DNA from: Motilimonas eburnea
Lineage (GTDB): Bacteria; Pseudomonadota; Gammaproteobacteria; Enterobacterales; CBDFNC01
Assembly: GCF_021295345.1 (NCBI RefSeq)
Contig: NZ_JAIMJB010000001.1
Span: 248,001 to 312,000 of the forward strand
Direction of reading: 5' to 3'
DNA: 64,000 nucleotides
The notes beneath the pieces were generated by a model, which had not been told where the DNA came from, did not search any database, and was given only the letters and a program-made list of their open reading frames with translations. Positions 1 through 64,000 of the stretch are shown here, piece after piece. Numbering within the stretch: position 1 is the stretch's first letter; each line of letters starts with the position of its first letter. The translations under genes and the position numbers were made by a program.

Positions 1-902
1 CGGAAGTTTACGTCGTTGAACGCTTTAGCGTTGTTCTCGTTTGGAGTCTTGAAGTTAACCATGAAAGATGCAGAACCAGCCGCTGGGAACCAGTAGTGGT
101 AGTGTTTGTTTTGGCTAACAAGTACACGGTCGATATCTGGAATGAACGCAGAAGTCCAGTCTAGGTCGCCTTTGATAGCAGCAGCAAGTAGCTGGTCGTT
201 GTTAGCAAGCTGTGGCATCTTGATACAGTCAACAGCTAGCTTGTCAGCTTCGTAGTAGTTAGGGTTACGACACTGAACGTATAGTTGTGGAGTGAACGTA
301 TCTACTTGAGTGAAAGGACCAGTACCTACTGGGTTTTCGTTAGCAAAAGTAGCTAGGTCAGCTTGCTTAGAGAATACGTGCTCAGCAACGATAGGTGCGC
401 GAACGATTTCAGAAACAACGCCAGTGTTAACTTCAGCTAGCTCTACAGCTACTTTGAAGTCGTCAACTTTTTTAACGCCAGAGATTTTAGAACCGATACC
501 AGCTACGTCGAAAGCACCGCCTTCAGCAGCTAGACCTAGAGAGTAAACTACGTCATCAGCGTTGAAAGATTCGCCGTCAGACCATTTAACGTCTTTCTTC
601 AGTTCGAAGAAAACAGTTTTTAGGTCTTCAGAGAAGTAATGTTTGTTAGCTAGACGGTAAACAACTTCACCACCTTTGATTTCGTTTACGATAAGTAGTG
701 GCTCGTAAATGAATTGGTTTGTTGTAGCTAGACGTGAAGTAACAGTAAGTGGGTTGAAGTTACGAACCCAAGCAGGTTTCATTTCTGAAACAAGAGTAAG
801 CGTTGCTTTTTCAGCAGCCATAGCTGGAGCTGAGATAGCACCTGCCATCATAGTAGCACCCATTGCTACTGCGGTAGAAATTTTCGTTAACTTAGCAAGC
901 AT
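1..902 (-). CDS. Periplasmic solute-binding protein, SBP family 5 (chito-oligosaccharide/peptide type), 3' end missing
   Basis: Reading the minus strand from the ATG at 902 gives an open frame of 300 residues running off the window. It starts with a Sec signal peptide of about 30 residues (MLAKLTKIST... ending SAPAMAAE). Family 5 hallmarks follow: VKWSDGESFNADDVVYS and NENPVGTGPFT. A segment resembling TFTPQLYVQCRNPNYY...DWTSAFIPDIDR matches, as I remember it, the Vibrio chitin-oligosaccharide binding protein better than OppA/DppA. AAGGA sits just upstream of the ATG. Codon choice is extremely biased (GCT, CTA, GTT, AAC), as in very highly expressed genes. It lies downstream of, and on the same strand as, a ChiS-like kinase. 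Substrate is inferred. Confidence 0.88.
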   Translation of the reverse strand, partial: MLAKLTKISTAVAMGATMMAGAISAPAMAAEKATLTLVSEMKPAWVRNFNPLTVTSRLATTNQFIYEPLLIVNEIKGGEVVYRLANKHYFSEDLKTVFFELKKDVKWSDGESFNADDVVYSLGLAAEGGAFDVAGIGSKISGVKKVDDFKVAVELAEVNTGVVSEIVRAPIVAEHVFSKQADLATFANENPVGTGPFTQVDTFTPQLYVQCRNPNYYEADKLAVDCIKMPQLANNDQLLAAAIKGDLDWTSAFIPDIDRVLVSQNKHYHYWFPAAGSASFMVNFKTPNENNAKAFNDVNF

Positions 903-1227
903 AACAATTCCTTTTCCATTCCTTGTATATGAGAAGCGAACAAACTTTGATCCTTTTGGACCTCCGCTTGTCCAACCGCTGGTATTTTGAGTTCCTTTGT
1001 CTTATCGACAAATGACTCGATTAATGTTTGTCACCAACGGGCTATATAACACCAATTTCAGCGCCAACACGCAAATGTTTTTGTCGTCGATTTCGTTAAG
1101 CGTGAAGCAACTCACGTTAATCTCGCCGTTAACTATATTTAGTTGTTTTAAAACAATCACTTAGCTTTTTTCTTGATGCAAATAAAGCGACCAAAATTGA
1201 ATCGTTTTTGATCACAATCTAAGGGTT

Positions 1228-1243
1228 TGTGAGTTAGGTCACG
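1228..1243. promoter_or_regulatory. Putative CRP site
   Basis: TGTGA-N6-TCACG matches nine of the ten conserved positions of the CRP consensus TGTGA-N6-TCACA and is flanked by Ts and As. It lies about 330 bp upstream of the binding-protein start at 902, in the 435-bp gap between that gene and the ChiS-like kinase. CRP control would suit carbon-source uptake. No experimental support. Confidence 0.5.
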
Positions 1244-1293
1244 TTCAAAATGAGAATCGATATTAAAGAGAGATTATTGACAAGTTTGAGACT

Positions 1294-1309
1294 TGTGATC
1301 CTGATCACC
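1294..1309. promoter_or_regulatory. Second putative CRP site, overlapping a hairpin
   Basis: TGTGA-TCCTGA-TCACC is another 9/10 match to the CRP consensus, 66 bp from the first site. It overlaps the inverted repeat at 1298-1330, so either reading, or both, could be right. Confidence 0.4.
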
Positions 1310-1330
1310 CCGTAAGGGTATGATCAGGAT
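1298..1330 (-). terminator. Hairpin just after the ChiS-like gene
   Basis: Perfect 10-bp arms (ATCCTGATCA/TGATCAGGAT) enclose an inner CCC-GTAA-GGG stem. It begins 8 nt past the kinase stop codon. No U-tract follows on the minus strand, so it may act as an imperfect terminator or mRNA-stabilising structure. A smaller CAAGT/ACTTG hairpin (1281-1295) adjoins it. Confidence 0.45.
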
Positions 1331-1337
1331 AGAGAGT

Positions 1338-4300
1338 TTAATTTTCTGATTTGTTGACTTGTGATCTTAGGGCGGCTTTGGCTTGCTCTAGGGTCTCTTT
1401 TTGCTCAGGCGTTAATTTACAGTGTGATAAAACGTATTCAGCGGTGCTTAATACGGTGCGCCAACGAGGGGATTTTGGCAGCGTGTCTATTTGTAAATAT
1501 TTATCCAGAGTTCGGGTTTGCAGTGAACTTCGATCTAAATAGACTCGCCAAAGCTTGCTTTTTTCCGCTAGCTCTATCTTGGTTTTACCTGTGGACTCTT
1601 GCCAAAGTTCAAGTGCTGTTTTCATGGTGTCGACAATTTGATTGCGTAGTCGGTCGCCATCGTTATCACTGCTTAGTTTGTCGGCAAGCTTGGCAAAGTC
1701 AGGCCCTAACGCACGTAACTCGTTAATCAAATGCTGATCTGTGGTTAGTACGTATTTGGATAACGAATTGATAGCACTGGTTAATGCAGCGACTTTCTCA
1801 CTGCTGTGACGCGGTTGGCGCACGCCATCTGCTTGTGGCATGCAGTGAAAAATAATACTCCAGCCTCGCGAAACCCCATTACTGGTAGGTGAAATTGTCA
1901 CCATTTCACTAAATGGCCCGCTGGTACCTTTACATGCCAGTTCAAATACTTGTACTTCACTTTTGTGATTATGGTTGGCTTCCAGTTGAGCTTTGAATGG
2001 CGTAACAAGTAATTGATCGATATGCGTGTTCGCCAATAAATCTTGCTCAATATCAAATAACATCGCAGCGCCGCTGCTGGCAAAGTCGATGGTGCCTTGG
2101 GCGGTGATACTCAAAATGGCTTCGTCAGCTTCTTCCAACATGGTTAACAGCTTGGTTTGAGTATGATGTAGGCCTCGCTGGGTGTTGATATGCTGGGAGA
2201 TCTCTTGTTTCAGTAATTTATTTTCAATGCGATGGTCATTGGCCAGTTTGGCTTGAATGTGCGCGTTAATACGTGCGTAAAGCTCATCTTTACAAAAGGG
2301 TTTGACGAGGTAGTCATTGGCCCCGGCTTCAAACCCTTCAAGTAGATCTTTAGGCTGATTTAATGCCGTTAAAAAGATCACGGGCAGGGTGAGACGATCA
2401 AAGCGTTCACGTACCTTCTGGCAGAGCTCAAAACCAGTCATGGTTGGCATCATAATGTCCACCAACATCAAGTCAGGCTTTTCAACTTCTAGCACGGCTA
2501 AGGCTTCTTGGCCATCTTGGCAACAATAAACGTGATAACCCTGCAAGGTTAATAGATTTTGCATGATTTGCAGGTTAATGACTTCGTCATCCACCACTAA
2601 AATGGTATGGGCATCTTCAGCAATGGGGGTAATGGGTTTAGGTTTCGTGGCGATGGGCTTAAGATCAAGGGCTTCATCAAGTACTAAATGGCTTTGCGGA
2701 CTCGCCACCGCTTTTAACGGCGTTTCCTGTTGATTTTCATGTACTGGTAAGGTGAAGCTAAAGACAGAGCCAAGATCCGGTTTACTGGTCACACTCAGCT
2801 CACCATGCATTAAGTTAACCAATTGTTTGCTGACGGATAAACCCAGTCCGTAGCCTGATTTGGCATGATTTCTGTTATTACGGATTTGCACCAGAGGCTC
2901 AAAAATATGTTTGAGCTGCTCTTCCGTCATACCGATGCCCGTATCGGTAATGGTAATGCGCAAGTAGTCATCAAAGGTTTCTACTTCGAGTACCACCTTA
3001 CCTTCGGGTGTGTATTTGATGGCATTACCTATCAGGTTATATAACACTTGCTCGAGCCTGAGCTCATCAGCGTAGACCACGGGTAAGTCATCGGGGCAGT
3101 GGTTAATTAAGCGCAGTGGCTTGTTGCCTGTCAGATGGTGGCAAAGCTCAAACACCAAATTAATAATGGATTTAAGGTCGATGGCTTGCAGCTTGATAGG
3201 CAATTGGCCATAACGCATTTTGTGATAATCCAATAAATCATTGACCAAACGCGCTAATCCTTCACTGCTGCGAATGATCATCGACAGCTGTTGGCGCTGT
3301 GCTTCGCTGAGTTCGCCTGCACTCCCTGCGATCATGGATTCGGCCATGCCGACAATGCCATGGATAGGTGTTCTTAATTCATGGGAGGTATTGGCTAAAA
3401 ACTCATCTTTGAGCTTATCCGCCTGTTGCAGCTCTTCATTTTGTTGTTGAATTAATTCAACCTGGCTTTCTAACTCTTGCTTTTGCTGATTGATTAATTG
3501 TAATTTTTCTCTGACGGAATACTGCATATGGGCAAAGCTGTGGGCTAAGCGGCAAATTTCGTCGCCTTCGGGGTTAGCGCCGCGAATGGGTTTTTCTAGG
3601 TCGCCCGCTGCCACCAACTCTGCCGACCAAGTTAAATTAAGTAACGGCGCGGTAATGGTATTGGATAACCAGCGCGAGAACATAATAAACAGCAACACCG
3701 AAAAGAACGCAAAAGAGAGCACTAGCTTTTCAAGTTGCCGGGTGAGGGCAAAGGCTTCATCGACCGATATCTCTGAAATTAATGCCCAAGATTGACCAAA
3801 TACATCGATCTCAGTATAAGCGGCCAATACCTCTTCATTACGATAGCTATCAAAGCGTCCGGCGCCATTTTCACCGGCTAAAGCTTGGTTGACGGGCTCT
3901 GAGTTCATCGCATATTGGCGCTGAGTAAAACTATTAATGACGGAATAGTCTGGCGTTAGCCCTAGCGAGGAGCGCAGCTGGTGATCTTGACCTACAACAA
4001 AGGTTTCGCCCGTTTCTCCTAATCCTTCGCGGTCGCTCATTAAGGTGTTAAGGCCTGCGTTGGCGACTTCAAAAATAATCACACCACGCACATAGGAATG
4101 TTGCATGATGGGTAAGCTAAGATAAGCCACGACTTCATTGGTGAGGGGGTTGAGTGAAAAGTCGGTAAAGTGAAAAAGCTCAGAGGGATTCTTAACCTGA
4201 TCCATTTGGATCTTAAGCTTTTGAAATGACTCTGCTAATGCCGATGATTTATATTGACCTGTAATCAGGTTGGTGCCCCAACTGGCTTGCTTGGTGACCG

Positions 4301-4829
4301 AATAGACCACATTGCCATTTTCATCCACCAGCAAAATATCGGAAAAATCTGACTCGCGTACCAGTTTGGCGTATTCTTTGTGATATCTCAGGTGGACCCG
4401 TTTATATAAGCCGTCGCCTTGATCAACGGATTTAAATTTATCGTCGCCATCAAAAGTAATCCCTTCACGGTATTGATCCCAACTGCCGGGCTCAAATAAT
4501 TGCTGGGCGTTAAGCCGCGCACTCTCAATGCTCACACCAAGGCGCTCAAATGCAGCACTAAAACCATAAAAACGACCGATGGAGGCTTTTGCAAAATCCG
4601 ATTGTGAAAATAAGCTCGCTTGTTGTTTTAGTTCTCTAAAGTAGTCACTGACTTGGCTTTTTTTGATTTCGCGAACAGAAATAAGGTGGCTGGTGGTTTG
4701 CTGGGTTAAATCTTTGGAATAGGAATATAAAAACAGAATAGAAATAGTTGAAAAGGGCACAATGCTGAACATTAAAAATGCCAGCATGAGTTTAGAGCGC
4801 AATCCGGTGAGTTTTCTTTTTTCAACCAT
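1338..4829 (-). CDS. ChiS-like hybrid sensor histidine kinase with C-terminal DNA-binding-type domain
   Basis: 1163 residues. TM1 is about 13-35 and TM2 about 368-388, enclosing a ~330-residue periplasmic sensor region. HAMP and a coiled coil follow, then HisKA with H483 (SHELRTP), HATPase_c (N box near 602, G boxes DTGIGM and GYGLGLS), a receiver with D791 (LMLVDIMMP) and K843, a PAS-like stretch, and a conserved tail at 1090-1140 with RTRTLD-like and PRWRTVL motifs. This order and size resemble Vibrio ChiS (about 1129 aa), the hybrid kinase that binds DNA and is held inactive by a periplasmic chitin-binding protein. Here such a protein is encoded next downstream. ChiS identity is inferred from architecture and context. 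Confidence 0.85.
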   Translation of the reverse strand: MVEKRKLTGLRSKLMLAFLMFSIVPFSTISILFLYSYSKDLTQQTTSHLISVREIKKSQVSDYFRELKQQASLFSQSDFAKASIGRFYGFSAAFERLGVSIESARLNAQQLFEPGSWDQYREGITFDGDDKFKSVDQGDGLYKRVHLRYHKEYAKLVRESDFSDILLVDENGNVVYSVTKQASWGTNLITGQYKSSALAESFQKLKIQMDQVKNPSELFHFTDFSLNPLTNEVVAYLSLPIMQHSYVRGVIIFEVANAGLNTLMSDREGLGETGETFVVGQDHQLRSSLGLTPDYSVINSFTQRQYAMNSEPVNQALAGENGAGRFDSYRNEEVLAAYTEIDVFGQSWALISEISVDEAFALTRQLEKLVLSFAFFSVLLFIMFSRWLSNTITAPLLNLTWSAELVAAGDLEKPIRGANPEGDEICRLAHSFAHMQYSVREKLQLINQQKQELESQVELIQQQNEELQQADKLKDEFLANTSHELRTPIHGIVGMAESMIAGSAGELSEAQRQQLSMIIRSSEGLARLVNDLLDYHKMRYGQLPIKLQAIDLKSIINLVFELCHHLTGNKPLRLINHCPDDLPVVYADELRLEQVLYNLIGNAIKYTPEGKVVLEVETFDDYLRITITDTGIGMTEEQLKHIFEPLVQIRNNRNHAKSGYGLGLSVSKQLVNLMHGELSVTSKPDLGSVFSFTLPVHENQQETPLKAVASPQSHLVLDEALDLKPIATKPKPITPIAEDAHTILVVDDEVINLQIMQNLLTLQGYHVYCCQDGQEALAVLEVEKPDLMLVDIMMPTMTGFELCQKVRERFDRLTLPVIFLTALNQPKDLLEGFEAGANDYLVKPFCKDELYARINAHIQAKLANDHRIENKLLKQEISQHINTQRGLHHTQTKLLTMLEEADEAILSITAQGTIDFASSGAAMLFDIEQDLLANTHIDQLLVTPFKAQLEANHNHKSEVQVFELACKGTSGPFSEMVTISPTSNGVSRGWSIIFHCMPQADGVRQPRHSSEKVAALTSAINSLSKYVLTTDQHLINELRALGPDFAKLADKLSSDNDGDRLRNQIVDTMKTALELWQESTGKTKIELAEKSKLWRVYLDRSSLQTRTLDKYLQIDTLPKSPRWRTVLSTAEYVLSHCKLTPEQKETLEQAKAALRSQVNKSEN

Positions 4830-5127
4830 GAGGTGTTTTCATTCTCCGATGTATCGAGCACTCTCGATAAATGATGCCCTGATCCTTGGCCATCATGGGT
4901 TGTTAACCTGATGAGCAGTTTAGCCTTGCTTACTTTCTGCCTGCTGTGAAAAATACAGTTAGCAGGATCTTGTTCTCGCTAACTGACAAGAATGTTAATC
5001 ATTTCTTGGTGCGTTAACTGACAAAAAACAGGCAGTAGGTATTAGTCTCTCAGAAAAAAGGGCTAGTTTTCAATCAGAACAACAGGGCATACTGTCACAA
5101 AATTATAAAATTGTTTCGAGGTTTAGC

Positions 5128-5787
5128 ATGTATCACTATCGTTTAATCCTAACCTGCCTGTTAGTGATGATTTTGTATTTAGCATGGCACACAATTTGGG
5201 TGTTGCCGCTAAAAGTATTAGTGGTGTATTTCCACGAATTTAGCCACGCGCTAATGACGTGGTTAACAGGAGGCTCGGTGGTGAGCTTTGTGGTTGCGCC
5301 TGATCAATCCGGCCATGTTATTTCTCAAGGCGGCAGTCGTTTTCTCATTTTGTCGGCGGGCTATCTTGGCTCTATTTTATGTGGGGCCTTGTTATACCGT
5401 TACAGCCACATTAATAACCTGTTATGGCTAATGGTTGCGGTATTGCTTTTCGTTGGCCTGTTTTTCTTTGGCTCTTGGTTTACCTTACTGTTTAGTCTCA
5501 TCAGTGCTCTTGGTTTTGCTTTGTGCCGCTGTTACTTCTCACGATTTTGGCAAGCGAGTGTATTGCAACTGATCGGTTTAGCCAGCTTGTGTTATGTGCC
5601 TTACGATGTCTTCCAAGATACCATCATCCATGCCAATTTGATGTCAGATGCGGCCATGCTGGCTCAAGAGTTTTTTGGTTTTACTTGGTTTTGGGGCGGA
5701 TTGTGGACTTTGTGTAGTCTTGTGGTTTTGGTGTGGGCGTTGAGCAAACCGCCCCAAGGAATTTCCACCCAATCTAAAGGGGCGTAA
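5128..5787 (+). CDS. M50B-like intramembrane metalloprotease family protein
   Basis: 219 residues, very hydrophobic, with about six predicted membrane segments. An HExxH zinc motif (HEFSH, residues about 36-40) sits at the end of the first segments, as in the Peptidase_M50B-like family. No PDZ or CBS domain is present. GAGG lies 6 nt before the ATG. It stands alone, about 300 bp from the divergent ChiS-like kinase, in a region where I see only short direct repeats (TAACTGACAA at about 4980 and 5013). Substrate unknown, and proteolytic activity is not certain. Confidence 0.7.
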   Translation: MYHYRLILTCLLVMILYLAWHTIWVLPLKVLVVYFHEFSHALMTWLTGGSVVSFVVAPDQSGHVISQGGSRFLILSAGYLGSILCGALLYRYSHINNLLWLMVAVLLFVGLFFFGSWFTLLFSLISALGFALCRCYFSRFWQASVLQLIGLASLCYVPYDVFQDTIIHANLMSDAAMLAQEFFGFTWFWGGLWTLCSLVVLVWALSKPPQGISTQSKGA

Positions 5788-5959
5788 TGGCTGAGCCGAC
5801 AGGGTAATACCATATTCCTAGCGCCCCAATGGCCGCCGATCTGGTTATTCATTGATCTAAACCAAACACGGTTGTTGGGGACTCTGCGCTATTTCACAGA
5901 AATTTTTCTTTATCCTGCCACAGTAGTCGCTTATCACTCGATGACATGCTCAACCTCTA

Positions 5960-6249
5960 GGGCCTGTTGACCTTTTGAGCTTGTTTTTGCAGCGATTTGT
6001 TGGGTATTTATACAAAACAATCGTTGTGGGCAGCATCTTTGTAGCATAGTCATCTATGTGAAAAGGCGCTAACGCAGTAGAAATGACCAACAAACGCTGT
6101 CCTTCGGATTCGGCTAAAAGCGTTTTGTGCGTCGTTGAGCAGTATTTACTTAGAATGCTAAGCTACACACTGCTCGCCTTGCTCAAAACGCTTTTAGACA
6201 GGGTGTCTCCCACTCGAACAAAAATTAACCGCGAAAGGTCAACAGGCCC
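5960..6249. repeat. MITE-like element, copy 1
   Basis: A 290-bp non-coding element with perfect 16-bp terminal inverted repeats (GGGCCTGTTGACCTTT at 5960-5975 and its complement at 6234-6249), preceded by TA. The inside is rich in inverted repeats: a 14-bp pair (6114-6127/6184-6197), a nested GAGCAGT/ACTGCTC pair (6137-6143/6169-6175) and a small GCATAG-TCAT-CTATGT hairpin (6044-6059). A second copy is at 35234-35534. It encodes no transposase; a 62-aa frame crossing its right end has no support. It fills most of the 480-bp gap before the transporter operon. Confidence 0.85.
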
Positions 6250-6267
6250 AAGCAGGGATAAGGATAT

Positions 6268-7677
6268 ATGAAAACTTACAGTAAATATTTGTTACCTATC
6301 TTGGCTCCTTTAATCATCTTATTGATGCCTTTGTCCTGGTTTCCCATTGATCAGCTCACCATCGCCGAACAAAGAATCATCGCCTTATTTGTTCTTGCCG
6401 CCTTATGTTGGGTACTTGAGCCTATTCCCATTTATGCCACTTCGGTATTGATCATCGTGTTAGAGCTGCTATTGGTTTCTGATAAAGGACTGTGGTTTAC
6501 AAAAATTCCCAGCCCCGATTTAGGCACCTTATTGAGCTATAAAGACATTATGGCTACCTTTTCGTCACCCATCATCATGCTGTTTTTAGGCGGGTTTTTT
6601 CTTGCGATGGCGGCGACTAAGTATCGTTTAGATGTCAATCTGGCTAGGGTGTTACTCAAGCCTTTCGGCCAACAGCCTAAATTTGTCATGTTAGGGTTAA
6701 TGGTGATCACGGCCACCTTCTCTATGTTTATGAGCAATACCGCTACGACCGCCATGATGCTGGCCATTTTAACGCCGGTATTGGCCGTGTTTGCAAAAGA
6801 CGATCTAGGCAAAGTGGGTTTTGCCTTGGCCATTCCTGTGGCCGCGAACGTGGGTGGCATAGGCACACCCATAGGTACGCCGCCCAACGCCATTGCACTT
6901 AAGTATTTAGTCGGGGATAACTTGATCACCTTTGGTGAATGGATGGCTTTTGGCGTGCCCTTTGTGATCATACTGCTGTTTATTTCTTGGTTGTTATTAA
7001 GCTATTTGTTTCCAGCGGAAACCGACAAAATTAACCTAGAAATTAAAGGACGATTTTTAAAAACGCCTCAAGCCATCATTGTCTATGTGACCTTTACCCT
7101 GACCATTTTACTTTGGTTGATGGGCGGTATTCACGGTATGAATGCCTATGTGGTGGCCTTGATCCCAGTGGCGATTTTTTCCGTCACTAAAATTATTACC
7201 AAAGAGGACTTAAAAAAGATTTCTTGGGATGTGTTATGGCTGGTGTCCGGCGGTATTGCCCTCGGACTTGGTTTAGAAAAAACCGGTCTGGCGGCCAATG
7301 CCGTTGCCGCTATCCCATTTGGTGAGTTTTCGCCCTTGGTGATTATCGCTGGGGCTTCGCTGTTGTGCTTGTTGATGGCCAATTTCATGTCTCATACCGC
7401 CACGGCTAACTTGTTGATGCCGATTGTTGCCGCGCTGGGGATGTCGATGCATTCCTTATTACCTTATGGTGGCCAAGTCGCCTTGATTTTATGTGTGACC
7501 TTTGCCGCTTCGTTAGGCATGTCACTGCCCATCAGTACTCCGCCTAATGCCCTTGCTCATGCCTCTGGGCACATAAATACTCAGCAAATGGCTAAGGTGG
7601 GCGTGAGTATCGGTATCATCGGCTTGTTGATGACCTTTGCCATGGTCTATGTGCTCCAGCTGATTGGGTTTATCTAA
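6268..7677 (+). CDS. SLC13/DASS family sodium-coupled anion symporter (dicarboxylate or sulfate type)
   Basis: 469 residues with about 12 membrane segments. The family's repeated motifs are visible: MSNTATTAMM near residue 155 and its counterpart FMSHTATANLLMP near 373, each followed by a TPPNA motif (IGTPPNAIAL, STPPNALAH). These form the two substrate/Na+ sites in the DASS fold. The second motif reads SHT rather than the usual SNT. AAGGA precedes the ATG. The start lies only 18 bp after the MITE, and its stop overlaps the next ATG by 1 nt. The exact anion cannot be told from sequence. Confidence 0.88.
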   Translation: MKTYSKYLLPILAPLIILLMPLSWFPIDQLTIAEQRIIALFVLAALCWVLEPIPIYATSVLIIVLELLLVSDKGLWFTKIPSPDLGTLLSYKDIMATFSSPIIMLFLGGFFLAMAATKYRLDVNLARVLLKPFGQQPKFVMLGLMVITATFSMFMSNTATTAMMLAILTPVLAVFAKDDLGKVGFALAIPVAANVGGIGTPIGTPPNAIALKYLVGDNLITFGEWMAFGVPFVIILLFISWLLLSYLFPAETDKINLEIKGRFLKTPQAIIVYVTFTLTILLWLMGGIHGMNAYVVALIPVAIFSVTKIITKEDLKKISWDVLWLVSGGIALGLGLEKTGLAANAVAAIPFGEFSPLVIIAGASLLCLLMANFMSHTATANLLMPIVAALGMSMHSLLPYGGQVALILCVTFAASLGMSLPISTPPNALAHASGHINTQQMAKVGVSIGIIGLLMTFAMVYVLQLIGFI

Positions 7678-9050
7678 TGCAACATAATGGCGATATCAGT
7701 GCGGCGATTGAACAGTTACAACAGCGATACTTTTTAGCGCCGACCCGTCAATTGACCCTAAAGTCTGGTGAGCTGCTGTTAGAGCAGGGCCAAGCCAATG
7801 AACGTTTGTATTTGTTATTAAAGGGGCGTTTAACGGCGTATTACCGTGTGGATGAACACAGTGAGTTTATCGAATTAAACCAATTTACGCCCTTATCTTT
7901 TACCGGCGTTCATAGTTTCTTTTCGGGCTCATACCAAGCGAGATTTCGGGTGGTGGCCACGTCTGATTGCCAGCTGGCGTACCTTGATAAACATGTTAAA
8001 GCGAAACAGCAAGAGACCTTTGGCACCTTAGAGCAGCAATTCATGCCTGTGATAGTTAACGAGTTATCCCAGCGCCAGATCTTAGCTATAGATGCACAAA
8101 TTGAGCATACGTTGGCCCAGCAGCGAGTCATGCAAGCCGAAAAGATGTCGACCATAGGTCAGCTCGCGGCGGGGTTATCTCACGAGCTGAATAATGCGCT
8201 CGGGGCTATCTCTGCCAAAAGTGCCTATTTTGAGCGTTTTATGGATGCCCATTTTGCTCAACACTTTGCATCCCAACATCACTATTTTCGTGCCGGATTA
8301 GACTCGAAACGCCCACCAGACAGTAAAACCTTACGTGAGCGGGGCAAGTTGTTTGAGAAAAAGCTAGGTGTTGGCCGCGATCAAGGTAAGGCATTGGCGC
8401 GCATTTTTAATCATGAAGACGACGTACTGGCATTAGGCAAGGGGTTTCTACAACGTCTTGATGAATACGCCGACTTTTGGCAACTGGGGCGCGATTTTCG
8501 AGAGTTAAAATATGCGGTTAACCATGCGACTGGCATCATCAAATCGGTGCGTTTATTGGGGGTCAGTGATACCGAGCGCAAATTTGGTTTAGACATGAAT
8601 GAAACCATCAATCATGCGTTAGATTTAATGAGCAGCCATAGCCGTGCGATTCAAATTCGCGTGCAAGCGGGGGAATTACCCTTGATCACGGCCAGCCACA
8701 GTGAATGGGTGCAAGTGTGGGTCAGCTTGATAAAAAATGCCTATGAAGCCTTGTTAAGCCAGCCTAATCCTGAGCCGATGTTACGGATCAAATCTTATCA
8801 TAAACACGACTGCATCTATGTCGAGGTAACGGATAATGGACCGGGGATTGCCCCTCATCTTATCCGCCATATTTTTCAGCCCGATATGACGACAAAAAAA
8901 GGCGGCTTGTCGTTTGGATTAGGGTTGGGGTTATCTATCTGCCAAAGAATTATTTCGAGTTATCAAGGTAACTTAAGTGTGACGAGTGAACCCGGTCAGA
9001 CTTGTTTTACGGTTGCCTTGCCTATAGGGGGAAACAATGACAACAATTAA
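7677..9050 (+). CDS. Soluble histidine kinase with N-terminal cyclic-nucleotide-binding-type domain
   Basis: 457 residues with no membrane segment. Residues about 20-110 look like a cNMP-binding beta-barrel (EQGQANERLYLLLKGRL). The H box is SHELNN with H169, and the catalytic domain has N354 (LIKNAYEAL), DNGPG (386-390) and GLGLGLS (414-420). Between the H-box helix and the conserved second helix (near 283-296) lies an unusual insertion of about 85 residues with many charged and aromatic residues. It overlaps the transporter stop by 1 nt and the receiver gene by 14 nt, so the three should be co-translated. Whether the barrel binds a nucleotide is unknown. Confidence 0.82.
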   Translation: MQHNGDISAAIEQLQQRYFLAPTRQLTLKSGELLLEQGQANERLYLLLKGRLTAYYRVDEHSEFIELNQFTPLSFTGVHSFFSGSYQARFRVVATSDCQLAYLDKHVKAKQQETFGTLEQQFMPVIVNELSQRQILAIDAQIEHTLAQQRVMQAEKMSTIGQLAAGLSHELNNALGAISAKSAYFERFMDAHFAQHFASQHHYFRAGLDSKRPPDSKTLRERGKLFEKKLGVGRDQGKALARIFNHEDDVLALGKGFLQRLDEYADFWQLGRDFRELKYAVNHATGIIKSVRLLGVSDTERKFGLDMNETINHALDLMSSHSRAIQIRVQAGELPLITASHSEWVQVWVSLIKNAYEALLSQPNPEPMLRIKSYHKHDCIYVEVTDNGPGIAPHLIRHIFQPDMTTKKGGLSFGLGLGLSICQRIISSYQGNLSVTSEPGQTCFTVALPIGGNNDNN

Positions 9051-9510
9051 CATTATTTGCGTTGATGATCAGCGCGAAGTGTTATCGGCCGTGGTGCGTG
9101 ATTTAGCCCCGCTGGCAAGCTATTTTAATATCGAAGAATGCGAGTCGGCAGGGGAATGTGAAGAGCTGTTGGACGAGCTTGATGCCAATGGTGAACGAGT
9201 GGCATTGATCATTTCCGATCATGTTATGCCGGTCAAAACCGGCGTCCAGTTATTAACGGACTTGGCTAATGAGCCCAGATTTCGCAGCATTAGAAAAATA
9301 TTATTAACGGGCCTTGCGACCCATGCCGATACCATTAAGGCCGTCAACCAAGCCCATATCGACCATTACTTAGAAAAGGCGTGGGATGGTGCTGAGCTGC
9401 TGCAAATCAGTAAACAGTTATTGACGGAATTTGTGGTTGAGCAAGGCTTAGATTATCAAGATTATTTGAGCGTATTGGATGCGCCTACCTTGTATAAGTT
9501 GATCCAATAA
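9037..9510 (+). CDS. Single-domain response regulator (receiver plus short tail)
   Basis: 157 residues. A receiver with the acidic pair near 9-10 (CVDDQ), the phospho-acceptor Asp near 61 (LIISDHVMP), a Thr (LLTG, near 90) and Lys in LEKAW, followed by a ~30-residue helical tail without DNA-binding or enzymatic output. The start overlaps the kinase by 14 nt and follows a GGGGG Shine-Dalgarno. It is the likely partner of that kinase. Lacking an output domain, it may act by protein contact or as a phosphate relay; its target is unknown. Confidence 0.85.
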   Translation: MTTINIICVDDQREVLSAVVRDLAPLASYFNIEECESAGECEELLDELDANGERVALIISDHVMPVKTGVQLLTDLANEPRFRSIRKILLTGLATHADTIKAVNQAHIDHYLEKAWDGAELLQISKQLLTEFVVEQGLDYQDYLSVLDAPTLYKLIQ

Positions 9511-9594
9511 TACAGGGGTAAGCAACGACTGCGATACCAAACCCTTTTGCAACAGATTTAGCTATCGCTTTAGTTAAGCGTAAGACAAGGCCGA

Positions 9595-9635
9595 CGACCA
9601 TGGTGATATCAAGGTTAATTGATCCGCCATGGTCG
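9595..9635. terminator. Inverted repeat between convergent operons
   Basis: Nine-bp arms CGACCATGG/CCATGGTCG around a 23-nt loop lie between the receiver gene (ends 9510) and the pilin operon (ends 9649). A bidirectional terminator is plausible, but there is no strong U-tract. Confidence 0.4.
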
Positions 9636-9648
9636 AGCTTAAAAATGC

Positions 9649-11247
9649 TTATTCGTAAGTGGGGTAGTAGTAATGTAATGATGCAAAGGCGGTATATTTT
9701 ACGTTTGTTTTTACTTGTAAATCCGCTAGGGCCTCATCATAGTGCATGCCGCCGGCGCCACTGATGGCGACGGTTTTACCCCGTAGCGCGCCTAGGATAT
9801 CCCCGGAGCCGGTGACGTTAACATGAGATTTAGGCGCATACACCGAGGCATACATATCGGTATCGCCAGCAAGGGTAATGCCTACGTCGTTGTCACGGGC
9901 ACTGGCATAGGAAGAATAAATGGACACGGGAGGCTTACCTGTATTGGTAATGCTGCCTTTGGCGACCACTTGGCCCGAAGAGCCTATGTTGACCTTGCCT
10001 TCGACAAAGATGGTTAAGGAGCTGCCCGCGGCGATATCGATTCTAGGACCACCGCCGCTGGTGGTGAGATCGCCCTTGATGACCAGCACCACATCGCCTC
10101 CACTGATGTTAATTTTGCCATTTTTTACCGCTAAGTTATCAAACACATGCACCTTGGTTGATTCGCCTAGTATGTCTAAAGATTGCGCGGCTTTATCAAC
10201 AATGAAGTTGTCAGCTTTGCGGTCGTACATTTCGGCATTATCTGGCGTAAACTCGTATGCGCGGTCGGCGGTTTCCCAATGGTTGGTGTCCATGGTGCCG
10301 TTACTGTTGAATTTAGAAAAACCAGCCATCTGAGTCGCGATGTTCATGGGATCACATGGCGGGGCGCTAAAGTCGGGTAACCAGAGGTTAGGGTCTTTTA
10401 GTACCGATTGGGCTAAGGCGCTTTGATCGCCGCCCGCCAGATCATCCCCCCCATAGGTTAGGCTGCCGTTGATCTTTGTATCTGAATGATAATCGATATT
10501 GCCACCAATGGTGCCATTGCCACCGATTTCTAACCCAGACACAGTCAAATTCCCACCGGCGCTAAAGTCACCAGTGAGGCGGTTATTACCGCCACCACTG
10601 ACATTAATATTGCCCACCGCATTCACATTACCAATTAATTCCGATGAGCCAGTACTGCTAAAATCACCGTTGACATTGATATTGCCGTAGATAGGGGCAT
10701 CCCCGTTTAGCGCAATATCCGCATTGCTGTTGATGGTCATCACACTGGCATTGTGGGCATTATTGTTCTCGCCGTATTGGCCGTTTTTCGAGTTATAGCT
10801 GTCGATTTTACCACTGCCTGATAAGTCGATACCGTCGCAGCCCACCACGCCATCCTCAAAGATGGATTGCTTGTCGTCTACGTTGACCTTCGCGTTAAGA
10901 TAAGCCACTGCGCCTTGGTAGGTGCCTTTACTGACAAAGCTCAGCAGCGTGCCATTTAAGCTGACCGACTCCAGGCTAAATTCACCTGCAATACTTCTGC
11001 CGGGAATGCCATTGGCAATGGTGGCTAAGCTGCTATCCAGTTCATTTTGTTCTTTAATGTAGGAGAAGCTGTTAAAAATGCCTTTTTCTGCGAGCATGCG
11101 GGCATTGACTTCTTTTTGTTGATTACCACCTATCTGTTCTTGTAAGCGGTTTTCGGCAATACCGCCTAAGGCAACTAAGGTGGCCACTATGGTGACGATT
11201 AATACCGTGACCAAGACATATCCCTGCTGTTGATTGTATCTGTTCAT
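9649..11247 (-). CDS. PilX-like minor pilin with long repetitive beta-solenoid-like body
   Basis: 532 residues. A short basic leader ends QQQG and is followed by the hydrophobic YVLVTVLIVTIVATLVAL, a type III prepilin signal lacking Glu at +5, as in PilX. Residues about 140-265 are a Gly/Asn/Ser-rich array of short repeats (INVNGDF, VNAVGNINVSGGG, FSAGGNLTVSG), and 375-510 continue in the same style (NISGGDVVLVIKGDLTTSGGG), suggesting a right-handed beta-helix. The family is usually about 150-200 aa, so this is greatly enlarged. GGAG precedes the ATG. It is last in the five-pilin operon. A pilus-tip or adhesive role is inference. Confidence 0.75.
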   Translation of the reverse strand: MNRYNQQQGYVLVTVLIVTIVATLVALGGIAENRLQEQIGGNQQKEVNARMLAEKGIFNSFSYIKEQNELDSSLATIANGIPGRSIAGEFSLESVSLNGTLLSFVSKGTYQGAVAYLNAKVNVDDKQSIFEDGVVGCDGIDLSGSGKIDSYNSKNGQYGENNNAHNASVMTINSNADIALNGDAPIYGNINVNGDFSSTGSSELIGNVNAVGNINVSGGGNNRLTGDFSAGGNLTVSGLEIGGNGTIGGNIDYHSDTKINGSLTYGGDDLAGGDQSALAQSVLKDPNLWLPDFSAPPCDPMNIATQMAGFSKFNSNGTMDTNHWETADRAYEFTPDNAEMYDRKADNFIVDKAAQSLDILGESTKVHVFDNLAVKNGKINISGGDVVLVIKGDLTTSGGGPRIDIAAGSSLTIFVEGKVNIGSSGQVVAKGSITNTGKPPVSIYSSYASARDNDVGITLAGDTDMYASVYAPKSHVNVTGSGDILGALRGKTVAISGAGGMHYDEALADLQVKTNVKYTAFASLHYYYPTYE

Positions 11248-11268
11248 GATTGACTCCAGCTAACTTGC

Positions 11269-11814
11269 TCACGGGGCGGTGATCCTCGCGAGAATTTTTT
11301 GCCGCAGTGCTACAGTAAACGTAATTCCATCAGTGCCTAACGATGCAGGCATGCCGGTTACCTTAATTGAGACATTCACTCCTTCAGTCCCAATAGCTTG
11401 CAGTGTAAAGTTTTCTACGTTGAGGGCAATCAGTTGATTACCTATGCCATCATCACAAAATAGCCCAGCTCCGTTACTGTAAAAGCGGTCACTGGTGCCA
11501 TTGATGCGGGTGTTACCTAAGCAGCTGACCACTTGATCACCTGCAGATATATTGTTGTAACTGACTAATAACTCGCCAAAGCCATTTAATGTACTCACGC
11601 TGATGTTGTCACTTTGCCTGACACTGCGGGTGATTAAGTTAAATGCGCCGCGCAGTGACTCTTGGGCTTCAGATAATGAGCGCGTGGTACTTAATGTACT
11701 TTTTAATGAGCTATACACACTGGTACAGGCAAGTATTAGCACTAGCCCCAATAACATGGCGATGAGTAGTTCAATGAGGGTGAATCCGCGTTGGGATTGG
11801 CTGTTTGTTATCAT
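11269..11814 (-). CDS. pilW: PilW-like minor pilin
   Basis: I place the start at 11814 (MITNSQSQRG then FTLIELLIAML) because AGG lies 7 nt before it; an upstream ATG at 11832 lies inside pilV. The Gly/Phe cleavage site with Glu at +5 is a classic prepilin peptidase site. The body (about 170 aa) contains the QSD/RGAF region and two Cys (LGNT... and LFCDDGIG) typical of PilW-type minor pilins. It follows pilV closely and precedes the PilX-like gene by 21 nt. Confidence 0.78.
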   Translation of the reverse strand: MITNSQSQRGFTLIELLIAMLLGLVLILACTSVYSSLKSTLSTTRSLSEAQESLRGAFNLITRSVRQSDNISVSTLNGFGELLVSYNNISAGDQVVSCLGNTRINGTSDRFYSNGAGLFCDDGIGNQLIALNVENFTLQAIGTEGVNVSIKVTGMPASLGTDGITFTVALRQKILARITAP

Positions 11815-11822
11815 CTCATCAC

Positions 11823-12236
11823 CTAATCGCACACGTCGGGGAAGTTAGCAATTAGCGTCAGCTTGTTATTGTCTGCTTCGTCTATCTTGCTATCTGTCCA
11901 AGTGAGTTCAATTTCTGTACTTAATGCGAAACTGACGCCGGGTTTACCTGCGGTGACGCTGTAGTCGGAGGGCAGGGCGGTCTGCCAAGTGTTAACGATA
12001 CTGGTGTATTTAGCGGGGGTGGTTTTGGCAGCGCATAAATCCAACCAAATACTATCGACCAAATTGTGGGCGCGGATAGTGGAAATGGTGTAATAAAAAC
12101 TTGATTGGGCTGCCTGAAGCATTTTTATCTCTAATAAAGCAATGCCAAGTAGCGCAATCACGGCGACGATGGTGGCTATCATCACTTCAAATAAACTAAA
12201 TCCTTGTTGATTTTGCCGTAATTGATATTGCTTCAT
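11823..12236 (-). CDS. pilV: PilV-like minor pilin
   Basis: Starts at the ATG at 12236 (MKQYQLRQNQQG then FSLFEVMIATI), which overlaps the fimT stop as TAATG; a longer frame to 12287 lies within fimT. The prepilin motif has Glu at +5. The remaining ~125 residues contain a Cys-containing segment (LDLCAAKT) and end with DVCD, matching the two-cysteine layout of PilV proteins. It would be co-translated with its neighbours and would help prime pilus assembly in the inner membrane. Confidence 0.77.
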   Translation of the reverse strand: MKQYQLRQNQQGFSLFEVMIATIVAVIALLGIALLEIKMLQAAQSSFYYTISTIRAHNLVDSIWLDLCAAKTTPAKYTSIVNTWQTALPSDYSVTAGKPGVSFALSTEIELTWTDSKIDEADNNKLTLIANFPDVCD

Positions 12237-12685
12237 TAGCTGCAAGCTCCTTCTTGGAGCTGACTTTGGCCGCTTGATAGCACACAAAGGTAGCGAGTAT
12301 TGGTGGTGTCGGTAATTTTAAAGCTGGCTGATGTCGTCAACGCCCCCGTTCCCAATATTTTAATTTCATTACCCGTCACTGTGACACTGGAATGAGGCGC
12401 GCCGGCTTGTTGTAATACTATGTTGTTCACATCCAACACCTGCCAACCTTTTGCCCAGCTGCTGTCGATGGGCACGAGGCGCATTGGCGCGGCGGATTTA
12501 ATGGCTTCACTGCGCGCATAGCGATAGGCGTTGTAGAGGTTATTGGTGGCGTTGGTAAAGCGCTCTTTACTCATGATAACTTGATAACCAGGGACGGCGA
12601 CAAACATTAAAATCATCGCGATGGCGATGGTGATCATCAGTTCAATCAAGTTGAATCCGTAAGAAAAGGCAGCGCTTGTTTTCAT
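12236..12685 (-). CDS. FimT/FimU (GspH-type) minor pilin
   Basis: I place the start at 12685 (MKTSAAFSYG then FNLIELMITIAIA) because a GGGGGG Shine-Dalgarno sits 6 nt upstream; the frame itself extends further into pilE. After the hydrophobic helix comes a GspH-like domain (RYARSEAIK..., ending CVLSSGQSQLQEGAC). The leader is cut after Gly and the +5 residue is Glu. In type IV pili, FimT/FimU belongs to the initiation complex with PilV, PilW and PilX, which are the next three genes here. Confidence 0.77.
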   Translation of the reverse strand: MKTSAAFSYGFNLIELMITIAIAMILMFVAVPGYQVIMSKERFTNATNNLYNAYRYARSEAIKSAAPMRLVPIDSSWAKGWQVLDVNNIVLQQAGAPHSSVTVTGNEIKILGTGALTTSASFKITDTTNTRYLCVLSSGQSQLQEGACS

Positions 12686-12698
12686 CTTCATCCCCCCA

Positions 12699-13070
12699 TT
12701 ACTGCCAGCAGTGTGTTTTGTCTGCACCAAGCACACCGGCTTGATTAATCGTTAAGGTGCCACACTCGTCACTGCTTTGTGCTGTGTCAGGTGTGGCTGT
12801 TAAAGTGAATAAGTCCGGATCTGAGCTTGTTGTTAAAGAAAAAGTGTAGCTACTTGGCACTGAAATTGATGGCACGGCACTTGGGTAGACGCCTTGGCGG
12901 GCATAGCTGCGCTCAAATATTTGTGCCATTTCGGTGAGCGCCATTTGGGCATCCACGCGATTTGATGTCATGACATGGGCGCGATAGCTAGGCAAAGCTA
13001 TCGCGGTCAATATCCCAATGATAGCGACGACGATGAGTACTTCGATTAAAGTGAAGCCATTATTTTTCAT
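12699..13070 (-). CDS. pilE: PilE-like type IV pilin
   Basis: MKNNG then FTLIEVLIVVAIIGILTAIALPSY is a canonical short prepilin leader and N-terminal helix, and two Cys near the C-terminus (DECGTL, HCWQ) form the usual disulfide loop. 123 residues. The frame also allows a GTG start at 13091 (12-residue leader); neither start has a strong Shine-Dalgarno, and I prefer 13070 because pilin leaders are usually short. First gene of the operon pilE-fimT-pilV-pilW-pilX-like. No pilY1, pilus ATPase or prepilin peptidase lies in the window. Confidence 0.82.
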   Translation of the reverse strand: MKNNGFTLIEVLIVVAIIGILTAIALPSYRAHVMTSNRVDAQMALTEMAQIFERSYARQGVYPSAVPSISVPSSYTFSLTTSSDPDLFTLTATPDTAQSSDECGTLTINQAGVLGADKTHCWQ

Positions 13071-13314
13071 ATAGATTGTCTGGTTTTTCACAAAAAAGTT
13101 GCTTATTTCAAGTATAGGAGGTTACTGAGTAAGATCATTATTTATTGTTCAAGAGTGTGAAATAGGTTTCATACTTTTCTAATACTTTTGATCAAAAAAG
13201 TCAGTGGGCGGCTCTAGATCAATAAAAGGCGAGTTTGTTGATCTTTAAACTGGTCGGATGAGTTTGCTTTTTGTACAATGTGTCCATTCCATTTTAATGT
13301 TGAGGTCGTTCGAG

Positions 13315-13512
13315 ATGTATCAAGCATACGGTTTAGTCAAGATTATGGGTCGCAGAGCCTTGGTGATTTTAGGTTATCTTGCCTTATTGCCTTGTCTGCC
13401 TTTTATTAAACAACCTGCCAAGTACACCAGTGTGCTGTATCGCATGTGGATAAAAACCAGTAATAAGCCCGTTTGGATCCAGCGTAGTGAGGAAGTTGGC
13501 CCGTTATATTAG
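13315..13512 (+). CDS. Small hypothetical membrane-associated protein
   Basis: 65 residues, starting MYQAYGLVKIMGRRAL, with one hydrophobic stretch (LVILGYLALLPCLPFI) and a basic tail. I prefer the ATG at 13315, which has GAGG 9 nt upstream, over the longer frame from 13258. It is divergent from pilE, with a TTTTGATCAAAA palindrome (13186-13197) between them, and is followed by a Nif3-like gene. I do not recognise the family. Confidence 0.5.
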   Translation: MYQAYGLVKIMGRRALVILGYLALLPCLPFIKQPAKYTSVLYRMWIKTSNKPVWIQRSEEVGPLY

Positions 13513-13612
13513 GGCTGCTCAAGACGTTCATTTTTGGCCGTTGGCTTGCTTAGCTTGGTGTGTTTACCGTTATAATAAGTGCTCTAACCAAACATGGAAT
13601 TAAGGAGCTCCC

Positions 13613-14374
13613 TTGGCGGTTTCTGCTACAAAGTTGGAAGGTGCGCTGAACCAATTATTATCAGCACACAAAATCAAAGATTATTGTCCCAATGGCTTAC
13701 AGATAGAAGGTAAGCCACAGATCCAAAAAGTGATTACTGGGGTGACGGCGTGTCAAGAGCTGATAGACATAGCGATTGCCAAGCAAGCCGATGCCATTTT
13801 GGTTCATCACGGTTACTTTTGGAAAGGTGAGCCTGAGCCCTTGAAGGGGATGAAACGCGCTCGTATCGCAGCATTATTACAACACGACATCAATTTGTTT
13901 GCCTACCATCTCCCTTTAGATGTGCACCCTGAGCTGGGCAATAATGCGCAACTGGCCAAATTACTTGGCGTCACCTTACGTCGCGGCCTTGAGCCTTGGG
14001 ATCCCATGAGTGTGGCGCAAGTGGGTAAGTTCGATGAGCCTATTTCGCCCCAGCAATTAACTCAGCGTTTACAACAAGCTCTGCAACGAGACCCCCTTTG
14101 GATTGATGGCAATAAAGAGACGATCCGCTCGGTTGCTATCTGTACTGGAGGTGGACAAAGCTATATCGACTTAGCCGCCAGTCAAGGTGTCGACGCGTTT
14201 ATCAGTGGTGAGATATCTGAACGCACCGTTTACACGGCCCGAGAAATGAATATCCACTACTTTAGTGCTGGTCACCACGCCACTGAGCGTTATGGAGTAC
14301 AAGCCCTGGGCGAATGGCTAGCTCAGCAATACGCCTTAGATGTTGAGTACGTAGAAATCGACAACCCGGTATAA
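13613..14374 (+). CDS. Nif3-like dinuclear metal centre protein (YbgI family)
   Basis: 253 residues, full length for the E. coli YbgI type. Metal-binding signatures are present: ILVHHGYFWKG near residue 62, the LPLDVHPE stretch, and the C-terminal GHHATERYGV. The start is TTG at 13613, decided by AAGGAG 7 nt upstream. These hexameric-ring proteins bind two metals; a GTP cyclohydrolase activity has been suggested for some members, but the cellular role is not settled. Convergent with the YvcK-like gene. Confidence 0.88.
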   Translation: MAVSATKLEGALNQLLSAHKIKDYCPNGLQIEGKPQIQKVITGVTACQELIDIAIAKQADAILVHHGYFWKGEPEPLKGMKRARIAALLQHDINLFAYHLPLDVHPELGNNAQLAKLLGVTLRRGLEPWDPMSVAQVGKFDEPISPQQLTQRLQQALQRDPLWIDGNKETIRSVAICTGGGQSYIDLAASQGVDAFISGEISERTVYTAREMNIHYFSAGHHATERYGVQALGEWLAQQYALDVEYVEIDNPV

Positions 14375-14431
14375 CAGGAAGGGAATAGGCGGCTTTAGCG
14401 GTTAACTTGCCATTTTAGCCGCAGTCCTTGG

Positions 14432-15328
14432 TTACATCAGGCTGACGAGCTTTTCTATGGCCACTCTTAACTTATCTCGGTCGTGGCGGTGCACCAGTTC
14501 TGTCTCGGCCAGATCGGCATAAAACACCTGATAGTCGGCTAAAGGCGCAGCGCCATAAGGCAAGATCACATAATCAATAAACTGCATGTCCATCTGTTGT
14601 TCACACCAGCCTAATTGCTGTTGCAATGTGTATTGATCTGCTGGGCTTAGCTCAGGCACCAGGTTGGCAATAAATATGACCTTAGCTTGACTTTGCCTAA
14701 GGGCGGCTTGCAGCTCGGGCAACAGCAACGGCGGCATAATACTGGTAAGAAATGAACCTGGCCCTAATAAGATTAACTCGGCTTGCTCGATTGCTTTGAT
14801 GGCTTCTGGCGTGGCAGGCACATCAGGGCTGATCGCTAATTGGAACGGAAAGCTTTGCATTTGATCAACCAACACTTCGCCATGATAATTTTTGCCTTCA
14901 TTGCAGATAGCCATTAAATCAGCGGGTTGTTCCGTCATCGGCAAAATTTGGCTGGTGACCTTGAGCATATTAGAGATAAGCTTGATTGCATCAAGTGGCC
15001 GGATGGAGAGTTGATCTAAGGCAAGCAACATTAAATTACCCAAGTTATGGCCCGCAAATTCCCCCTTGCCCGGGAAGCGATATTCAAACAGCATGCTGCC
15101 TATGCTAGGCTCAGGTACCAACTGGTTGATGCAGTTACGTAAATCACCCCATGCGATACAATTTTCACTCTGTCTGATACGCCCAGTCGAGCCGCCGTTA
15201 TCTGTGGTGGTCACTATTCCCGTCAAGTTTGGCCCAAGGTGAGCCAAAGCCGACAGTAAGCGTCCTAGGCCGTGTCCACCGCCGATAGCGACGACATTAT
15301 TAAAATTAGCTAACGCATTATTTGGCAT
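14432..15328 (-). CDS. YvcK-like (CofD-fold) protein, gluconeogenesis-factor family
   Basis: 298 residues. The N-terminal VVAIGGGHGLGRLLSAL loop and TTDNGGSTGRIR motif are diagnostic of the YvcK/CofD family, which binds UDP-sugars or similar nucleotides. Further family features are GHNLGNLMLLALDQL and LLGPGSFLTSIMPPLL. In Bacillus, YvcK supports cell-wall synthesis on gluconeogenic carbon; in gammaproteobacteria the role is poorly defined. It lies downstream of narP with an 84-nt gap, so read-through from narQP is possible. Confidence 0.87.
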   Translation of the reverse strand: MPNNALANFNNVVAIGGGHGLGRLLSALAHLGPNLTGIVTTTDNGGSTGRIRQSENCIAWGDLRNCINQLVPEPSIGSMLFEYRFPGKGEFAGHNLGNLMLLALDQLSIRPLDAIKLISNMLKVTSQILPMTEQPADLMAICNEGKNYHGEVLVDQMQSFPFQLAISPDVPATPEAIKAIEQAELILLGPGSFLTSIMPPLLLPELQAALRQSQAKVIFIANLVPELSPADQYTLQQQLGWCEQQMDMQFIDYVILPYGAAPLADYQVFYADLAETELVHRHDRDKLRVAIEKLVSLM

Positions 15329-15412
15329 ATTAAACCGTTTTATTGTTAAATTACGGCTAAATTAACTCATCAAACTGGGTGGTGTAAATAAAATATGCTG
15401 TTTGATGCTGAG

Positions 15413-16051
15413 TTATCTTTGAAGCTCTAGATACATCACCGCGGCTTCAACACGGGATTTAGCTTCGCACTTTTTGAGTAAGCTTTTCACATGAACTTTC
15501 ACCGTGCCTTCGGAAATGTGTAACTTGTCCGCCACTTCCTTATTACTTTGGCCCTTAGCAATGTGTTGTAAAATTTGCAGCTCACGTTTGGTCAACAAAT
15601 TGAGTTTAGCTTGAAAATCATTATCTTCCTCTAAACAATTGAGATATTCGATGATCCCCTCACTAAACACCTGAGTACCAGAGGCAGCAAGTTGTAATTG
15701 ATTGAGTAGATCTTCGGGCTCTGTGTCTTTGAGCAGGTAACCATCGGCCCCCTGATTCACTAAATTAATGACATCTTGTTTGGCGTCAGAAACGGTTAAA
15801 ATAATGATGCTGGCATCAACGCCTTCATCGCGCAGTGCTTTTAGGGTATCTAAGCCTGACATGCCCTTCATGTTTAAATCTAATAAAATCAATTCGGGTT
15901 GATGTTGTTGTGCAAAGGCCAGGGCTTGGGTGCCATTGCTCGCTTCAGCCACCACATCAAATTCGGGCTCAAGGTTGAGTAGCTGCACAATGCCTTTGCG
16001 CATTAACGGGTGATCATCGACCACCATGACAGTGATGTTATTTTGCTCCAT
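15413..16051 (-). CDS. narP: NarP/NarL-type nitrate response regulator
   Basis: 212 residues. Receiver with the acidic pocket VVDDHP, phospho-acceptor D58 (LILLDLNMKG), Thr in ILTVSDA and Lys in LLKDTEP. A LuxR-type helix-turn-helix follows (LTKRELQILQHIAKG...SEGTVKVHVKSLLKK, about 145-200). It overlaps the narQ stop by 14 nt. With the NarP-like site upstream of napF it should couple nitrate sensing to the nap operon. NarP rather than NarL is inferred from its NarQ partner and nap context. Confidence 0.88.
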   Translation of the reverse strand: MEQNNITVMVVDDHPLMRKGIVQLLNLEPEFDVVAEASNGTQALAFAQQHQPELILLDLNMKGMSGLDTLKALRDEGVDASIIILTVSDAKQDVINLVNQGADGYLLKDTEPEDLLNQLQLAASGTQVFSEGIIEYLNCLEEDNDFQAKLNLLTKRELQILQHIAKGQSNKEVADKLHISEGTVKVHVKSLLKKCEAKSRVEAAVMYLELQR

Positions 16052-17768
16052 CTTGAGCCTCTTGTTGAATGATTGGGAAATGTAAACAAATACAGGTTTG
16101 CTCAGCTAAGCGCATGATATCGAGCTGTCCCTGCAGTTTGGCGGCCCGTTCTTTCATGATATTTAACCCGTAGTGGTTGAGTTTACTGGTGTCATCTGGC
16201 ATGCCAATGCCATCATCACGGATCTCGACTTGGATCCGCGTGTGGTCATGATAATGGCATTTCACATCAATGTGTGTTGCGTTCGCGTGTTTGATGGCAT
16301 TGAGCACAGATTCTCTGACGATTTGCAGTATATGTATGTATTGACCTGCATTTAAGTGGTAGTCATTTATTTCATAGTGTAATGAGATTTCCGCCTCAGT
16401 TTGGGGCTTTAATTGCGTTAACATGGCCTCTAACGCGCTGGATAAATTGGCTTCATCCACCTTAAGACGAAATGTACTGAGCAACTCTCGCAGTTGCTTA
16501 TAAGTGTTGGCAACACCTAGGTCGATTTCTTGACTGATGGCTTGGGCTTTTACACTGTCTTGTTGGGTAATGGCGCGTTTAAGTAAGGTACATTGGATCC
16601 GCAAAAATGATAGAGACTGGGCAATAGAGTCATGCAGTTCCCGTGCAATGACACCGCGCTCTTCCATCAGTGCCATGCGCTGGGTCTGTAAACGAATATC
16701 TTGCTGCTTAATGGCTTGTCCTAGTAAGAAGGCAAAGCTATCTAACACCACCATGTCGACATGTTGATTTTTTTGGATCTCTAAATGGATCTGTTGTTTT
16801 GCATCGCGACTCACCTCGATGCGAATAATGTCATCGCATTGATCTGTCCATGGCGAGGTACTGTAAATAAAGCGTGGGGTGTCCGCGTGAGTGTGCAGTT
16901 CAAGTCGCGCCGATCTAAGTAGCTGTTGATAGATCAATTGATCCAGGGCTTTGATTAAATCTCGTTCAGATAAATCGGCTACGCTCAGTTGCTGAGAGAT
17001 ATTATAGAGAAAGCTGACGGTTTGATTGGCTTTGGCTAACTCTTGGGTCTTTTGATTGACTTGATTTTCCATCTCCAAGTAAAGCTGCTTTAGCTCTTTT
17101 GACATATGTTGAAATGCTTGGCCGAGGGCGCCTATTTCTTGGTCTTTGGCAATGGCAAAGTCGCTGTCGAATTGGCGCGCTTTGACTTGCTCCGTGGCAG
17201 CCATAAGTTGATGCAAGGGCTCAACCACTCTAACGCGCATGAGATTCATTAGATAAGCACAGATCATTAAAATAGCGCCAAGGCCGATGATTTGAGCGAG
17301 AAATAATAATCGAATTTTGGCTTCGGAGTAGTTTTGCAGTGACAGTACAAAACGATCGATTAAGGAAACAAAGGCCACTAAGTTTTGGTTGTACGCTTGC
17401 TCATTGCCTTGCTCAAGCAAGCTTCGCATGCGCTGCCATTGCAACACGACTTGATGATAGTCATTGAGTATGGTGGTGGGGTAATACCACGCCTTCACTT
17501 CGGTTAGTGGTGCCTTAAACAGCGAGGCTTCAAACTTGTCAATATTGTGAGCGGTCTGCTCTGGCGCTCGTTGTAGTTGGTAGGCGATCCGATAGCTTTG
17601 CATCCTTAATGAGCCCGCGACATTGATCATGCTGGCATCTTTTAAGTTGGTACTTTCAATGCTTAAGGTTAACCCCGCTTGCAAGACCGATAAGGTAAAA
17701 ATGAGCAATAAGGCATAGCGTAATGATGAGGTGGCAGATTGGTGAAATTGACGGATTTTCATTATCAC
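16038..17768 (-). CDS. narQ: NarQ-type nitrate/nitrite sensor kinase
   Basis: 576 residues. TM1 about 15-35; then the NarX/NarQ P-box ligand region (DASMINVAGSLRMQSYRIA, 44-62); a helical periplasmic bundle; TM2 about 155-177; HAMP; a signalling helix and GAF-like region; HisKA_3 with H379 (ARELHDSIAQSL); and an HATPase (DDGIGMP, GLNIMKERA). The P-box binds nitrate between protomers in E. coli NarQ. The lack of the Cys-rich central segment favours NarQ over NarX. The start could also be the ATG at 17762. Confidence 0.9.
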   Translation of the reverse strand: MIMKIRQFHQSATSSLRYALLLIFTLSVLQAGLTLSIESTNLKDASMINVAGSLRMQSYRIAYQLQRAPEQTAHNIDKFEASLFKAPLTEVKAWYYPTTILNDYHQVVLQWQRMRSLLEQGNEQAYNQNLVAFVSLIDRFVLSLQNYSEAKIRLLFLAQIIGLGAILMICAYLMNLMRVRVVEPLHQLMAATEQVKARQFDSDFAIAKDQEIGALGQAFQHMSKELKQLYLEMENQVNQKTQELAKANQTVSFLYNISQQLSVADLSERDLIKALDQLIYQQLLRSARLELHTHADTPRFIYSTSPWTDQCDDIIRIEVSRDAKQQIHLEIQKNQHVDMVVLDSFAFLLGQAIKQQDIRLQTQRMALMEERGVIARELHDSIAQSLSFLRIQCTLLKRAITQQDSVKAQAISQEIDLGVANTYKQLRELLSTFRLKVDEANLSSALEAMLTQLKPQTEAEISLHYEINDYHLNAGQYIHILQIVRESVLNAIKHANATHIDVKCHYHDHTRIQVEIRDDGIGMPDDTSKLNHYGLNIMKERAAKLQGQLDIMRLAEQTCICLHFPIIQQEAQDGAK

Positions 17769-17867
17769 TTAATAGGTAAATAGGGCATTTTGCGGCTCAT
17801 TTTAACCAAAATAAGCGCGATTGACTGGGAACTATCTCGGATATCTGTTATACCAAAAGAAACGATG

Positions 17868-17984
17868 AACTCCGAGTCTCATTTGTCTAAGTCGAAGATA
17901 TGACGGTGTGACCGCTTCAGTGCTCTTTTATCGAACGCTGAGAAGGGTTATTTCAGAAATGATTTAGCCTCCCGATTTGGAAAG
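17868..17984 (+). promoter_or_regulatory. Probable molybdenum-cofactor (Moco) riboswitch in the moaA leader
   Basis: The leader ends GCCTCCC-GATTT-GGAAAGG-TGTTT-ATG, almost the same as the end of the E. coli moaA leader that forms the Moco RNA motif, as I recall it. Upstream are CTCCGAGTC and a stem pairing TTCAGTG with CGCTGAG (about 17915-17945), placed like the arms of the motif. GGAAAGG doubles as the Shine-Dalgarno, so ligand binding could hide it and shut off moaA when cofactor is plentiful. Boundaries are approximate. Confidence 0.7.
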
Positions 17985-17990
17985 GTGTTT

Positions 17991-18971
17991 ATGCCCCAAC
18001 TGGTTGATCAATATCAGCGTAAGTTTGAGTACTTGCGTCTGTCTATTACTGATGTGTGTAATTTTAAATGCACTTATTGCTTGCCTGATGGTTACCACCG
18101 TCAACATAAAAAGGCATTTTTAACCTTGCCTGAAATACGCCACCTTGTTGCGGGGTTTGCCACTATGGGAACCCAAAAAGTGCGCATTACGGGGGGGGAG
18201 CCGTCACTGCGACGCGATTTATGTGACATTCTCGAAACCGTTAAAACTACCCCTGGCATCGCAAAAGTGGCCATGACCACCAATGGTTATCGGATGGCGC
18301 GCGATGTCGCTGACTGGCGCAGATCGGGTCTTGATGCCATTAATGTGAGCATGGATAGCCTAGACGCGAAGATGTTCCATCAGATCACAGGTGAAAACTT
18401 ATTGCATAAAGTGATGTCGGGCATTGACGCTGCGTTTGATGCGGGATTTGAGCAAGTTAAAGTGAATACGGTGTTAATGAAGGGCTTAAACAGCCATGAA
18501 TTAGGCGCGTTTTTGGCTTGGATCAAACCGAGAAATATTCAATTACGATTTATTGAGCTGATGCAAACCGGTGATAATCCGGCCCTGTTCCATGCTCATC
18601 ATGTCAGTGGTGCAACTATCATGGCACAGTTATTGGAGCAAGGCTGGATTGAAAAGGTTCGTCAACCTACCGATGGGCCTGCGCGCGTGTTTTGCCATCC
18701 TGATTATCAAGGTGAAATTGGGTTGATTATGCCTTATGAGTCTCACTTTTGTGACAGCTGTAATCGGCTAAGGGTATCGGCATTGGGCCGTTTGCACTTG
18801 TGTTTATTTGGTGAGCAGGGCTCAGAATTGCGGCCTTTGCTACAACACTCACACCAGCAACCTGAGTTGCAGCAAGCGCTATTGACCGCATTGGCGACTA
18901 AAGGGCCAAGTCATCACCTCGCTCAAGGCGACGTCGGTGGAACCCAACACCTCGCTTCTGTTGGTGGTTAG
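17991..18971 (+). CDS. moaA: GTP 3',8-cyclase MoaA, radical SAM
   Basis: 326 residues. Catalyses, with MoaC, the first step of molybdopterin synthesis from GTP. The radical SAM motif CNFKCTYC is near residues 23-30, and [11 protein letters not shown] follows. The second 4Fe-4S cluster uses [19 protein letters not shown]. The C-terminus ends VGG, as the catalytic double-Gly tail should. I choose ATG 17991 rather than GTG 17985 because GGAAAGG fits it better. Sits apart from moaBCDE, between narQ and the nap operon, behind the riboswitch candidate. Confidence 0.93.
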
Positions 18972-19003
18972 GCCTAAAGTGTGATCAAGGCATCCTCTTG
19001 GTC

Positions 19004-19017
19004 TTGATCTAACTCAA
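19004..19017. promoter_or_regulatory. FNR/EtrA-like site upstream of nap operon
   Basis: TTGAT-CTAA-CTCAA matches nine of ten positions of the FNR consensus TTGAT-N4-ATCAA. It lies about 180 bp before napF and 28 bp (centre to centre) upstream of the NarP-like box, in the same order as at E. coli napF. Confidence 0.6.
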
Positions 19018-19030
19018 TTTAACCCTCTAT

Positions 19031-19046
19031 TACCCCCTGATAGGTA
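19031..19046. promoter_or_regulatory. NarP-like 7-2-7 heptamer pair upstream of nap operon
   Basis: TACCCCC-TG-ATAGGTA is an inverted pair of NarL/NarP heptamers (TACYYMT) with the 2-bp spacing that NarP requires. narQP is encoded 1.3 kb away. A possible -10 (TATGAT, 19084-19089) follows. Confidence 0.6.
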
Positions 19047-19182
19047 TATCCCTATTACTGGTATGTGATTAAAGTAAATTAGATATGATTTACTTTGATT
19101 TTATTTGTTCTCTGGATCCACTCATTCAATTTATTCATTGAGCTTTAAGATTTAACCAGTAAAAAATCAAAGGCAGATAAGC

Positions 19183-19674
19183 TTGAGAGGCGATGTGGCA
19201 GATTTAACGAAAAGACGTTTATTTAGCCGTGAACAAGCCATTGCGCTGGTGGCGTTGCCTTGGCGTGATCAATCGGTGAGTTTTACCGATGGCTGTAGTC
19301 GTTGCGGTGAATGTATCTCGGCTTGCGAAACGCAGATCATCGTCAAAGGGGATGGTGGTTTCCCCTCCTTAGATTTTAATCAAGGTGAGGGAGAGTGCAG
19401 TTTTTGCAAACAATGCGCCACCGTCTGTCCTGAGCCATTATTTGATCTTTCACAGTCCGAGCCATGGCAACTAAAAGCACAAATAAAAGAAAGCTGTTTA
19501 GCCAATCAAGATGTCTACTGCCGCAGCTGTGGTGAGCAATGTGAAACCCAAGCGATCTCATTTAAGCCTGGAATAAGTTCAACGCCGTTAATCTCCTTGG
19601 CCGATTGCACTGGATGCGGCGCGTGTCTATCGGTGTGCCCGGTGGATGCTATTGCACTTAATCCCCCAGAATGA
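19183..19674 (+). CDS. napF: NapF, 4Fe-4S ferredoxin-type accessory protein
   Basis: 163 residues. Four cysteine clusters are visible: CSRCGECISAC, CSFCKQCATVC, CRSCGEQC and CTGCGACLSVCPVDAI, i.e. the NapF layout for several 4Fe-4S centres. NapF is cytoplasmic and helps mature NapA before Tat export. First gene of napFDABC. The start is TTG at 19183 (with AAAGG upstream) or GTG at 19195; the sequence does not settle it. Confidence 0.9.
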   Translation: MRGDVADLTKRRLFSREQAIALVALPWRDQSVSFTDGCSRCGECISACETQIIVKGDGGFPSLDFNQGEGECSFCKQCATVCPEPLFDLSQSEPWQLKAQIKESCLANQDVYCRSCGEQCETQAISFKPGISSTPLISLADCTGCGACLSVCPVDAIALNPPE

Positions 19675-19675
19675 T

Positions 19676-19711
19676 GACCATAATGGGGAGCATAATGGTG
19701 ACCATAATGGT
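19676..19711. repeat. Three tandem 12-bp repeats between napF and napD
   Basis: GACCATAATGGG, GAGCATAATGGT and GACCATAATGGT follow one another directly, starting 2 nt after the napF stop. They cannot extend NapF because stops intervene. They may be slippage products or affect the napF-napD RNA junction. Confidence 0.8.
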
Positions 19712-19754
19712 AAATAGCAACTATGTTTAATCAATACGAAAAAATGGGTCAGTG

Positions 19755-20057
19755 ATGCAACCAAAAGAATGCCATATCTCGAGTCTAGTGGTTTATTGTG
19801 CGCCGGAGCGTGAGGCTGATGTGGCGCAGGCAATAGGGCAGCTAGCCGAGGCAGAAATCTATGCTCGAGAGGGTGGTAAGTTGGTGGTGGTCATCGAAAG
19901 CAGTGGCAAAAGTCATATTCTTGCCACTGTTGAAACCCTTAATAATATCGAAGGTGTGATTAATACCGCGCTGGTCTATCACCAATTCGAAGAGCTGGCT
20001 GACACAACTGATGTGTCAACCGAAGCGCACTGTGTGCAATGTGAGGATAACCAATGA
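19755..20057 (+). CDS. napD: NapD, NapA-specific chaperone
   Basis: 100 residues (about 13 more than E. coli NapD). It begins with the HISSLVVYC strand, then the ferredoxin-like fold expected of NapD, with [18 protein letters not shown] near 70-85, and ends in an acidic tail containing CVQC. NapD binds the Tat signal peptide of NapA and delays export until the cofactor is in place. A GTG directly precedes the ATG used. It overlaps napA by 4 nt (ATGA). Confidence 0.9.
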
Positions 20058-22549
20058 TGAAACTGACTCGACGCGCGTTTGTCAAAGCGAATGCCGCCGC
20101 TTCTGCAGCAGCAGTCGCAGGCATTGCATTACCCGCTTCGGCAAGCAATCTAATTGCCAGTAAAGATGTAACTAAAATCAAATGGGAAAAAGCGCCGTGC
20201 CGTTTTTGCGGAACGGGCTGTAGTGTGATGGTGGGTACCCAAGACGGCCGAGTGGTCGCGACCCAAGGTGACCCTGATTCTGAAGTGAATAAAGGCTTAA
20301 ATTGTATAAAAGGCTATTTCCTATCGAAAATCATGTACGGAAAAGACCGTCTGCAAACCCCTTTATTGCGGATGAAAGACGGTCAATACCATAAAGAAGG
20401 TGACTTCACGCCTGTGAGCTGGGATCAAGCCTTTGATGTGATGGCAGACAAGTTTAAGCAAGCCTTGAGAGACAAAGGTCCGACGTCGGTGGGCATGTTT
20501 GGCTCGGGTCAGTGGACGGTATGGGAAGGCTATGCCGCAGCCAAATTAATGAAAGCCGGCTTTTTATCTAACAATATCGACCCCAATGCTCGTCACTGTA
20601 TGGCGTCAGCCGTGGTTGGTTTTATGCGCGCTTTCGGTATTGATGAGCCCATGGGCTGTTATGATGATATCGAAGCAGCAGACGCCTTTGTGCTGTGGGG
20701 CTCAAACATGGCGGAGATGCACCCCATTCTTTGGTCACGCCTCACAGATCGCCGTTTATCAAACCCTCATGTTAAAGTTCACGTGTTGTCTACCTTTGAA
20801 CATCGTAGCTTTGAACTGGCTGATAATGGCATTGTTTTTACGCCACAATCAGACTTAGCGATTTTGAACTACATCGCTCATTACATTATTGAAAATGACA
20901 AGGTCAACTGGGACTTTGTTAATAAGCATACGGTATTTAAGCGCGGCGCTACCGACATAGGTTATGGCCTTCGCCCTGAGCATCCATTGCAAAAAGCGGC
21001 AACAAATCCAGATAGCGGTGACATGACGGACATGACATTTGAGGAATACAAAGCCTTCTTGTCTGATTACACCCTTGAAAAAACCGTTGAGCTATCCGGC
21101 GTACCCGCCGAGAAGTTGCAGGCATTGGCAGAGTCTTATGCCGATCCTAAGCAAAAAGTGACTTCGTTTTGGACCATGGGTTTCAACCAACATACGCGCG
21201 GCGTTTGGGCTAATAACTCGGTTTACAATATCCACCTTTTGACGGGTAAAATTTCTGAGCCCGGCAACAGTCCGTTCTCGTTAACGGGTCAGCCATCAGC
21301 TTGCGGTACCGCACGTGAAGTAGGGACGTTTGCTCACCGTTTACCGGCTGATTATGTGGTGATGAATCCTAAGCACCGAGCAAAAGCGGAAAAAATCTGG
21401 AAACTACCGGAAGGCACTATTCCACCTAAGCCGGGTTATCATGCTGTGTTACAAAATCGCATGCTTAAAGATGGCAAACTCAATGCTTATTGGGTGATGT
21501 GTAACAACAACATGCAAGCTGCGCCAAATATCAATGAAGAGAGCTTGCCGGGCTATCGTAACCCAGCCAACTTTATTGTTTGTAGTGATCCTTACCCAAC
21601 AGTCACCGCACAAGCCGCCGATTTGATTTTACCGACGGCCATGTGGGTTGAAAAAGAAGGCGCATATGGCAACGCCGAGCGTCGCACCCAATTTTGGCAC
21701 CAACAAGTGTCAGCGCCGGGTCAAGCGAAATCCGACTTGTGGCAATTAATGGAGTTTTCGAAACGCTTCAAAGTGGAAGAAGTGTGGCCTCAAGAGTTAA
21801 TCGATAAACAACCTGAAGTTAAAGGTAAGACCTTATTTGATGTGCTTTATCGCAACGGCAATGTGGATGCCTACAGCTTAGACGAAGTCAAAGAATCGCA
21901 GTTAAACGATGAAGCGCGTCATTTCGGTTTTTATGTGCAAAAAGGGTTATTTGAAGAATACGCCCAGTTTGGTCGTGGCCATGGCCATGATTTAGCGCCT
22001 TTTGATGTTTATCATCAAGTACATGGTTTGCGGTGGCCCGTGGTTGACGGCAAAGAAACCTTATGGCGCTACCGCGAAGGTCACGATCCTTATGTGAAAC
22101 CAGGCAAAGGGGTTGATTTTTACGGCAAGCCTGATGGTCGTGCTTTCATCATCGCGACGCCTTATGAGCCAGCAGCCGAAGCACCCGATGCCGAGTACGA
22201 TTTATGGTTAAGCACGGGTCGAGTACTAGAACATTGGCATTCAGGAACGATGACCAGAAGGGTGCCAGAGCTCTATAAAGCTTTTCCTGATGCCGTGGTG
22301 TTTATGCATCCAAACGACGCCAAGAAACGAGGCCTGCGCCGTGGTGATGAGATAGTCATGTCAAGCCGGCGAGGAGAGCTGCGCTCTCGGGTGGAAACGC
22401 GCGGCCGAAATCGCCCACCTGAAGGCTTGGTCTTTATGCCTTGGTTTGATGCTAAGCAGTTAACCAACAAGTTGACGTTAGATGCCACGGATCCCTTGTC
22501 TAAAGAAACCGACTTTAAAAAGTGCGCAGTGAAAATTGTTAAAGCCTAG
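20054..22549 (+). CDS. napA: Periplasmic nitrate reductase catalytic subunit NapA
   Basis: 831 residues, normal length. The twin-arginine signal ([11 protein letters not shown], cut near ASA) is followed by the 4Fe-4S site C49-x2-C52-x3-C56...C84 and the Mo-ligand C182 (ARHCMASA). Two bis-MGD cofactor regions follow ([21 protein letters not shown]). It reduces nitrate to nitrite in the periplasm with electrons from NapC via NapB. It overlaps napD by 4 nt. Confidence 0.97.
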
Positions 22550-22574
22550 GCTGTCTAACGGTGGAGAATCGAGA

Positions 22575-23054
22575 ATGAAAAAACAAATAGTTGCAGCGGT
22601 TTTATTCGCTTGTACTAGTGCTTTTTTAAGCACCTCTGCGCTGGGCACGCCCGAGAGCAAACCTGACGCTGAAATTAACAATGGTGGTGTGGCCTCTCTG
22701 CGCGGGAATGTTGAGTTGAACACTCAGCAACAACCCGAGGCGTTGAAAAAGGTGATTGCGGATCGCGGGCCTATTGAGCGCCAATACGTGCATCAGCCGC
22801 CTATGATCCCTCATAACATACGCCATTATGAGGTGGACCTGAATGCAAACAAGTGCTTGTCCTGCCACAGTTGGAAAAATGCGCGCGAATCGGGAGCGAC
22901 GAAGATCAGCCCCACGCATTTTGAAACCCGAGAAGGGATGACCCTGTCGGATGTTTCTCCAAGACGTTACTTCTGCTTGCAATGCCATGTACCGCAAGCC
23001 GATGCCGCGCCCTTGGTGGAAAATGAGTTTAAACCTGTTGATGCCCTTAATTAG
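22575..23054 (+). CDS. napB: NapB, dihaem cytochrome c subunit
   Basis: 159 residues from the ATG at 22575 (GGAG 8 nt upstream). Signal peptide MKKQIVAAVLFACTSAFLSTSALG. Two CxxCH haem sites are present (CLSCH, CLQCH), with conserved His (IPHNIRHYEV, PTHF) as likely axial ligands. It transfers electrons from NapC to NapA in the periplasm. 25 nt after napA and 34 nt before napC. Confidence 0.95.
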   Translation: MKKQIVAAVLFACTSAFLSTSALGTPESKPDAEINNGGVASLRGNVELNTQQQPEALKKVIADRGPIERQYVHQPPMIPHNIRHYEVDLNANKCLSCHSWKNARESGATKISPTHFETREGMTLSDVSPRRYFCLQCHVPQADAAPLVENEFKPVDALN

Positions 23055-23088
23055 CGATCACTATCATCACCTTATTTAAGGGGGGAAT

Positions 23089-23676
23089 ATGTTTAAAAAA
23101 TTAATCGCTTGGTTGAAGCAGATGTGGTTAATCATGCGCTCACCGAGTTCGGCGTCACTGGGATTTATTCTCTTTCTGGGCTTTTTTGGCGGTATCATCT
23201 TTTGGGGTGGATTTAACACCGGGATGGAAGCCACCAACACGGAGGCTTTTTGTTCAGGTTGCCACGCTCCTATTGTTGAAGAAATTCAAGAAACGATACA
23301 CTATTCAAACCGCTCAGGGGTGAGAGCTATTTGTTCCGACTGTCATGTGCCTCATAATTGGACCGATAAAATGATCCGTAAGGTGCAGGCAAGTAAAGAG
23401 CTGGTAGCTTTTGCCATGGGCACCATAGATACGCCTGAGAAATTCTATGAACGTCGTCGTCATTTAGCGGATCGTGAATGGGCGCGTATGAAGAAGAATA
23501 ACTCTCAGGAATGTCGAAATTGTCATGAGTTTGCCTTTATGGACTTTTCTGAACAGGGGCCTCGCAGCGTAAGTATGCACTCAACGGCACTCGCCAGTGG
23601 TGATAAAACCTGCATCGATTGTCACAAAGGTATTGCACATAAACTACCCGATATGCAAGGCGTTGAGGGGTGGTAA
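23089..23676 (+). CDS. napC: NapC/NirT-type membrane tetrahaem quinol dehydrogenase
   Basis: 195 residues. One N-terminal membrane anchor (about 22-42) precedes four CxxCH sites: CSGCH, CSDCH, CRNCH and CIDCH. This is the NapC/CymA family that oxidises quinol and passes electrons to periplasmic acceptors. AAGGGGG precedes the ATG. Last gene of the nap operon, followed by two hairpins. The operon lacks napG and napH, so NapC is the visible quinol route. Confidence 0.95.
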   Translation: MFKKLIAWLKQMWLIMRSPSSASLGFILFLGFFGGIIFWGGFNTGMEATNTEAFCSGCHAPIVEEIQETIHYSNRSGVRAICSDCHVPHNWTDKMIRKVQASKELVAFAMGTIDTPEKFYERRRHLADREWARMKKNNSQECRNCHEFAFMDFSEQGPRSVSMHSTALASGDKTCIDCHKGIAHKLPDMQGVEGW

Positions 23677-23683
23677 TCGCATA

Positions 23684-23728
23684 TTGATAACGCAGCGATA
23701 CACGTAATAAGCTATGCTGCGTTATCAA
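23684..23728. terminator. Long hairpin after napC
   Basis: A 13-bp perfect stem, TTGATAACGCAGC/GCTGCGTTATCAA, with a 19-nt loop starts 8 nt past the napC stop. No U-tract follows; it may protect the nap mRNA 3' end or assist the next terminator. Confidence 0.5.
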
Positions 23729-23746
23729 ATATGTTGTTATTGAATA

Positions 23747-23768
23747 AGCGGCCAGCGCCGCTTTTTTT
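23747..23768 (+). terminator. Rho-independent terminator of the nap operon
   Basis: AGCGGC-CAGC-GCCGCT followed by a run of seven T. It ends 28 bp before the chosen mobA start and argues against the longer mobA frame from GTG 23769. Confidence 0.85.
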
Positions 23769-23795
23769 GTGGCTAACAAAACGAATGAGAGCAAG

Positions 23796-24368
23796 ATGTC
23801 TTGGGCAACGAATGAAATAAGCGCGGTGATCTTAGCAGGCGGTAAATCATCTCGTATGGGCAGAGATAAAGCCCTACTGCCAAGAGGGGGGAAAACTCAG
23901 TTAGCCCATTGCTTTAACTTATTGACTCAGATGCAATTGGGCGAGTTAAAAGTTAGTGGTCACTATCTCGAATACCCCCATTTACGAGATATTGAGTCAG
24001 GTATTGGACCCCTTGGCGGGATAGCCACGGCATTAGCGCACGCGGCTGTTCGATGCCGCGCTTTGCTGGTGGTGCCGGTCGATATGCCGCTACTTACGCC
24101 GCAGGACATAGACCGACTGTTGACCGAAAGTAATGAGCTAGGCGGGTATTATCAAGGGGCTTTATTTCCGTTACTGCTGGCCATCACCCCCAGCCTTGAG
24201 CACACACTCAAGCAAGTGCTGGCCAACCCTAATGCACAGCTGCGCTCATTGCGCACGCTGCTGAAGCAGATTGACATACAAGAGATAGTGCCCGACAGGG
24301 AACAAAAAGTGCGTTTAATGAATGCCAACACGCCGGCTCAGTGGCTTGCGATGACAGCAGAAAAGTAA
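23796..24368 (+). CDS. mobA: Molybdenum cofactor guanylyltransferase MobA
   Basis: 190 residues from the ATG at 23796 (GAGAG just upstream). It has the nucleotidyltransferase signature AVILAGGKSSRMGRDKALL, then VVPVDMPLL (metal-binding Asp) and a NANTP-like C-terminal motif. It joins GMP to Mo-molybdopterin to make the MGD cofactor that NapA needs, which explains its position directly after nap. Confidence 0.93.
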   Translation: MSWATNEISAVILAGGKSSRMGRDKALLPRGGKTQLAHCFNLLTQMQLGELKVSGHYLEYPHLRDIESGIGPLGGIATALAHAAVRCRALLVVPVDMPLLTPQDIDRLLTESNELGGYYQGALFPLLLAITPSLEHTLKQVLANPNAQLRSLRTLLKQIDIQEIVPDREQKVRLMNANTPAQWLAMTAEK

Positions 24369-24430
24369 TCTATTATCATTGTGTTATGATATTTTTAAGT
24401 GAATAGTAAAGCCGCGAAGAAGGAAGCCTT

Positions 24431-24943
24431 ATGGGACACGTAGAAAAACAATTTGAGCCAGCCAATATGGCGGTATTAACGGTATCGGATACGCGTACCG
24501 AAGACAATGATACCTCTGGCGCTTACTTAGTGGATGCCCTTAAATCAGCGGGTCATAACCTTATGGCCAAAGAAATCGTGATTGATGACAAGTATAAGAT
24601 CCGTGCTGTGGTATCCGATTGGATTGCCGATGAAGCCATTAATGTTATTTTAATCACTGGAGGGACTGGATTTACTGCGCGAGATACCACACCGGAAGCC
24701 GTGTCTATTTTGTTTGATAAGCAAATAGAAGGGTTTGGCGAACTATTTCGTCACGTCTCTTATGAAGAGATAGGCACGTCGACCATTCAAAGTCGTGCAT
24801 TAGGCGGTTTTGCAAATCGCACCGTGATTTTTTGTATGCCGGGCTCAACCAATGCGTGTAAAACGGCCTGGACCAAAATTTTGCAAGCCCAGCTAGACTC
24901 ACGCTCTAAGCCGTGTAACTTTATGCCTCATATCGGTGTTTAA
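24431..24943 (+). CDS. moaB: MoaB-type molybdopterin biosynthesis protein
   Basis: 170 residues, full length. The MogA/MoaB fold is marked by VLTVSDTRTEDNDTSG and ILITGGTGFTARDTTPEA, which bind molybdopterin, and by MPGSTNACK. It probably adenylylates molybdopterin before Mo insertion by MoeA. AAGGA precedes the ATG. It is followed 3 nt later by moaC. Confidence 0.92.
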   Translation: MGHVEKQFEPANMAVLTVSDTRTEDNDTSGAYLVDALKSAGHNLMAKEIVIDDKYKIRAVVSDWIADEAINVILITGGTGFTARDTTPEAVSILFDKQIEGFGELFRHVSYEEIGTSTIQSRALGGFANRTVIFCMPGSTNACKTAWTKILQAQLDSRSKPCNFMPHIGV

Positions 24944-24946
24944 TCC

Positions 24947-25429
24947 ATGAGTGAGTTTAGCCATATTAATCAACAGGGCGATGCCCACATGGTCGATGTC
25001 AGTGATAAAGGGAGCACTGAGCGGGTCGCGATTGCTGAAAGCTTTATCTCAATGTCGAGTCAAACCCTTGATTTGATTTTATCTGGTCAACACCACAAGG
25101 GAGATGTGTTTGCGACGGCCAGAATTGCGGGCATTATGGCGGCCAAAAAAACGGCCGACTTGATCCCGCTTTGTCATCCCTTAGCGCTCACGAAAGTGAC
25201 AGTCGATATCGCCCCTGAGCCTGAGCACAGTCGGGTTCGAATCCAAGCTTTGTGTAAATTGTCTGGTAAAACAGGGGTTGAAATGGAAGCGTTAACGGCG
25301 GCATCCATCGCGGCATTAACCATCTATGATATGTGCAAAGCGGTGCAAAAAGACATGGTGATCAGCCAAACTCGATTGTTGGAAAAGATGGGTGGAAAGT
25401 CCGGCCACTTTAAGGGATGTTATGATTAA
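24947..25429 (+). CDS. moaC: Cyclic pyranopterin monophosphate synthase MoaC
   Basis: 160 residues. Signature MVDVSDK near residue 15, IPLCHPL active-site loop and the [25 protein letters not shown] helix with the catalytic Lys region near the C-terminus (MGGKSGHF). It converts the MoaA product to cPMP. It overlaps moaD by 8 nt. Confidence 0.95.
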
Positions 25430-25670
25430 AGTTGTGTTCTTCGCTAAGCTAAGAGAGAGTTTAGGCACGCAAGCTATTGAGCTTGAAAGCACAGGCATTA
25501 GCACGGTGACAGATGTGTTAGATACATTACATCAGCGTTACCCGCAGTGGCAAAGTGAGTTGGTATCCACTCAACTGCTGGTGGCGATTAACCATGAAAT
25601 GGCCAAGCTCGACAGTGAGGTGAGCTCAGGCGATGAACTGGCTCTATTTCCGCCGGTGACGGGAGGCTAA
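25422..25670 (+). CDS. moaD: Molybdopterin synthase small subunit MoaD
   Basis: 82 residues from the ATG at 25422, inside the end of moaC; a longer frame from 25392 lies wholly within moaC. Beta-grasp fold with a C-terminal PPVTGG, the double-Gly tail that is thiocarboxylated to deliver sulfur. No moeB activator gene is in the window. Directly abuts moaE. Confidence 0.94.
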
Positions 25671-26114
25671 ATGATTAAGGTGCAAACAGAGGATTTCGAT
25701 GTTAATCATGAGTACCATCGATTAGCGGCTAAATCTGAAGCAGGTGCCATCGTTACCTTTGTTGGCCTTGTGCGTGATTTAAATTTAGCGCAAACCGTGA
25801 CGGCGTTGCACTTAGAGCATTACCCCGAAATGACAGAGAAAAGTTTACGCCGTATTGTGCAACAGGCTAAACAACGCTGGCAGCTGATTGATGTAAGCTT
25901 GATCCACCGAGTGGGCACCTTAACCGTCAATCAGCAAATCGTGTTTGTTGGCGTTAGCAGTCGTCATCGTGGCGATGCCTTTGCCGCGTGTGAGTTCATT
26001 ATGGATCACCTGAAAACCGAGGCGCCGTTTTGGAAAAAAGAGCATACGGACTCAGGTGAGACTTGGCTCGACGCCAATGAAAAAGATCTGCAAGCGGCTA
26101 AACGTTGGCGCTAG
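25671..26114 (+). CDS. moaE: Molybdopterin synthase large subunit MoaE
   Basis: 147 residues. GAIVTFVGLVRD, LEHYPEM, IHRVGTL and SSRHRGDAFAACEF...KTEAPFWKKE are the family landmarks, the last holding the catalytic lysines. With MoaD it inserts the dithiolene sulfurs into cPMP. Its ATG immediately follows the moaD stop. Last gene of mobA-moaBCDE. Confidence 0.95.
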   Translation: MIKVQTEDFDVNHEYHRLAAKSEAGAIVTFVGLVRDLNLAQTVTALHLEHYPEMTEKSLRRIVQQAKQRWQLIDVSLIHRVGTLTVNQQIVFVGVSSRHRGDAFAACEFIMDHLKTEAPFWKKEHTDSGETWLDANEKDLQAAKRWR

Positions 26115-26202
26115 TGCAAGCGAGGGTGATAGCGCCAAGTGCACGCATTAGTGTGCCTTGGGCCCCATCGTTCATCCCTCATCCAAGAAGTTACTTGGTC
26201 AC

Positions 26203-27447
26203 TTAGTTTAAGTAATCAGCAAATAACTCGATGGTGACTTTTTCGTCAGCGGCAACATTGCCTCTGTCCTGCTCTAAAATAATAAAGCAATTGGCTTTAC
26301 TCATGGCGCTAAACACGCCAGAGCCTTGGCTTCCTGTACTCGTGACTTCAATTTCCCCGGCGGAGTTTACATAGTAAATGCCGCGCTGAAAATCGGTTCT
26401 TCCAGGCGTTTTGCGCAGGGGGTGGCACACACTTGCGGTTAAACGCGTCGGTTTTAAAGCGCAGGCGCCGGCCATCTTTAGCATCACGGGAATGGCCAGT
26501 TGGTTTAAGGTGACTAAGGCTGAAACGGGGTTACCGGGCAGCCCAAAAAAGACGCTGTTAGCGAGTTTACCAAAGGCAAAGGGTTTACCCGGTTTGATGG
26601 CCAGTTTCCAAAAGCCAATCTCACCGATTTGCTCAAGTATCTCTTTGGTATAGTCTGCTTCACCGACGGAGACACCGCCGCTGGTGATGACGACGTCGGC
26701 TTGTTGGTCAGCTTGTAAAAATGTCTGAGTCAATTGCGCGGGATCGTCGGCAATCACCCCAAAATCGATGACCTCGACATTTAATCGGCTCAAAATCGCA
26801 CGCAAGCAATAGCGATTGCTATCGTAGATTTGCCCAGGGCCAAGAGGAGTGCCAAGGTGCTGCAATTCATCCCCGGTTGAAAATATAGCCACCTTTAATG
26901 GCGCAAACACGTTAAGTTGAGCTATCCCTAATGAAGCCAGCAATGGAATATCACGGCCGCGCAGTATGTGTCCGCTGTCAAACAAGCGTTGGCCTTGGCT
27001 GATATCTTCACCTGCCAAGCGTACATTTTGACCCTCGCGAGTGGCTTTTAAGAAAGTGATGCATTGCCCTTGGTCGGTTTGCTCTACGTGGGTGTTTTCT
27101 TGCATTTCAACCGTGTCAGCACCTTGTGGGATGGGGGCGCCCGTCATAATACGTACACACGCACCTCGGGGAAGGGGGCCTTCAAAAGGGGCCCCCGCGA
27201 AGGCTTTACCAACAAGGGGCAAGGCTGCACCTTCGGCGCAGTCTTGTTGGCGAAAAGCATAGCCATCCATCGCTGAGTTATTAAAAGGTGGCACCGACAT
27301 GGGTGAGTGAATGGGCTCGGCCAAGGTACAGCCGATGGCATCGTCTAACGTCACCGATAATACTTGAGTACAAGGCGAGACGGCGTCAAGCATCTCGGCT
27401 AAGGCCGATTCAATGGGTTTTAAGCCAGGTGTATCGCAACATCCCAT
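26203..27447 (-). CDS. moeA: Molybdopterin molybdenumtransferase MoeA
   Basis: 414 residues from the ATG at 27447, chosen because AGGAG lies 8 nt upstream; the frame could extend to 27486. Landmarks: SVPPFNNSAMDGYAF, IMTGAPIPQGADTV, the MoaB-like IFSTGDEL and TSGGVSVGEADY, and FFGLPGNPVSALV. Inserts molybdate into adenylylated molybdopterin. Transcribed convergently with moaE, so it has its own promoter. Confidence 0.94.
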   Translation of the reverse strand: MGCCDTPGLKPIESALAEMLDAVSPCTQVLSVTLDDAIGCTLAEPIHSPMSVPPFNNSAMDGYAFRQQDCAEGAALPLVGKAFAGAPFEGPLPRGACVRIMTGAPIPQGADTVEMQENTHVEQTDQGQCITFLKATREGQNVRLAGEDISQGQRLFDSGHILRGRDIPLLASLGIAQLNVFAPLKVAIFSTGDELQHLGTPLGPGQIYDSNRYCLRAILSRLNVEVIDFGVIADDPAQLTQTFLQADQQADVVITSGGVSVGEADYTKEILEQIGEIGFWKLAIKPGKPFAFGKLANSVFFGLPGNPVSALVTLNQLAIPVMLKMAGACALKPTRLTASVCHPLRKTPGRTDFQRGIYYVNSAGEIEVTSTGSQGSGVFSAMSKANCFIILEQDRGNVAADEKVTIELFADYLN

Positions 27448-27581
27448 GCGTATCACTCCTATCTTTGGCTGGATAATAAATACCATTATGCCCCGCCAGT
27501 CTTAATGCGATAAGCGCAAAGGCAATAAAATGTTAAATGTCTCGCTATACTTAGGTAAATACTTACCAAAGGGGTAGTGCT

Positions 27582-27737
27582 ATGGACCATAAAGCAGCTA
27601 AGCAAACCGAGGCTTACGAGGTGGTAGAGTCAAGCTATGGCAGTGAAATCCCCCCCAATGAGCAATCCAAACAAGACTTACAAGCGTACCTTGATAACTT
27701 ACTTGAGGACATTTTTAGTCAGTTACCTGGAAGTTAA
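27582..27737 (+). CDS. Small acidic protein, 51 aa, unrecognised
   Basis: Frame ATG 27582 to TAA 27737: MDHKAAKQTEAYEVVESS... ending DNLLEDIFSQLPGS. It is acidic, with a probable C-terminal helix. AGGGG lies 8 nt before the ATG, a good Shine-Dalgarno. It fills the gap between divergent moeA and folE and may be co-transcribed with folE, 61 nt downstream. I do not recognise a family; reality of the gene rests on the ribosome site and coding-like composition. Confidence 0.5.
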   Translation: MDHKAAKQTEAYEVVESSYGSEIPPNEQSKQDLQAYLDNLLEDIFSQLPGS

Positions 27738-27798
27738 AGTTGCAATCTGTGCTGAAAACCTCTATTTATGCCGCATTAGTTCAGTGAAGGAAGAATGA

Positions 27799-28455
27799 AT
27801 GTCATCTATAAATCATGCCGCAATGGTGGTACGTGATGCTTTAATTAGCCGAGGTCTTGAAACCCCTTTGGTGGAAACTGGCTTAACGAATGACGATAAG
27901 AAACGCCAGATTGAGCAGCATTTTAACGCCATTATGAATTTAATGGGGTTAGACCTCAGCGATGATAGCTTGGCCGAAACGCCCCACCGCATTGCCAAAA
28001 TGTATATAGATGAAATTTTTTCAGGTCTTGATTATCGCAGTTTCCCAAAGATCACTGTGATTGAAAACAAGATGAAAGTAGATGAAATGGTGCAGGTGTC
28101 AGACATCGCCCTCACCAGCACTTGTGAGCATCATTTTGTGACTATCGATGGGCGTGCCACCGTGGCCTATATTCCTAAAACCAAGGTGATAGGTTTATCG
28201 AAAATCAACCGTATTGTACGCTTTTTTGCAAGCCGGCCTCAGGTTCAAGAGCGCATGACTCAGCAAATTTTATGCGCTTTGCAAGCTTTACTGGAAACGG
28301 ATAATGTCGCGGTCACCATCGATGCGGTGCACTATTGTGTCAAGGCGCGTGGTGTGCAAGACGAGTCGAGCCATACTCGTACCACAGCCTTAGGTGGAAA
28401 CTTTAAATCCAAACCAGAAACGCGTCATGAGTTTATGATGGGGATCCGAAAATGA
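27799..28455 (+). CDS. folE: GTP cyclohydrolase I FolE
   Basis: 218 residues, normal length. The zinc and active-site motif TSTCEHHFV, then [23 protein letters not shown] and a later Cys (HYCVKARGV) are all intact. It opens the GTP ring to give dihydroneopterin triphosphate for folate. Overlaps the next gene by 4 nt. Confidence 0.95.
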
Positions 28456-28736
28456 GCGAGTCAGTGAAACCTCGCATTGTGATCCGTTATTGTAATCTGT
28501 GCCGCTGGCTATTAAGGGCCAGTTGGCTGTCGCAAGAGTTGCTGTCGACATTCGCTGACGATCTCGGTGAAGTCGCACTCGCACCGGGAGACAAAGGCGA
28601 ATTTCGTATTTACGTTAATGAGCAGTTGATCTGGTGCCGAGTGAAGGACGAGGGGTTCCCTGAAGCTAAGGTATTAAAGCAGCGGGTACGAGATGTGTTA
28701 TTTCCTGAGCGTGATCTTGGACACAGCGACAAGTAA
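28452..28736 (+). CDS. SelW/SelT/SelH-family (Rdx-type) protein
   Basis: 94 residues. [21 protein letters not shown] is the CxxC redox motif and first helix of the Rdx family, with Cys where selenocysteine occurs in eukaryotic SelW. A short thioredoxin-like fold follows. Its start overlaps folE as ATGA, so the two are translationally coupled. Its biochemical role in bacteria is not settled; redox function is inferred from the CxxC motif. Confidence 0.85.
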
Positions 28737-28765
28737 GCTCGTTGCTGTGCCTTCACCCTCTTTAT

Positions 28766-30484
28766 CTAGTTCAAATGTGCATTGATATAGCGCTGGCGCT
28801 TATTGGTTTTTAGTTGGTTGAGATCCACCAACACTAAGCCATCAATACAATTGTTAAAATCGGCGTCAACACTAAAATCGATAAACTTAACCCCATCTGG
28901 CTCACATACCTCACTGTATTGTTTGTATAGCGTGGGGATAGCGGCCCCCATGTTATCCAATACCGCTTTTAGGGTGGTGAAGTCTTGTTTGTAATTATCA
29001 CCGGCAAATTCAACCCCCAAATCCGTGAGTAAATTTTCGGGTACTTGATACGGGACTCGCGCGCTGGCGAGCACTTCACCTGCGGGGAAGTAAAGTTGAT
29101 AAAAGTAGATTAATAAATCTTTGGCATTTTTTGGCAAGCTGTCACTTAAGCTGACAGGGCCAAATAGATAGCGGTATTGGGGGTTTTTGGCAATAAATGC
29201 CCCTATACCGAGCCATAAATAGTCCAGGCTGCGTCTGCCCCAATATTTAGGTTGAACAAAGCTGCGGCCTAACTCGAGGCCTTGTTCAAAGTAGGGCAGC
29301 ATGGCCTTTTGATAGTGAAACAATGACTGACTGTAAATGCCTTCGACCCCGTGTTGCTGTATGACTTGATCTGCTTTGGCAAAGCGGTATGCCCCTGCTA
29401 TTTCTAGCTCCTGAGCATCCCATAAAATTAAATGCAAGTAGTGACTATCGTAATGGTCTATGTCGCGTTTGGTGCCAGTGCCTTCTCCGACGGCGCGAAA
29501 AGACACTTCACGTAAACGGCCAAGCTCGCGTAAAATGGGTGAGCTTTGCTGGTGTTGATATAAGTAAATTTGCTTATTATCTGGGGTTGTGCCGAGTCGC
29601 TCACATTGCTCAATGGCTTGCTTAAGGGCAATTCGCGGCTCAGGATGGGCGATAGGCGATTCGGTACGAAAATACCCATTTTTTCCTTTAGCCAAGCGAT
29701 AAGTTTGTTTTTGAAACAGCTTTACCTTAGCGCTGGTGGCGATTTGGTCGCCTTGGTAGCTATCATAAGGCACCATTTTCCCCACTGTCATTTTGACCGT
29801 ATTGGCATTTTGCTTGAACATTTCTTTTACCAATAGCAGGGTGGCTAACGGCTTATAAAGCATCGATGTGCCATAAAATAACGCCGAGTTTCGCGCTTGA
29901 ATGTGAATGGGAAGGATAGGGGCATGGGCGCGGCTGGCCATTTTCAAAAAACCACTGTTCCATTTGATGTCTTTGATGCCTGTTGGTCTCAGGCGGGAAA
30001 CTTCACCAGCGGGAAAAATAATTAATGCGCCTTCTTGCTGCAGGTGCTGATGAATATTTTGTAGGTTTTCTTTTACTGTCATCCCATTCATATTGTTGAC
30101 GGGAAGCAGGGTTGAGCGCAGTGGCTCAATAGACATCAGTAGTTCATTTGCAACGACTTTAACATCAGGGCGAATACGGTGGATAAATTGCAGTAGGGCT
30201 AAGCCATCCAGAGAACCAATCGGGTGGTTTGCAACGATAACCACCTTGCCCGAAACGGGAATACGCGCTATTTCTCTGTCTGTGGTGCGATAACTAAAGT
30301 CAAAGTAATCAAGTACTTTCTCTACGAAATCAAAGCCTGTTAGGTGAGGGTATTGTTGACCAAACTCAATGAACTCTTTTTCGTGAAGTAGTCGACGTAA
30401 AAAGAAGGTGACCGGTTTTCGTAACCAAGGTTTGTTATTGATTTGGGGAAAATGCTGATTGACCACTTGATCGACTGAAAACAT
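28766..30484 (-). CDS. Fused acyltransferase, OlsF-type (PlsC-like plus N-acyltransferase)
   Basis: 572 residues. The N-terminal half is a PlsC-like acyltransferase: NHPIGSLDG with H87 and D93, and FPAGEVSRLRP. The C-terminal half (about 290-560) resembles GNAT-like N-acyltransferases (LRELGRLREVSFRAVGEGTG, YLWLGIGAFIAKNPQYRYLFGPVS). This order matches OlsF, which makes ornithine lipids by joining the OlsA and OlsB activities. Ornithine lipid synthesis is inferred. Monocistronic, convergent with folE-selW. Confidence 0.75.
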   Translation of the reverse strand: MFSVDQVVNQHFPQINNKPWLRKPVTFFLRRLLHEKEFIEFGQQYPHLTGFDFVEKVLDYFDFSYRTTDREIARIPVSGKVVIVANHPIGSLDGLALLQFIHRIRPDVKVVANELLMSIEPLRSTLLPVNNMNGMTVKENLQNIHQHLQQEGALIIFPAGEVSRLRPTGIKDIKWNSGFLKMASRAHAPILPIHIQARNSALFYGTSMLYKPLATLLLVKEMFKQNANTVKMTVGKMVPYDSYQGDQIATSAKVKLFQKQTYRLAKGKNGYFRTESPIAHPEPRIALKQAIEQCERLGTTPDNKQIYLYQHQQSSPILRELGRLREVSFRAVGEGTGTKRDIDHYDSHYLHLILWDAQELEIAGAYRFAKADQVIQQHGVEGIYSQSLFHYQKAMLPYFEQGLELGRSFVQPKYWGRRSLDYLWLGIGAFIAKNPQYRYLFGPVSLSDSLPKNAKDLLIYFYQLYFPAGEVLASARVPYQVPENLLTDLGVEFAGDNYKQDFTTLKAVLDNMGAAIPTLYKQYSEVCEPDGVKFIDFSVDADFNNCIDGLVLVDLNQLKTNKRQRYINAHLN

Positions 30485-30657
30485 AAGGCATCCTTCTATT
30501 GGGTTAATGAGCGTTGACCGACTGCAAAAAGTGATAGGAGCTTCGGCAGTTAAGTGTTAGCTCAATAGCTCAAAATAATGTGAGGATGTGACAATGGCTT
30601 GTCAGAAATATGGCACATTAATGACGGGGCCACAGCATGCTGATGAAATGGAAGGGG

Positions 30658-30686
30658 CAAAAAAATACCCAGCCAAGGCTGGGTAT
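30658..30686 (-). terminator. Rho-independent terminator of sodB
   Basis: On the minus strand a 10-bp stem ATACCCAGCC/GGCTGGGTAT with a 2-nt loop is followed by seven T. It lies 30 nt past the sodB stop. Confidence 0.88.
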
Positions 30687-30715
30687 CGGATTTAAAAATT
30701 GAGGCGCTAGGTAGC

Positions 30716-31297
30716 TTAAGCGAAATTGGCTGCTGCGAATTCCCAGTTTACCAGTGCCCAGAATGCTTTTAGGTAGTCAGGACGTACATTACGGTAGTCG
30801 ATGTAGTATGCGTGCTCCCATAGATCCACAGTTAGGATTGGGGTAACGCTCTCGTCAGTTAATGGCGTAGCAGCGTTTGACGTGTTAACGATAGCTAGGC
30901 TGCCGTCAGCTTTCTTCACTAACCAAGTCCATGATGAGCCAAAGTTATTTACTGCTTTGTCGTTTAGTTCAGCTTGGAATTGAGCAAATGAACCAAAGCT
31001 TGCATTGATGGCGTCAGCGAGTGCACCTGTTGGCTCACCACCACCATTTGGGCTTAGACAGTTCCAGTAGAAAGTGTGGTTCCAAACTTGAGCTGCGTTG
31101 TTGAATACGCCACCTTCAGAAGTTTTAACGATCTCTTCTAGTGATTTGTTCGCTAGATCTGTCCCTTCAACTAAACCATTTAGTTTAGTTACGTAAGTTT
31201 GATGGTGTTTACCGTAGTGGTAAGAAAGGGTTTCAGCTGAGATATGTGGTTCTAATGCATCTTGTGCGTAAGGAAGTGCTGGAAGTTCAAAAGCCAT
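30716..31297 (-). CDS. sodB: Iron superoxide dismutase SodB
   Basis: 193 residues from the ATG at 31297 (GGAG 7 nt upstream). Metal ligands H27, H74, D158 and H162 are present ([25 protein letters not shown]). Gln in [10 protein letters not shown] is typical of Fe rather than Mn enzymes. A CCTCTG/CAGAGG inverted repeat (31322-31341) lies upstream, possibly in the 5' leader. Divergent from grxD. Confidence 0.95.
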
Positions 31298-31512
31298 TTT
31301 ATTCTCCATTGCTCATTTATCCCTCTGTTTTATATCAGAGGTTATTAAAATTGACGTTCACACTTTAGCCTTTTTTTTCGTATTGATCTAGATCAACGTG
31401 ACCCTAAGCACGCTTTTCTTTAAACTAGGGAAAAGCCCCTAGATTTTTTACGTTTTTTTGTGTGCGCCCTTTAAGGTAAACTAGCCAAAAAATCATGCAG
31501 TGTGAGGAAAAA

Positions 31513-31860
31513 ATGGAAACATTAGATAAGATCAAAAGCCAAATCAGTGAAAATACAATTTTGTTATACATGAAGGGATCGCCTAAATTCCCTAGCTGTG
31601 GCTTTTCAGCTCAAGCGGCACAAGCGCTGATGCAATGTGGCGAGCAGTTTGCTTACGTTGATATTCTACAAAACCCAGATATTCGTGCAGAATTGCCTAA
31701 GTACGCCAATTGGCCTACTTTTCCTCAGCTATGGGTTGAAGGTGAGCTGATTGGTGGTTGTGACATCATCCTTGAAATGTTCCAACAGGGTGAACTGCAA
31801 CCGATTATTAAAGAAGCGGCGGCTAAAACGGCTGGTGCTGAGTCGTCCGACGCTGAATAA
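31513..31860 (+). CDS. grxD: Monothiol glutaredoxin GrxD (Grx4)
   Basis: 115 residues from the ATG at 31513 with GAGG upstream. The active site is SCGFS, the monothiol CGFS type that binds a bridging 2Fe-2S cluster with glutathione and helps iron-sulfur traffic. WPTFPQLWVEGELIGGCDI is the glutathione-binding region. Divergent from sodB. Confidence 0.95.
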   Translation: METLDKIKSQISENTILLYMKGSPKFPSCGFSAQAAQALMQCGEQFAYVDILQNPDIRAELPKYANWPTFPQLWVEGELIGGCDIILEMFQQGELQPIIKEAAAKTAGAESSDAE

Positions 31861-31880
31861 GTCATCTTATGTCAGTTACA

Positions 31881-31907
31881 AAAAAAGCACCTGTAGGTGC
31901 TTTTTTT
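31881..31907. terminator. Bidirectional terminator
   Basis: AAAAAAGCACCT-GT-AGGTGCTTTTTTT, symmetric with A and T tracts, between grxD and the convergent antiporter gene. Confidence 0.9.
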
Positions 31908-31954
31908 GTATTTCGACTTTGCTTTAAGCGCTATTTATCTCGCGCCCCATTGGT

Positions 31955-33277
31955 CTAAAGTATCATGGCGGCAGCCCAACCAAAGATGATCAAGGGAATA
32001 TTGTAGTGAATAAAGGTAGGCACCACGGTATCCCAGATATGATCGTGTTGACCGTCGGCGTTCAAGCCTGAGGTTGGTCCTAAGGTGGAGTCCGATGCAG
32101 GCGAGCCGGCATCGCCTAGCGCGGCAGCCGTTCCCACTAATGCCATTGTTGCCATTGGCGAGAAGCCAAACTGCATACATAGGGGCACATAAATAGTGGC
32201 AATAATCGGAATCGTTGAAAACGAAGAGCCGATCCCCATGGTGATGAGTAAGCCGACAATCAGCATGAGCATGGCCGCTAAGCCTTTATTTTCACCAATC
32301 ATTTCACCCAACGAGCTGACTAAGGTAGCCACGCCATTGGTTTCCTTTAAAACGGCTGCAAATCCCGCGGCGGCTATCATAATGAAACCTATCATGGCCA
32401 TCATTCTGACCCCTTGAGTGAAGGCGTCTTGGGTTTCTTTGAAACGAATAACGCCGCCTAGGGTAAAGATGGTAAAACCTGCTAACGCGCCTAAGATAAT
32501 CGAGTCAGCATAAAGTTGTAACGCGAGGGCAACGATAATGGCGATAAAGGCAACCACAATGTGGGTTAGATTGAACTGCTTATTTTCTGGCTCAACGGCT
32601 AAGATCTTCTCCAGCGAATACTGGCGTGGCTTGCGGTAGCTAAACATGAGCGCAATGATTAAGCCTAACACCATGCCTGCCACAGGCAATGCCATGGCTA
32701 GGGGCAGGTCTGACGCTTGTGCGTCTAAGCCATTGTTGGTTAAATTTGCCAATAAAATATTGTTTAAGAAGATGCCACCAAAACCCACTGGAAGCAGCAT
32801 ATAAGTTGCGGTTAAACCTAAGGTTATAACACATGCAATGGCACGTCTGTCGATATTGAATTGCGCCATTACATGGAGCAAAGGCGGGATCAAAATGGGG
32901 ATGAAGGCGATATGGACGGGCACTAAATTTTGCGAGCTAACAGACACCAATAAGATGGCAGCAAAGAGAATGGTTTTGAACCAAAACACATTGTTAGTGT
33001 TGCTGGTGCCGCCGAAGGTGTTGATGACCTTTTGCGCCAACAAATCGGTGATACCGGAGCGTGAGATAGCCACCGCAAATGCACCGAGCATGGCATAGCT
33101 TAACGCAATGGTGGCTCCGCCTCCTAAGCCACCATTAAATGCGGCGATGGTGTCATTGAGTGATAAGCCTCCAATCAGGCCTCCGACGATCGCGCTCAAG
33201 GTTAATGAAACGACCACGTTGATTCTTAATAAACTAAGCAGCAGCATCAAGCTGACGGCAATAACAACCGAGTTCAT
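31955..33277 (-). CDS. NhaC-like Na+/H+ antiporter family membrane protein
   Basis: 440 residues with about 11-12 membrane segments. The start [22 protein letters not shown] and the [22 protein letters not shown] segment resemble the YuiF/NhaC-type branch of the Na+/H+ antiporter family; [19 protein letters not shown] near the C-terminus is also typical. Some members are thought to carry amino acids such as histidine, so sodium/proton exchange is only family-level inference. Monocistronic, convergent with grxD. Confidence 0.8.
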
Positions 33278-33539
33278 GAAGTGTCCTTTAAATGTTGTGT
33301 GTGATGCAGGGGGAGGGCTCTTTGGCCATCTTTCCTGTTTATAATCTGGTTTGCAGGATGTTAACAGATAAATAAACGAATATTTTGATTTATTATGCGG
33401 TTTTTGACTGTTCTCAATACTTTTATAAGATGATTTGCTGCGTGCTTAGCCTCGGGACTGTGTTCTCAGTAGAGCCCTACTTAGGGCCCTTTAGTGGCTA
33501 AAATGGCATGATGTCTTGGTTGGGGGTCGCCAACCGAGA

Positions 33540-34190
33540 TTAATCTGGGCTGTTTTGCAGTGGCCAGCCACCCAGGGCTTTCCATTTGTTGACCATATAG
33601 CAAAATAGTTCGGCGGTTTTTTCTGTGTCATATAAAGCGCTATGGGCGGCTTTATTATCAAAGGCGATGTTGGCGGTTTTACACGCTTTGGCGAGCACAG
33701 TTTGCCCCAACGTTAAGCCTGCTAAGGTGGCGGTGTCAAAGCTAGCAAAGGGATGGAAAGGGGTGCGTTTAAGGCCCGTACGTTCAATGGCGGCATTAAC
33801 AAACCCCATGTCAAATGCGGCATTGTGAGCCACCATAATGGAGCGATTACAGCCATGGTTTTTTTGCTCTTTGCGGATCACCTTAAATATTTCATGCAAT
33901 GCTTCATATTCACTCACGGCCCCGCGCAGCGGGTTGTGTGGATCAATACCGTTAAATTCAAGTGCCGCTGGCTCAAGGTTTGCGCCTTCAAAGGGAGCAA
34001 CATTAAAGTGTAGTGTCTTGCTTGGCAGTAGCCAGCCATCTTTATCCATAGTCGTCAGCACGGCGGCTATTTCTAATAGCGCATCACCACGAGGATTAAA
34101 GCCAGCGGTTTCAACATCAATAACAACGGGAAAGTAGCCTCGAAAGCGTTTGGCCAATAGTGATTCGCTGATTTTGGTATCTTGGGTCAT
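33540..34190 (-). CDS. rnt: Ribonuclease T
   Basis: 216 residues. DEDD exonuclease motifs: [10 protein letters not shown] (Exo I), [10 protein letters not shown] (Exo II) and [10 protein letters not shown] (Exo III). It trims the 3' ends of tRNA and other stable RNAs. An imperfect CTTGGTTGG/CCAACCGAG hairpin lies just past its stop (33512-33537). Divergent from motY. Confidence 0.95.
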
Positions 34191-34259
34191 AGTTAAAGCT
34201 AGCTAGTGGAAAAGCGGCTAAGTATGCCAGAATTTTTGTGTGACCGCTGGAAAATATAT

Positions 34260-34286
34260 TAAAGGATGCGCGCATCGCGCCGATAC
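34260..34286 (+). promoter_or_regulatory. Sigma28 (FliA) promoter of motY
   Basis: TAAAGGAT-N11-GCCGATAC closely matches the flagellar class promoter TAAAGTTT-N11-GCCGATAA with exact spacing. It is 68 nt upstream of the motY ATG. Confidence 0.82.
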
Positions 34287-34353
34287 TAGTATTAAGCTGG
34301 CCTATACTGGCTTGATATTGTCGCAAAATGCATCATTAAGTGGACAGTAAATT

Positions 34354-35223
34354 ATGGTGAATTGGAAATCCCTGCTCTTGCTTATGTTGTCGCCCGCAGC
34401 ATTGGCATCAAACAAAATTTACACCGCAGATCTAACCAACTCCGTGTGGGAAGTGACCAAGGCGAACCCAATTGAATGTACGTTAGATCATAATATTCCA
34501 CGTTTTGGGCATGCAAGATTTACGGTTCGCGCCAGTAAATCTGTCAACTTGGACTTTGATTTAGATGGGCGTCGCGATACACCCGCGACACGACAAGTGA
34601 CCTTGCGATCCGTGCCGCCTTCTTGGCGCCCAGGTGTCGCCGCCGATGACATCACATTAGCAAAATTTCATGAAGGTTTTGACGGCTATATTAATGGCCA
34701 AAGTGCATGGGCTATGCTCAGTGAATTAGAGGATGGTCAGTTTCCTACTTTTATTTTCCAAGATTGGTACAACCGTGACAGGGTGACTCAAGTGGCCTTA
34801 TCTGCGGTGAATTTTAGACAAAAATATCAAGATTTTACCGATTGTGTCGCAGGTTTATTGCCGTACAGTTTCGACGATATCTCGTTCAGTATTTTAAATT
34901 ATGTCAAAAATGGCAGCGAATTAACTCGTCACTCTAAGCAAAGGTTGCAAATGATCGGCGAGTATTTACGTCATGACGAAGCGGTCAATATCATTTTGAT
35001 TGATGGCTATTCTGACAGTTATGGCGGCCGTTGGGGCAACCAACAATTATCCGAAAAGCGCGCCAACAGTGTTAAGACCTACCTCACCGAGCTTGGCGTT
35101 GATCCGGCGAAGTTTACCGTAGAGGGGCACGGTGAAAAACGCCATATCGCCGATAACCGCTCCGATGCGCAGCGGCCGAAAAACCGTCGCGTGGTGATCT
35201 CGATTGGCCGTGAAGAAATATAG
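34354..35223 (+). CDS. motY: Sodium-type flagellar motor protein MotY
   Basis: 289 residues, normal for MotY. A signal peptide (MVNWKSLLLLMLSPAALA) precedes a MotY N-terminal domain and an OmpA-like peptidoglycan-binding domain (about 170-285; NIILIDGYSDSYGG, NQQLSEKRANSVKTYL, NRRVVISI). MotY forms the T ring that holds the PomA/PomB stator around the polar motor. It sits next to rnt and behind a sigma28-like promoter, so it should be a late flagellar gene. Confidence 0.92.
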   Translation: MVNWKSLLLLMLSPAALASNKIYTADLTNSVWEVTKANPIECTLDHNIPRFGHARFTVRASKSVNLDFDLDGRRDTPATRQVTLRSVPPSWRPGVAADDITLAKFHEGFDGYINGQSAWAMLSELEDGQFPTFIFQDWYNRDRVTQVALSAVNFRQKYQDFTDCVAGLLPYSFDDISFSILNYVKNGSELTRHSKQRLQMIGEYLRHDEAVNIILIDGYSDSYGGRWGNQQLSEKRANSVKTYLTELGVDPAKFTVEGHGEKRHIADNRSDAQRPKNRRVVISIGREEI

Positions 35224-35233
35224 CCGTTAACTA

Positions 35234-35534
35234 GGGCCTGTACCTTTGGAGATTGTTTTTGCAGCGATTTGTTGGATATTTATACAAAACAATCGTTGTG
35301 GGCAGCATCTTTGTGGCATAGCTACCTATGCGAAAAGGCGCTAACGCAGTAGAAATGACCAACAAACGCTGTCCTTTGGATTCGGCTAAAGCCCTTCGGG
35401 CGTAAGCATTCTACGCGTCGTTGAGCGGTATTTACTTAGAGTGCTAAGCTACACACCGCTCGCCTTGCCCAAAACGCTTTTAGACAGGGTGTCCCCTCTC
35501 GAACAAAAATTAACCACGAAAGGTCAACAGGCCC
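35234..35534. repeat. MITE-like element, copy 2
   Basis: 301 bp, clearly homologous to 5960-6249 across most of its length. Ends are GGGCCTGTACCTTT (a 2-nt deletion in the left repeat) and AAAGGTCAACAGGCCC, flanked by TA on both sides. The GAGCGGT/ACCGCTC stem (35423-35429/35455-35461) differs from copy 1 by a paired change. The left arm of the outer 14-bp stem is replaced by a segment with its own GCCC-TTC-GGGC hairpin near 35388. Lies between motY and its terminator. Confidence 0.85.
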
Positions 35535-35552
35535 TAATTCTTTAACCGTATT

Positions 35553-35578
35553 GACCCGCTTGTTGCGGGTCTTTTTTT
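35553..35578 (+). terminator. Rho-independent terminator
   Basis: GACCCGC-TTGTT-GCGGGTC followed by seven T. Probably the original motY terminator, now separated from motY by the MITE. Confidence 0.85.
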
Positions 35579-35583
35579 ATTCG

Positions 35584-36780
35584 TTACTGCCCATAGCGAG
35601 CGAGCCAAGCTTGCTCTAATTTAGCCACCCAGCTTGGGTGAGGCTCTAGCAATATGCTGCCTAATGCTTGCTCAGGTAAACTGGCCGGATGACGCTGTTC
35701 TTGGTGAAACAGGGCTTGCTGTGAAGGTGTTAACTTCGCCATGCTGAGCACAGTTGGATCTCCCCATACACCAGGATCGGCTTTACGGGCCTGTGCTTCG
35801 GGCGACATTAAAAAATTGGCAAACACTTGTGCGGCTGCTTTTTGACTGGCGTTGAATGGGATCGCTATAAAATGGGTATTACCTAAGCTTCCTTGATGGT
35901 GAACATAGCTACGCACACTGTCTGGTAGCTCGCCATTACTGATACTATTGGCGGCATCATTGGGGTTAAAGCTAAAGGCTATGCTGATTTCACCGTCATT
36001 GAGTTTTGCTTTTAATTGCGCTTGGCTGGTGACAAATGTCTTACCTTTGCGCCACATAAGAGGGTGAAGTTGATCCAAGTAGTGCCAAAGGGGCGCTGTT
36101 ACCTTATCAAAATCAGCCTGTTCAACGTCTTGATATAATGCTGGGTTGGCTTGAGTTGTTTCGATTAATGCTTGTTTTACAAAGGTTAAACCATGGAAAT
36201 CAGGTATTTTCGGGTAGCTAAACTGCCCTGGGTTGTTTGTTAAGAAGTCGAGTAAGGCGGCCATCGAATCAGGAAAAGTCTTGACGCGTTGTTGGTCTGC
36301 CATAAACACTAATTGCGCCATGCCCCAAGGCGCTTCCAATCCGTCAACTGGCACGGTGAAGTCCGCAGCGATAGAGGGTTTTTCCGTGGCGTCGGTGAGT
36401 TTCATATTAGGTAACTGCGCAGTGAAAGGGCCAAATAGCAGTGCTTGCTGTTTCATTGCCGCAAAATTTTCACCGTTGATCCAAACCAGATCGACTTTGC
36501 CTTGATTTAGATTCCCCGCTGTTTTTTCTGCTAAGACTTGATTCACCACGGTGCCGGTGTCGGCTACTTTGACATGCACGACGTCTATGTCGTAACGGTG
36601 TTTGGCTTCATCGGATGCCCATTGGATGTAATCATTGATGGATTTAGCGCCGCCCCAAGCGTAAAAGTATAAGGTCTTACCCTTGGCTTGTTGCTCTAGT
36701 TCAGACCAGGTATCGGCTTGGGCAAGGCTGTTAAGCCCAAATAGACAGAGGCAAAAAGCCAGATTGACGAGATAACGCAT
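35584..36780 (-). CDS. YnjB-family ABC transporter substrate-binding protein
   Basis: 398 residues. Signal peptide about 1-22 (ending LAQA), then a type 2 periplasmic binding fold (LYFYAWGGAKSINDYIQW, VDLVWINGENFAAMKQ, KRHP-like C-terminal region) matching the YnjB/COG4134 family, loosely related to thiamine- and iron-binding proteins. AGGAG precedes the ATG. In E. coli ynjB is followed by the permease and ATPase genes ynjC-ynjD; here the gene downstream is absent and the stop meets a terminator and MITE. Ligand unknown. Confidence 0.8.
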   Translation of the reverse strand: MRYLVNLAFCLCLFGLNSLAQADTWSELEQQAKGKTLYFYAWGGAKSINDYIQWASDEAKHRYDIDVVHVKVADTGTVVNQVLAEKTAGNLNQGKVDLVWINGENFAAMKQQALLFGPFTAQLPNMKLTDATEKPSIAADFTVPVDGLEAPWGMAQLVFMADQQRVKTFPDSMAALLDFLTNNPGQFSYPKIPDFHGLTFVKQALIETTQANPALYQDVEQADFDKVTAPLWHYLDQLHPLMWRKGKTFVTSQAQLKAKLNDGEISIAFSFNPNDAANSISNGELPDSVRSYVHHQGSLGNTHFIAIPFNASQKAAAQVFANFLMSPEAQARKADPGVWGDPTVLSMAKLTPSQQALFHQEQRHPASLPEQALGSILLEPHPSWVAKLEQAWLARYGQ

Positions 36781-36857
36781 GTTGTTCTCCTAAAGTGAGG
36801 GGGTGGACATTGCCTGATGTTACTGTAATGAGTTTGGTTGCTGATAGTGTAGCTAAT

Positions 36858-37319
36858 TTATTGAAAAATGGGAGTTAGTAACTCTTCGGGAATGTTTCGT
36901 GCTCGAGCATACCGGCAAAGGTTAGTAAAAGAGATGGGACCGGTGCGGTGTTCATTGTGGGCTTCAAGTGCTGATAGAGGCAGTAATATAGCCAGTTGTT
37001 GCTGCAGTGCTCGCTCTAATACGAGTTCGATGGTGAGTATGCCCTGATATGCACCTTGACTGATGCGAGCCTTTAATTGCTGACGACACAAGCGATAAGG
37101 GCGCAAAATACGTCGTTCAAAATGCTCAGCATGCTGATCCAACTGATGCCAGATGGCTTGGGGGAGGGGGTGTTGATTTTGATCTAAATAGCGCGCCAGT
37201 AGCATTAAGTTAACGCTGCAGCCATGACTTGCTTGTCGTTTGAGTAAAGCAGGCCCATGGGTTGCATCATACAAGCGTTCGCATTGTTGCCAAAGTGGGC
37301 TAGCTGGCTTGTTCATCAT
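36858..37319 (-). CDS. TIGR02444/DUF2390-family protein
   Basis: 153 residues, cytoplasmic and helical. SLWQQCERLYDATHGPALLKRQASHGCSVNLMLLA-like N-terminus (Trp, Cys and Asn positions) and RILRPYRLCRQQLK match my memory of the DUF2390 family, often found near ABC transporter genes in gammaproteobacteria. Function unknown. The ATG overlaps a 44-aa frame by 20 nt; a second ATG (37316) is equally possible. Confidence 0.65.
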   Translation of the reverse strand: MMNKPASPLWQQCERLYDATHGPALLKRQASHGCSVNLMLLARYLDQNQHPLPQAIWHQLDQHAEHFERRILRPYRLCRQQLKARISQGAYQGILTIELVLERALQQQLAILLPLSALEAHNEHRTGPISFTNLCRYARARNIPEELLTPIFQ

Positions 37320-37434
37320 GGGGATCGACTGCGGGTGATGTCATTTCCGGTGCGATATCACTGCAGCAACTGCTGCCATGCACTTGTTCTATCCAAAGGG
37401 CGAGCTCTTCTTCGGATATGGGGGGGTTACTCAT
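37300..37434 (-). CDS. Small protein, 44 aa, overlapping the DUF2390 gene
   Basis: ATG 37434 to TAG 37300: MSNPPISEEELALWIEQV..., with an SSCCSD motif, ending DPHDEQAS. GGAG sits 5 nt before the ATG. Its last 20 nt overlap the start of the downstream gene in another frame, which suggests translational coupling. Acidic, no signal peptide, no recognised family. Confidence 0.5.
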   Translation of the reverse strand: MSNPPISEEELALWIEQVHGSSCCSDIAPEMTSPAVDPHDEQAS

Positions 37435-37568
37435 TTGGGCTCCGATACCAATTTTTCTGCGTATGTTACACAGTTTTTTGCCCGATGAATAAAATAAATT
37501 TGAGTCAAACTGGTGTGATTGTTAAAGTCGGCTGCAAATTAGGACAGTTTCAACAAAGAGCAAACAAA

Positions 37569-38045
37569 ATGATCGAAAAAAATACCGTAGTGCAGTTTTC
37601 TTATGAGCTAACCGATGCCGATGGTACTTTATTAGAAACCAGTCATGGCCAGCCTATTGCCTACCTACATGGCCAAGATAACATGCTAGCTGGCATCGAA
37701 GCGGCATTAGAAGGTAAGGCTGAAGGGGACGAAATAAAAGTAACCTTAGGGCCAAAAGAGGCTTACGGCGAGCGCCAAGCCGATGCGCAACAACGGATCC
37801 CGGTGAAGCACCTACAAGGCGCCAAAAAATGGCTGCCAGGCATGGTTGCCCAGGTGAATACCGACAATGGCCCACGCCAAGTGACGGTTGTTAAAGTCGG
37901 TAAGTTTATGATCACGGTTGATACCAATCACCCCTTTGCAGGCAAAACCTTGACCTTTGATATGAAGGTGATGGGAGTGCGTCCAGCAACAGAAGAAGAA
38001 ATTGCTCATAAGCATGCCCATGGTGAAGGCGGTCATAAGCATTAA
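37569..38045 (+). CDS. SlyD-like FKBP-type peptidyl-prolyl isomerase
   Basis: 158 residues from the ATG at 37569; the 104 extra codons upstream in frame overlap divergent genes and are not credible. FKBP domain with VVQFSYELTDADGTLLETS and PIAYLHGQDNMLAGIEAALEG, an insert-in-flap domain (about 70-125), and a short His-rich tail (HKHAHGEGGHKH) that could bind nickel, as in SlyD. Prolyl isomerase and chaperone activity expected. Confidence 0.9.
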   Translation: MIEKNTVVQFSYELTDADGTLLETSHGQPIAYLHGQDNMLAGIEAALEGKAEGDEIKVTLGPKEAYGERQADAQQRIPVKHLQGAKKWLPGMVAQVNTDNGPRQVTVVKVGKFMITVDTNHPFAGKTLTFDMKVMGVRPATEEEIAHKHAHGEGGHKH

Positions 38046-38059
38046 TTTGCTATTTGCTT

Positions 38060-38082
38060 AAGGAGCTTCGGCTCCTTTTTTT
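38060..38082 (+). terminator. Rho-independent terminator after slyD-like gene
   Basis: AAGGAGC-TTCG-GCTCCTT followed by Ts, 14 nt past the stop. Confidence 0.9.
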
Positions 38083-38171
38083 CAATCTCAATCATTGGCT
38101 CTGGGCCGATGCTTAGACTCATCATTCGTTTTAATTTACACTTGGTGCAATAGCACGTATTGGAGAAAACC

Positions 38172-39209
38172 ATGTCAACTTCCTCTTTAACTATTACTCG
38201 TCCCGATGATTGGCACGTTCACCTGCGTGATGGTGAGGCATTGGCAGACACCACCCGCGATATAAGCCGATATATGGGGCGCGCTATTATCATGCCTAAT
38301 TTAGTGCCACCGGTAACCGATACGGCAGCGGCGCTTGCTTATCGCGAACGCATTATGAGCCATAATACCAGTGCGACCTTTGAGCCCCTGATGGTGTTAT
38401 ATCTAACGGATAACACCACGGCCGAGGAAATACGTAAGGCGAAGGCAAGTGGTAAGGTCTACGCTGCGAAGCTTTACCCAGCAGGCGCCACAACCAACTC
38501 TGATTCAGGCGTGACGAGTGTCGATAATATCGTTGAGGCGGTTGCGGCAATGGAAGAAGTAGGCATGTTATTACTGGTTCATGGTGAAGTGACTCATCAC
38601 GATATTGATATCTTTGATCGTGAAGCGGTATTTATCGAGCAGGTCATGAAGCCATTGGTTGAGCGCTTTCCTAATCTAAAAATAGTGATGGAGCACATTA
38701 CCACTAAGCAAGCAGCAGAATTTGTCGCCAGTGCCAGCGATAACGTCGCTGCAACGATCACCGCTCACCATTTGCTGTATAACCGTAACCATATGTTGGT
38801 CGGGGGGATCAAACCGCATTTCTATTGTCTACCTATCCTAAAACGCAATATTCACCAACAAGCCTTGTTAGAAGCGGCAACCAGTGGCAATAAAAAGTTC
38901 TTTTTGGGAACGGACTCGGCCCCCCATGCACAAGGAGCGAAAGAGTCGGCTTGTGGTTGTGCTGGCTCGTACACGGCTCACGCTGCTATTGAGCTTTATG
39001 CCGAAGCATTTGAAATGATGGATGCGCTGGAAAACCTAGAGGCATTTGCTAGCTTTAATGGTCCCGATTTTTATGGCTTACCAAGAAACCAAGATAAGAT
39101 CACCTTGGTTAAAGAAGCGTGGCAAGTACCTGAAACCATGGCTTTTGGTTCTGATCAGGTGGTGCCGATTAAAGCCGGTGATACCATTTCGTGGAAAGTG
39201 GCCCCGTAA
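38172..39209 (+). CDS. pyrC: Dihydroorotase PyrC
   Basis: 345 residues from the ATG at 38172 (GGAG 6 nt upstream). Zinc-binding [10 protein letters not shown], the carbamoylated Lys in [15 protein letters not shown], and metal ligands in LLVHGEVT and EHITT. A late [15 protein letters not shown] loop is intact. Class II DHOase that cyclises carbamoyl aspartate in pyrimidine synthesis. Monocistronic. Confidence 0.95.
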
Positions 39210-39283
39210 CTTTTCACTTTTATGTCCTGCCCTTTGTTGAGGGCAGGCCTTGATAGACCGCTTCTTAATATCTTCCGCTGTTG

Positions 39284-39607
39284 TTACACCCAGGCCAAAA
39301 ACACCGCGAAACTGATGGCCAATACGAGGCTGACATAACACACCACGCGATATATCAAGTGGTTTTTGTAGCTTCCCAAAGCATAAAGACTAATGAGTGA
39401 AGTAAAGATGGCACTGAGTAAATATCCCTGGCCATTTGATCTATCATTAAGCATGGCGAAAAAGGTCTCGCGACTTAGCATCTGGGATTGACTTAGGTGG
39501 GTGGTCATGTCAATCCAACCATAACAAAAAATACCGCTGGCTAGGATAAACATGATCAATACGGCTATGGGATGAGCTTTTAAGCCTGTGAATGTAAGGT
39601 CTCGCAT
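39284..39607 (-). CDS. Small hypothetical membrane protein
   Basis: 107 residues with about three hydrophobic segments (VLIMFILASGIFCYGWI, YLLSAIFTSLISLYALGS, VVCYVSLVLAISFAVFLAWV). The layout suggests an inner-membrane protein. It lies alone between pyrC and the divergent cheV. Family not recognised. Confidence 0.6.
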   Translation of the reverse strand: MRDLTFTGLKAHPIAVLIMFILASGIFCYGWIDMTTHLSQSQMLSRETFFAMLNDRSNGQGYLLSAIFTSLISLYALGSYKNHLIYRVVCYVSLVLAISFAVFLAWV

Positions 39608-39730
39608 GAGGTAATACCAACAAAAATTAATGAAGTGCTCAGGTTTAGCAGTAAAGATAATTTACTTATACTAAAATGCTAATAAGCGTGTCGTGCGCAT
39701 AATAGCGAATAATCAACTTTAGAGGTAGGC

Positions 39731-40678
39731 ATGGCGACCATTCTTGATTCCGTTGATCAGCGAACTCAACTCGTCGGTGAAAACCGGCTCGAGCTACTCA
39801 TGTTTAGATTACAAAGCTCACAGTTGTTTGCCATCAATGTGTTTAAAGTAAAAGAAGTGGTGAAATTGCCACCGCTTAATTCATTACCCAATTCTCACCC
39901 TAAGGTGTGTGGGGTGGCGACACTACGTGGCCACAGCATCCCAGTGATTAACCTGCGTGAAGCCATCGGTATGAGGCCGTTGCCGATTGACGAAGAGTGC
40001 AACCTGATCGTCACCGAATATAATCGGACCGTACAGGGCTTTCTGGTGGGTAAAGTTGAAAACATCGTCAACTTAACTTGGCAGAATATCATGCCGCCGC
40101 CAAATACGGTGGGTAAGGCACACTATCTCACCGCTATAACTAAAGTCGAGCATGAAGAGCAGCAACGCTTGGTTGAGATTATCGACGTGGAAAAGGTGTT
40201 AGCTGAAATTGTGACCTACAATATCGAGATAACAAAAGGCACCTTAGATGAAGCGATCGTCAATGAGTTTGTTGGCCGTAAAGTGCTTCATGCCGATGAC
40301 TCTCCCACCGCGAGACGCCAAGTTTCGGATACCTTAGAACAACTTGGTCTTAATGTTATCGGTGTTGAGAATGGCATGGAAGCGCTCAAGCTACTGAAGC
40401 AATGGTGTGATGAAGGTAAAGTGGTCAAAGATGAAATATTACTCTTGATCACCGACGCCGAAATGCCCGTGATGGACGGTTATAAATTAACCTATGAAAT
40501 TCGTAACGACCCGCGAATGAGTGATTTATATATCGCTTTAAATACCTCTTTGAGTGGGAGCTTCAACAATGCCATGGTAGAAAAAGTAGGGTGTGATGCG
40601 TTTATTTCTAAATTCCAACCAGACTTACTCGTGGAGGTTGCGCAAACGCGCTTGAAGCAAGTTTTAGGTAAAGATTAG
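39731..40678 (+). CDS. cheV: CheV-type chemotaxis adaptor (CheW plus receiver)
   Basis: 315 residues. The N-terminal CheW domain (about 15-155; FAINVFKVKEVVKLP, GVATLRGHSIPVINL) couples receptors to CheA, and the C-terminal receiver (about 175-310) has HADDSPTARR, phospho-Asp in LLITDAEMPVMDG and Lys in ISKFQPD. GAGG lies 6 nt upstream of the ATG. It stands alone, away from other chemotaxis genes. Confidence 0.92.
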   Translation: MATILDSVDQRTQLVGENRLELLMFRLQSSQLFAINVFKVKEVVKLPPLNSLPNSHPKVCGVATLRGHSIPVINLREAIGMRPLPIDEECNLIVTEYNRTVQGFLVGKVENIVNLTWQNIMPPPNTVGKAHYLTAITKVEHEEQQRLVEIIDVEKVLAEIVTYNIEITKGTLDEAIVNEFVGRKVLHADDSPTARRQVSDTLEQLGLNVIGVENGMEALKLLKQWCDEGKVVKDEILLLITDAEMPVMDGYKLTYEIRNDPRMSDLYIALNTSLSGSFNNAMVEKVGCDAFISKFQPDLLVEVAQTRLKQVLGKD

Positions 40679-40861
40679 TGCCCGTTACTTTCTTATTTAG
40701 GCAAAGGCGTCAAGATTTGCTGCAAATTTAGGCGCAAACACACCGTTAATGCGACTACCTTCACTAATTGTCCCATTTGTATTCTCGACTATGGGACCAA
40801 CCATCGCTATAATGCCGCGTCAAATTCTAGGTTAGCACCTATTAAAACATATCATTTTGTA

Positions 40862-40948
40862 AGGTAGGCCTTGCCTATCTTGACTTTTTAGCAATAAAAG
40901 GTAGTTTGCTACCTTTTGAAAGATAGATTTCGGCCAGCCAGCGCCGAA
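40862..40948 (+). promoter_or_regulatory. Three consecutive hairpins in the trigger-factor leader
   Basis: Stem 1: AGGTAGGC/GCCTATCT (40862-40880). Stem 2: perfect 9 bp AAAAGGTAG/CTACCTTTT (40896-40917). Stem 3: TTCGGC/GCCGAA (40929-40948), ending 8 nt before the GAGGT ribosome site. They could control translation or mRNA stability; no known riboswitch class is recognised. Confidence 0.45.
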
Positions 40949-40966
40949 CAGAATTGAGGTAATATA

Positions 40967-42280
40967 ATGCAAGCTTCTGTAGAGACGACTCAAGGACTAG
41001 AACGCCGTCTGACTATCACCGTACCTGGTGAAAACTTTGATAAAGAATTAGACAGCCGTTTACGTCAACTAGCAAAAACACAGCGTATTGACGGTTTCCG
41101 TCCAGGTAAAGTACCCGCTAAAGTAATCAAGAAGCGTTTTGGTGCCGCTGTTTCTAACGAAGTTGCTGGCGAATTAATGCAACGTAATTTCTTTGAAGCC
41201 ATTATGGCTGAAAAGCTAAACCCAGCCGGTGCGCCAGCATTCACACCTAATGAGCGTAAAGAAGGTGACGATTTCACTTTCGTTGCGACATTTGAAGTTT
41301 ACCCAGAAGTAGCTCTGGGCGATTTCTCAGCATTAGAAGTTGAGAAAAAAGTGGCGTCTGTGACCGATGCAGATCTAGACAACATGTTGGTTACACTACA
41401 AAAGCAACATGCGACATGGGCAGAAGTTGATACCGCAGCTGATGATGAAAACCAAGTAACCATTGATTTCGTTGGCTCGATTGATGGCGAAGAATTTGAC
41501 GGTGGTAAAGCAGAAGGCTTCAAACTTGCGATTGGCTCTGGCCGTATGATCCCAGGCTTTGAAGAAGGCGTGAAAGGTAAAAAAGCGGGTGAATCATTTG
41601 AAATCGATGTGACCTTCCCTGAAGACTACCATGCTGAAAACTTAAAAGGTAAAGCGGCTAAGTTTGCGATTACTGTCTCTAAAGTCGAAGCTCTAGAGCT
41701 TCCAGAAGTGAACGAAGAGTTCGTGAAGAAGTTTGGTGTTGCGAGCGGCGATTTAGAAGAGCTAAAAGCCGAAGTGAAGAAAAACATGGCACGTGAACTT
41801 GAGCAAACACTGAAGAACACAGTGAAAGAGCAAGTGCTTGATGCGGTTGTTAACGCGAACGAAATTGATGTACCAAAAGCCCTAGTAGCGAATGAAGTAG
41901 ATGTACTACGTCAACAAGCAATGCAACGTTTTGGTGGCCAAGTTGACCCTAAAAACATGCCTGAACTACCTGCTGAGTTGTTCGAAGAGCAAGCCGTTCG
42001 TCGCGTTAAAGTAGGCCTACTACTTGGCGAAGTGATTCGTTCAAACGAGCTAAAAGTTGACGAAGCGCGTGTAGACGCTATTATCGAAAATGCAGCATCT
42101 GCTTATGAAGATCCCGCTGAAGTAGTGGCATACTACAAAGGCAACAAAGAAGCACTGCAAAACATTCAAAACGTAGCGTTAGAAGAGCAAGCGGTTGACT
42201 TCGTTCTAGAAAAAGCGAAAGTGGTGGAAAAAGAAGCAACTTTCGACGAAGTAATGAATAAAGCAGCGGCAAACGCATAA
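40967..42280 (+). CDS. tig: Trigger factor
   Basis: 437 residues. Ribosome-binding domain with the signature [17 protein letters not shown] near residue 45, a central FKBP-type isomerase domain (about 150-245; [20 protein letters not shown]) and a long helical C-terminal chaperone domain. It binds nascent chains at the ribosome exit. Codon use is strongly biased to CTA, GTA and GTT, like the left-end binding protein, indicating high expression. Confidence 0.96.
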
Positions 42281-42313
42281 TAGATTTGACATCTCGTCTA
42301 ATCTAATCATTAT

Positions 42314-42348
42314 AATGGCTCGTGTGACTGTTCACCCGAGCCATTTTT
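42314..42348 (+). terminator. Terminator between tig and clpP
   Basis: AATGGCTCG/CGAGCCATT, 9 bp with a 14-nt loop and five T. It suggests partial separation of tig from clpP transcription. Confidence 0.8.
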
Positions 42349-42366
42349 GTTTAAGGATAATCATCT

Positions 42367-42990
42367 ATGTCGAGAGGCTTTGATAATATGTTTGATACGC
42401 CAAGTAACGCACTTGTCCCTATGGTTATAGAGCAAACAGCCAAAGGTGAGCGCTCTTTTGATATCTATTCACGTTTGCTTAAAGAGCGAGTGATTTTTCT
42501 TACGGGCCCAGTTGAAGATCACATGGCCAACTTAGTGGTTGCTCAATTGCTGTTTCTTGAATCAGAAAATCCAGACAAAGATATCTTCCTTTACATCAAT
42601 TCACCAGGTGGATCAATCAGTGCGGGGATGTCAATCTATGACACCATGCAATTTATCAAACCGGATGTCAGCACCGTCTGTATGGGCATGGCTGCGAGCA
42701 TGGGCGCCTTTTTATTAGCCGGCGGCGCAGCGGGTAAACGTCATGTGTTACCTAATGCTAAGGTGATGATTCACCAACCTTTAGGTGGGTTCCAAGGGCA
42801 AGCGTCTGACATTGAAATTCACGCCCAAGAGATCATTCGTATTAAGCGTAAAATGAATGAGTTATTGGCAGAGCACACAGGTCAAGAATATGATGTGATT
42901 GCTCGAGATACGGATAGAGACAACTTTATGACGGCTCAGCAAGCGGTTGACTACGGATTAGTTGACTCAATTCTGCAGCGTCGTGATTAA
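42367..42990 (+). CDS. clpP: ClpP protease proteolytic subunit
   Basis: 207 residues. Catalytic triad S111 (MAASMGAF), H136 (MIHQPLGG) and D185. A short N-terminal propeptide is expected to be removed. It forms two heptameric rings and works with ClpX, encoded 112 nt downstream. Confidence 0.97.
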
Positions 42991-43102
42991 GCAATTATCC
43001 CATAAATGAATTAAACTGAGAGCAAGCAGTCGCTCCAACAGTAATAGCGTTCAAAGCAGGCTTTGAACAGAAATATGAAAAAGCCAAAGGTGAGGTTAAC
43101 GA

Positions 43103-44386
43103 ATGACAGATAAGCGTAAAGGTGAGGGAGATAGCGGTAAGCTGTTGTATTGTTCTTTCTGTGGCAAAAGCCAACATGAAGTTAGAAAGCTTATCGCTGG
43201 CCCTTCCGTTTATATCTGTGATGAGTGTGTTGAGCTTTGTAACGATATTATTCGTGAAGAAATCAAAGAAATCGCTCCAAAACAGGAAGGTGATCGCTTA
43301 CCGACTCCCCATGAGATCAGAGCGCACTTAGATGATTATGTCATCGGCCAAGAGCATGCCAAGAAGGTGCTATCGGTGGCGGTTTATAACCACTATAAAC
43401 GCCTTCGCAATGCCGATAAGGTGACCGATGGGGTGGAATTAGGTAAAAGTAACATTTTGCTTATTGGCCCTACAGGTAGTGGTAAAACATTACTTGCAGA
43501 GACATTAGCAAGATTACTTGATGTTCCTTTTACCATGGCCGATGCGACCACGCTAACTGAAGCGGGTTATGTTGGTGAAGATGTTGAAAACATCATTCAA
43601 AAGCTACTGCAAAAGTGTGACTACGATGTCGAGAAGGCCCAGCGCGGTATTGTTTATATTGATGAAATAGACAAAATATCACGTAAGTCGGACAACCCAT
43701 CGATTACCCGTGACGTATCGGGTGAAGGGGTACAGCAGGCTTTGTTGAAACTGATCGAAGGCACTGTCGCCTCAGTACCGCCACAAGGTGGACGTAAGCA
43801 TCCGCAGCAAGAGTTTTTACAAGTTGATACCAGTAAGATCCTATTCATCTGTGGTGGTGCTTTTGCAGGCCTAGATAAGGTCATCGAACAACGCGTTCAT
43901 ACCGGTACCGGAATTGGTTTTGGTGCGCAGGTCAAATCGAAAGATGATAAGGCTACCTTGTCAGAAATTTTCACCAAAACGGAGCCAGAGGATTTAGTCA
44001 AGTACGGCCTGATCCCTGAGTTTATCGGCCGTTTGCCGGTGGTTGCAACGCTCACCGAGCTTGATGCAGATGCCTTAATTCAAATTCTGAAAGAGCCAAA
44101 GAATGCGCTAACTAAGCAATATGCGGCCCTGTTTGAACTAGAAGATGTTGAACTTGAGTTTCGCGATGATGCCCTGCGTGCCATTGCTGCTAAAGCCATG
44201 GAGCGTAAAACAGGTGCACGTGGTTTGCGTTCAATCGTAGAGCAAGTGCTACTCGACACCATGTATGACTTACCTTCGGTCAATGATGTTAGCAAGGTAG
44301 TGATTGATGAAACCGTTATTAAAGGTGAATCTGATCCTATTCTTATCTATCAAAGTAATGATAACAAGGCGGCATCAGCTGACTAA
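43103..44386 (+). CDS. clpX: ClpX ATPase subunit of ClpXP
   Basis: 427 residues. N-terminal zinc-binding domain with C17, C20, C39 and C42; Walker [15 protein letters not shown]; Walker [10 protein letters not shown]; pore loop GYVGED; and RKH and IGF-type loops ([25 protein letters not shown]). Unfolds ssrA-tagged and other substrates into ClpP. AAGGTGAGG precedes the ATG. Confidence 0.97.
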
Positions 44387-44411
44387 ACTGACGGTTAATT
44401 AGTCAGTTAAG

Positions 44412-44434
44412 AAGGGGCCAACGGCCCCTTTTTT
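44412..44434 (+). terminator. Rho-independent terminator after clpX
   Basis: AAGGGGCC-AAC-GGCCCCTT followed by Ts. Confidence 0.92.
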
Positions 44435-44461
44435 ACTTTTTTGCAAATTTACTTCATATGC

Positions 44462-44490
44462 CATTGAATATCCTGCTGTTGCCCCAATAT
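44462..44490 (+). promoter_or_regulatory. Sigma32-like heat-shock promoter of lon
   Basis: A -35-like CATTGAA and -10-like CCCCAATAT are separated by 13 bp, close to the sigma32 consensus CTTGAA-N13/14-CCCCATNT. It is 44 nt upstream of the lon ATG. Confidence 0.6.
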
Positions 44491-44533
44491 ACTCAAAAGA
44501 AGATGGCCCAGTATTCGAAAAAGAGAGGACATA

Positions 44534-46882
44534 ATGAGTTTAGAGCGTAATGCACGCATAGAGATCCCTGTCTTACCCCTAAGGGATGTAGTGGTATATC
44601 CACATATGGTCATCCCACTTTTTGTTGGTCGCGAAAAATCCATCTCTTGTTTAGAAGCGGCCATGGATCAAGATAAACAAGTATTGTTAGTCGCTCAGCG
44701 TGATGCGTCTAAGGATGATCCTGACACCACTGATATGTTTGAAGTGGGGACCATAGCCAATATTTTGCAACTCCTTAAGCTGCCTGATGGCACGGTGAAA
44801 GTACTGGTTGAGGGTAGCCGTCGCGCCAAGCTGGAATGTTTCCTTGATAAGGAAGAGTTCTTTGTCGGTGAAGTGACTGAATTGAGCACCGACAGCATTG
44901 ATGAGCGTGAAGAAGAAGTTTTAGTGCGAAGTGCCATCAGTCAATTCGAAGGTTACGTTAAGCTAAACAAGAAGATCCCACCCGAAGTCATGACCTCAGT
45001 GAGTGCGATTGATGATGCGGACCGCCTAGCTGATACCATGGCGGCGCACATGCCACTCAAGCTTGAAGATAAACAAACGGTACTGGAAATTTCACAAGTA
45101 CCGGAGCGTTTAGAGTACTTGATGGCAATGATGGAATCTGAGATCGATTTGCTACAGGTTGAGAAGAAAATCCGCAGCCGTGTCAAAAAGCAAATGGAAA
45201 AAAGCCAGCGCGAGTATTACCTCAACGAGCAAATGAAGGCGATTCAAAAAGAATTGGGTGAGCTAGATGATGCCCCTGATGAGTTCGAAGCCTTAGCGAA
45301 AAAGGTCGATGAAGCGGGCATGACCGAAGAAGGTAAAGAAAAGACCTTAGCGGAATTGCAAAAGCTAAAAATGATGTCGCCCATGTCGGCAGAAGCCACA
45401 GTCGTGCGCAGCTATATTGATTGGATGATAGGCGTACCGTGGAAAAAACGCTCTAAGGTGAAAAAAGATCTCGCCAAAGCACAGGACATTCTCGATGCCG
45501 ATCATTACGGGTTAGAGAAAGTCAAAGAGCGTATCTTAGAGTATTTGGCGGTGCAAAACCGTATTAATAAACTCAAGGGCCCGATCCTTTGTTTAGTTGG
45601 GCCTCCGGGCGTCGGTAAAACCTCATTGGGCCAGTCCATCGCGAAAGCTACTGGGCGCAAATACGTACGCATGGCTTTAGGTGGGGTGCGAGATGAAGCC
45701 GAAATCCGCGGTCATCGCCGTACTTATATTGGCTCTATGCCGGGTAAGTTGATTCAAAAAATGTCTAAGGTTGGCGTGAAAAATCCGCTGTTCTTGCTTG
45801 ATGAAATCGACAAGATGGCATCGGATATGCGCGGCGATCCGGCGTCTGCGTTATTGGAAGTATTAGACCCTGAGCAAAATAACAGCTTTAACGATCACTA
45901 TCTTGAAGTGGATTATGATCTGTCTGATGTGATGTTCGTGGCTACGTCAAACTCAATGAACATTCCGGGCCCTTTACTCGACAGAATGGAAGTGATTCGT
46001 TTATCGGGATACACCGAAGATGAAAAACTCAATATTGCTAAGCAACACTTACTTGATAAGCAAATTAAGCGAAATGGCTTAAAATCAGGTGAAATAGTAG
46101 TCGAAGACTCAGCCATCATAGGTATTATTCGTTACTATACCCGTGAAGCTGGCGTGCGTAGCTTGGAGCGGGAAATTTCCAAATTATGCCGCAAAGCAGT
46201 TAAAAAGATATTGCTGAACAAAGATATCAAGTCGGTGACCATCAATATGGAAAACCTCAAGGAATACCTAGGTGTGCAAAAATGCGACTATGGTAAAGCG
46301 GAGGAGCATAATCAAATCGGCCAAGTCACAGGTCTGGCTTGGACCGAAGTTGGCGGCGATTTACTCACCATTGAAACATCTGCGGTGCCTGGCAAGGGTA
46401 AGTTGACCCATACCGGTTCCCTAGGTGATGTGATGCAAGAATCGATTCAAGCTGCGATGACGGTGGTGCGCTCGCGCGCTGAAAAGTTACGGATTAATGC
46501 CGACTTTTACGAAAAACGCGACATTCATGTGCATGTGCCCGAAGGGGCTACGCCAAAGGATGGCCCGAGTGCAGGTATTGCCATGTGTACTGCTTTAGTT
46601 TCGTCTTTAACAGGTAACCCAGTCAAAGCCAATGTGGCGATGACAGGTGAAATTACACTACGTGGTGAAGTTCTGCCAATCGGTGGTTTAAAAGAAAAAC
46701 TATTAGCGGCACTACGAGGCGGTATTAAAACCGTATTAATCCCACACGAAAACGTGCGTGATCTAGAAGAAATTCCAGAGAATGTGACGCGTGAACTCGA
46801 AATTATACCGGTGCGTTGGATTGATGAGGTCCTTGCCGTTGCACTGCAAGAGCACCCAGAAAAATTTCAAGTAGTGAGTTAA
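44534..46882 (+). CDS. lon: Lon protease, ATP-dependent
   Basis: 782 residues, normal size. LonA N-domain ([19 protein letters not shown]), coiled coil, AAA+ module with [12 protein letters not shown] and FLLDEIDKM, and a Ser-Lys dyad domain ([11 protein letters not shown] with the catalytic Ser near 678; [10 protein letters not shown] with Lys near 720). Degrades misfolded and regulatory proteins. It has its own heat-shock-like promoter after the clpX terminator. Confidence 0.97.
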
Positions 46883-46946
46883 GGTAAATGGGGTCGAAAA
46901 AACTTGATGATCCGCAAAGTTAGCGGGTTTCAGGGGCAAATTTGCT

Positions 46947-46968
46947 TGCCAGCCACCCTCGGCTGGCA
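46947..46968 (+). terminator. GC-rich hairpin after lon
   Basis: TGCCAGCC-ACCCTC-GGCTGGCA, 65 nt past the lon stop. No U-tract follows directly, so termination is uncertain. Confidence 0.5.
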
Positions 46969-47055
46969 GTAGATTTAACCAGATTGATATTTTGCTTTAC
47001 CGATTCTGATGATGGGCCAAGTGTCAAATTCTCAATATTGATGGGGTTAGGAAAG

Positions 47056-47070
47056 ACTAACTGAGTTAGT
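47056..47070. promoter_or_regulatory. Palindrome in the hupB leader
   Basis: ACTAACT-G-AGTTAGT is a perfect 15-bp palindrome, flanked by a near-match outer pair (GGGGTTA at about 47043 and TTACCCC ending 47076). It lies 40 nt upstream of the hupB start; operator or leader hairpin is undecided. Confidence 0.4.
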
Positions 47071-47109
47071 TACCCCAGATTAAGTATAAGAACTATAGGG
47101 GACAAAATA

Positions 47110-47382
47110 GTGAATAAAGCTCAACTTATCGACAAAGTAGCTGATGGTGCAGATCTTTCTAAAGCCGCAGCGGGACGCGCGTTAGATGCATTCGTAGATG
47201 CAGTTACCGAAAGCCTGAAGTCGGGTGATCAGGTTGCACTGATCGGTTTTGGTACTTTTGCCGTTAAAGAGCGTAGTGCTCGCACCGGTCGTAATCCACA
47301 AACTGGCGCAACAATTGAAATTGCTGCTGCTAACGTACCTGGCTTTAAAGCAGGTAAAGCGCTTAAAGACGCTTGTAACTAA
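47110..47382 (+). CDS. hupB: DNA-binding protein HU-beta
   Basis: 90 residues, start GTG. Family signature [21 protein letters not shown] forms the DNA-bending arm. The lon-hupB-ppiD order is conserved in many gammaproteobacteria. Bends DNA and organises the nucleoid. Confidence 0.96.
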
Positions 47383-47454
47383 TCAAAGAGTTTGCAGACC
47401 CTCAGGCTGAAACTTGATACACTTGGGCATCAGTGCTCAAGAGCAGATACTCTG

Positions 47455-47482
47455 GCGCATCTTTGACTGATGCGCTTTTTTT
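47455..47482 (+). terminator. Rho-independent terminator after hupB
   Basis: GCGCATC-TTTGACT-GATGCGC followed by seven T. Confidence 0.92.
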
Positions 47483-47521
47483 ATTTAGGTTTTGTCCAGG
47501 GAATTAAGAGAGAAGTACAGC

Positions 47522-49423
47522 ATGTTGGATAAATTTCGCGAAGGTGCGCAAGGCCCCGCGGCAAAGATTATTTTAGGGGTAGTTATACTGTCATTTGCGC
47601 TAGCGGGTGTCGGGGGTTACCTTGGCTCTAGTACAGATGAGCCTGCTGCCGTTGTTAACGGTGAAGACATAACACGCCAAGAATTAGAAAATGCCTATCA
47701 ACAAGAGAGAAATCGAGTTGAGCAGCAATATGGTGAATCATTTGCAGCCATCGCTGCAGATCCTTCTTTTGCTCAACAGTTGCGTAGTAATGCATTACAA
47801 AAGCTAGTGACCGAACGCTTGACGGACCAAGCTATCGATGAGCTAGGCTTGCGCGTAAGTGATGAGCAAATCAAAGATTCGATCCGCTCGATGACTGAAT
47901 TCCAACGTGATGGGAAATTTGATAACGACACCTATCTCGCAGTGCTTCGTCAATCGGGTATCCAAGCGGAACAGTTTCCAGAAATGTTGCGTCAAGACAT
48001 GACGCGTCGCCAGCTGTTACAAGCTTACTTAACCAGTGAGATCAGCTTGCCGAGTGAAGCGCAGCAAATATATCGTTTGCAAGCGCAACAACGCGAAGTT
48101 CGCCAGCTTAACCTTGCGGTATCGCCTTTCCTTGACAAGGTGAGCGTCACAGAGCAAGAGCTTGAGGATTACTATCAAGAAAACAAAGCCGGCTTACAGC
48201 ATCCAGAGCAAGTTAATTTAGAATATGTGCTCCTTGATGCAGCCGCCATTAGTGAAGGCATTAGCCTAGAAGAAGGTGCTGTTGCAGCCTACTACGAAGC
48301 GAACCAAGCTAATTATAAAGCCGCTGAAAAACGCCGTGTGGCTCATATCTTGGTGGATATTAACCAAGACAATGCTGAGCAAGAAGCTCAGTCGCTATTA
48401 GAGAAAGTACAAGCCGGTGAAGACTTCGCTGAATTAGCGAAAAACTTCTCTAGCGATACCTTCAGTGGTGAAAACGGTGGTGAGCTAGATTGGTTCGAAA
48501 AAGGGGTCATGGATCCTGACTTTGAAGCCGCTGCTTTTGCTCTTGAGCAAGTAGGTGACACCTCAGCAGTGGTAAAAAGTGAGTTTGGTTATCACATCAT
48601 TAAATTACTTGAAGTTGAAGCCGATCAAGCTGCTCCTTTAGCTGAAGTTGAAGATAAGATTGCCGCGACGTTAAAACATGACCAAGCAATGGAAGTGTTC
48701 TATGACAAACTGCAAAAGCTCAGTGAAATGGCGTTTGAAGTGCCAGACACCTTAACTGAAGCCGCGGATGCTGCTGGTTTAGAAGTAAAACAAACAGGTT
48801 TATTCAGCCGTGCTAACGCGCAAGGTGAATTTGCCGAAGAAGCGTTATTGGCTCAGGCATTCAGTGAGCAACTGCGTGAAGAGCAGCTTAACTCTGAGGT
48901 GATAGAGCTTACGCCTGAGAAAGTTGCCGTTATCCGTGTAACGGATTACAAACCACAGCAGGTGAAAGCCCTAGACGAGGTGAAATCGGAACTTGAGCTG
49001 GCTTTACGACGTGACAAGGCAATGGCTGCGGCCAATGAATACGCCGATGAGTTACTGGCTAAGCTAGTACAAGGCGTTGACGTTACTGAAGAATTAGATG
49101 AGGCACAGCTGAGCTTTACCGAGCTAGCAACCGTAAGTCGTATGGACCCTGGTGCCAGCCCAGAAGTCGCTCGAACCGTATTCACTATGGTTAAACCAAA
49201 AGCTGACGAAGTGGTGCGCACTAAGGTGGCCCTGATGAATGGTGATGTGGCCATTGTTGAGCTACATAACGTGATTGAAGTTGCTGATGATACTTCACCT
49301 AGCGAAACAGAAGTGAATCAACTTAGCCAGTTTATTCAAAATACGCAGGCAGATACCTCATATCAAGCCTTGCTTAAACTGCTGCAAGCAAGAGCCGAGA
49401 TCAGCTATCCAAAGGCTGATTAG
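47522..49423 (+). CDS. ppiD: PpiD periplasmic folding chaperone (parvulin-type)
   Basis: 633 residues from the ATG at 47522 (MLDKFREGAQG). One membrane anchor (about 16-34), a SurA-like N domain, a parvulin domain (about 265-355; AEKRRVAHILVDI, GGELDWFEKGVMDPDFE, FGYHIIKL) and a helical C-terminal part. Anchored in the inner membrane, it meets proteins leaving SecYEG. The frame extends 10 codons upstream, but the internal ATG matches the family start. Confidence 0.93.
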   Translation: MLDKFREGAQGPAAKIILGVVILSFALAGVGGYLGSSTDEPAAVVNGEDITRQELENAYQQERNRVEQQYGESFAAIAADPSFAQQLRSNALQKLVTERLTDQAIDELGLRVSDEQIKDSIRSMTEFQRDGKFDNDTYLAVLRQSGIQAEQFPEMLRQDMTRRQLLQAYLTSEISLPSEAQQIYRLQAQQREVRQLNLAVSPFLDKVSVTEQELEDYYQENKAGLQHPEQVNLEYVLLDAAAISEGISLEEGAVAAYYEANQANYKAAEKRRVAHILVDINQDNAEQEAQSLLEKVQAGEDFAELAKNFSSDTFSGENGGELDWFEKGVMDPDFEAAAFALEQVGDTSAVVKSEFGYHIIKLLEVEADQAAPLAEVEDKIAATLKHDQAMEVFYDKLQKLSEMAFEVPDTLTEAADAAGLEVKQTGLFSRANAQGEFAEEALLAQAFSEQLREEQLNSEVIELTPEKVAVIRVTDYKPQQVKALDEVKSELELALRRDKAMAAANEYADELLAKLVQGVDVTEELDEAQLSFTELATVSRMDPGASPEVARTVFTMVKPKADEVVRTKVALMNGDVAIVELHNVIEVADDTSPSETEVNQLSQFIQNTQADTSYQALLKLLQARAEISYPKAD

Positions 49424-49458
49424 CAAAGCTTGAAATCGTGCTAAGCAGATATATTATT

Positions 49459-49482
49459 AAGGGTAGCCTAGCTACCCTTTTT
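49459..49482 (+). terminator. Rho-independent terminator after ppiD
   Basis: AAGGGTAGC-CTA-GCTACCCTT then Ts; it ends 16 nt before the next start. Confidence 0.9.
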
Positions 49483-49497
49483 CATTGAGGTGATATT

Positions 49498-49848
49498 TTG
49501 CTGAAAACCATCCTTATTTGTATTATTTCTTTGGCGGTTATCTTGTTAGGGTCAGCGGCTTTTGTGGCTTATTATGACTTTAGCGGTGAGCCACAAGTGG
49601 TTGATACCCAGATTTACGGTAAGTGGAGAAGTGAAGGTAAACCCTATGGTGATTATGAGTACTTCGAATTCACACCTGAGGGCTATCAATTTGAAAGCCG
49701 GTTTCACCCTGCTAGCTATGAAATTGATGGCAAAATGGTCACCATCAGTAAGCGTGGTGAAACCTTGACGTTTAAAGTGATTAACGACAGCTTGATTGAA
49801 CGTGAAGTGCCCAGGTTAAAGCGTATTCGTTATACCCGTGTTGAATAG
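49498..49848 (+). CDS. Membrane-anchored hypothetical protein with small beta-rich domain
   Basis: 116 residues from a TTG start with GAGGTGAT upstream. One N-terminal membrane segment (ILICIISLAVILLGSAAFVAYY) and then a periplasmic domain of alternating strands (GKWRSEG, YEYFEFTPEGYQFE, KMVTISKRGETLTFKV) that could be a small lipocalin-like or DUF2850-type barrel. That family suggestion is from memory and weak. Convergent with sapF, 5 nt apart. Confidence 0.65.
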   Translation: MLKTILICIISLAVILLGSAAFVAYYDFSGEPQVVDTQIYGKWRSEGKPYGDYEYFEFTPEGYQFESRFHPASYEIDGKMVTISKRGETLTFKVINDSLIEREVPRLKRIRYTRVE

Positions 49849-49853
49849 CTCGC

Positions 49854-50630
49854 TTATTTTCTAAACTTAACCTGTTGGTTCATCAGTAGTCTTTGAGTGA
49901 TGGTATGCTGAGGATCATCCAACACGGCTGCGGTTTCACCTGCTTCGACGATTTGTCCTTCGTGCATCACGATAATGTTATCACTGATATGACGCACTAT
50001 GCCTAAATTATGAGCCACCATTATAAAACTGATTTTTTGCTGGCGTTGCACATCTAAGATCAAGTTAATGATCTGCGATCGCACCGAGACGTCCAAAGTA
50101 GCCAATACCTCGTCGGCAACAATGATTTTAGGTTTTAAGATCAAGGCTCTGGCGAGGGCTACCCGTTGCTTTTGACCGCCAGAGAGCATGCGAGGATAAA
50201 ACTGGGCATGCTCAGGTAACAACCCCACTAGGCGCAGCGCGTCACTGACACGTTCATCCATTTCTTGCTCGGACAGTTCGGTATTGAGCAGCAAGGGCGA
50301 GCGTAAAATTCGGCCCACTTGAGAGCGCGGATTCAAAGACGTGCTTGGATCTTGAAATATCATGCGAATTTGTCGACAGCGCTGCTGATGATCTTTGTTC
50401 GCAATATTAACGCCATCGATACAAATACTGCCTGAGCTGGGCGCAATCACACCCGTGAGGGCTTTCGCTAAACTGCTTTTACCCGAGCCACTTTCACCTA
50501 TGATGGCCAAGGTTTTACCTTGCTCTAGTTCAAAGCTGACAGACGAAAATGCGGTGATATGTTTACGCGAAAAAAGACCATGATGCTGGACATAGCTTTT
50601 ACTTAGCTTATTTACACTCAATACTATCAT
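49854..50630 (-). CDS. sapF: SapF, peptide ABC transporter ATPase
   Basis: 258 residues. Walker A GESGSGKSS, Q-loop IFQDPSTSLNPRS, signature LSGGQKQR and the ADEVLATLD Walker B variant. In the SapABCDF system SapD and SapF power the SapBC channel; in enterics it has been linked to antimicrobial peptide resistance and, in E. coli, putrescine export. Last gene of the operon, 2 nt after sapD. Confidence 0.92.
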   Translation of the reverse strand: MIVLSVNKLSKSYVQHHGLFSRKHITAFSSVSFELEQGKTLAIIGESGSGKSSLAKALTGVIAPSSGSICIDGVNIANKDHQQRCRQIRMIFQDPSTSLNPRSQVGRILRSPLLLNTELSEQEMDERVSDALRLVGLLPEHAQFYPRMLSGGQKQRVALARALILKPKIIVADEVLATLDVSVRSQIINLILDVQRQQKISFIMVAHNLGIVRHISDNIIVMHEGQIVEAGETAAVLDDPQHTITQRLLMNQQVKFRK

Positions 50631-50632
50631 GG

Positions 50633-51628
50633 TTACTTGTCTTCCGTGACCTCAAGAGGAAAGTGGCAGTTAAACATATGCCCTTTTATCCGTGTTGAAT
50701 GCGGCTTTTTGACACAGGCTTTTTGTGCGTTGGGGCACCTGGGGCCAAGTCGACAACCAATGGGTAGGTGCACTAATGGCGGGATACTACCGGGTAAGGC
50801 ATACAAATGGCTTTTATGCGCTAGGTTACTTTCAAAGTCGGGTATGGCTTGTAAAAGGGCATTGGTATAAGGATGTCGTGGATGATTCACGACTTGGTCT
50901 CGCGTACCGGATTCAACGGTTTGACCACAATACATAACGGTTAGGGAGTCCGATAAATTTGCCACACTTTCAATGTCATGGCTAATAAACAAAATACTGG
51001 TATTGTTGACCTTATTAAGTTTATGGAGCAGCTTTAAAATTTGAATTTGAGTGGTTGACTCCATTGCGGTGGTGGGCTCGTCAGCAATCAACAAACGCGG
51101 ATTTTTTGCAATGGCCATGGCTATCATGATTTTCTGGCAGATCCCTTCAGAAAGCTCATGGGGGTAGCTGCGTAACACGCTTAAAGGATCTTTAATGCCC
51201 ACTTTATGCAACAAGGTCACAGCGCGTTTCTTGCGCCATTGGAAACGCTGCCAAAAACCGCCTTCAAAGGTGCGAGAAGGAATGGCTTCTTCAATTTGTT
51301 CCGCAATTTCTTGGCTAGGATCTAAATGACTGCTCGGCTCTTGAAAAATCATGGCAATATCATTAGCCATAACCTTACGACGTTCGCTGGGGGTGAGATT
51401 GAGAAGATCGATGTCTCCTAAACGCATGCGATCGGCTTGCACAATCCAGCCGTCTTTCTTGATCCCTAAAATGGCTTTCGCCACTAAGCTTTTTCCCGAT
51501 CCTGATTCCCCCACGAGCCCTTGGATTTCTCCTTCGACCATGGTGAGGTTAACACGCTCGACCACTTTAATCCGGCCTTGGGATGTATCTAATTCAATCG
51601 TGAGGTTTCGAATATCCAATATAGCCAT
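50633..51628 (-). CDS. sapD: SapD, peptide ABC transporter ATPase
   Basis: 331 residues. Walker A GESGSGKSL and Walker B LLIADEPT. The signature is LSEGICQK instead of LSGGQ, an atypical form also known in enteric SapD. The C-terminal oligopeptide-transporter domain carries three Cys (RLGPRCPNAQKAC, NCHFP). Overlaps sapC by 1 nt. Confidence 0.92.
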   Translation of the reverse strand: MAILDIRNLTIELDTSQGRIKVVERVNLTMVEGEIQGLVGESGSGKSLVAKAILGIKKDGWIVQADRMRLGDIDLLNLTPSERRKVMANDIAMIFQEPSSHLDPSQEIAEQIEEAIPSRTFEGGFWQRFQWRKKRAVTLLHKVGIKDPLSVLRSYPHELSEGICQKIMIAMAIAKNPRLLIADEPTTAMESTTQIQILKLLHKLNKVNNTSILFISHDIESVANLSDSLTVMYCGQTVESGTRDQVVNHPRHPYTNALLQAIPDFESNLAHKSHLYALPGSIPPLVHLPIGCRLGPRCPNAQKACVKKPHSTRIKGHMFNCHFPLEVTEDK

Positions 51629-52518
51629 TAATCCATCCCCTTAATAATGGCCTGACGCAGCCCTTCGCCGACGATATTGATGATTAAGATGGTGGCTAAA
51701 ATAGTCAGTCCAGGCAAGGTCACCGTCCAAGGGGCGAGGAAGACTAGCTCCATGGTGTCTGACAACATGGTTCCCCATTCAGGCAAAGGCCGCTGTGCGC
51801 CTAAACCTAAAAAACCTAAGGCGGTAATATCTAGGATTGCGGAGGTCATCGCGCGTGTGGTTTGACTGACAAAGGTTTCCACTATGTTAGGTAAGATGCC
51901 GTATCTTAGTATTCTTAACGGGGTAGCGCCATCTAAGCGTAATGCGATGATGTACTCTTTGTTCAATTCATCATGCACAGCACGATAAACTGCCCGGGTA
52001 AATAATGGCAGCAAGGCCAAAAAGACGGCAAGCAGGGTATTGAAATAGCCCGGACCTAGCACCGAAATGATAATAATGGCCAGTAGCAATGAGGGGATTG
52101 ACAGTAAGGTATCCAAAAAGTGATGCAAGATACTGGCCTGCATACCTCGGCTCATGCCACCTATGATGCCAATCGCGGAGCCAATCAGCATGGCTAAGAT
52201 AACGGTGATAAACGCCCCGCCAAACGTCAGTTGCGCACCATAAATAAGCTGAGAGAGGAGATCTCTGCCTAAATCATCGGTGCCAAAGAAAAAGTGAACC
52301 TCGCCTTGTTCAAACCAAGAAGGAGGGTTAAGCAGTGCTCCTACGTCTTGATGGTCAAGTGGGTATGGGGCGATCCAAGGGCCGATGAGGGCTAACACAC
52401 CAATGAATATCAGCGCCCACAAGGCTATCATGCCAATGGTGTTTTGCTGGTAAATATACCAACTATGGGCAAGGGGAGAACGAATCGTCTCTTCCCTGAA
52501 GACGTCATGATTTGCCAT
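51628..52518 (-). CDS. sapC: SapC, ABC transporter permease
   Basis: 296 residues from the ATG at 52518, preferred because GGG lies 9 nt upstream; an ATG at 52527 is also possible. Five to six membrane segments, a typical DppC-like N-terminal region (HFFFGTDDLGRDLLSQLIYG) and the EAA motif region near ALRLDGATPLRILRYGILPN. Overlaps sapB by 14 nt. Confidence 0.9.
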   Translation of the reverse strand: MANHDVFREETIRSPLAHSWYIYQQNTIGMIALWALIFIGVLALIGPWIAPYPLDHQDVGALLNPPSWFEQGEVHFFFGTDDLGRDLLSQLIYGAQLTFGGAFITVILAMLIGSAIGIIGGMSRGMQASILHHFLDTLLSIPSLLLAIIIISVLGPGYFNTLLAVFLALLPLFTRAVYRAVHDELNKEYIIALRLDGATPLRILRYGILPNIVETFVSQTTRAMTSAILDITALGFLGLGAQRPLPEWGTMLSDTMELVFLAPWTVTLPGLTILATILIINIVGEGLRQAIIKGMD

Positions 52519-53470
52519 AGAGCTCATCCCTTTTAAGTGGATTGATTAGCAAATGCAGCATATCGGTTGCCATGTTAGCCAAGAGTACAAAAGCCGCGAT
52601 AAACAGCATCCCCCCTTGAATGGCACTGTGATCCTCTAAATAAATGTTATTGACCATCCAAGGGCCAATCCCCGGCCATGAAAACACGGTTTCAGTGATC
52701 ATCGCGGTGGTTAATACTCGGCCAAATTGTAATCCCAAACTGGGGATCACAGCGGGTAGGGCATTGCGTAAACCATGTCGTTTGATGATTTGGAAGGTAT
52801 TGAGGCCTTTCGCTTGGGCTGCTTTGATGTAGTTTTTGTCCATTTCTTCTCCAATGGACGCGCGCACTTGTCGAATAACTTCTGTTGTGGGTAAGGCTGC
52901 CAACACGATAGTCGGCAGTGCAAGGTGCTGTAAACTATCAAAAAAAGCTTCATATTTATAAGGTTGGTTTGACAGTAAGGTATCGAGTAAATTAAAGCCT
53001 GTTACAACAGGTATTTCGTATAGTAATCCCATGCGGCCAGAAACGGGAAGCCAACCTAGATGCAAAGAAAAAAACATCATCAGCAACATAGCAAACCAAA
53101 ATGTCGGTATGGATACGCCGACTAAGGTTACCGTCATAATACCGTAATCAGCGCTGCCGCCTCGGCTTAAACCCGCCAAAATACCAAACGGTACCCCCAA
53201 GATTAACGATACGATAAAGGCCATTAAACACAGCTCTAATGTGGCGGGGAATATCGTTAAAATATCCTGTAAAACCGGGTTACCTGAAGCTTGGGAAATA
53301 CCAAAATCACCCGATAACATGGCCATTAAGTAGCGTTGGTAGTCGCCTAGCATGTTATCAGTATTGACAAAATCGGTGATCACTTGGCGCTGTAATAGAA
53401 AGGCAACCACACTCAGTAGAAACAGGGTAATAACCAATACATTCAAACGTTTGATGATATAAATTAGCAT
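52505..53470 (-). CDS. sapB: SapB, ABC transporter permease
   Basis: 321 residues of the DppB-type fold with about six membrane segments. EAA loop region KAAQAKGLNTFQIIKRHGLRNALPAVIPSLG. It is encoded 3 nt after sapA and pairs with SapC to form the channel. Confidence 0.92.
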   Translation of the reverse strand: MLIYIIKRLNVLVITLFLLSVVAFLLQRQVITDFVNTDNMLGDYQRYLMAMLSGDFGISQASGNPVLQDILTIFPATLELCLMAFIVSLILGVPFGILAGLSRGGSADYGIMTVTLVGVSIPTFWFAMLLMMFFSLHLGWLPVSGRMGLLYEIPVVTGFNLLDTLLSNQPYKYEAFFDSLQHLALPTIVLAALPTTEVIRQVRASIGEEMDKNYIKAAQAKGLNTFQIIKRHGLRNALPAVIPSLGLQFGRVLTTAMITETVFSWPGIGPWMVNNIYLEDHSAIQGGMLFIAAFVLLANMATDMLHLLINPLKRDELYGKS

Positions 53471-53473
53471 GGC

Positions 53474-55078
53474 TTAATCTCGATAGGCCTCTGAAAAATT
53501 CACGCCGCCAAACGGCGATGATTTTAAACCATGGACATCGCGTCGATACGCTTGTAACTGGAGTGAGTGAGCCAGGGGCAGTAGCGGTAAATGATTGCGT
53601 AATTTTTCCTGTATTTCTCGATAAATTCGGATCCGGGGCACCATTCTATTTTGTTTAACGGCTTGGTCGATTAACCCGTCCAGTTTCGCCGAGCACCAAC
53701 GACTGGTATTGGTGTGATTCGCAATCGCGTTACAGCTATATTGAGGCCGAAAGAAGTTATCTGGATCACTGGTGACTGCGCTCCAACCACTGACAAGGGT
53801 GTCGTACTCGCCATTGACAATACTGGAGTGTAAATGGTGTGGTTCAAGTACCACTATCTTGGCATTTACCCCAATTTTTTGTAGGTCTCGTTGAATAAAT
53901 TCAGCTGTTTTAAAGGAGTTAGGGTTAAAAGGCTCTGGACTAGAAGAGGTATAAATGGTTAATGATAAAGGTAACTTAATACCACTTTCTTGAAGCAGTT
54001 TGCGAGCCAGCTTTGGTGAGTAAGCATAATCATCCAAATAAGGGTTATAGGCCCAAGATGTCGGCGGTAATAGACCGTGAGAGACGACGCCCGTATTAAA
54101 ATAAACTGCTTTAAGTATGGTTTTTCTGTCTATGGCCGTGGCGAGGGCTTTACGCACTTGGGCATTGTTAAAAGGAGGTTTATCGTGATTGAACGCCCAA
54201 TAGGACACCTTATAGCCAGTTTCAACGTTCATGAGTAAATCAGGGTGATCACTGATCACATTCGCTTGACTGGCGGCGGGATAAGCCATGGCATCACATT
54301 CACCCGTTATCAACTTAGCTAATCTTAATGTTGGGCTAGTCGTGATATCAAACACCAGTTGAGGCATAGGCGCGCCGCCTTCCCAATAGCCCCAATGGCG
54401 TTCAAAGCGAATTAAGTTATCTGGGATAAACTGCTTAAATTGGTAAGGCCCTGTTCCTATCGGCAGTTGATCAAGTTGATTATTTTTACCGTGCTTTTGT
54501 AAATGGTGACCATATTCTGCCGACAGGATCACAGCGAACTCGGTGGCAAGGTTAGCAAGTAATGAGGTGTCGGGGCGGTGGAGTTCAAACTCTACTTTGT
54601 AGGGCCCGAGTTTTTTTACGTTTTTAATCAGCTGACTAAACTGCGTGTTGTTGAAAAAGGGGTAACTTCCACCCGAAGCACTGTGAAACGGATGAGTCGG
54701 GTGGATGATTCGACGAAAACTAAATACCACATCATCGGCATTTAATGTGCGCTTGGGAGTGAAGTAGGCGGTGCTGTGAAAAGCGACGCCCCGGCGCAGT
54801 TCAAACTGGTAACGTAAGCCGTCTCGGCTTACATGCCACTTTCTCGCTAAGCCTGAGGTTATCCCTTGGGTGTTGGGATCTAAACGTACCAAGGTATTAT
54901 AAAGCTGACTCGATATATCTAAACTGTCGCCCGTTTGGCTGAGCTGGGGATTGAAGTTAGTTGGATTACCACTGGAACAATAAACTAACCCCTTATTAAG
55001 CACTTGGCTTTCTTGCATGCAACTGGCCAGCATAGGTAAGCTGAAAAGTAAGGCAAATAATCGGATCATAGACTTCAT
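53474..55078 (-). CDS. sapA: SapA, peptide-binding protein of the Sap transporter
   Basis: 534 residues, SBP family 5. The N-terminus (FALLFSLPMLASC) ends with a lipobox-like LASC, so it may be a lipoprotein rather than a free periplasmic protein. Family motifs: LDPNTQGITSGLARKWHVS, NADDVVFSFRRI, PIGTGPYQFK, NNAQVRKALATAIDR. First sap gene, 73 nt downstream of pspF on the same strand, the order seen in E. coli. Confidence 0.9.
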   Translation of the reverse strand: MKSMIRLFALLFSLPMLASCMQESQVLNKGLVYCSSGNPTNFNPQLSQTGDSLDISSQLYNTLVRLDPNTQGITSGLARKWHVSRDGLRYQFELRRGVAFHSTAYFTPKRTLNADDVVFSFRRIIHPTHPFHSASGGSYPFFNNTQFSQLIKNVKKLGPYKVEFELHRPDTSLLANLATEFAVILSAEYGHHLQKHGKNNQLDQLPIGTGPYQFKQFIPDNLIRFERHWGYWEGGAPMPQLVFDITTSPTLRLAKLITGECDAMAYPAASQANVISDHPDLLMNVETGYKVSYWAFNHDKPPFNNAQVRKALATAIDRKTILKAVYFNTGVVSHGLLPPTSWAYNPYLDDYAYSPKLARKLLQESGIKLPLSLTIYTSSSPEPFNPNSFKTAEFIQRDLQKIGVNAKIVVLEPHHLHSSIVNGEYDTLVSGWSAVTSDPDNFFRPQYSCNAIANHTNTSRWCSAKLDGLIDQAVKQNRMVPRIRIYREIQEKLRNHLPLLPLAHSLQLQAYRRDVHGLKSSPFGGVNFSEAYRD

Positions 55079-55151
55079 GTCAAAAGGTGACTGTAGATTG
55101 CATAATGTAACATGGCCTCAAGCTCAGCCCCAAGTCGGCACTGATTTAACG

Positions 55152-56132
55152 TTACGTGTTGATGGCATATTTTTTCAGTAAGCCTCTAAGTTGATGATAA
55201 CTTATCCCTAAGGCCGTTGCAGCTTGGCGCTGGTTGTATTGTGCGTGTTTCATCGCTTGTGAAATTAGATCCACCTCAAACTTTTCACTTAATGCCTTAA
55301 AATCTATAGGAAAACTATGGTTTTTTTGCTCGTTTGCTAACTCGTTCGTGGCCTTTGGTTGCCAAGGAGAGGCAAAGGGATCGAAAATCAACCGTTTAAC
55401 CGGGCTGTGGGGATCCGTTTGACGATAGATACTACGCTCAATCACATTTTTCAATTCACGCACATTACCCGGCCAAGGGTAATGCTGTAGCGCTTTTATT
55501 GCACTGCTGCTAAAACCTGCGAAAAAATCCCGCTTTAATTCCTGACAAATCTTGATCGCGAAGTATTCTGCTAACAGCGGAATGTCGTCGGTGCGATGTC
55601 TTAATGGTGGTAAGGTGATCACATCAAAGGCAAGGCGGTCGAGTAAATCAAAGCGAAATTTACCTTGTTTTGCGAGACTGGGGAGATCTTCGTTGGTTGC
55701 ACAAATTAATCGAACATCAGCCTGTATCGCTTGCGAGCCACCGACGCGCTCAAAGGCGCCGTATTCAATGACTCTGAGCAGCTTTTCTTGTACTAGCATA
55801 GGGGCTGTGGCTAGCTCGTCTAAGAACAGGGTGCCCGTGTCGGCACGTTCAAAGCGGCCTTGATGACGTTTGGCGGCGCCCGTAAAAGCGCCGCTTTCAT
55901 GGCCAAATAACTCCGAATCAAGGAGGTTATCGTTTAGTGCTGCGCAGTTAAGTGACACGTAGGGCTTATCCCAGCGCGTTGATAGGTAATGCAGACGAGC
56001 CGCAATTAACTCTTTACCCGTTCCTCGTTCACCGACCACTAATACAGGCTTATCGAGTTTGGCGACTTGTGAGACTTGTTCAAGTACTTGACCAAAGGCA
56101 CTTGACTCACCGATCAAATTTTCCGCTTTCAT
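55152..56132 (-). CDS. pspF: PspF, sigma54 enhancer-binding activator
   Basis: 326 residues with no N-terminal regulatory domain, as in PspF. AAA+ motifs GERGTGKELIA (Walker A), GAFTGA (sigma54 contact loop), GTLFLDELA and a C-terminal Fis-type helix-turn-helix (NQRQAATALGISYHQLRGLLKKY). It activates pspA from the divergent side and is inhibited by PspA. Confidence 0.95.
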   Translation of the reverse strand: MKAENLIGESSAFGQVLEQVSQVAKLDKPVLVVGERGTGKELIAARLHYLSTRWDKPYVSLNCAALNDNLLDSELFGHESGAFTGAAKRHQGRFERADTGTLFLDELATAPMLVQEKLLRVIEYGAFERVGGSQAIQADVRLICATNEDLPSLAKQGKFRFDLLDRLAFDVITLPPLRHRTDDIPLLAEYFAIKICQELKRDFFAGFSSSAIKALQHYPWPGNVRELKNVIERSIYRQTDPHSPVKRLIFDPFASPWQPKATNELANEQKNHSFPIDFKALSEKFEVDLISQAMKHAQYNQRQAATALGISYHQLRGLLKKYAINT

Positions 56133-56149
56133 AGTTTGTGGTTAAAATG

Positions 56150-56162
56150 ACTAATAATTAGT
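56150..56162. promoter_or_regulatory. Possible PspF upstream activating palindrome
   Basis: ACTAAT-A-ATTAGT, 13 bp, lies in the pspF-pspA gap about 100 bp upstream of the sigma54 promoter, a usual enhancer distance. Being close to pspF it might also serve autorepression. Inferred from position and symmetry only. Confidence 0.4.
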
Positions 56163-56259
56163 TAAATATACTAAGTTAAATCTCGGTGCGCCAGTGGAAT
56201 GTCAATGGATTCTAATTGTTTTCAATAATTATCATGTACTTAAATAAATTGTCAAAGGT

Positions 56260-56275
56260 TGGCACACCCATTGCA
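56260..56275 (+). promoter_or_regulatory. Sigma54 promoter of pspABC
   Basis: TGGCAC-ACCCA-TTGCA is an exact -24/-12 sigma54 element, 82 nt upstream of the pspA ATG. Confidence 0.92.
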
Positions 56276-56356
56276 ATGACAGTATCAGTGGCTTAACAGG
56301 ATAACCTAAACTCAACCCTAACAAGCCCTATTTAACATAGAATATTTGGAGGATTT

Positions 56357-57019
56357 ATGGGTGTTTTTTCAAGAATTGCAGACATTATCAATGCCAACGT
56401 GACATCGATATTAGATAAAGCCGAAGATCCAGCGAAAATGATCCGATTGATCATTCAAGAAATGGAAGATACCTTGGTTGAAGTGCGCTCTACTTCAGCG
56501 CGCGTATTGGCTGAGAAAAAAGATTTAGGCCGCAAAATTGCTCGCATCGAAGCAACGCAGCAAGACTGGCAGGACAAAGCGGAATTGGCGCTACGCAAAG
56601 AGCGTGAAGATTTAGCCAAAGCTGCTTTGCTTGAAAAGCAAAAACTGAACGAATTAAAAGAGGCTTTAAATGAAGAGTTGGCTGCTAATGATGAAGCCTT
56701 AACTCGACTATCAGGTGAAATCACCCAGTTAGAGCAAAAGCTGCAAGAGACGCGTGCTAAGCAAAAAAGCATTGAACTGCGCCATCGCGCCGCCAATGGT
56801 CGATTGGATGTTAAAAAGCAACTCGATGGCCAGAAAGTGGCTCGCACCATGGAGCGATTTGATCAATTTGAGCGCCGCATTGATGAACTAAACAGCAAAG
56901 CCGATGCCTATGATATAGGTGCTAAACCTGAGTTAAAAGATGAGTTTGCCGAGCTTCAAGCGGATGATGAAATCAGCAAACAGCTGGCTGAGTTAAAAAA
57001 GAAAATCAATAACGCATAA
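56357..57019 (+). CDS. pspA: Phage-shock protein PspA
   Basis: 220 residues, almost wholly alpha-helical coiled coil, with the N-terminal amphipathic segment (MGVFSRIADIINANVTSILDKAEDP) that binds stressed membrane. GGAGG precedes the ATG. It both stabilises the inner membrane and holds PspF inactive. First gene of the pspABC operon. Confidence 0.96.
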   Translation: MGVFSRIADIINANVTSILDKAEDPAKMIRLIIQEMEDTLVEVRSTSARVLAEKKDLGRKIARIEATQQDWQDKAELALRKEREDLAKAALLEKQKLNELKEALNEELAANDEALTRLSGEITQLEQKLQETRAKQKSIELRHRAANGRLDVKKQLDGQKVARTMERFDQFERRIDELNSKADAYDIGAKPELKDEFAELQADDEISKQLAELKKKINNA

Positions 57020-57044
57020 CCAAGTGGATCGTTAGGGGGTATTT

Positions 57045-57272
57045 ATGTCTGGTTTTATGGTTTTTCCCATTGTTGTGTTTCTGGTTGTGGTCGCACCTTT
57101 GTGGTTAATTCTTCATTATCGCAGTAAAAAGCAATTGGGAGAGGGGCTCTCGGTGCAAGAAACCGCGCAACTGAATCAACTGGTGGAGCGGGCGGAGCAG
57201 TTACAAAAACGCGTGCGTACACTGGAATCCATCTTGGATGTTGAAGCACCCAATTGGAGGAATCAGGAATGA
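57045..57272 (+). CDS. pspB: Phage-shock protein PspB
   Basis: 75 residues: one N-terminal membrane helix (FPIVVFLVVVAPLWLILHY) followed by a basic and then coiled-coil tail (LNQLVERAEQLQKRVRTLE). Works with PspC in sensing membrane stress and recruiting PspA. AGGGGG lies upstream of the ATG. It overlaps pspC by 4 nt. Confidence 0.93.
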   Translation: MSGFMVFPIVVFLVVVAPLWLILHYRSKKQLGEGLSVQETAQLNQLVERAEQLQKRVRTLESILDVEAPNWRNQE

Positions 57273-57673
57273 GCCAATCGACGAAATACCTCTATCGAGA
57301 CCCTAAAGGCGGTAAAGTGGCGGGCGTGTGTAAAGGCTTAGCTGATTATTTCAACATGGAAGTATGGCTGGTCAGGATCATTGTGATAAGTGCCTTTTTA
57401 TTCAGCTTTCCGTTAGCCGCTTTAGGTTATGGGGCCGCATGGCTGATGCTAGATAAAAAGCCTGAACACCTGGCTCAAGCGGAAACCGAGCAGCCTCAAG
57501 CTTGTAGCCATATTCACGTGAAGAGTAAGGTTTGGCAAAAAGGAGAGTTACCCAAACAAGCCTTAGCCGAAGTGTCCGTCATTCTGGATAAGTTAGAAGG
57601 TAAAATTAATCACATCGAAAAAGTAGTGACCTCGGCTTCTTTTAAAGTAAATCGAGAAATCAACCGCTTATAA
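57269..57673 (+). CDS. pspC: Phage-shock protein PspC
   Basis: 134 residues from the ATG at 57269, coupled to pspB as ATGA with GGAGG upstream. PspC signature KVAGVCKGLADYFNMEVWLVRIIVI near the N-terminus, one main membrane segment (about 40-65) and a cytoplasmic or periplasmic helical tail. Confidence 0.93.
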   Translation: MSQSTKYLYRDPKGGKVAGVCKGLADYFNMEVWLVRIIVISAFLFSFPLAALGYGAAWLMLDKKPEHLAQAETEQPQACSHIHVKSKVWQKGELPKQALAEVSVILDKLEGKINHIEKVVTSASFKVNREINRL

Positions 57674-57736
57674 TCATGTCAGCGTATGACCAAGGGCCTA
57701 AGCGCACTTGGTCTTTTTTATGAGAGTCTCAGAATA

Positions 57737-59146
57737 ATGGTATCCAAAGCGACATTTTCAAATTTACACCGTAGCGCTAAGGATTTAGTGGATCGCAGTT
57801 TAGACCGACATGTGCGTTTAGCAGTCACAGGATTAAGCCGTGCAGGAAAAACGGCGTTTATTACTGCGCTGGTGGATCATTTACTTCAAGGGCCGGTGCA
57901 CCATCAATTACCATTATGGTCGGTGGCGCGAGATGGACGCTTCTTAGGGGCAAAAAAAGTGCCTCAAGCGCATTTTCATATCCCGAGCTTTAAGTTCGAA
58001 CAAAATATAAACTCTCTTCGTGCGGATCAGCCTGTTTGGCCTGAGCCAACCGCGGGGGTGAGTGAAATACGTCTGAAAATTAAATATCGCCCTGATTCCT
58101 TGTTGTGGCGCAATCTTAGCCAAACAGCTGAGCTTACTTTAGATATTATCGACTACCCCGGTGAATGGTTACTGGATTTGCCCTTGTTACACATGAGCTA
58201 TGAGCAATGGAGCGAGCAAATGGCGCAGTCTTTGACCCAGCCAGGGCGCGCTGAATTAGCTAAGAACTGGCTTAACCTAGGGGCGCAGTTAGATCTGCAT
58301 GGTGCGTATGATGAATTACAAATTGCACAAATAAGCCAAGCCTACACACAATATTTACATGAATGTAAGGCACAATTAGGTTTACATCATATTCAACCTG
58401 GCCGGTTTGTGTTGCCAGGTGAGTTAGCGGGCGCGCCGTTATTGGCCTTTTTTCCTTATGTTTGGGGTGAAATTAATTCAGACCATGATAACAAAGACAG
58501 CGCCCTAAGCATGCTCAGCGCTCGCTTTGAGCAATATAAAGAGCATGTTGTTAAACGTTTTTATCAACAACATTTTGTTCATTTTGACCGCCAAATTGTG
58601 TTACTTGATTGTTTAACACCGCTAAATACGGGCAGGCAGAGCTTTGAAGATATGCAGACGGCCGTAGAGCAAATCATGCAAAGTTTCCAATATGGACAGT
58701 CGGGCTTTTTGAGACGATTGTTCGCCCCCAAAATAGACAGAATCGTTTTTGCTGCCAGTAAGGCGGATCATGTGACTCCAGATCAACATGAAAACTTACT
58801 TGCCCTGGTGGATAAACTCGTCGTCAATGGCCAACGAGAAGTGGCTTTTTCTGGCATCGAAAGCCACTGTATTGCCCTTGCTGCAGTAAAAAGTACCCAA
58901 GTGGGTAACGTCAATTATCAAGGTAAGCCTCATGTTGCATTAACGGGCCGCCAATTGGATACATCTGAGCTGCTCAGCCTGTATCCGGGTGAAGTGCCCG
59001 CCGATTTACCCCAGGCGGCATTTTGGCAAAAGCAAGGCTTTGATTTTGTCAATTTTGCGCCTCCGGTTGTGGCGAGTAACCTGCCTTTGCCACATATTCG
59101 CATGGACTTGGCCATTGAGCACCTGTTAGGGGACAAATTGTTATGA
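57737..59146 (+). CDS. ycjX: YcjX-family P-loop protein
   Basis: 469 residues from the ATG at 57737; the longer frame starting 57686 covers the post-pspC gap and has no support. P-loop GLSRAGKTAF near residue 35, DIIDYPGEWLLDLPLL (Walker B-like) near 140, and a late SKADHV motif like the NKxD of GTPases. Stress-linked protein of the psp regulon neighbourhood in E. coli. Overlaps ycjF by 4 nt. Confidence 0.9.
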   Translation: MVSKATFSNLHRSAKDLVDRSLDRHVRLAVTGLSRAGKTAFITALVDHLLQGPVHHQLPLWSVARDGRFLGAKKVPQAHFHIPSFKFEQNINSLRADQPVWPEPTAGVSEIRLKIKYRPDSLLWRNLSQTAELTLDIIDYPGEWLLDLPLLHMSYEQWSEQMAQSLTQPGRAELAKNWLNLGAQLDLHGAYDELQIAQISQAYTQYLHECKAQLGLHHIQPGRFVLPGELAGAPLLAFFPYVWGEINSDHDNKDSALSMLSARFEQYKEHVVKRFYQQHFVHFDRQIVLLDCLTPLNTGRQSFEDMQTAVEQIMQSFQYGQSGFLRRLFAPKIDRIVFAASKADHVTPDQHENLLALVDKLVVNGQREVAFSGIESHCIALAAVKSTQVGNVNYQGKPHVALTGRQLDTSELLSLYPGEVPADLPQAAFWQKQGFDFVNFAPPVVASNLPLPHIRMDLAIEHLLGDKLL

Positions 59147-60150
59147 CCGACATGTCTAATTTAACACCCAAAAAAGTGTTTGATACACCCGATGACACCG
59201 GTTCGAGTGCGAGCATTAAATCTGCGCAAGTTTTTTCGTCTGATGAGTTTGTGGTCGATGAGCCCGAGTCACACACTGAAAGTTTACTTGATGAGGTTTT
59301 CGTTCCCACTCGGCCCAACTGGTGGCTCAGGTTTGGTCTATTTGGTCTTTCTGTTGGTGTGACCTGGGAAACGGTTAGCTGGCTGCAGGCCAGTTTGCTT
59401 AATCATCCGATGTTGGGGTTATTTTACACCGCAGTTAGTATTTGTTTGGTCGTCGCTTTGCTTAAATTATTGTGGAGTGAAGTGAGTAAGCTAAACCGGC
59501 TCAGGCTCAATAAACAGTTACAAAATCAGGCCCAATTGTTGGATCCGCAAGCCAGCGACGGCGCATTTAAATATTGCCAGCAGTTGGCCAAGGTGACAGG
59601 TCAACTTGAAAGCTTGGGTTATCAAAACTGGCAGGCACAGTTAAGTGACAGCCACAGTAATCAAGAGGTATTGGCGTTATACCGTCATCACGTCTTGGCG
59701 GCCCAAGATCAACAGGCCAAGGTTGCGGTGACCAAATGGTCAGGTGAAGCAGCACTATTGGTTGCCATCAGCCCATTGGCCTTAGTGGATATGCTGATTA
59801 TTTTGTGGCGTAACACTAAGATGATCGAAGCCGTGGCCAAGGTTTACGGGATTGAGCTTGGCTATTTAAGTCGCTTAAAATTGTTCAAATTGGTGATTAG
59901 CAACATGATTTACGCGGCTGGTGCTGAAGTTGCGGCGGATTTAGGCACAGATATACTCGGTGCTGAAATGGCTGGAATCGTCTCAGCTAGAGCCGCACAA
60001 GGCGTGGCTGCGGGGCTGCTGACGGCGCGTTTGGGGTTTAAAGCCATGCAAATTTGCCGTCCTGTGCCTTGGCAAGAAAAAGAACGCCCTAAAGCAAAAG
60101 AGATCAGACTATCACTTATTTCGAAATTAAAGTCGGTGATCAAGGGATAG
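59143..60150 (+). CDS. ycjF: YcjF-family inner membrane protein (DUF697)
   Basis: 335 residues. An acidic N-terminal tail of about 50 residues, two membrane segments (about 64-105), a helical middle and a C-terminal DUF697 region with hydrophobic stretches (AALLVAISPLALVDMLIILW, LGTDILGAEMAGIVSARAAQGVAAGLL). Coupled to ycjX. Function unknown beyond association with the Psp stress response. Confidence 0.88.
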   Translation: MTDMSNLTPKKVFDTPDDTGSSASIKSAQVFSSDEFVVDEPESHTESLLDEVFVPTRPNWWLRFGLFGLSVGVTWETVSWLQASLLNHPMLGLFYTAVSICLVVALLKLLWSEVSKLNRLRLNKQLQNQAQLLDPQASDGAFKYCQQLAKVTGQLESLGYQNWQAQLSDSHSNQEVLALYRHHVLAAQDQQAKVAVTKWSGEAALLVAISPLALVDMLIILWRNTKMIEAVAKVYGIELGYLSRLKLFKLVISNMIYAAGAEVAADLGTDILGAEMAGIVSARAAQGVAAGLLTARLGFKAMQICRPVPWQEKERPKAKEIRLSLISKLKSVIKG

Positions 60151-60189
60151 GATGAATTAACCTTGTTCCTTGAACCAGCATTCACTTTC

Positions 60190-60207
60190 AAAGGTCAATA
60201 GGCCCTA
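60190..60207. repeat. Solitary MITE end
   Basis: AAAGGTCAATAGGCCCTA matches the right terminal repeat of the two MITE copies with one change. No left end or interior is recognisable nearby. It ends 2 nt before the phhB ATG. Confidence 0.55.
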
Positions 60208-60209
60208 AT

Positions 60210-60554
60210 ATGAAGCGTTTAAGCCAGTTAAATTGTCAACCGTGTCAAGGTGACATGGCAGCGCTGCCAGAGCAGCAACAAGTGGCATTGATGGCGCAGT
60301 TACCTGATTGGCAACGAGGGGCTGAACAGGGAAAGCCGCGCTTGAGTCGGTTGTTTAGATTTAAAACCTATGCAGCGGCTGTGCATTTTACTGTGCAATT
60401 GGCCGAGTTATCCGAGCAGGCGGATCACCACCCCAAGATCACCTTAGAATGGGGCAGGGTCAACGTGGAGTGGTGGACCCACAGTCTGGATAACCTGCAC
60501 CTCAATGACTTTGTGATGGCTGCACACACGGATCAGCTGTACCAAGGCCATTAA
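60210..60554 (+). CDS. phhB: Pterin-4a-carbinolamine dehydratase PhhB
   Basis: 114 residues. Signature EQADHHPKITLEWGRVNVEWWTH, with the two adjacent His of the active site, and the FRFKTYAAAVHFT helix. Recycles the pterin cofactor of phenylalanine hydroxylase; no phhA is in the window. Its ATG lies right after a MITE terminus, leaving only a weak AGG as ribosome site. Confidence 0.9.
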   Translation: MKRLSQLNCQPCQGDMAALPEQQQVALMAQLPDWQRGAEQGKPRLSRLFRFKTYAAAVHFTVQLAELSEQADHHPKITLEWGRVNVEWWTHSLDNLHLNDFVMAAHTDQLYQGH

Positions 60555-60636
60555 ATTTAGCGATTGATTTTCTGACTCATGGCCGAGTATTTGCGTCTAG
60601 TATTAAACAAGGTGCAAATGATGGGTGAGGCGAGTC

Positions 60637-61590
60637 ATGAAATTAGCAAGCTTGAATGATGGTTCTCGTTATGGCCGCTTGGTCGTGGTGAGCCAAGATT
60701 TACGCAGGGCTAAGTTTGTTGGTATTTTGGCACCCAATCTACCTGCTGCATTAGATGATTGGGACAGTGTCTCGCCGTTGCTGCACATGATATACCATGA
60801 GTTGAATCAAGGGCCCATCGCTGGCTCGTTTGAGTTGATGCTGGGCCAATGCATTGCGCCTTTGGCCTATGCTTTCGAGCATTACTTAGCGCTCAATTAC
60901 CGCCCTTATATCGATTTAGTTAACGCTGCCTGTCAGCCGACCCTTGCTCCTGAGCCTGTACCTTTATTGGCATTACCCAGTTGTCAGCAGCACAATGCCA
61001 GTGCTGAAATCAGTATTCCTGATGCGACAACCTTGGACTTTTCTGCTTATTTATCTGTTATTTGCGGCCCTGTTTCACAACAAGCAAGCCAGCAGGAATG
61101 TGAGCAAAAGATACGTTTATTGGCTTTACATAACCAAATATACAGCCCTCAAAATCTGGTTGACGAGTTAAATTCAGGTTGGGGTATCAATCAAGGTTTC
61201 CATCAATTGATATCCGCACCTGTCTTAGTCACACCTGAAGAGCTTGGCGAAGCTTGGCAAGAGAGCATGATGAACTTATCGGTGATCACTAAATTTAATG
61301 GCAAGCCATTTGCTGCGTTAAACCCATGGCAAGATGCCCATTCCGACTTTGCGACCATCTTGACTCAATTGGTTTCAAGCCGCGCCTTATCAGCTGGAGC
61401 CATGTTAAGTATTGGCCCGATTATGAATCAAGCTCAGCTCAGTGGCCCAGCTAACCTTTGGAGTAAAGCCCAGTTAGCAAAAGAGCAAGGAGATTTTGTT
61501 GGGCTCAGATCAGGGGATAAGCTCGAGACTTATGTACAAGATGCTGCGGGTAGAAATCTCTTTGGTCGGATAAATGTAGTGGTAAATTAA
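60637..61590 (+). CDS. Fumarylacetoacetase-fold protein, metal ligands lost
   Basis: 317 residues from the ATG at 60637 (GAGG 6 nt upstream). The N-terminal signature MKLASLNDGSRYGRLVVVS and FELMLGQCIAPLAYAFEHY align with FAH-family proteins. At the metal site, where family members have DFEAE, this protein has D134-F-S-A-Y138, so both Glu ligands are gone, and the preceding MYQGGSD-type loop is absent. The C-terminal domain keeps TKFNGKPFAALNPWQD-like segments. It is probably not a hydrolase of the usual kind. Follows phhB at 82 nt. Confidence 0.72.
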   Translation: MKLASLNDGSRYGRLVVVSQDLRRAKFVGILAPNLPAALDDWDSVSPLLHMIYHELNQGPIAGSFELMLGQCIAPLAYAFEHYLALNYRPYIDLVNAACQPTLAPEPVPLLALPSCQQHNASAEISIPDATTLDFSAYLSVICGPVSQQASQQECEQKIRLLALHNQIYSPQNLVDELNSGWGINQGFHQLISAPVLVTPEELGEAWQESMMNLSVITKFNGKPFAALNPWQDAHSDFATILTQLVSSRALSAGAMLSIGPIMNQAQLSGPANLWSKAQLAKEQGDFVGLRSGDKLETYVQDAAGRNLFGRINVVVN

Positions 61591-61710
61591 CATTTTATTA
61601 GTATTTTATGCTGAAGTTGGGTTTTGTTTCTTACTTTGCTCCTCACTGCTACTGTTTTCATTTATTATGGCTAAACAAACGGTTAAGATTCCTCTTTTAA
61701 GTTTAGGGCG

Positions 61711-62400
61711 GTGCCATTGGTTAAGCGGATTCGCCAATTTTTGTTGTTTTCCCTGCTACTTAGCTTTCTTGCTGCCTGCACCCTTGCGGGCTTAGATAGG
61801 TATGTTTCCTATGTGGCCAAAGATCGTGTCTATACCGATGTGAATGCCATTCCCCATCGGCCAGTGGCCATTATGTTAGGCACCAGTAAATACATAGGTA
61901 AACGTATTAACCCTTTTTATCCACCGAGGTTACAAGGGGCCGTTGCGTTGTTTGATAACGATAAGGTTCAAGCCATCATCGTCAGTGGTGATAATGCCAC
62001 CCGTTATTATAACGAGCCCCAGACCATGGAAAACGATTTAGTGCGCGCTGGGGTACCAAGACGTTATGTAGTGAAAGACTATGCCGGCTTTCGCACCTTG
62101 GATTCGGTTGTTCGTGCTAAACGCATTTTTGGTCAAGATGCCATGACCATAGTCAGCCAAGGCTTTCACTGTGAACGGGCTATTTATATTGCTCGGTCCA
62201 TGGATATTGATGCTCTTTGTTTAAGTGCAGACAATGCCAGTGGCTTGGCGGCGGTTAAAATTCGCTTACGCGAAGTACTGGCCAGAGCGAAAGCGGTATT
62301 AGACATCAATGTTCTCAATAAACAGCCCAAGTTTTTAGGTCAGCAAGAGCAGGTCATTCTCAAGGCGCCACCGCCGCGTAGCCCCTATGAAAACCCTTAG
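61711..62400 (+). CDS. SanA/YdcF-like DUF218 protein
   Basis: 229 residues. One N-terminal membrane segment (FLLFSLLLSFLAACTLAGL), then a DUF218 domain: AIMLGTSKYI, AIIVSGDNA, DYAGFRTLDSVVRAK and VSQGFHCERAIYIAR. SanA in E. coli affects envelope barrier and vancomycin sensitivity. The start is GTG 61711 or TTG 61717; a GGGCGG stretch just upstream fits the second slightly better. Confidence 0.85.
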   Translation: MPLVKRIRQFLLFSLLLSFLAACTLAGLDRYVSYVAKDRVYTDVNAIPHRPVAIMLGTSKYIGKRINPFYPPRLQGAVALFDNDKVQAIIVSGDNATRYYNEPQTMENDLVRAGVPRRYVVKDYAGFRTLDSVVRAKRIFGQDAMTIVSQGFHCERAIYIARSMDIDALCLSADNASGLAAVKIRLREVLARAKAVLDINVLNKQPKFLGQQEQVILKAPPPRSPYENP

Positions 62401-62428
62401 CTTGAATAGGCTTGATGATGCTGACGTT

Positions 62429-63748
62429 TTATTTGCCAAATAAGTTGCCATGTAATCGTAAGGCATGGCCGTCCGTCATCCCTGAGATATAATCAGCTAT
62501 CACCCGATATCCGCTATGACCTTGCTCTGTGGCAGCCTGCCAGCGCGCTTTAGTGTCATTAGGCAGCAGTCGTTTAGGGTCGCCAGCAAAGGCTTCAAAC
62601 AGCTCCATCACCACTTGTTGACCGCGATATTCCATTATTTGTAGTTCGGTTTTACTGATCACATAGTTAAAAACAAACTGCTTCAGTACATTGAGCACTT
62701 GCTCCATATCGGGCGTTAGCTGGGCATGATATTGCAGCAGGGGTTCATCAAAATGCAAATCAACCTGTGATACTCGCACCGAGGTGATTAATGCATTCAC
62801 TAAAGCGCCAATCGCATCTTTACGCTCGAAGTGATGTTCAGAAAACAGTTTGTCGGTTAGGTTGTTGATGTCCTTAGATAACCAAAAACCGTCAATATCG
62901 GCCAACTTACATGCGACTTGCTCTTGCCAAAGCCGTTTATTGACGATCCCCATGGCAATGGCGTCTTCAAGATCATGAATGCCGTAGGCAAAGTCATCGG
63001 CCAACTCCATCAAAGAGCAATCGAGTGACTTAAAGCGCGTCTTTTTATGGGATGTTGGATCATCTTGAGGACGTGTCAGGCCCAATTGTTGGCGATCTGT
63101 CTTTGATATTGGCGCTAATACCCAATCGAGGATCCCTTTGTCATCATCATAAATGCCTTTTGCGGGTGTCCAATCACTGGCTTTTAATTGACGAAAATTG
63201 ATCGGAGGCTCAGGCTCAAGCTCACTTCTTACTTGGCTGATCAGCGCGGGGTATTTCAGTAAGCCGAGCAAGGTTCGCCTCGCTAGGTTCATGCCGTTTT
63301 CTGGGGTATAGGGCTCAAGCTTGCTAACAATGCGTAAGGTTTGACCATTGCCCTCAAATCCGCCATGTTCACGCATCATATAGTTTAACGCGACTTCGCC
63401 ACCATGACCGTAGGGTGGGTGGCCGATATCATGGCTCAGGCAAATGGCTTCAATTAAGCTGGTTGATGGCAATAAAGGGGCGATATCCGGCTGCTTTTGT
63501 TTCAGTTGAGCCACAATTCCCGTTCCAATTTGCGATACTTCAAGGGAATGGGTTAAGCGTGTGCGATAAAAGTCATTGGCCCCAGTGCTGAGCACTTGTG
63601 TTTTGGACTGCAGGCGGCGAAAAGCGGCGCTATGTAAGATCCGAGCGCGATCGCGTTGAAATGGGCTACGGTGATCATTGAGCCGCTGTTTATTGGTTTC
63701 ACTGCCCAAGCGTTGTTGCCAGTCGGCCTGTATTATCGGATTGATCAT
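62429..63748 (-). CDS. dGTPase-like HD-domain nucleotidase
   Basis: 439 residues from the ATG at 63748, though a GTG at 63775 is in frame. HD-domain motifs [12 protein letters not shown] (His ligand) and [16 protein letters not shown] (HD pair and helix), with a further Asp in [14 protein letters not shown]. This is the short dGTPase-like class. It hydrolyses dNTPs to nucleosides and triphosphate in studied members. Encoded just after yfbR, probably co-transcribed. Confidence 0.9.
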
Positions 63749-63780
63749 GGATGTTGACTCTTTGCAATTCGTCACTTGCG

Positions 63781-64000
63781 TTATAAATCGGTGTCATCCT
63801 CGCTGATTTCATCGAGGGTGAGTTCAAAACTAGGCAAAAAATGCGTGATAAAGTAGTTCATCTCTGGCGTTTTTCGCTTTTCTATGCTGCTCTCTAGGCG
63901 TCGCTTTGCCAAGGTAAATTCATGATTCCCTGCGCTTAATTCCTCAAGGCATTTTATGTATGCACATAGAGTATCGGCATCTTTTACTAGCGACTTATAC
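63781..64000 (-). CDS. yfbR: 5'-deoxynucleotidase YfbR, C-terminal end only
   Basis: Minus-strand frame of 72 codons plus TAA at 63781, open to the window edge. The sequence ...[21 protein letters not shown]... [10 protein letters not shown]...[20 protein letters not shown] is the characteristic YfbR C-terminus. The catalytic HD residues lie outside the window. It removes phosphate from dNMPs, a step complementary to the dGTPase-like enzyme downstream. Confidence 0.85.

Follow-up and report, generated by a model that had tools for sequence, protein, structure and literature searches.

ERIC, an intergenic palindromic MITE of the Enterobacteriaceae and Vibrionaceae, is approximately 127 bp long, inserts at TA and keeps a conserved fold-back; we know of no transposase identified for it. 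IS5-family MITEs, associated with NF033580 transposases (DUF4096 and DDE_Tnp_1), are short and non-coding, with shared terminal inverted repeats (TIRs), a TA target and many intergenic copies, while in REPINs (paired REP hairpins moved by RAYT) the mobile unit consists of two inverted hairpins moved in trans. In PMC10969869, ERIC is listed as a MITE in Enterobacteriaceae and Vibrionaceae, and transcripts of the QMITEs of Coxiella are predicted to fold strongly. The window analysed here, a stretch of 64,000 nucleotides from Motilimonas eburnea (assembly GCF_021295345.1, contig NZ_JAIMJB010000001.1, positions 248,001 to 312,000), contains two copies of an element that shares traits with these systems (Table 1).

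Table 1. Positions of the two element copies and their parts in the window
Feature	Position	Strand	Remarks
MITE copy 1	5960..6249	+	full length, 290 bp; left flank CTA, right flank AAG (right TA lost)
Left TIR and P1 strand, copy 1	5960..5988	+	resembles transposase-side end of IS5-family element
Arm A hairpin, copy 1	5989..6100	+	CAGCGATTTGTTGG ... CCAACAAACGCTG
13-nt self-complementary module	6016..6028	+	AACAATCGTTGTG; present or absent among aligned copies
Mini hairpin CC-TTC-GG	6101..6108	+	separates the arms; GCCC-GAA-GGG in Vibrio
Arm B hairpin, copy 1	6110..6219	+	holds GAGCAGT/ACTGCTC; homologous to opposite-strand arm A
15-nt module	6197..6211	+	GACAGGGTGTCTCCC; present or absent among aligned copies
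Right TIR, copy 1	6221..6249	-	terminal inverted repeat
MITE copy 2	35234..35534	+	full length, 301 bp; TA on both sides
14-nt hairpin module, copy 2	35390..35403	+	AGCCCTTCGGGCGT; present or absent among aligned copies
Arm B tip, copy 2	35423..35461	+	holds GAGCGGT/ACCGCTC

The element family and its insertion sites

Both window copies belong to a family of about 41 full-length members (262–304 bp), found by searching the 4.59 Mb, 71-contig genome of M. eburnea. The copy number, the TIRs, the TA flanks and the empty orthologous sites described below uphold the first-pass annotation in its assignment of the two copies to a MITE family, and both copies are present with the stems it described. 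Its description of TIRs with TA at the ends holds for copy 2 and fails on the right side of copy 1, which reads CTA/GGGCC...GGCCC/AAGC, with TA at the left side only. The TIRs of the family read GGGYCTGTTGAYCTTT.. and are usually flanked by TA; in copy 2, the left TIR has a 2-bp deletion (GGGCCTGTACC). No open reading frames of at least 90 aa were listed inside either window copy, and coding capacity is absent.

In the fold predicted from single sequences, arm A, a very small hairpin and arm B follow one another inside the TIR stem. Searched with nhmmer, an arm A profile gives collinear matches to the other strand of arm B (best E 7e-8), and the interior of the element reads as one TIR-plus-hairpin half duplicated in inverted orientation and since diverged. 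Three modules, 13, 14 and 15 nt long and mostly self-complementary, vary in presence among the aligned copies. The internal loop of arm A (alignment columns 60–63 / 96–99) has tandem G-A/A-G mismatches, which are replaced by G-C/C-G in some Motilimonas copies. Full-length copies are accompanied by deletion derivatives. Internal deletions that retain both TIRs were seen in the 147-bp copy L041 (G000:C5:118954-119100), in which the left end is fused to arm B and the right end, and in two copies of the congener G003 (L078 on contig C38 and L076 on contig C56). Four other contigs of G003 (C23, C37, C55 and C34; L072–L075) stop approximately 70 nt into the element; recent identical copies are probably the cause of these assembly breaks, and copy numbers would thus be underestimates. 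At L132 (G223:C11:98520-98939), two nearby elements in the same orientation are apparently joined at CCCTAGGG.

The insertion target is TA within YTAR. Among the 55 genus copies first aligned, the commonest flanks were CTA/../TAG (17), CTA/../TAA (9), TTA/../TAA (6) and TTA/../TAG (6), and TA was present on both sides in 65 of 78 copies. Many copies are located at gene 3' ends, and just 2 of 25 classified copies lie in the intergenic region of divergent genes. Since the TIR starts with G, insertion at TA creates TAG, and in 6 of 30 copies (L006, L007, L010, L019, L022 and L027) this triplet ends an open reading frame at least about 200 codons long. Window copy 2 is inserted after the stop codon of an OmpA-like gene (35223) and ahead of the terminator hairpin of that gene (around 35554).

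The flanks of 18 insertion sites of the window genome were sought in three congeners, which gave 22 matched loci. Two of these, which correspond to the insertion site of window copy 2, are occupied; their elements (L051 and L052) lie in reverse orientation on the other side of the OmpA-like gene terminator, in the same convergent intergenic region, and are probably insertions independent of copy 2. No element was found within reach at 19 of the remaining 20 loci, and the last (L322) has only a 55-nt partial match near the locus end; both flanks align at 17 of these 20, the right flank being missing or just 43 nt long at L322, L334 and L327. Clean empty junctions were read for L006 and L010 (TTTAAATACTAG and GAATGGGATTAA, vs occupied TTTAAATATTA/../TAG and GAATGGGATTA/../TAAG), and in the other alignments the absence of the element is visible at junctions too diverged for base-by-base reading. 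Because the congeners have empty orthologous sites, the element has moved.

Within the order, 97 of 395 genomes have homologues, representing 24 of 115 genera, among them Vibrio, Alishewanella, Shewanella, Psychromonas, Algicola, Grimontia, Pseudoalteromonas and Catenovulum, and many are full-length at approximately 70% identity. A class-wide sample of 369 genomes gave no matches outside the order, and phages and IMG/VR gave none for the MITE as its carriers. When exact element sequences were sought in papers, the only matches were two unrelated insect papers.

A full-length IS with the same termini was searched for and found. A scan for the TIR pattern returned six IMG/VR contigs, two of which carry both ends 880 bp apart, enclosing a single open reading frame of 252–253 aa whose product is an IS5-family transposase (NF033580, E 5e-83; DUF4096 and DDE_Tnp_1). 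Both ends of these 880-bp copies carry GGGYSTGTTGAYCTTT and TA flanks, and the left end of the MITE matches the transposase-side end of the IS over about 29 nt. M. cestriensis (G001) has two IS5-family copies, and matching TIRs and TA flanks were present in the IS relatives wherever both ends were located. The shared termini suggest that the MITE is mobilised by this IS5-family transposase. Against this, relatives of the transposase (E ≤ 1e-60) occur in 23 of the 395 genomes of the order, vs 97 with the MITE, and none was found at this threshold in the window genome, so that the partner is often missing. Other candidates in the window genome were rejected: IS630 with no PF13358 match, and the PF01609 proteins, whose retrieved loci (L085–L089 and L095–L098) all lack this transposase. 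No autonomous partner was found at other TIR singletons of that genome.

Pairing, covariation and wobble

The two window copies differ by paired changes. The tip stem of arm B reads GAGCAGT/ACTGCTC in copy 1 (6137–6143 / 6169–6175) and GAGCGGT/ACCGCTC in copy 2 (35423–35429 / 35455–35461), and a second hairpin reads GCATAG/CTATGT and GCATAG/CTATGC, respectively. By themselves, two copies say nothing about selection. Across the 41 copies of the genome and about 140 from other records, the Watson–Crick fraction of the named pairs is 0.84, vs 0.27–0.32 when partners are slid by 1–3 columns. Covariation was assessed with our own R-scape-like implementation, not R-scape itself, combining a G-test with average product correction against a phylogeny-aware null of alignments in which the inferred substitutions were redistributed along the tree; the tested structure was averaged from single-sequence predictions and not fitted to covariation. 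With 50 sequences, 22 of 110 pairs were significant at E<0.05 and the best 13 of 33,930 pairs were all structural; with 90 sequences, 18 of 107 pairs were significant and the best 15 were all structural. The paired changes are real and selected. That they are no accident, as first proposed from the two copies, is confirmed by significant covariation across many copies and by pairing far above the slid-partner control.

RNA stems tolerate G-U intermediates and hardly ever A-C. In RNase P RNA from the same order, used as a control with a fold obtained by averaging single-sequence predictions in nearly the same way (pair threshold 0.35, vs 0.25 for the element), changes from Watson–Crick pairs to G-T and to A-C stand at 52:1. 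The corresponding ratios in the element are 52:37 for arm A, 37:66 for arm B and 32:24 for P1, and the two arms differ from each other (permutation p=0.011). This lack of a preference for G-T over A-C makes a single-strand structured RNA unlikely, and it is unlikely that pairing is kept as one RNA strand; DNA hairpins, a cruciform or functions on both strands agree with the pattern of changes. A Y-shaped single RNA was dropped after comparison with the RNase P control. The transcribed structured RNA envisaged in the first-pass annotation thus finds no backing, G-T being about equal to A-C in one arm and the order reversed in the other. Its interpretation holds only in part, and its alternative, a fold recognised in transposition, would fit better than RNA.

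Proposed mechanism and alternative explanations

Based on these observations, we propose, with a probability of about 0.6, that the element is an IS5-mobilised MITE in which selection for propagation acts on the DNA fold-back arms. The hypothetical mechanism comprises several steps in which (i) an IS5-family DDE transposase would act in trans, recognising the MITE termini; (ii) the MITE would insert at TA within YTAR; (iii) the two inverted TIR-plus-hairpin halves would fold back into two long arms; (iv) pairing would be kept at the DNA level; (v) in the course of replication, or within the transposition complex, hairpins or a cruciform may form by snap-back of one or both strands; and (vi) copies with good arms would transpose and inserted copies would drift. 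The snap-back and the link between arms and transposition are the presumed parts of this scheme.

Insertions shared between species sit less well with it. The comparison covers 16 such sites (e.g. L232/L274, L214/L218 and L051/L052), with species recurring among the pairs; the sites were detected through their similarity to the element, which favours conserved copies. The element has diverged there by 1.9% (82/4260), 4–5 times less than noncoding flanks (7.5%, 192/2570) and coding flanks (10%, 1240/12363; 'coding' by open reading frame length only), as passively drifting copies should not. The remaining differences at these sites mostly break pairs, and most of the shared copies are reciprocal best matches. 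The low divergence possibly reflects in-place conservation, ascertainment or conversion among copies.

A more tentative reading is that of a two-armed DNA hairpin device in which each TIR has its own snap-back arm, the two lying on opposite strands; these arms would be an active cis requirement for IS5-type transposition or would bind a host factor through which inserted copies stay unusually constant. If true, selection would be maintaining, across an order, a DNA fold whose sequence can vary.

It is unlikely that the element is a passive MITE whose complementarity is mechanical, generated by inverted duplication, template switching between quasi-palindrome arms or inter-copy recombination, its fold being under no selection. 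The arms are indeed inverted homologues, a wobble preference is absent and pair-breaking changes are common within the genome, but the pairing in each arm lasts across 24 genera despite changing stem sequence, and compensations concentrate on internal branches. Compensated and uncompensated changes number 72:119 on internal vs 74:335 on terminal branches (odds ratio 2.7, p=4e-7; 184 distinct copies) and, on short branches, 19:71 vs 5:100 (p=7e-4), a contrast that depends on a tree built by parsimony from short sequences that may recombine and on a site-independent, randomly resolved reconstruction; this unbiased version was used since a reconstruction favouring Watson–Crick states overstates the contrast. 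Pairing is retained in lineages that go on to spread and lost in copies once inserted, a pattern that a role of the fold in propagation would predict. The double changes seen on short branches affect isolated, scattered pairs instead of adjacent ones (8 of 59 are next to another), evidence that template switching is not their main source.

Similarly unlikely is that copies are kept in place as a service to the host, such as 3'-end processing, termination, insulation or chromosome architecture. Such a role would account for the low divergence of shared-site elements, most of them mutual best matches, and for the scarcity of copies between divergent genes; however, the tested sites of the window genome are empty in congeners, copies within a genome are only 86–98% identical, changes at shared sites mostly break pairs, and the search by similarity biases the shared set towards conserved copies. 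Another unlikely candidate is a regulatory or processed ncRNA carried by the MITE and selected as an RNA fold, which would suit the strong covariation, conserved internal loops, stable predicted fold, many copies near gene 3' ends and a copy 2 that is probably co-transcribed, but which is set against the missing G-U preference with opposite signs in the arms and the lack of any Rfam family matching the element, the wobble result strongly disfavouring only one-strand RNA, as both-strand RNA would also give equal G-T and A-C.

Covariation is usually taken as proof of functional RNA, and this element combines strong covariation with the absence of a G-U signature. The family therefore offers a test of whether selection can act on DNA fold-back structure, and is a caution for RNA-discovery pipelines. 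The MITE and its IS5 relative also form a defined pair, from marine Gammaproteobacteria, for addressing the question of whether MITE palindromes aid transposition, which is usually just assumed.

Comparison with described systems

The element also differs from each of the systems named at the outset. From ERIC, set against it here by description, it differs in length and probably in sequence. The QMITEs of Coxiella are likewise MITEs with a strong predicted fold, but they have other termini and 7–9 bp direct repeats, and PMC10969869 does not describe covariation across genera for them. REPINs lack IS5-type TIRs and TA duplication and are moved by a Y1 transposase, whereas the present element has TIRs, TA flanks and an IS5-family DDE partner. 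In contrast to other IS5-family MITEs, its interior consists of two inverted homologous hairpin arms with significant covariation rather than a deleted IS, and the family spans an order instead of a species or genus.
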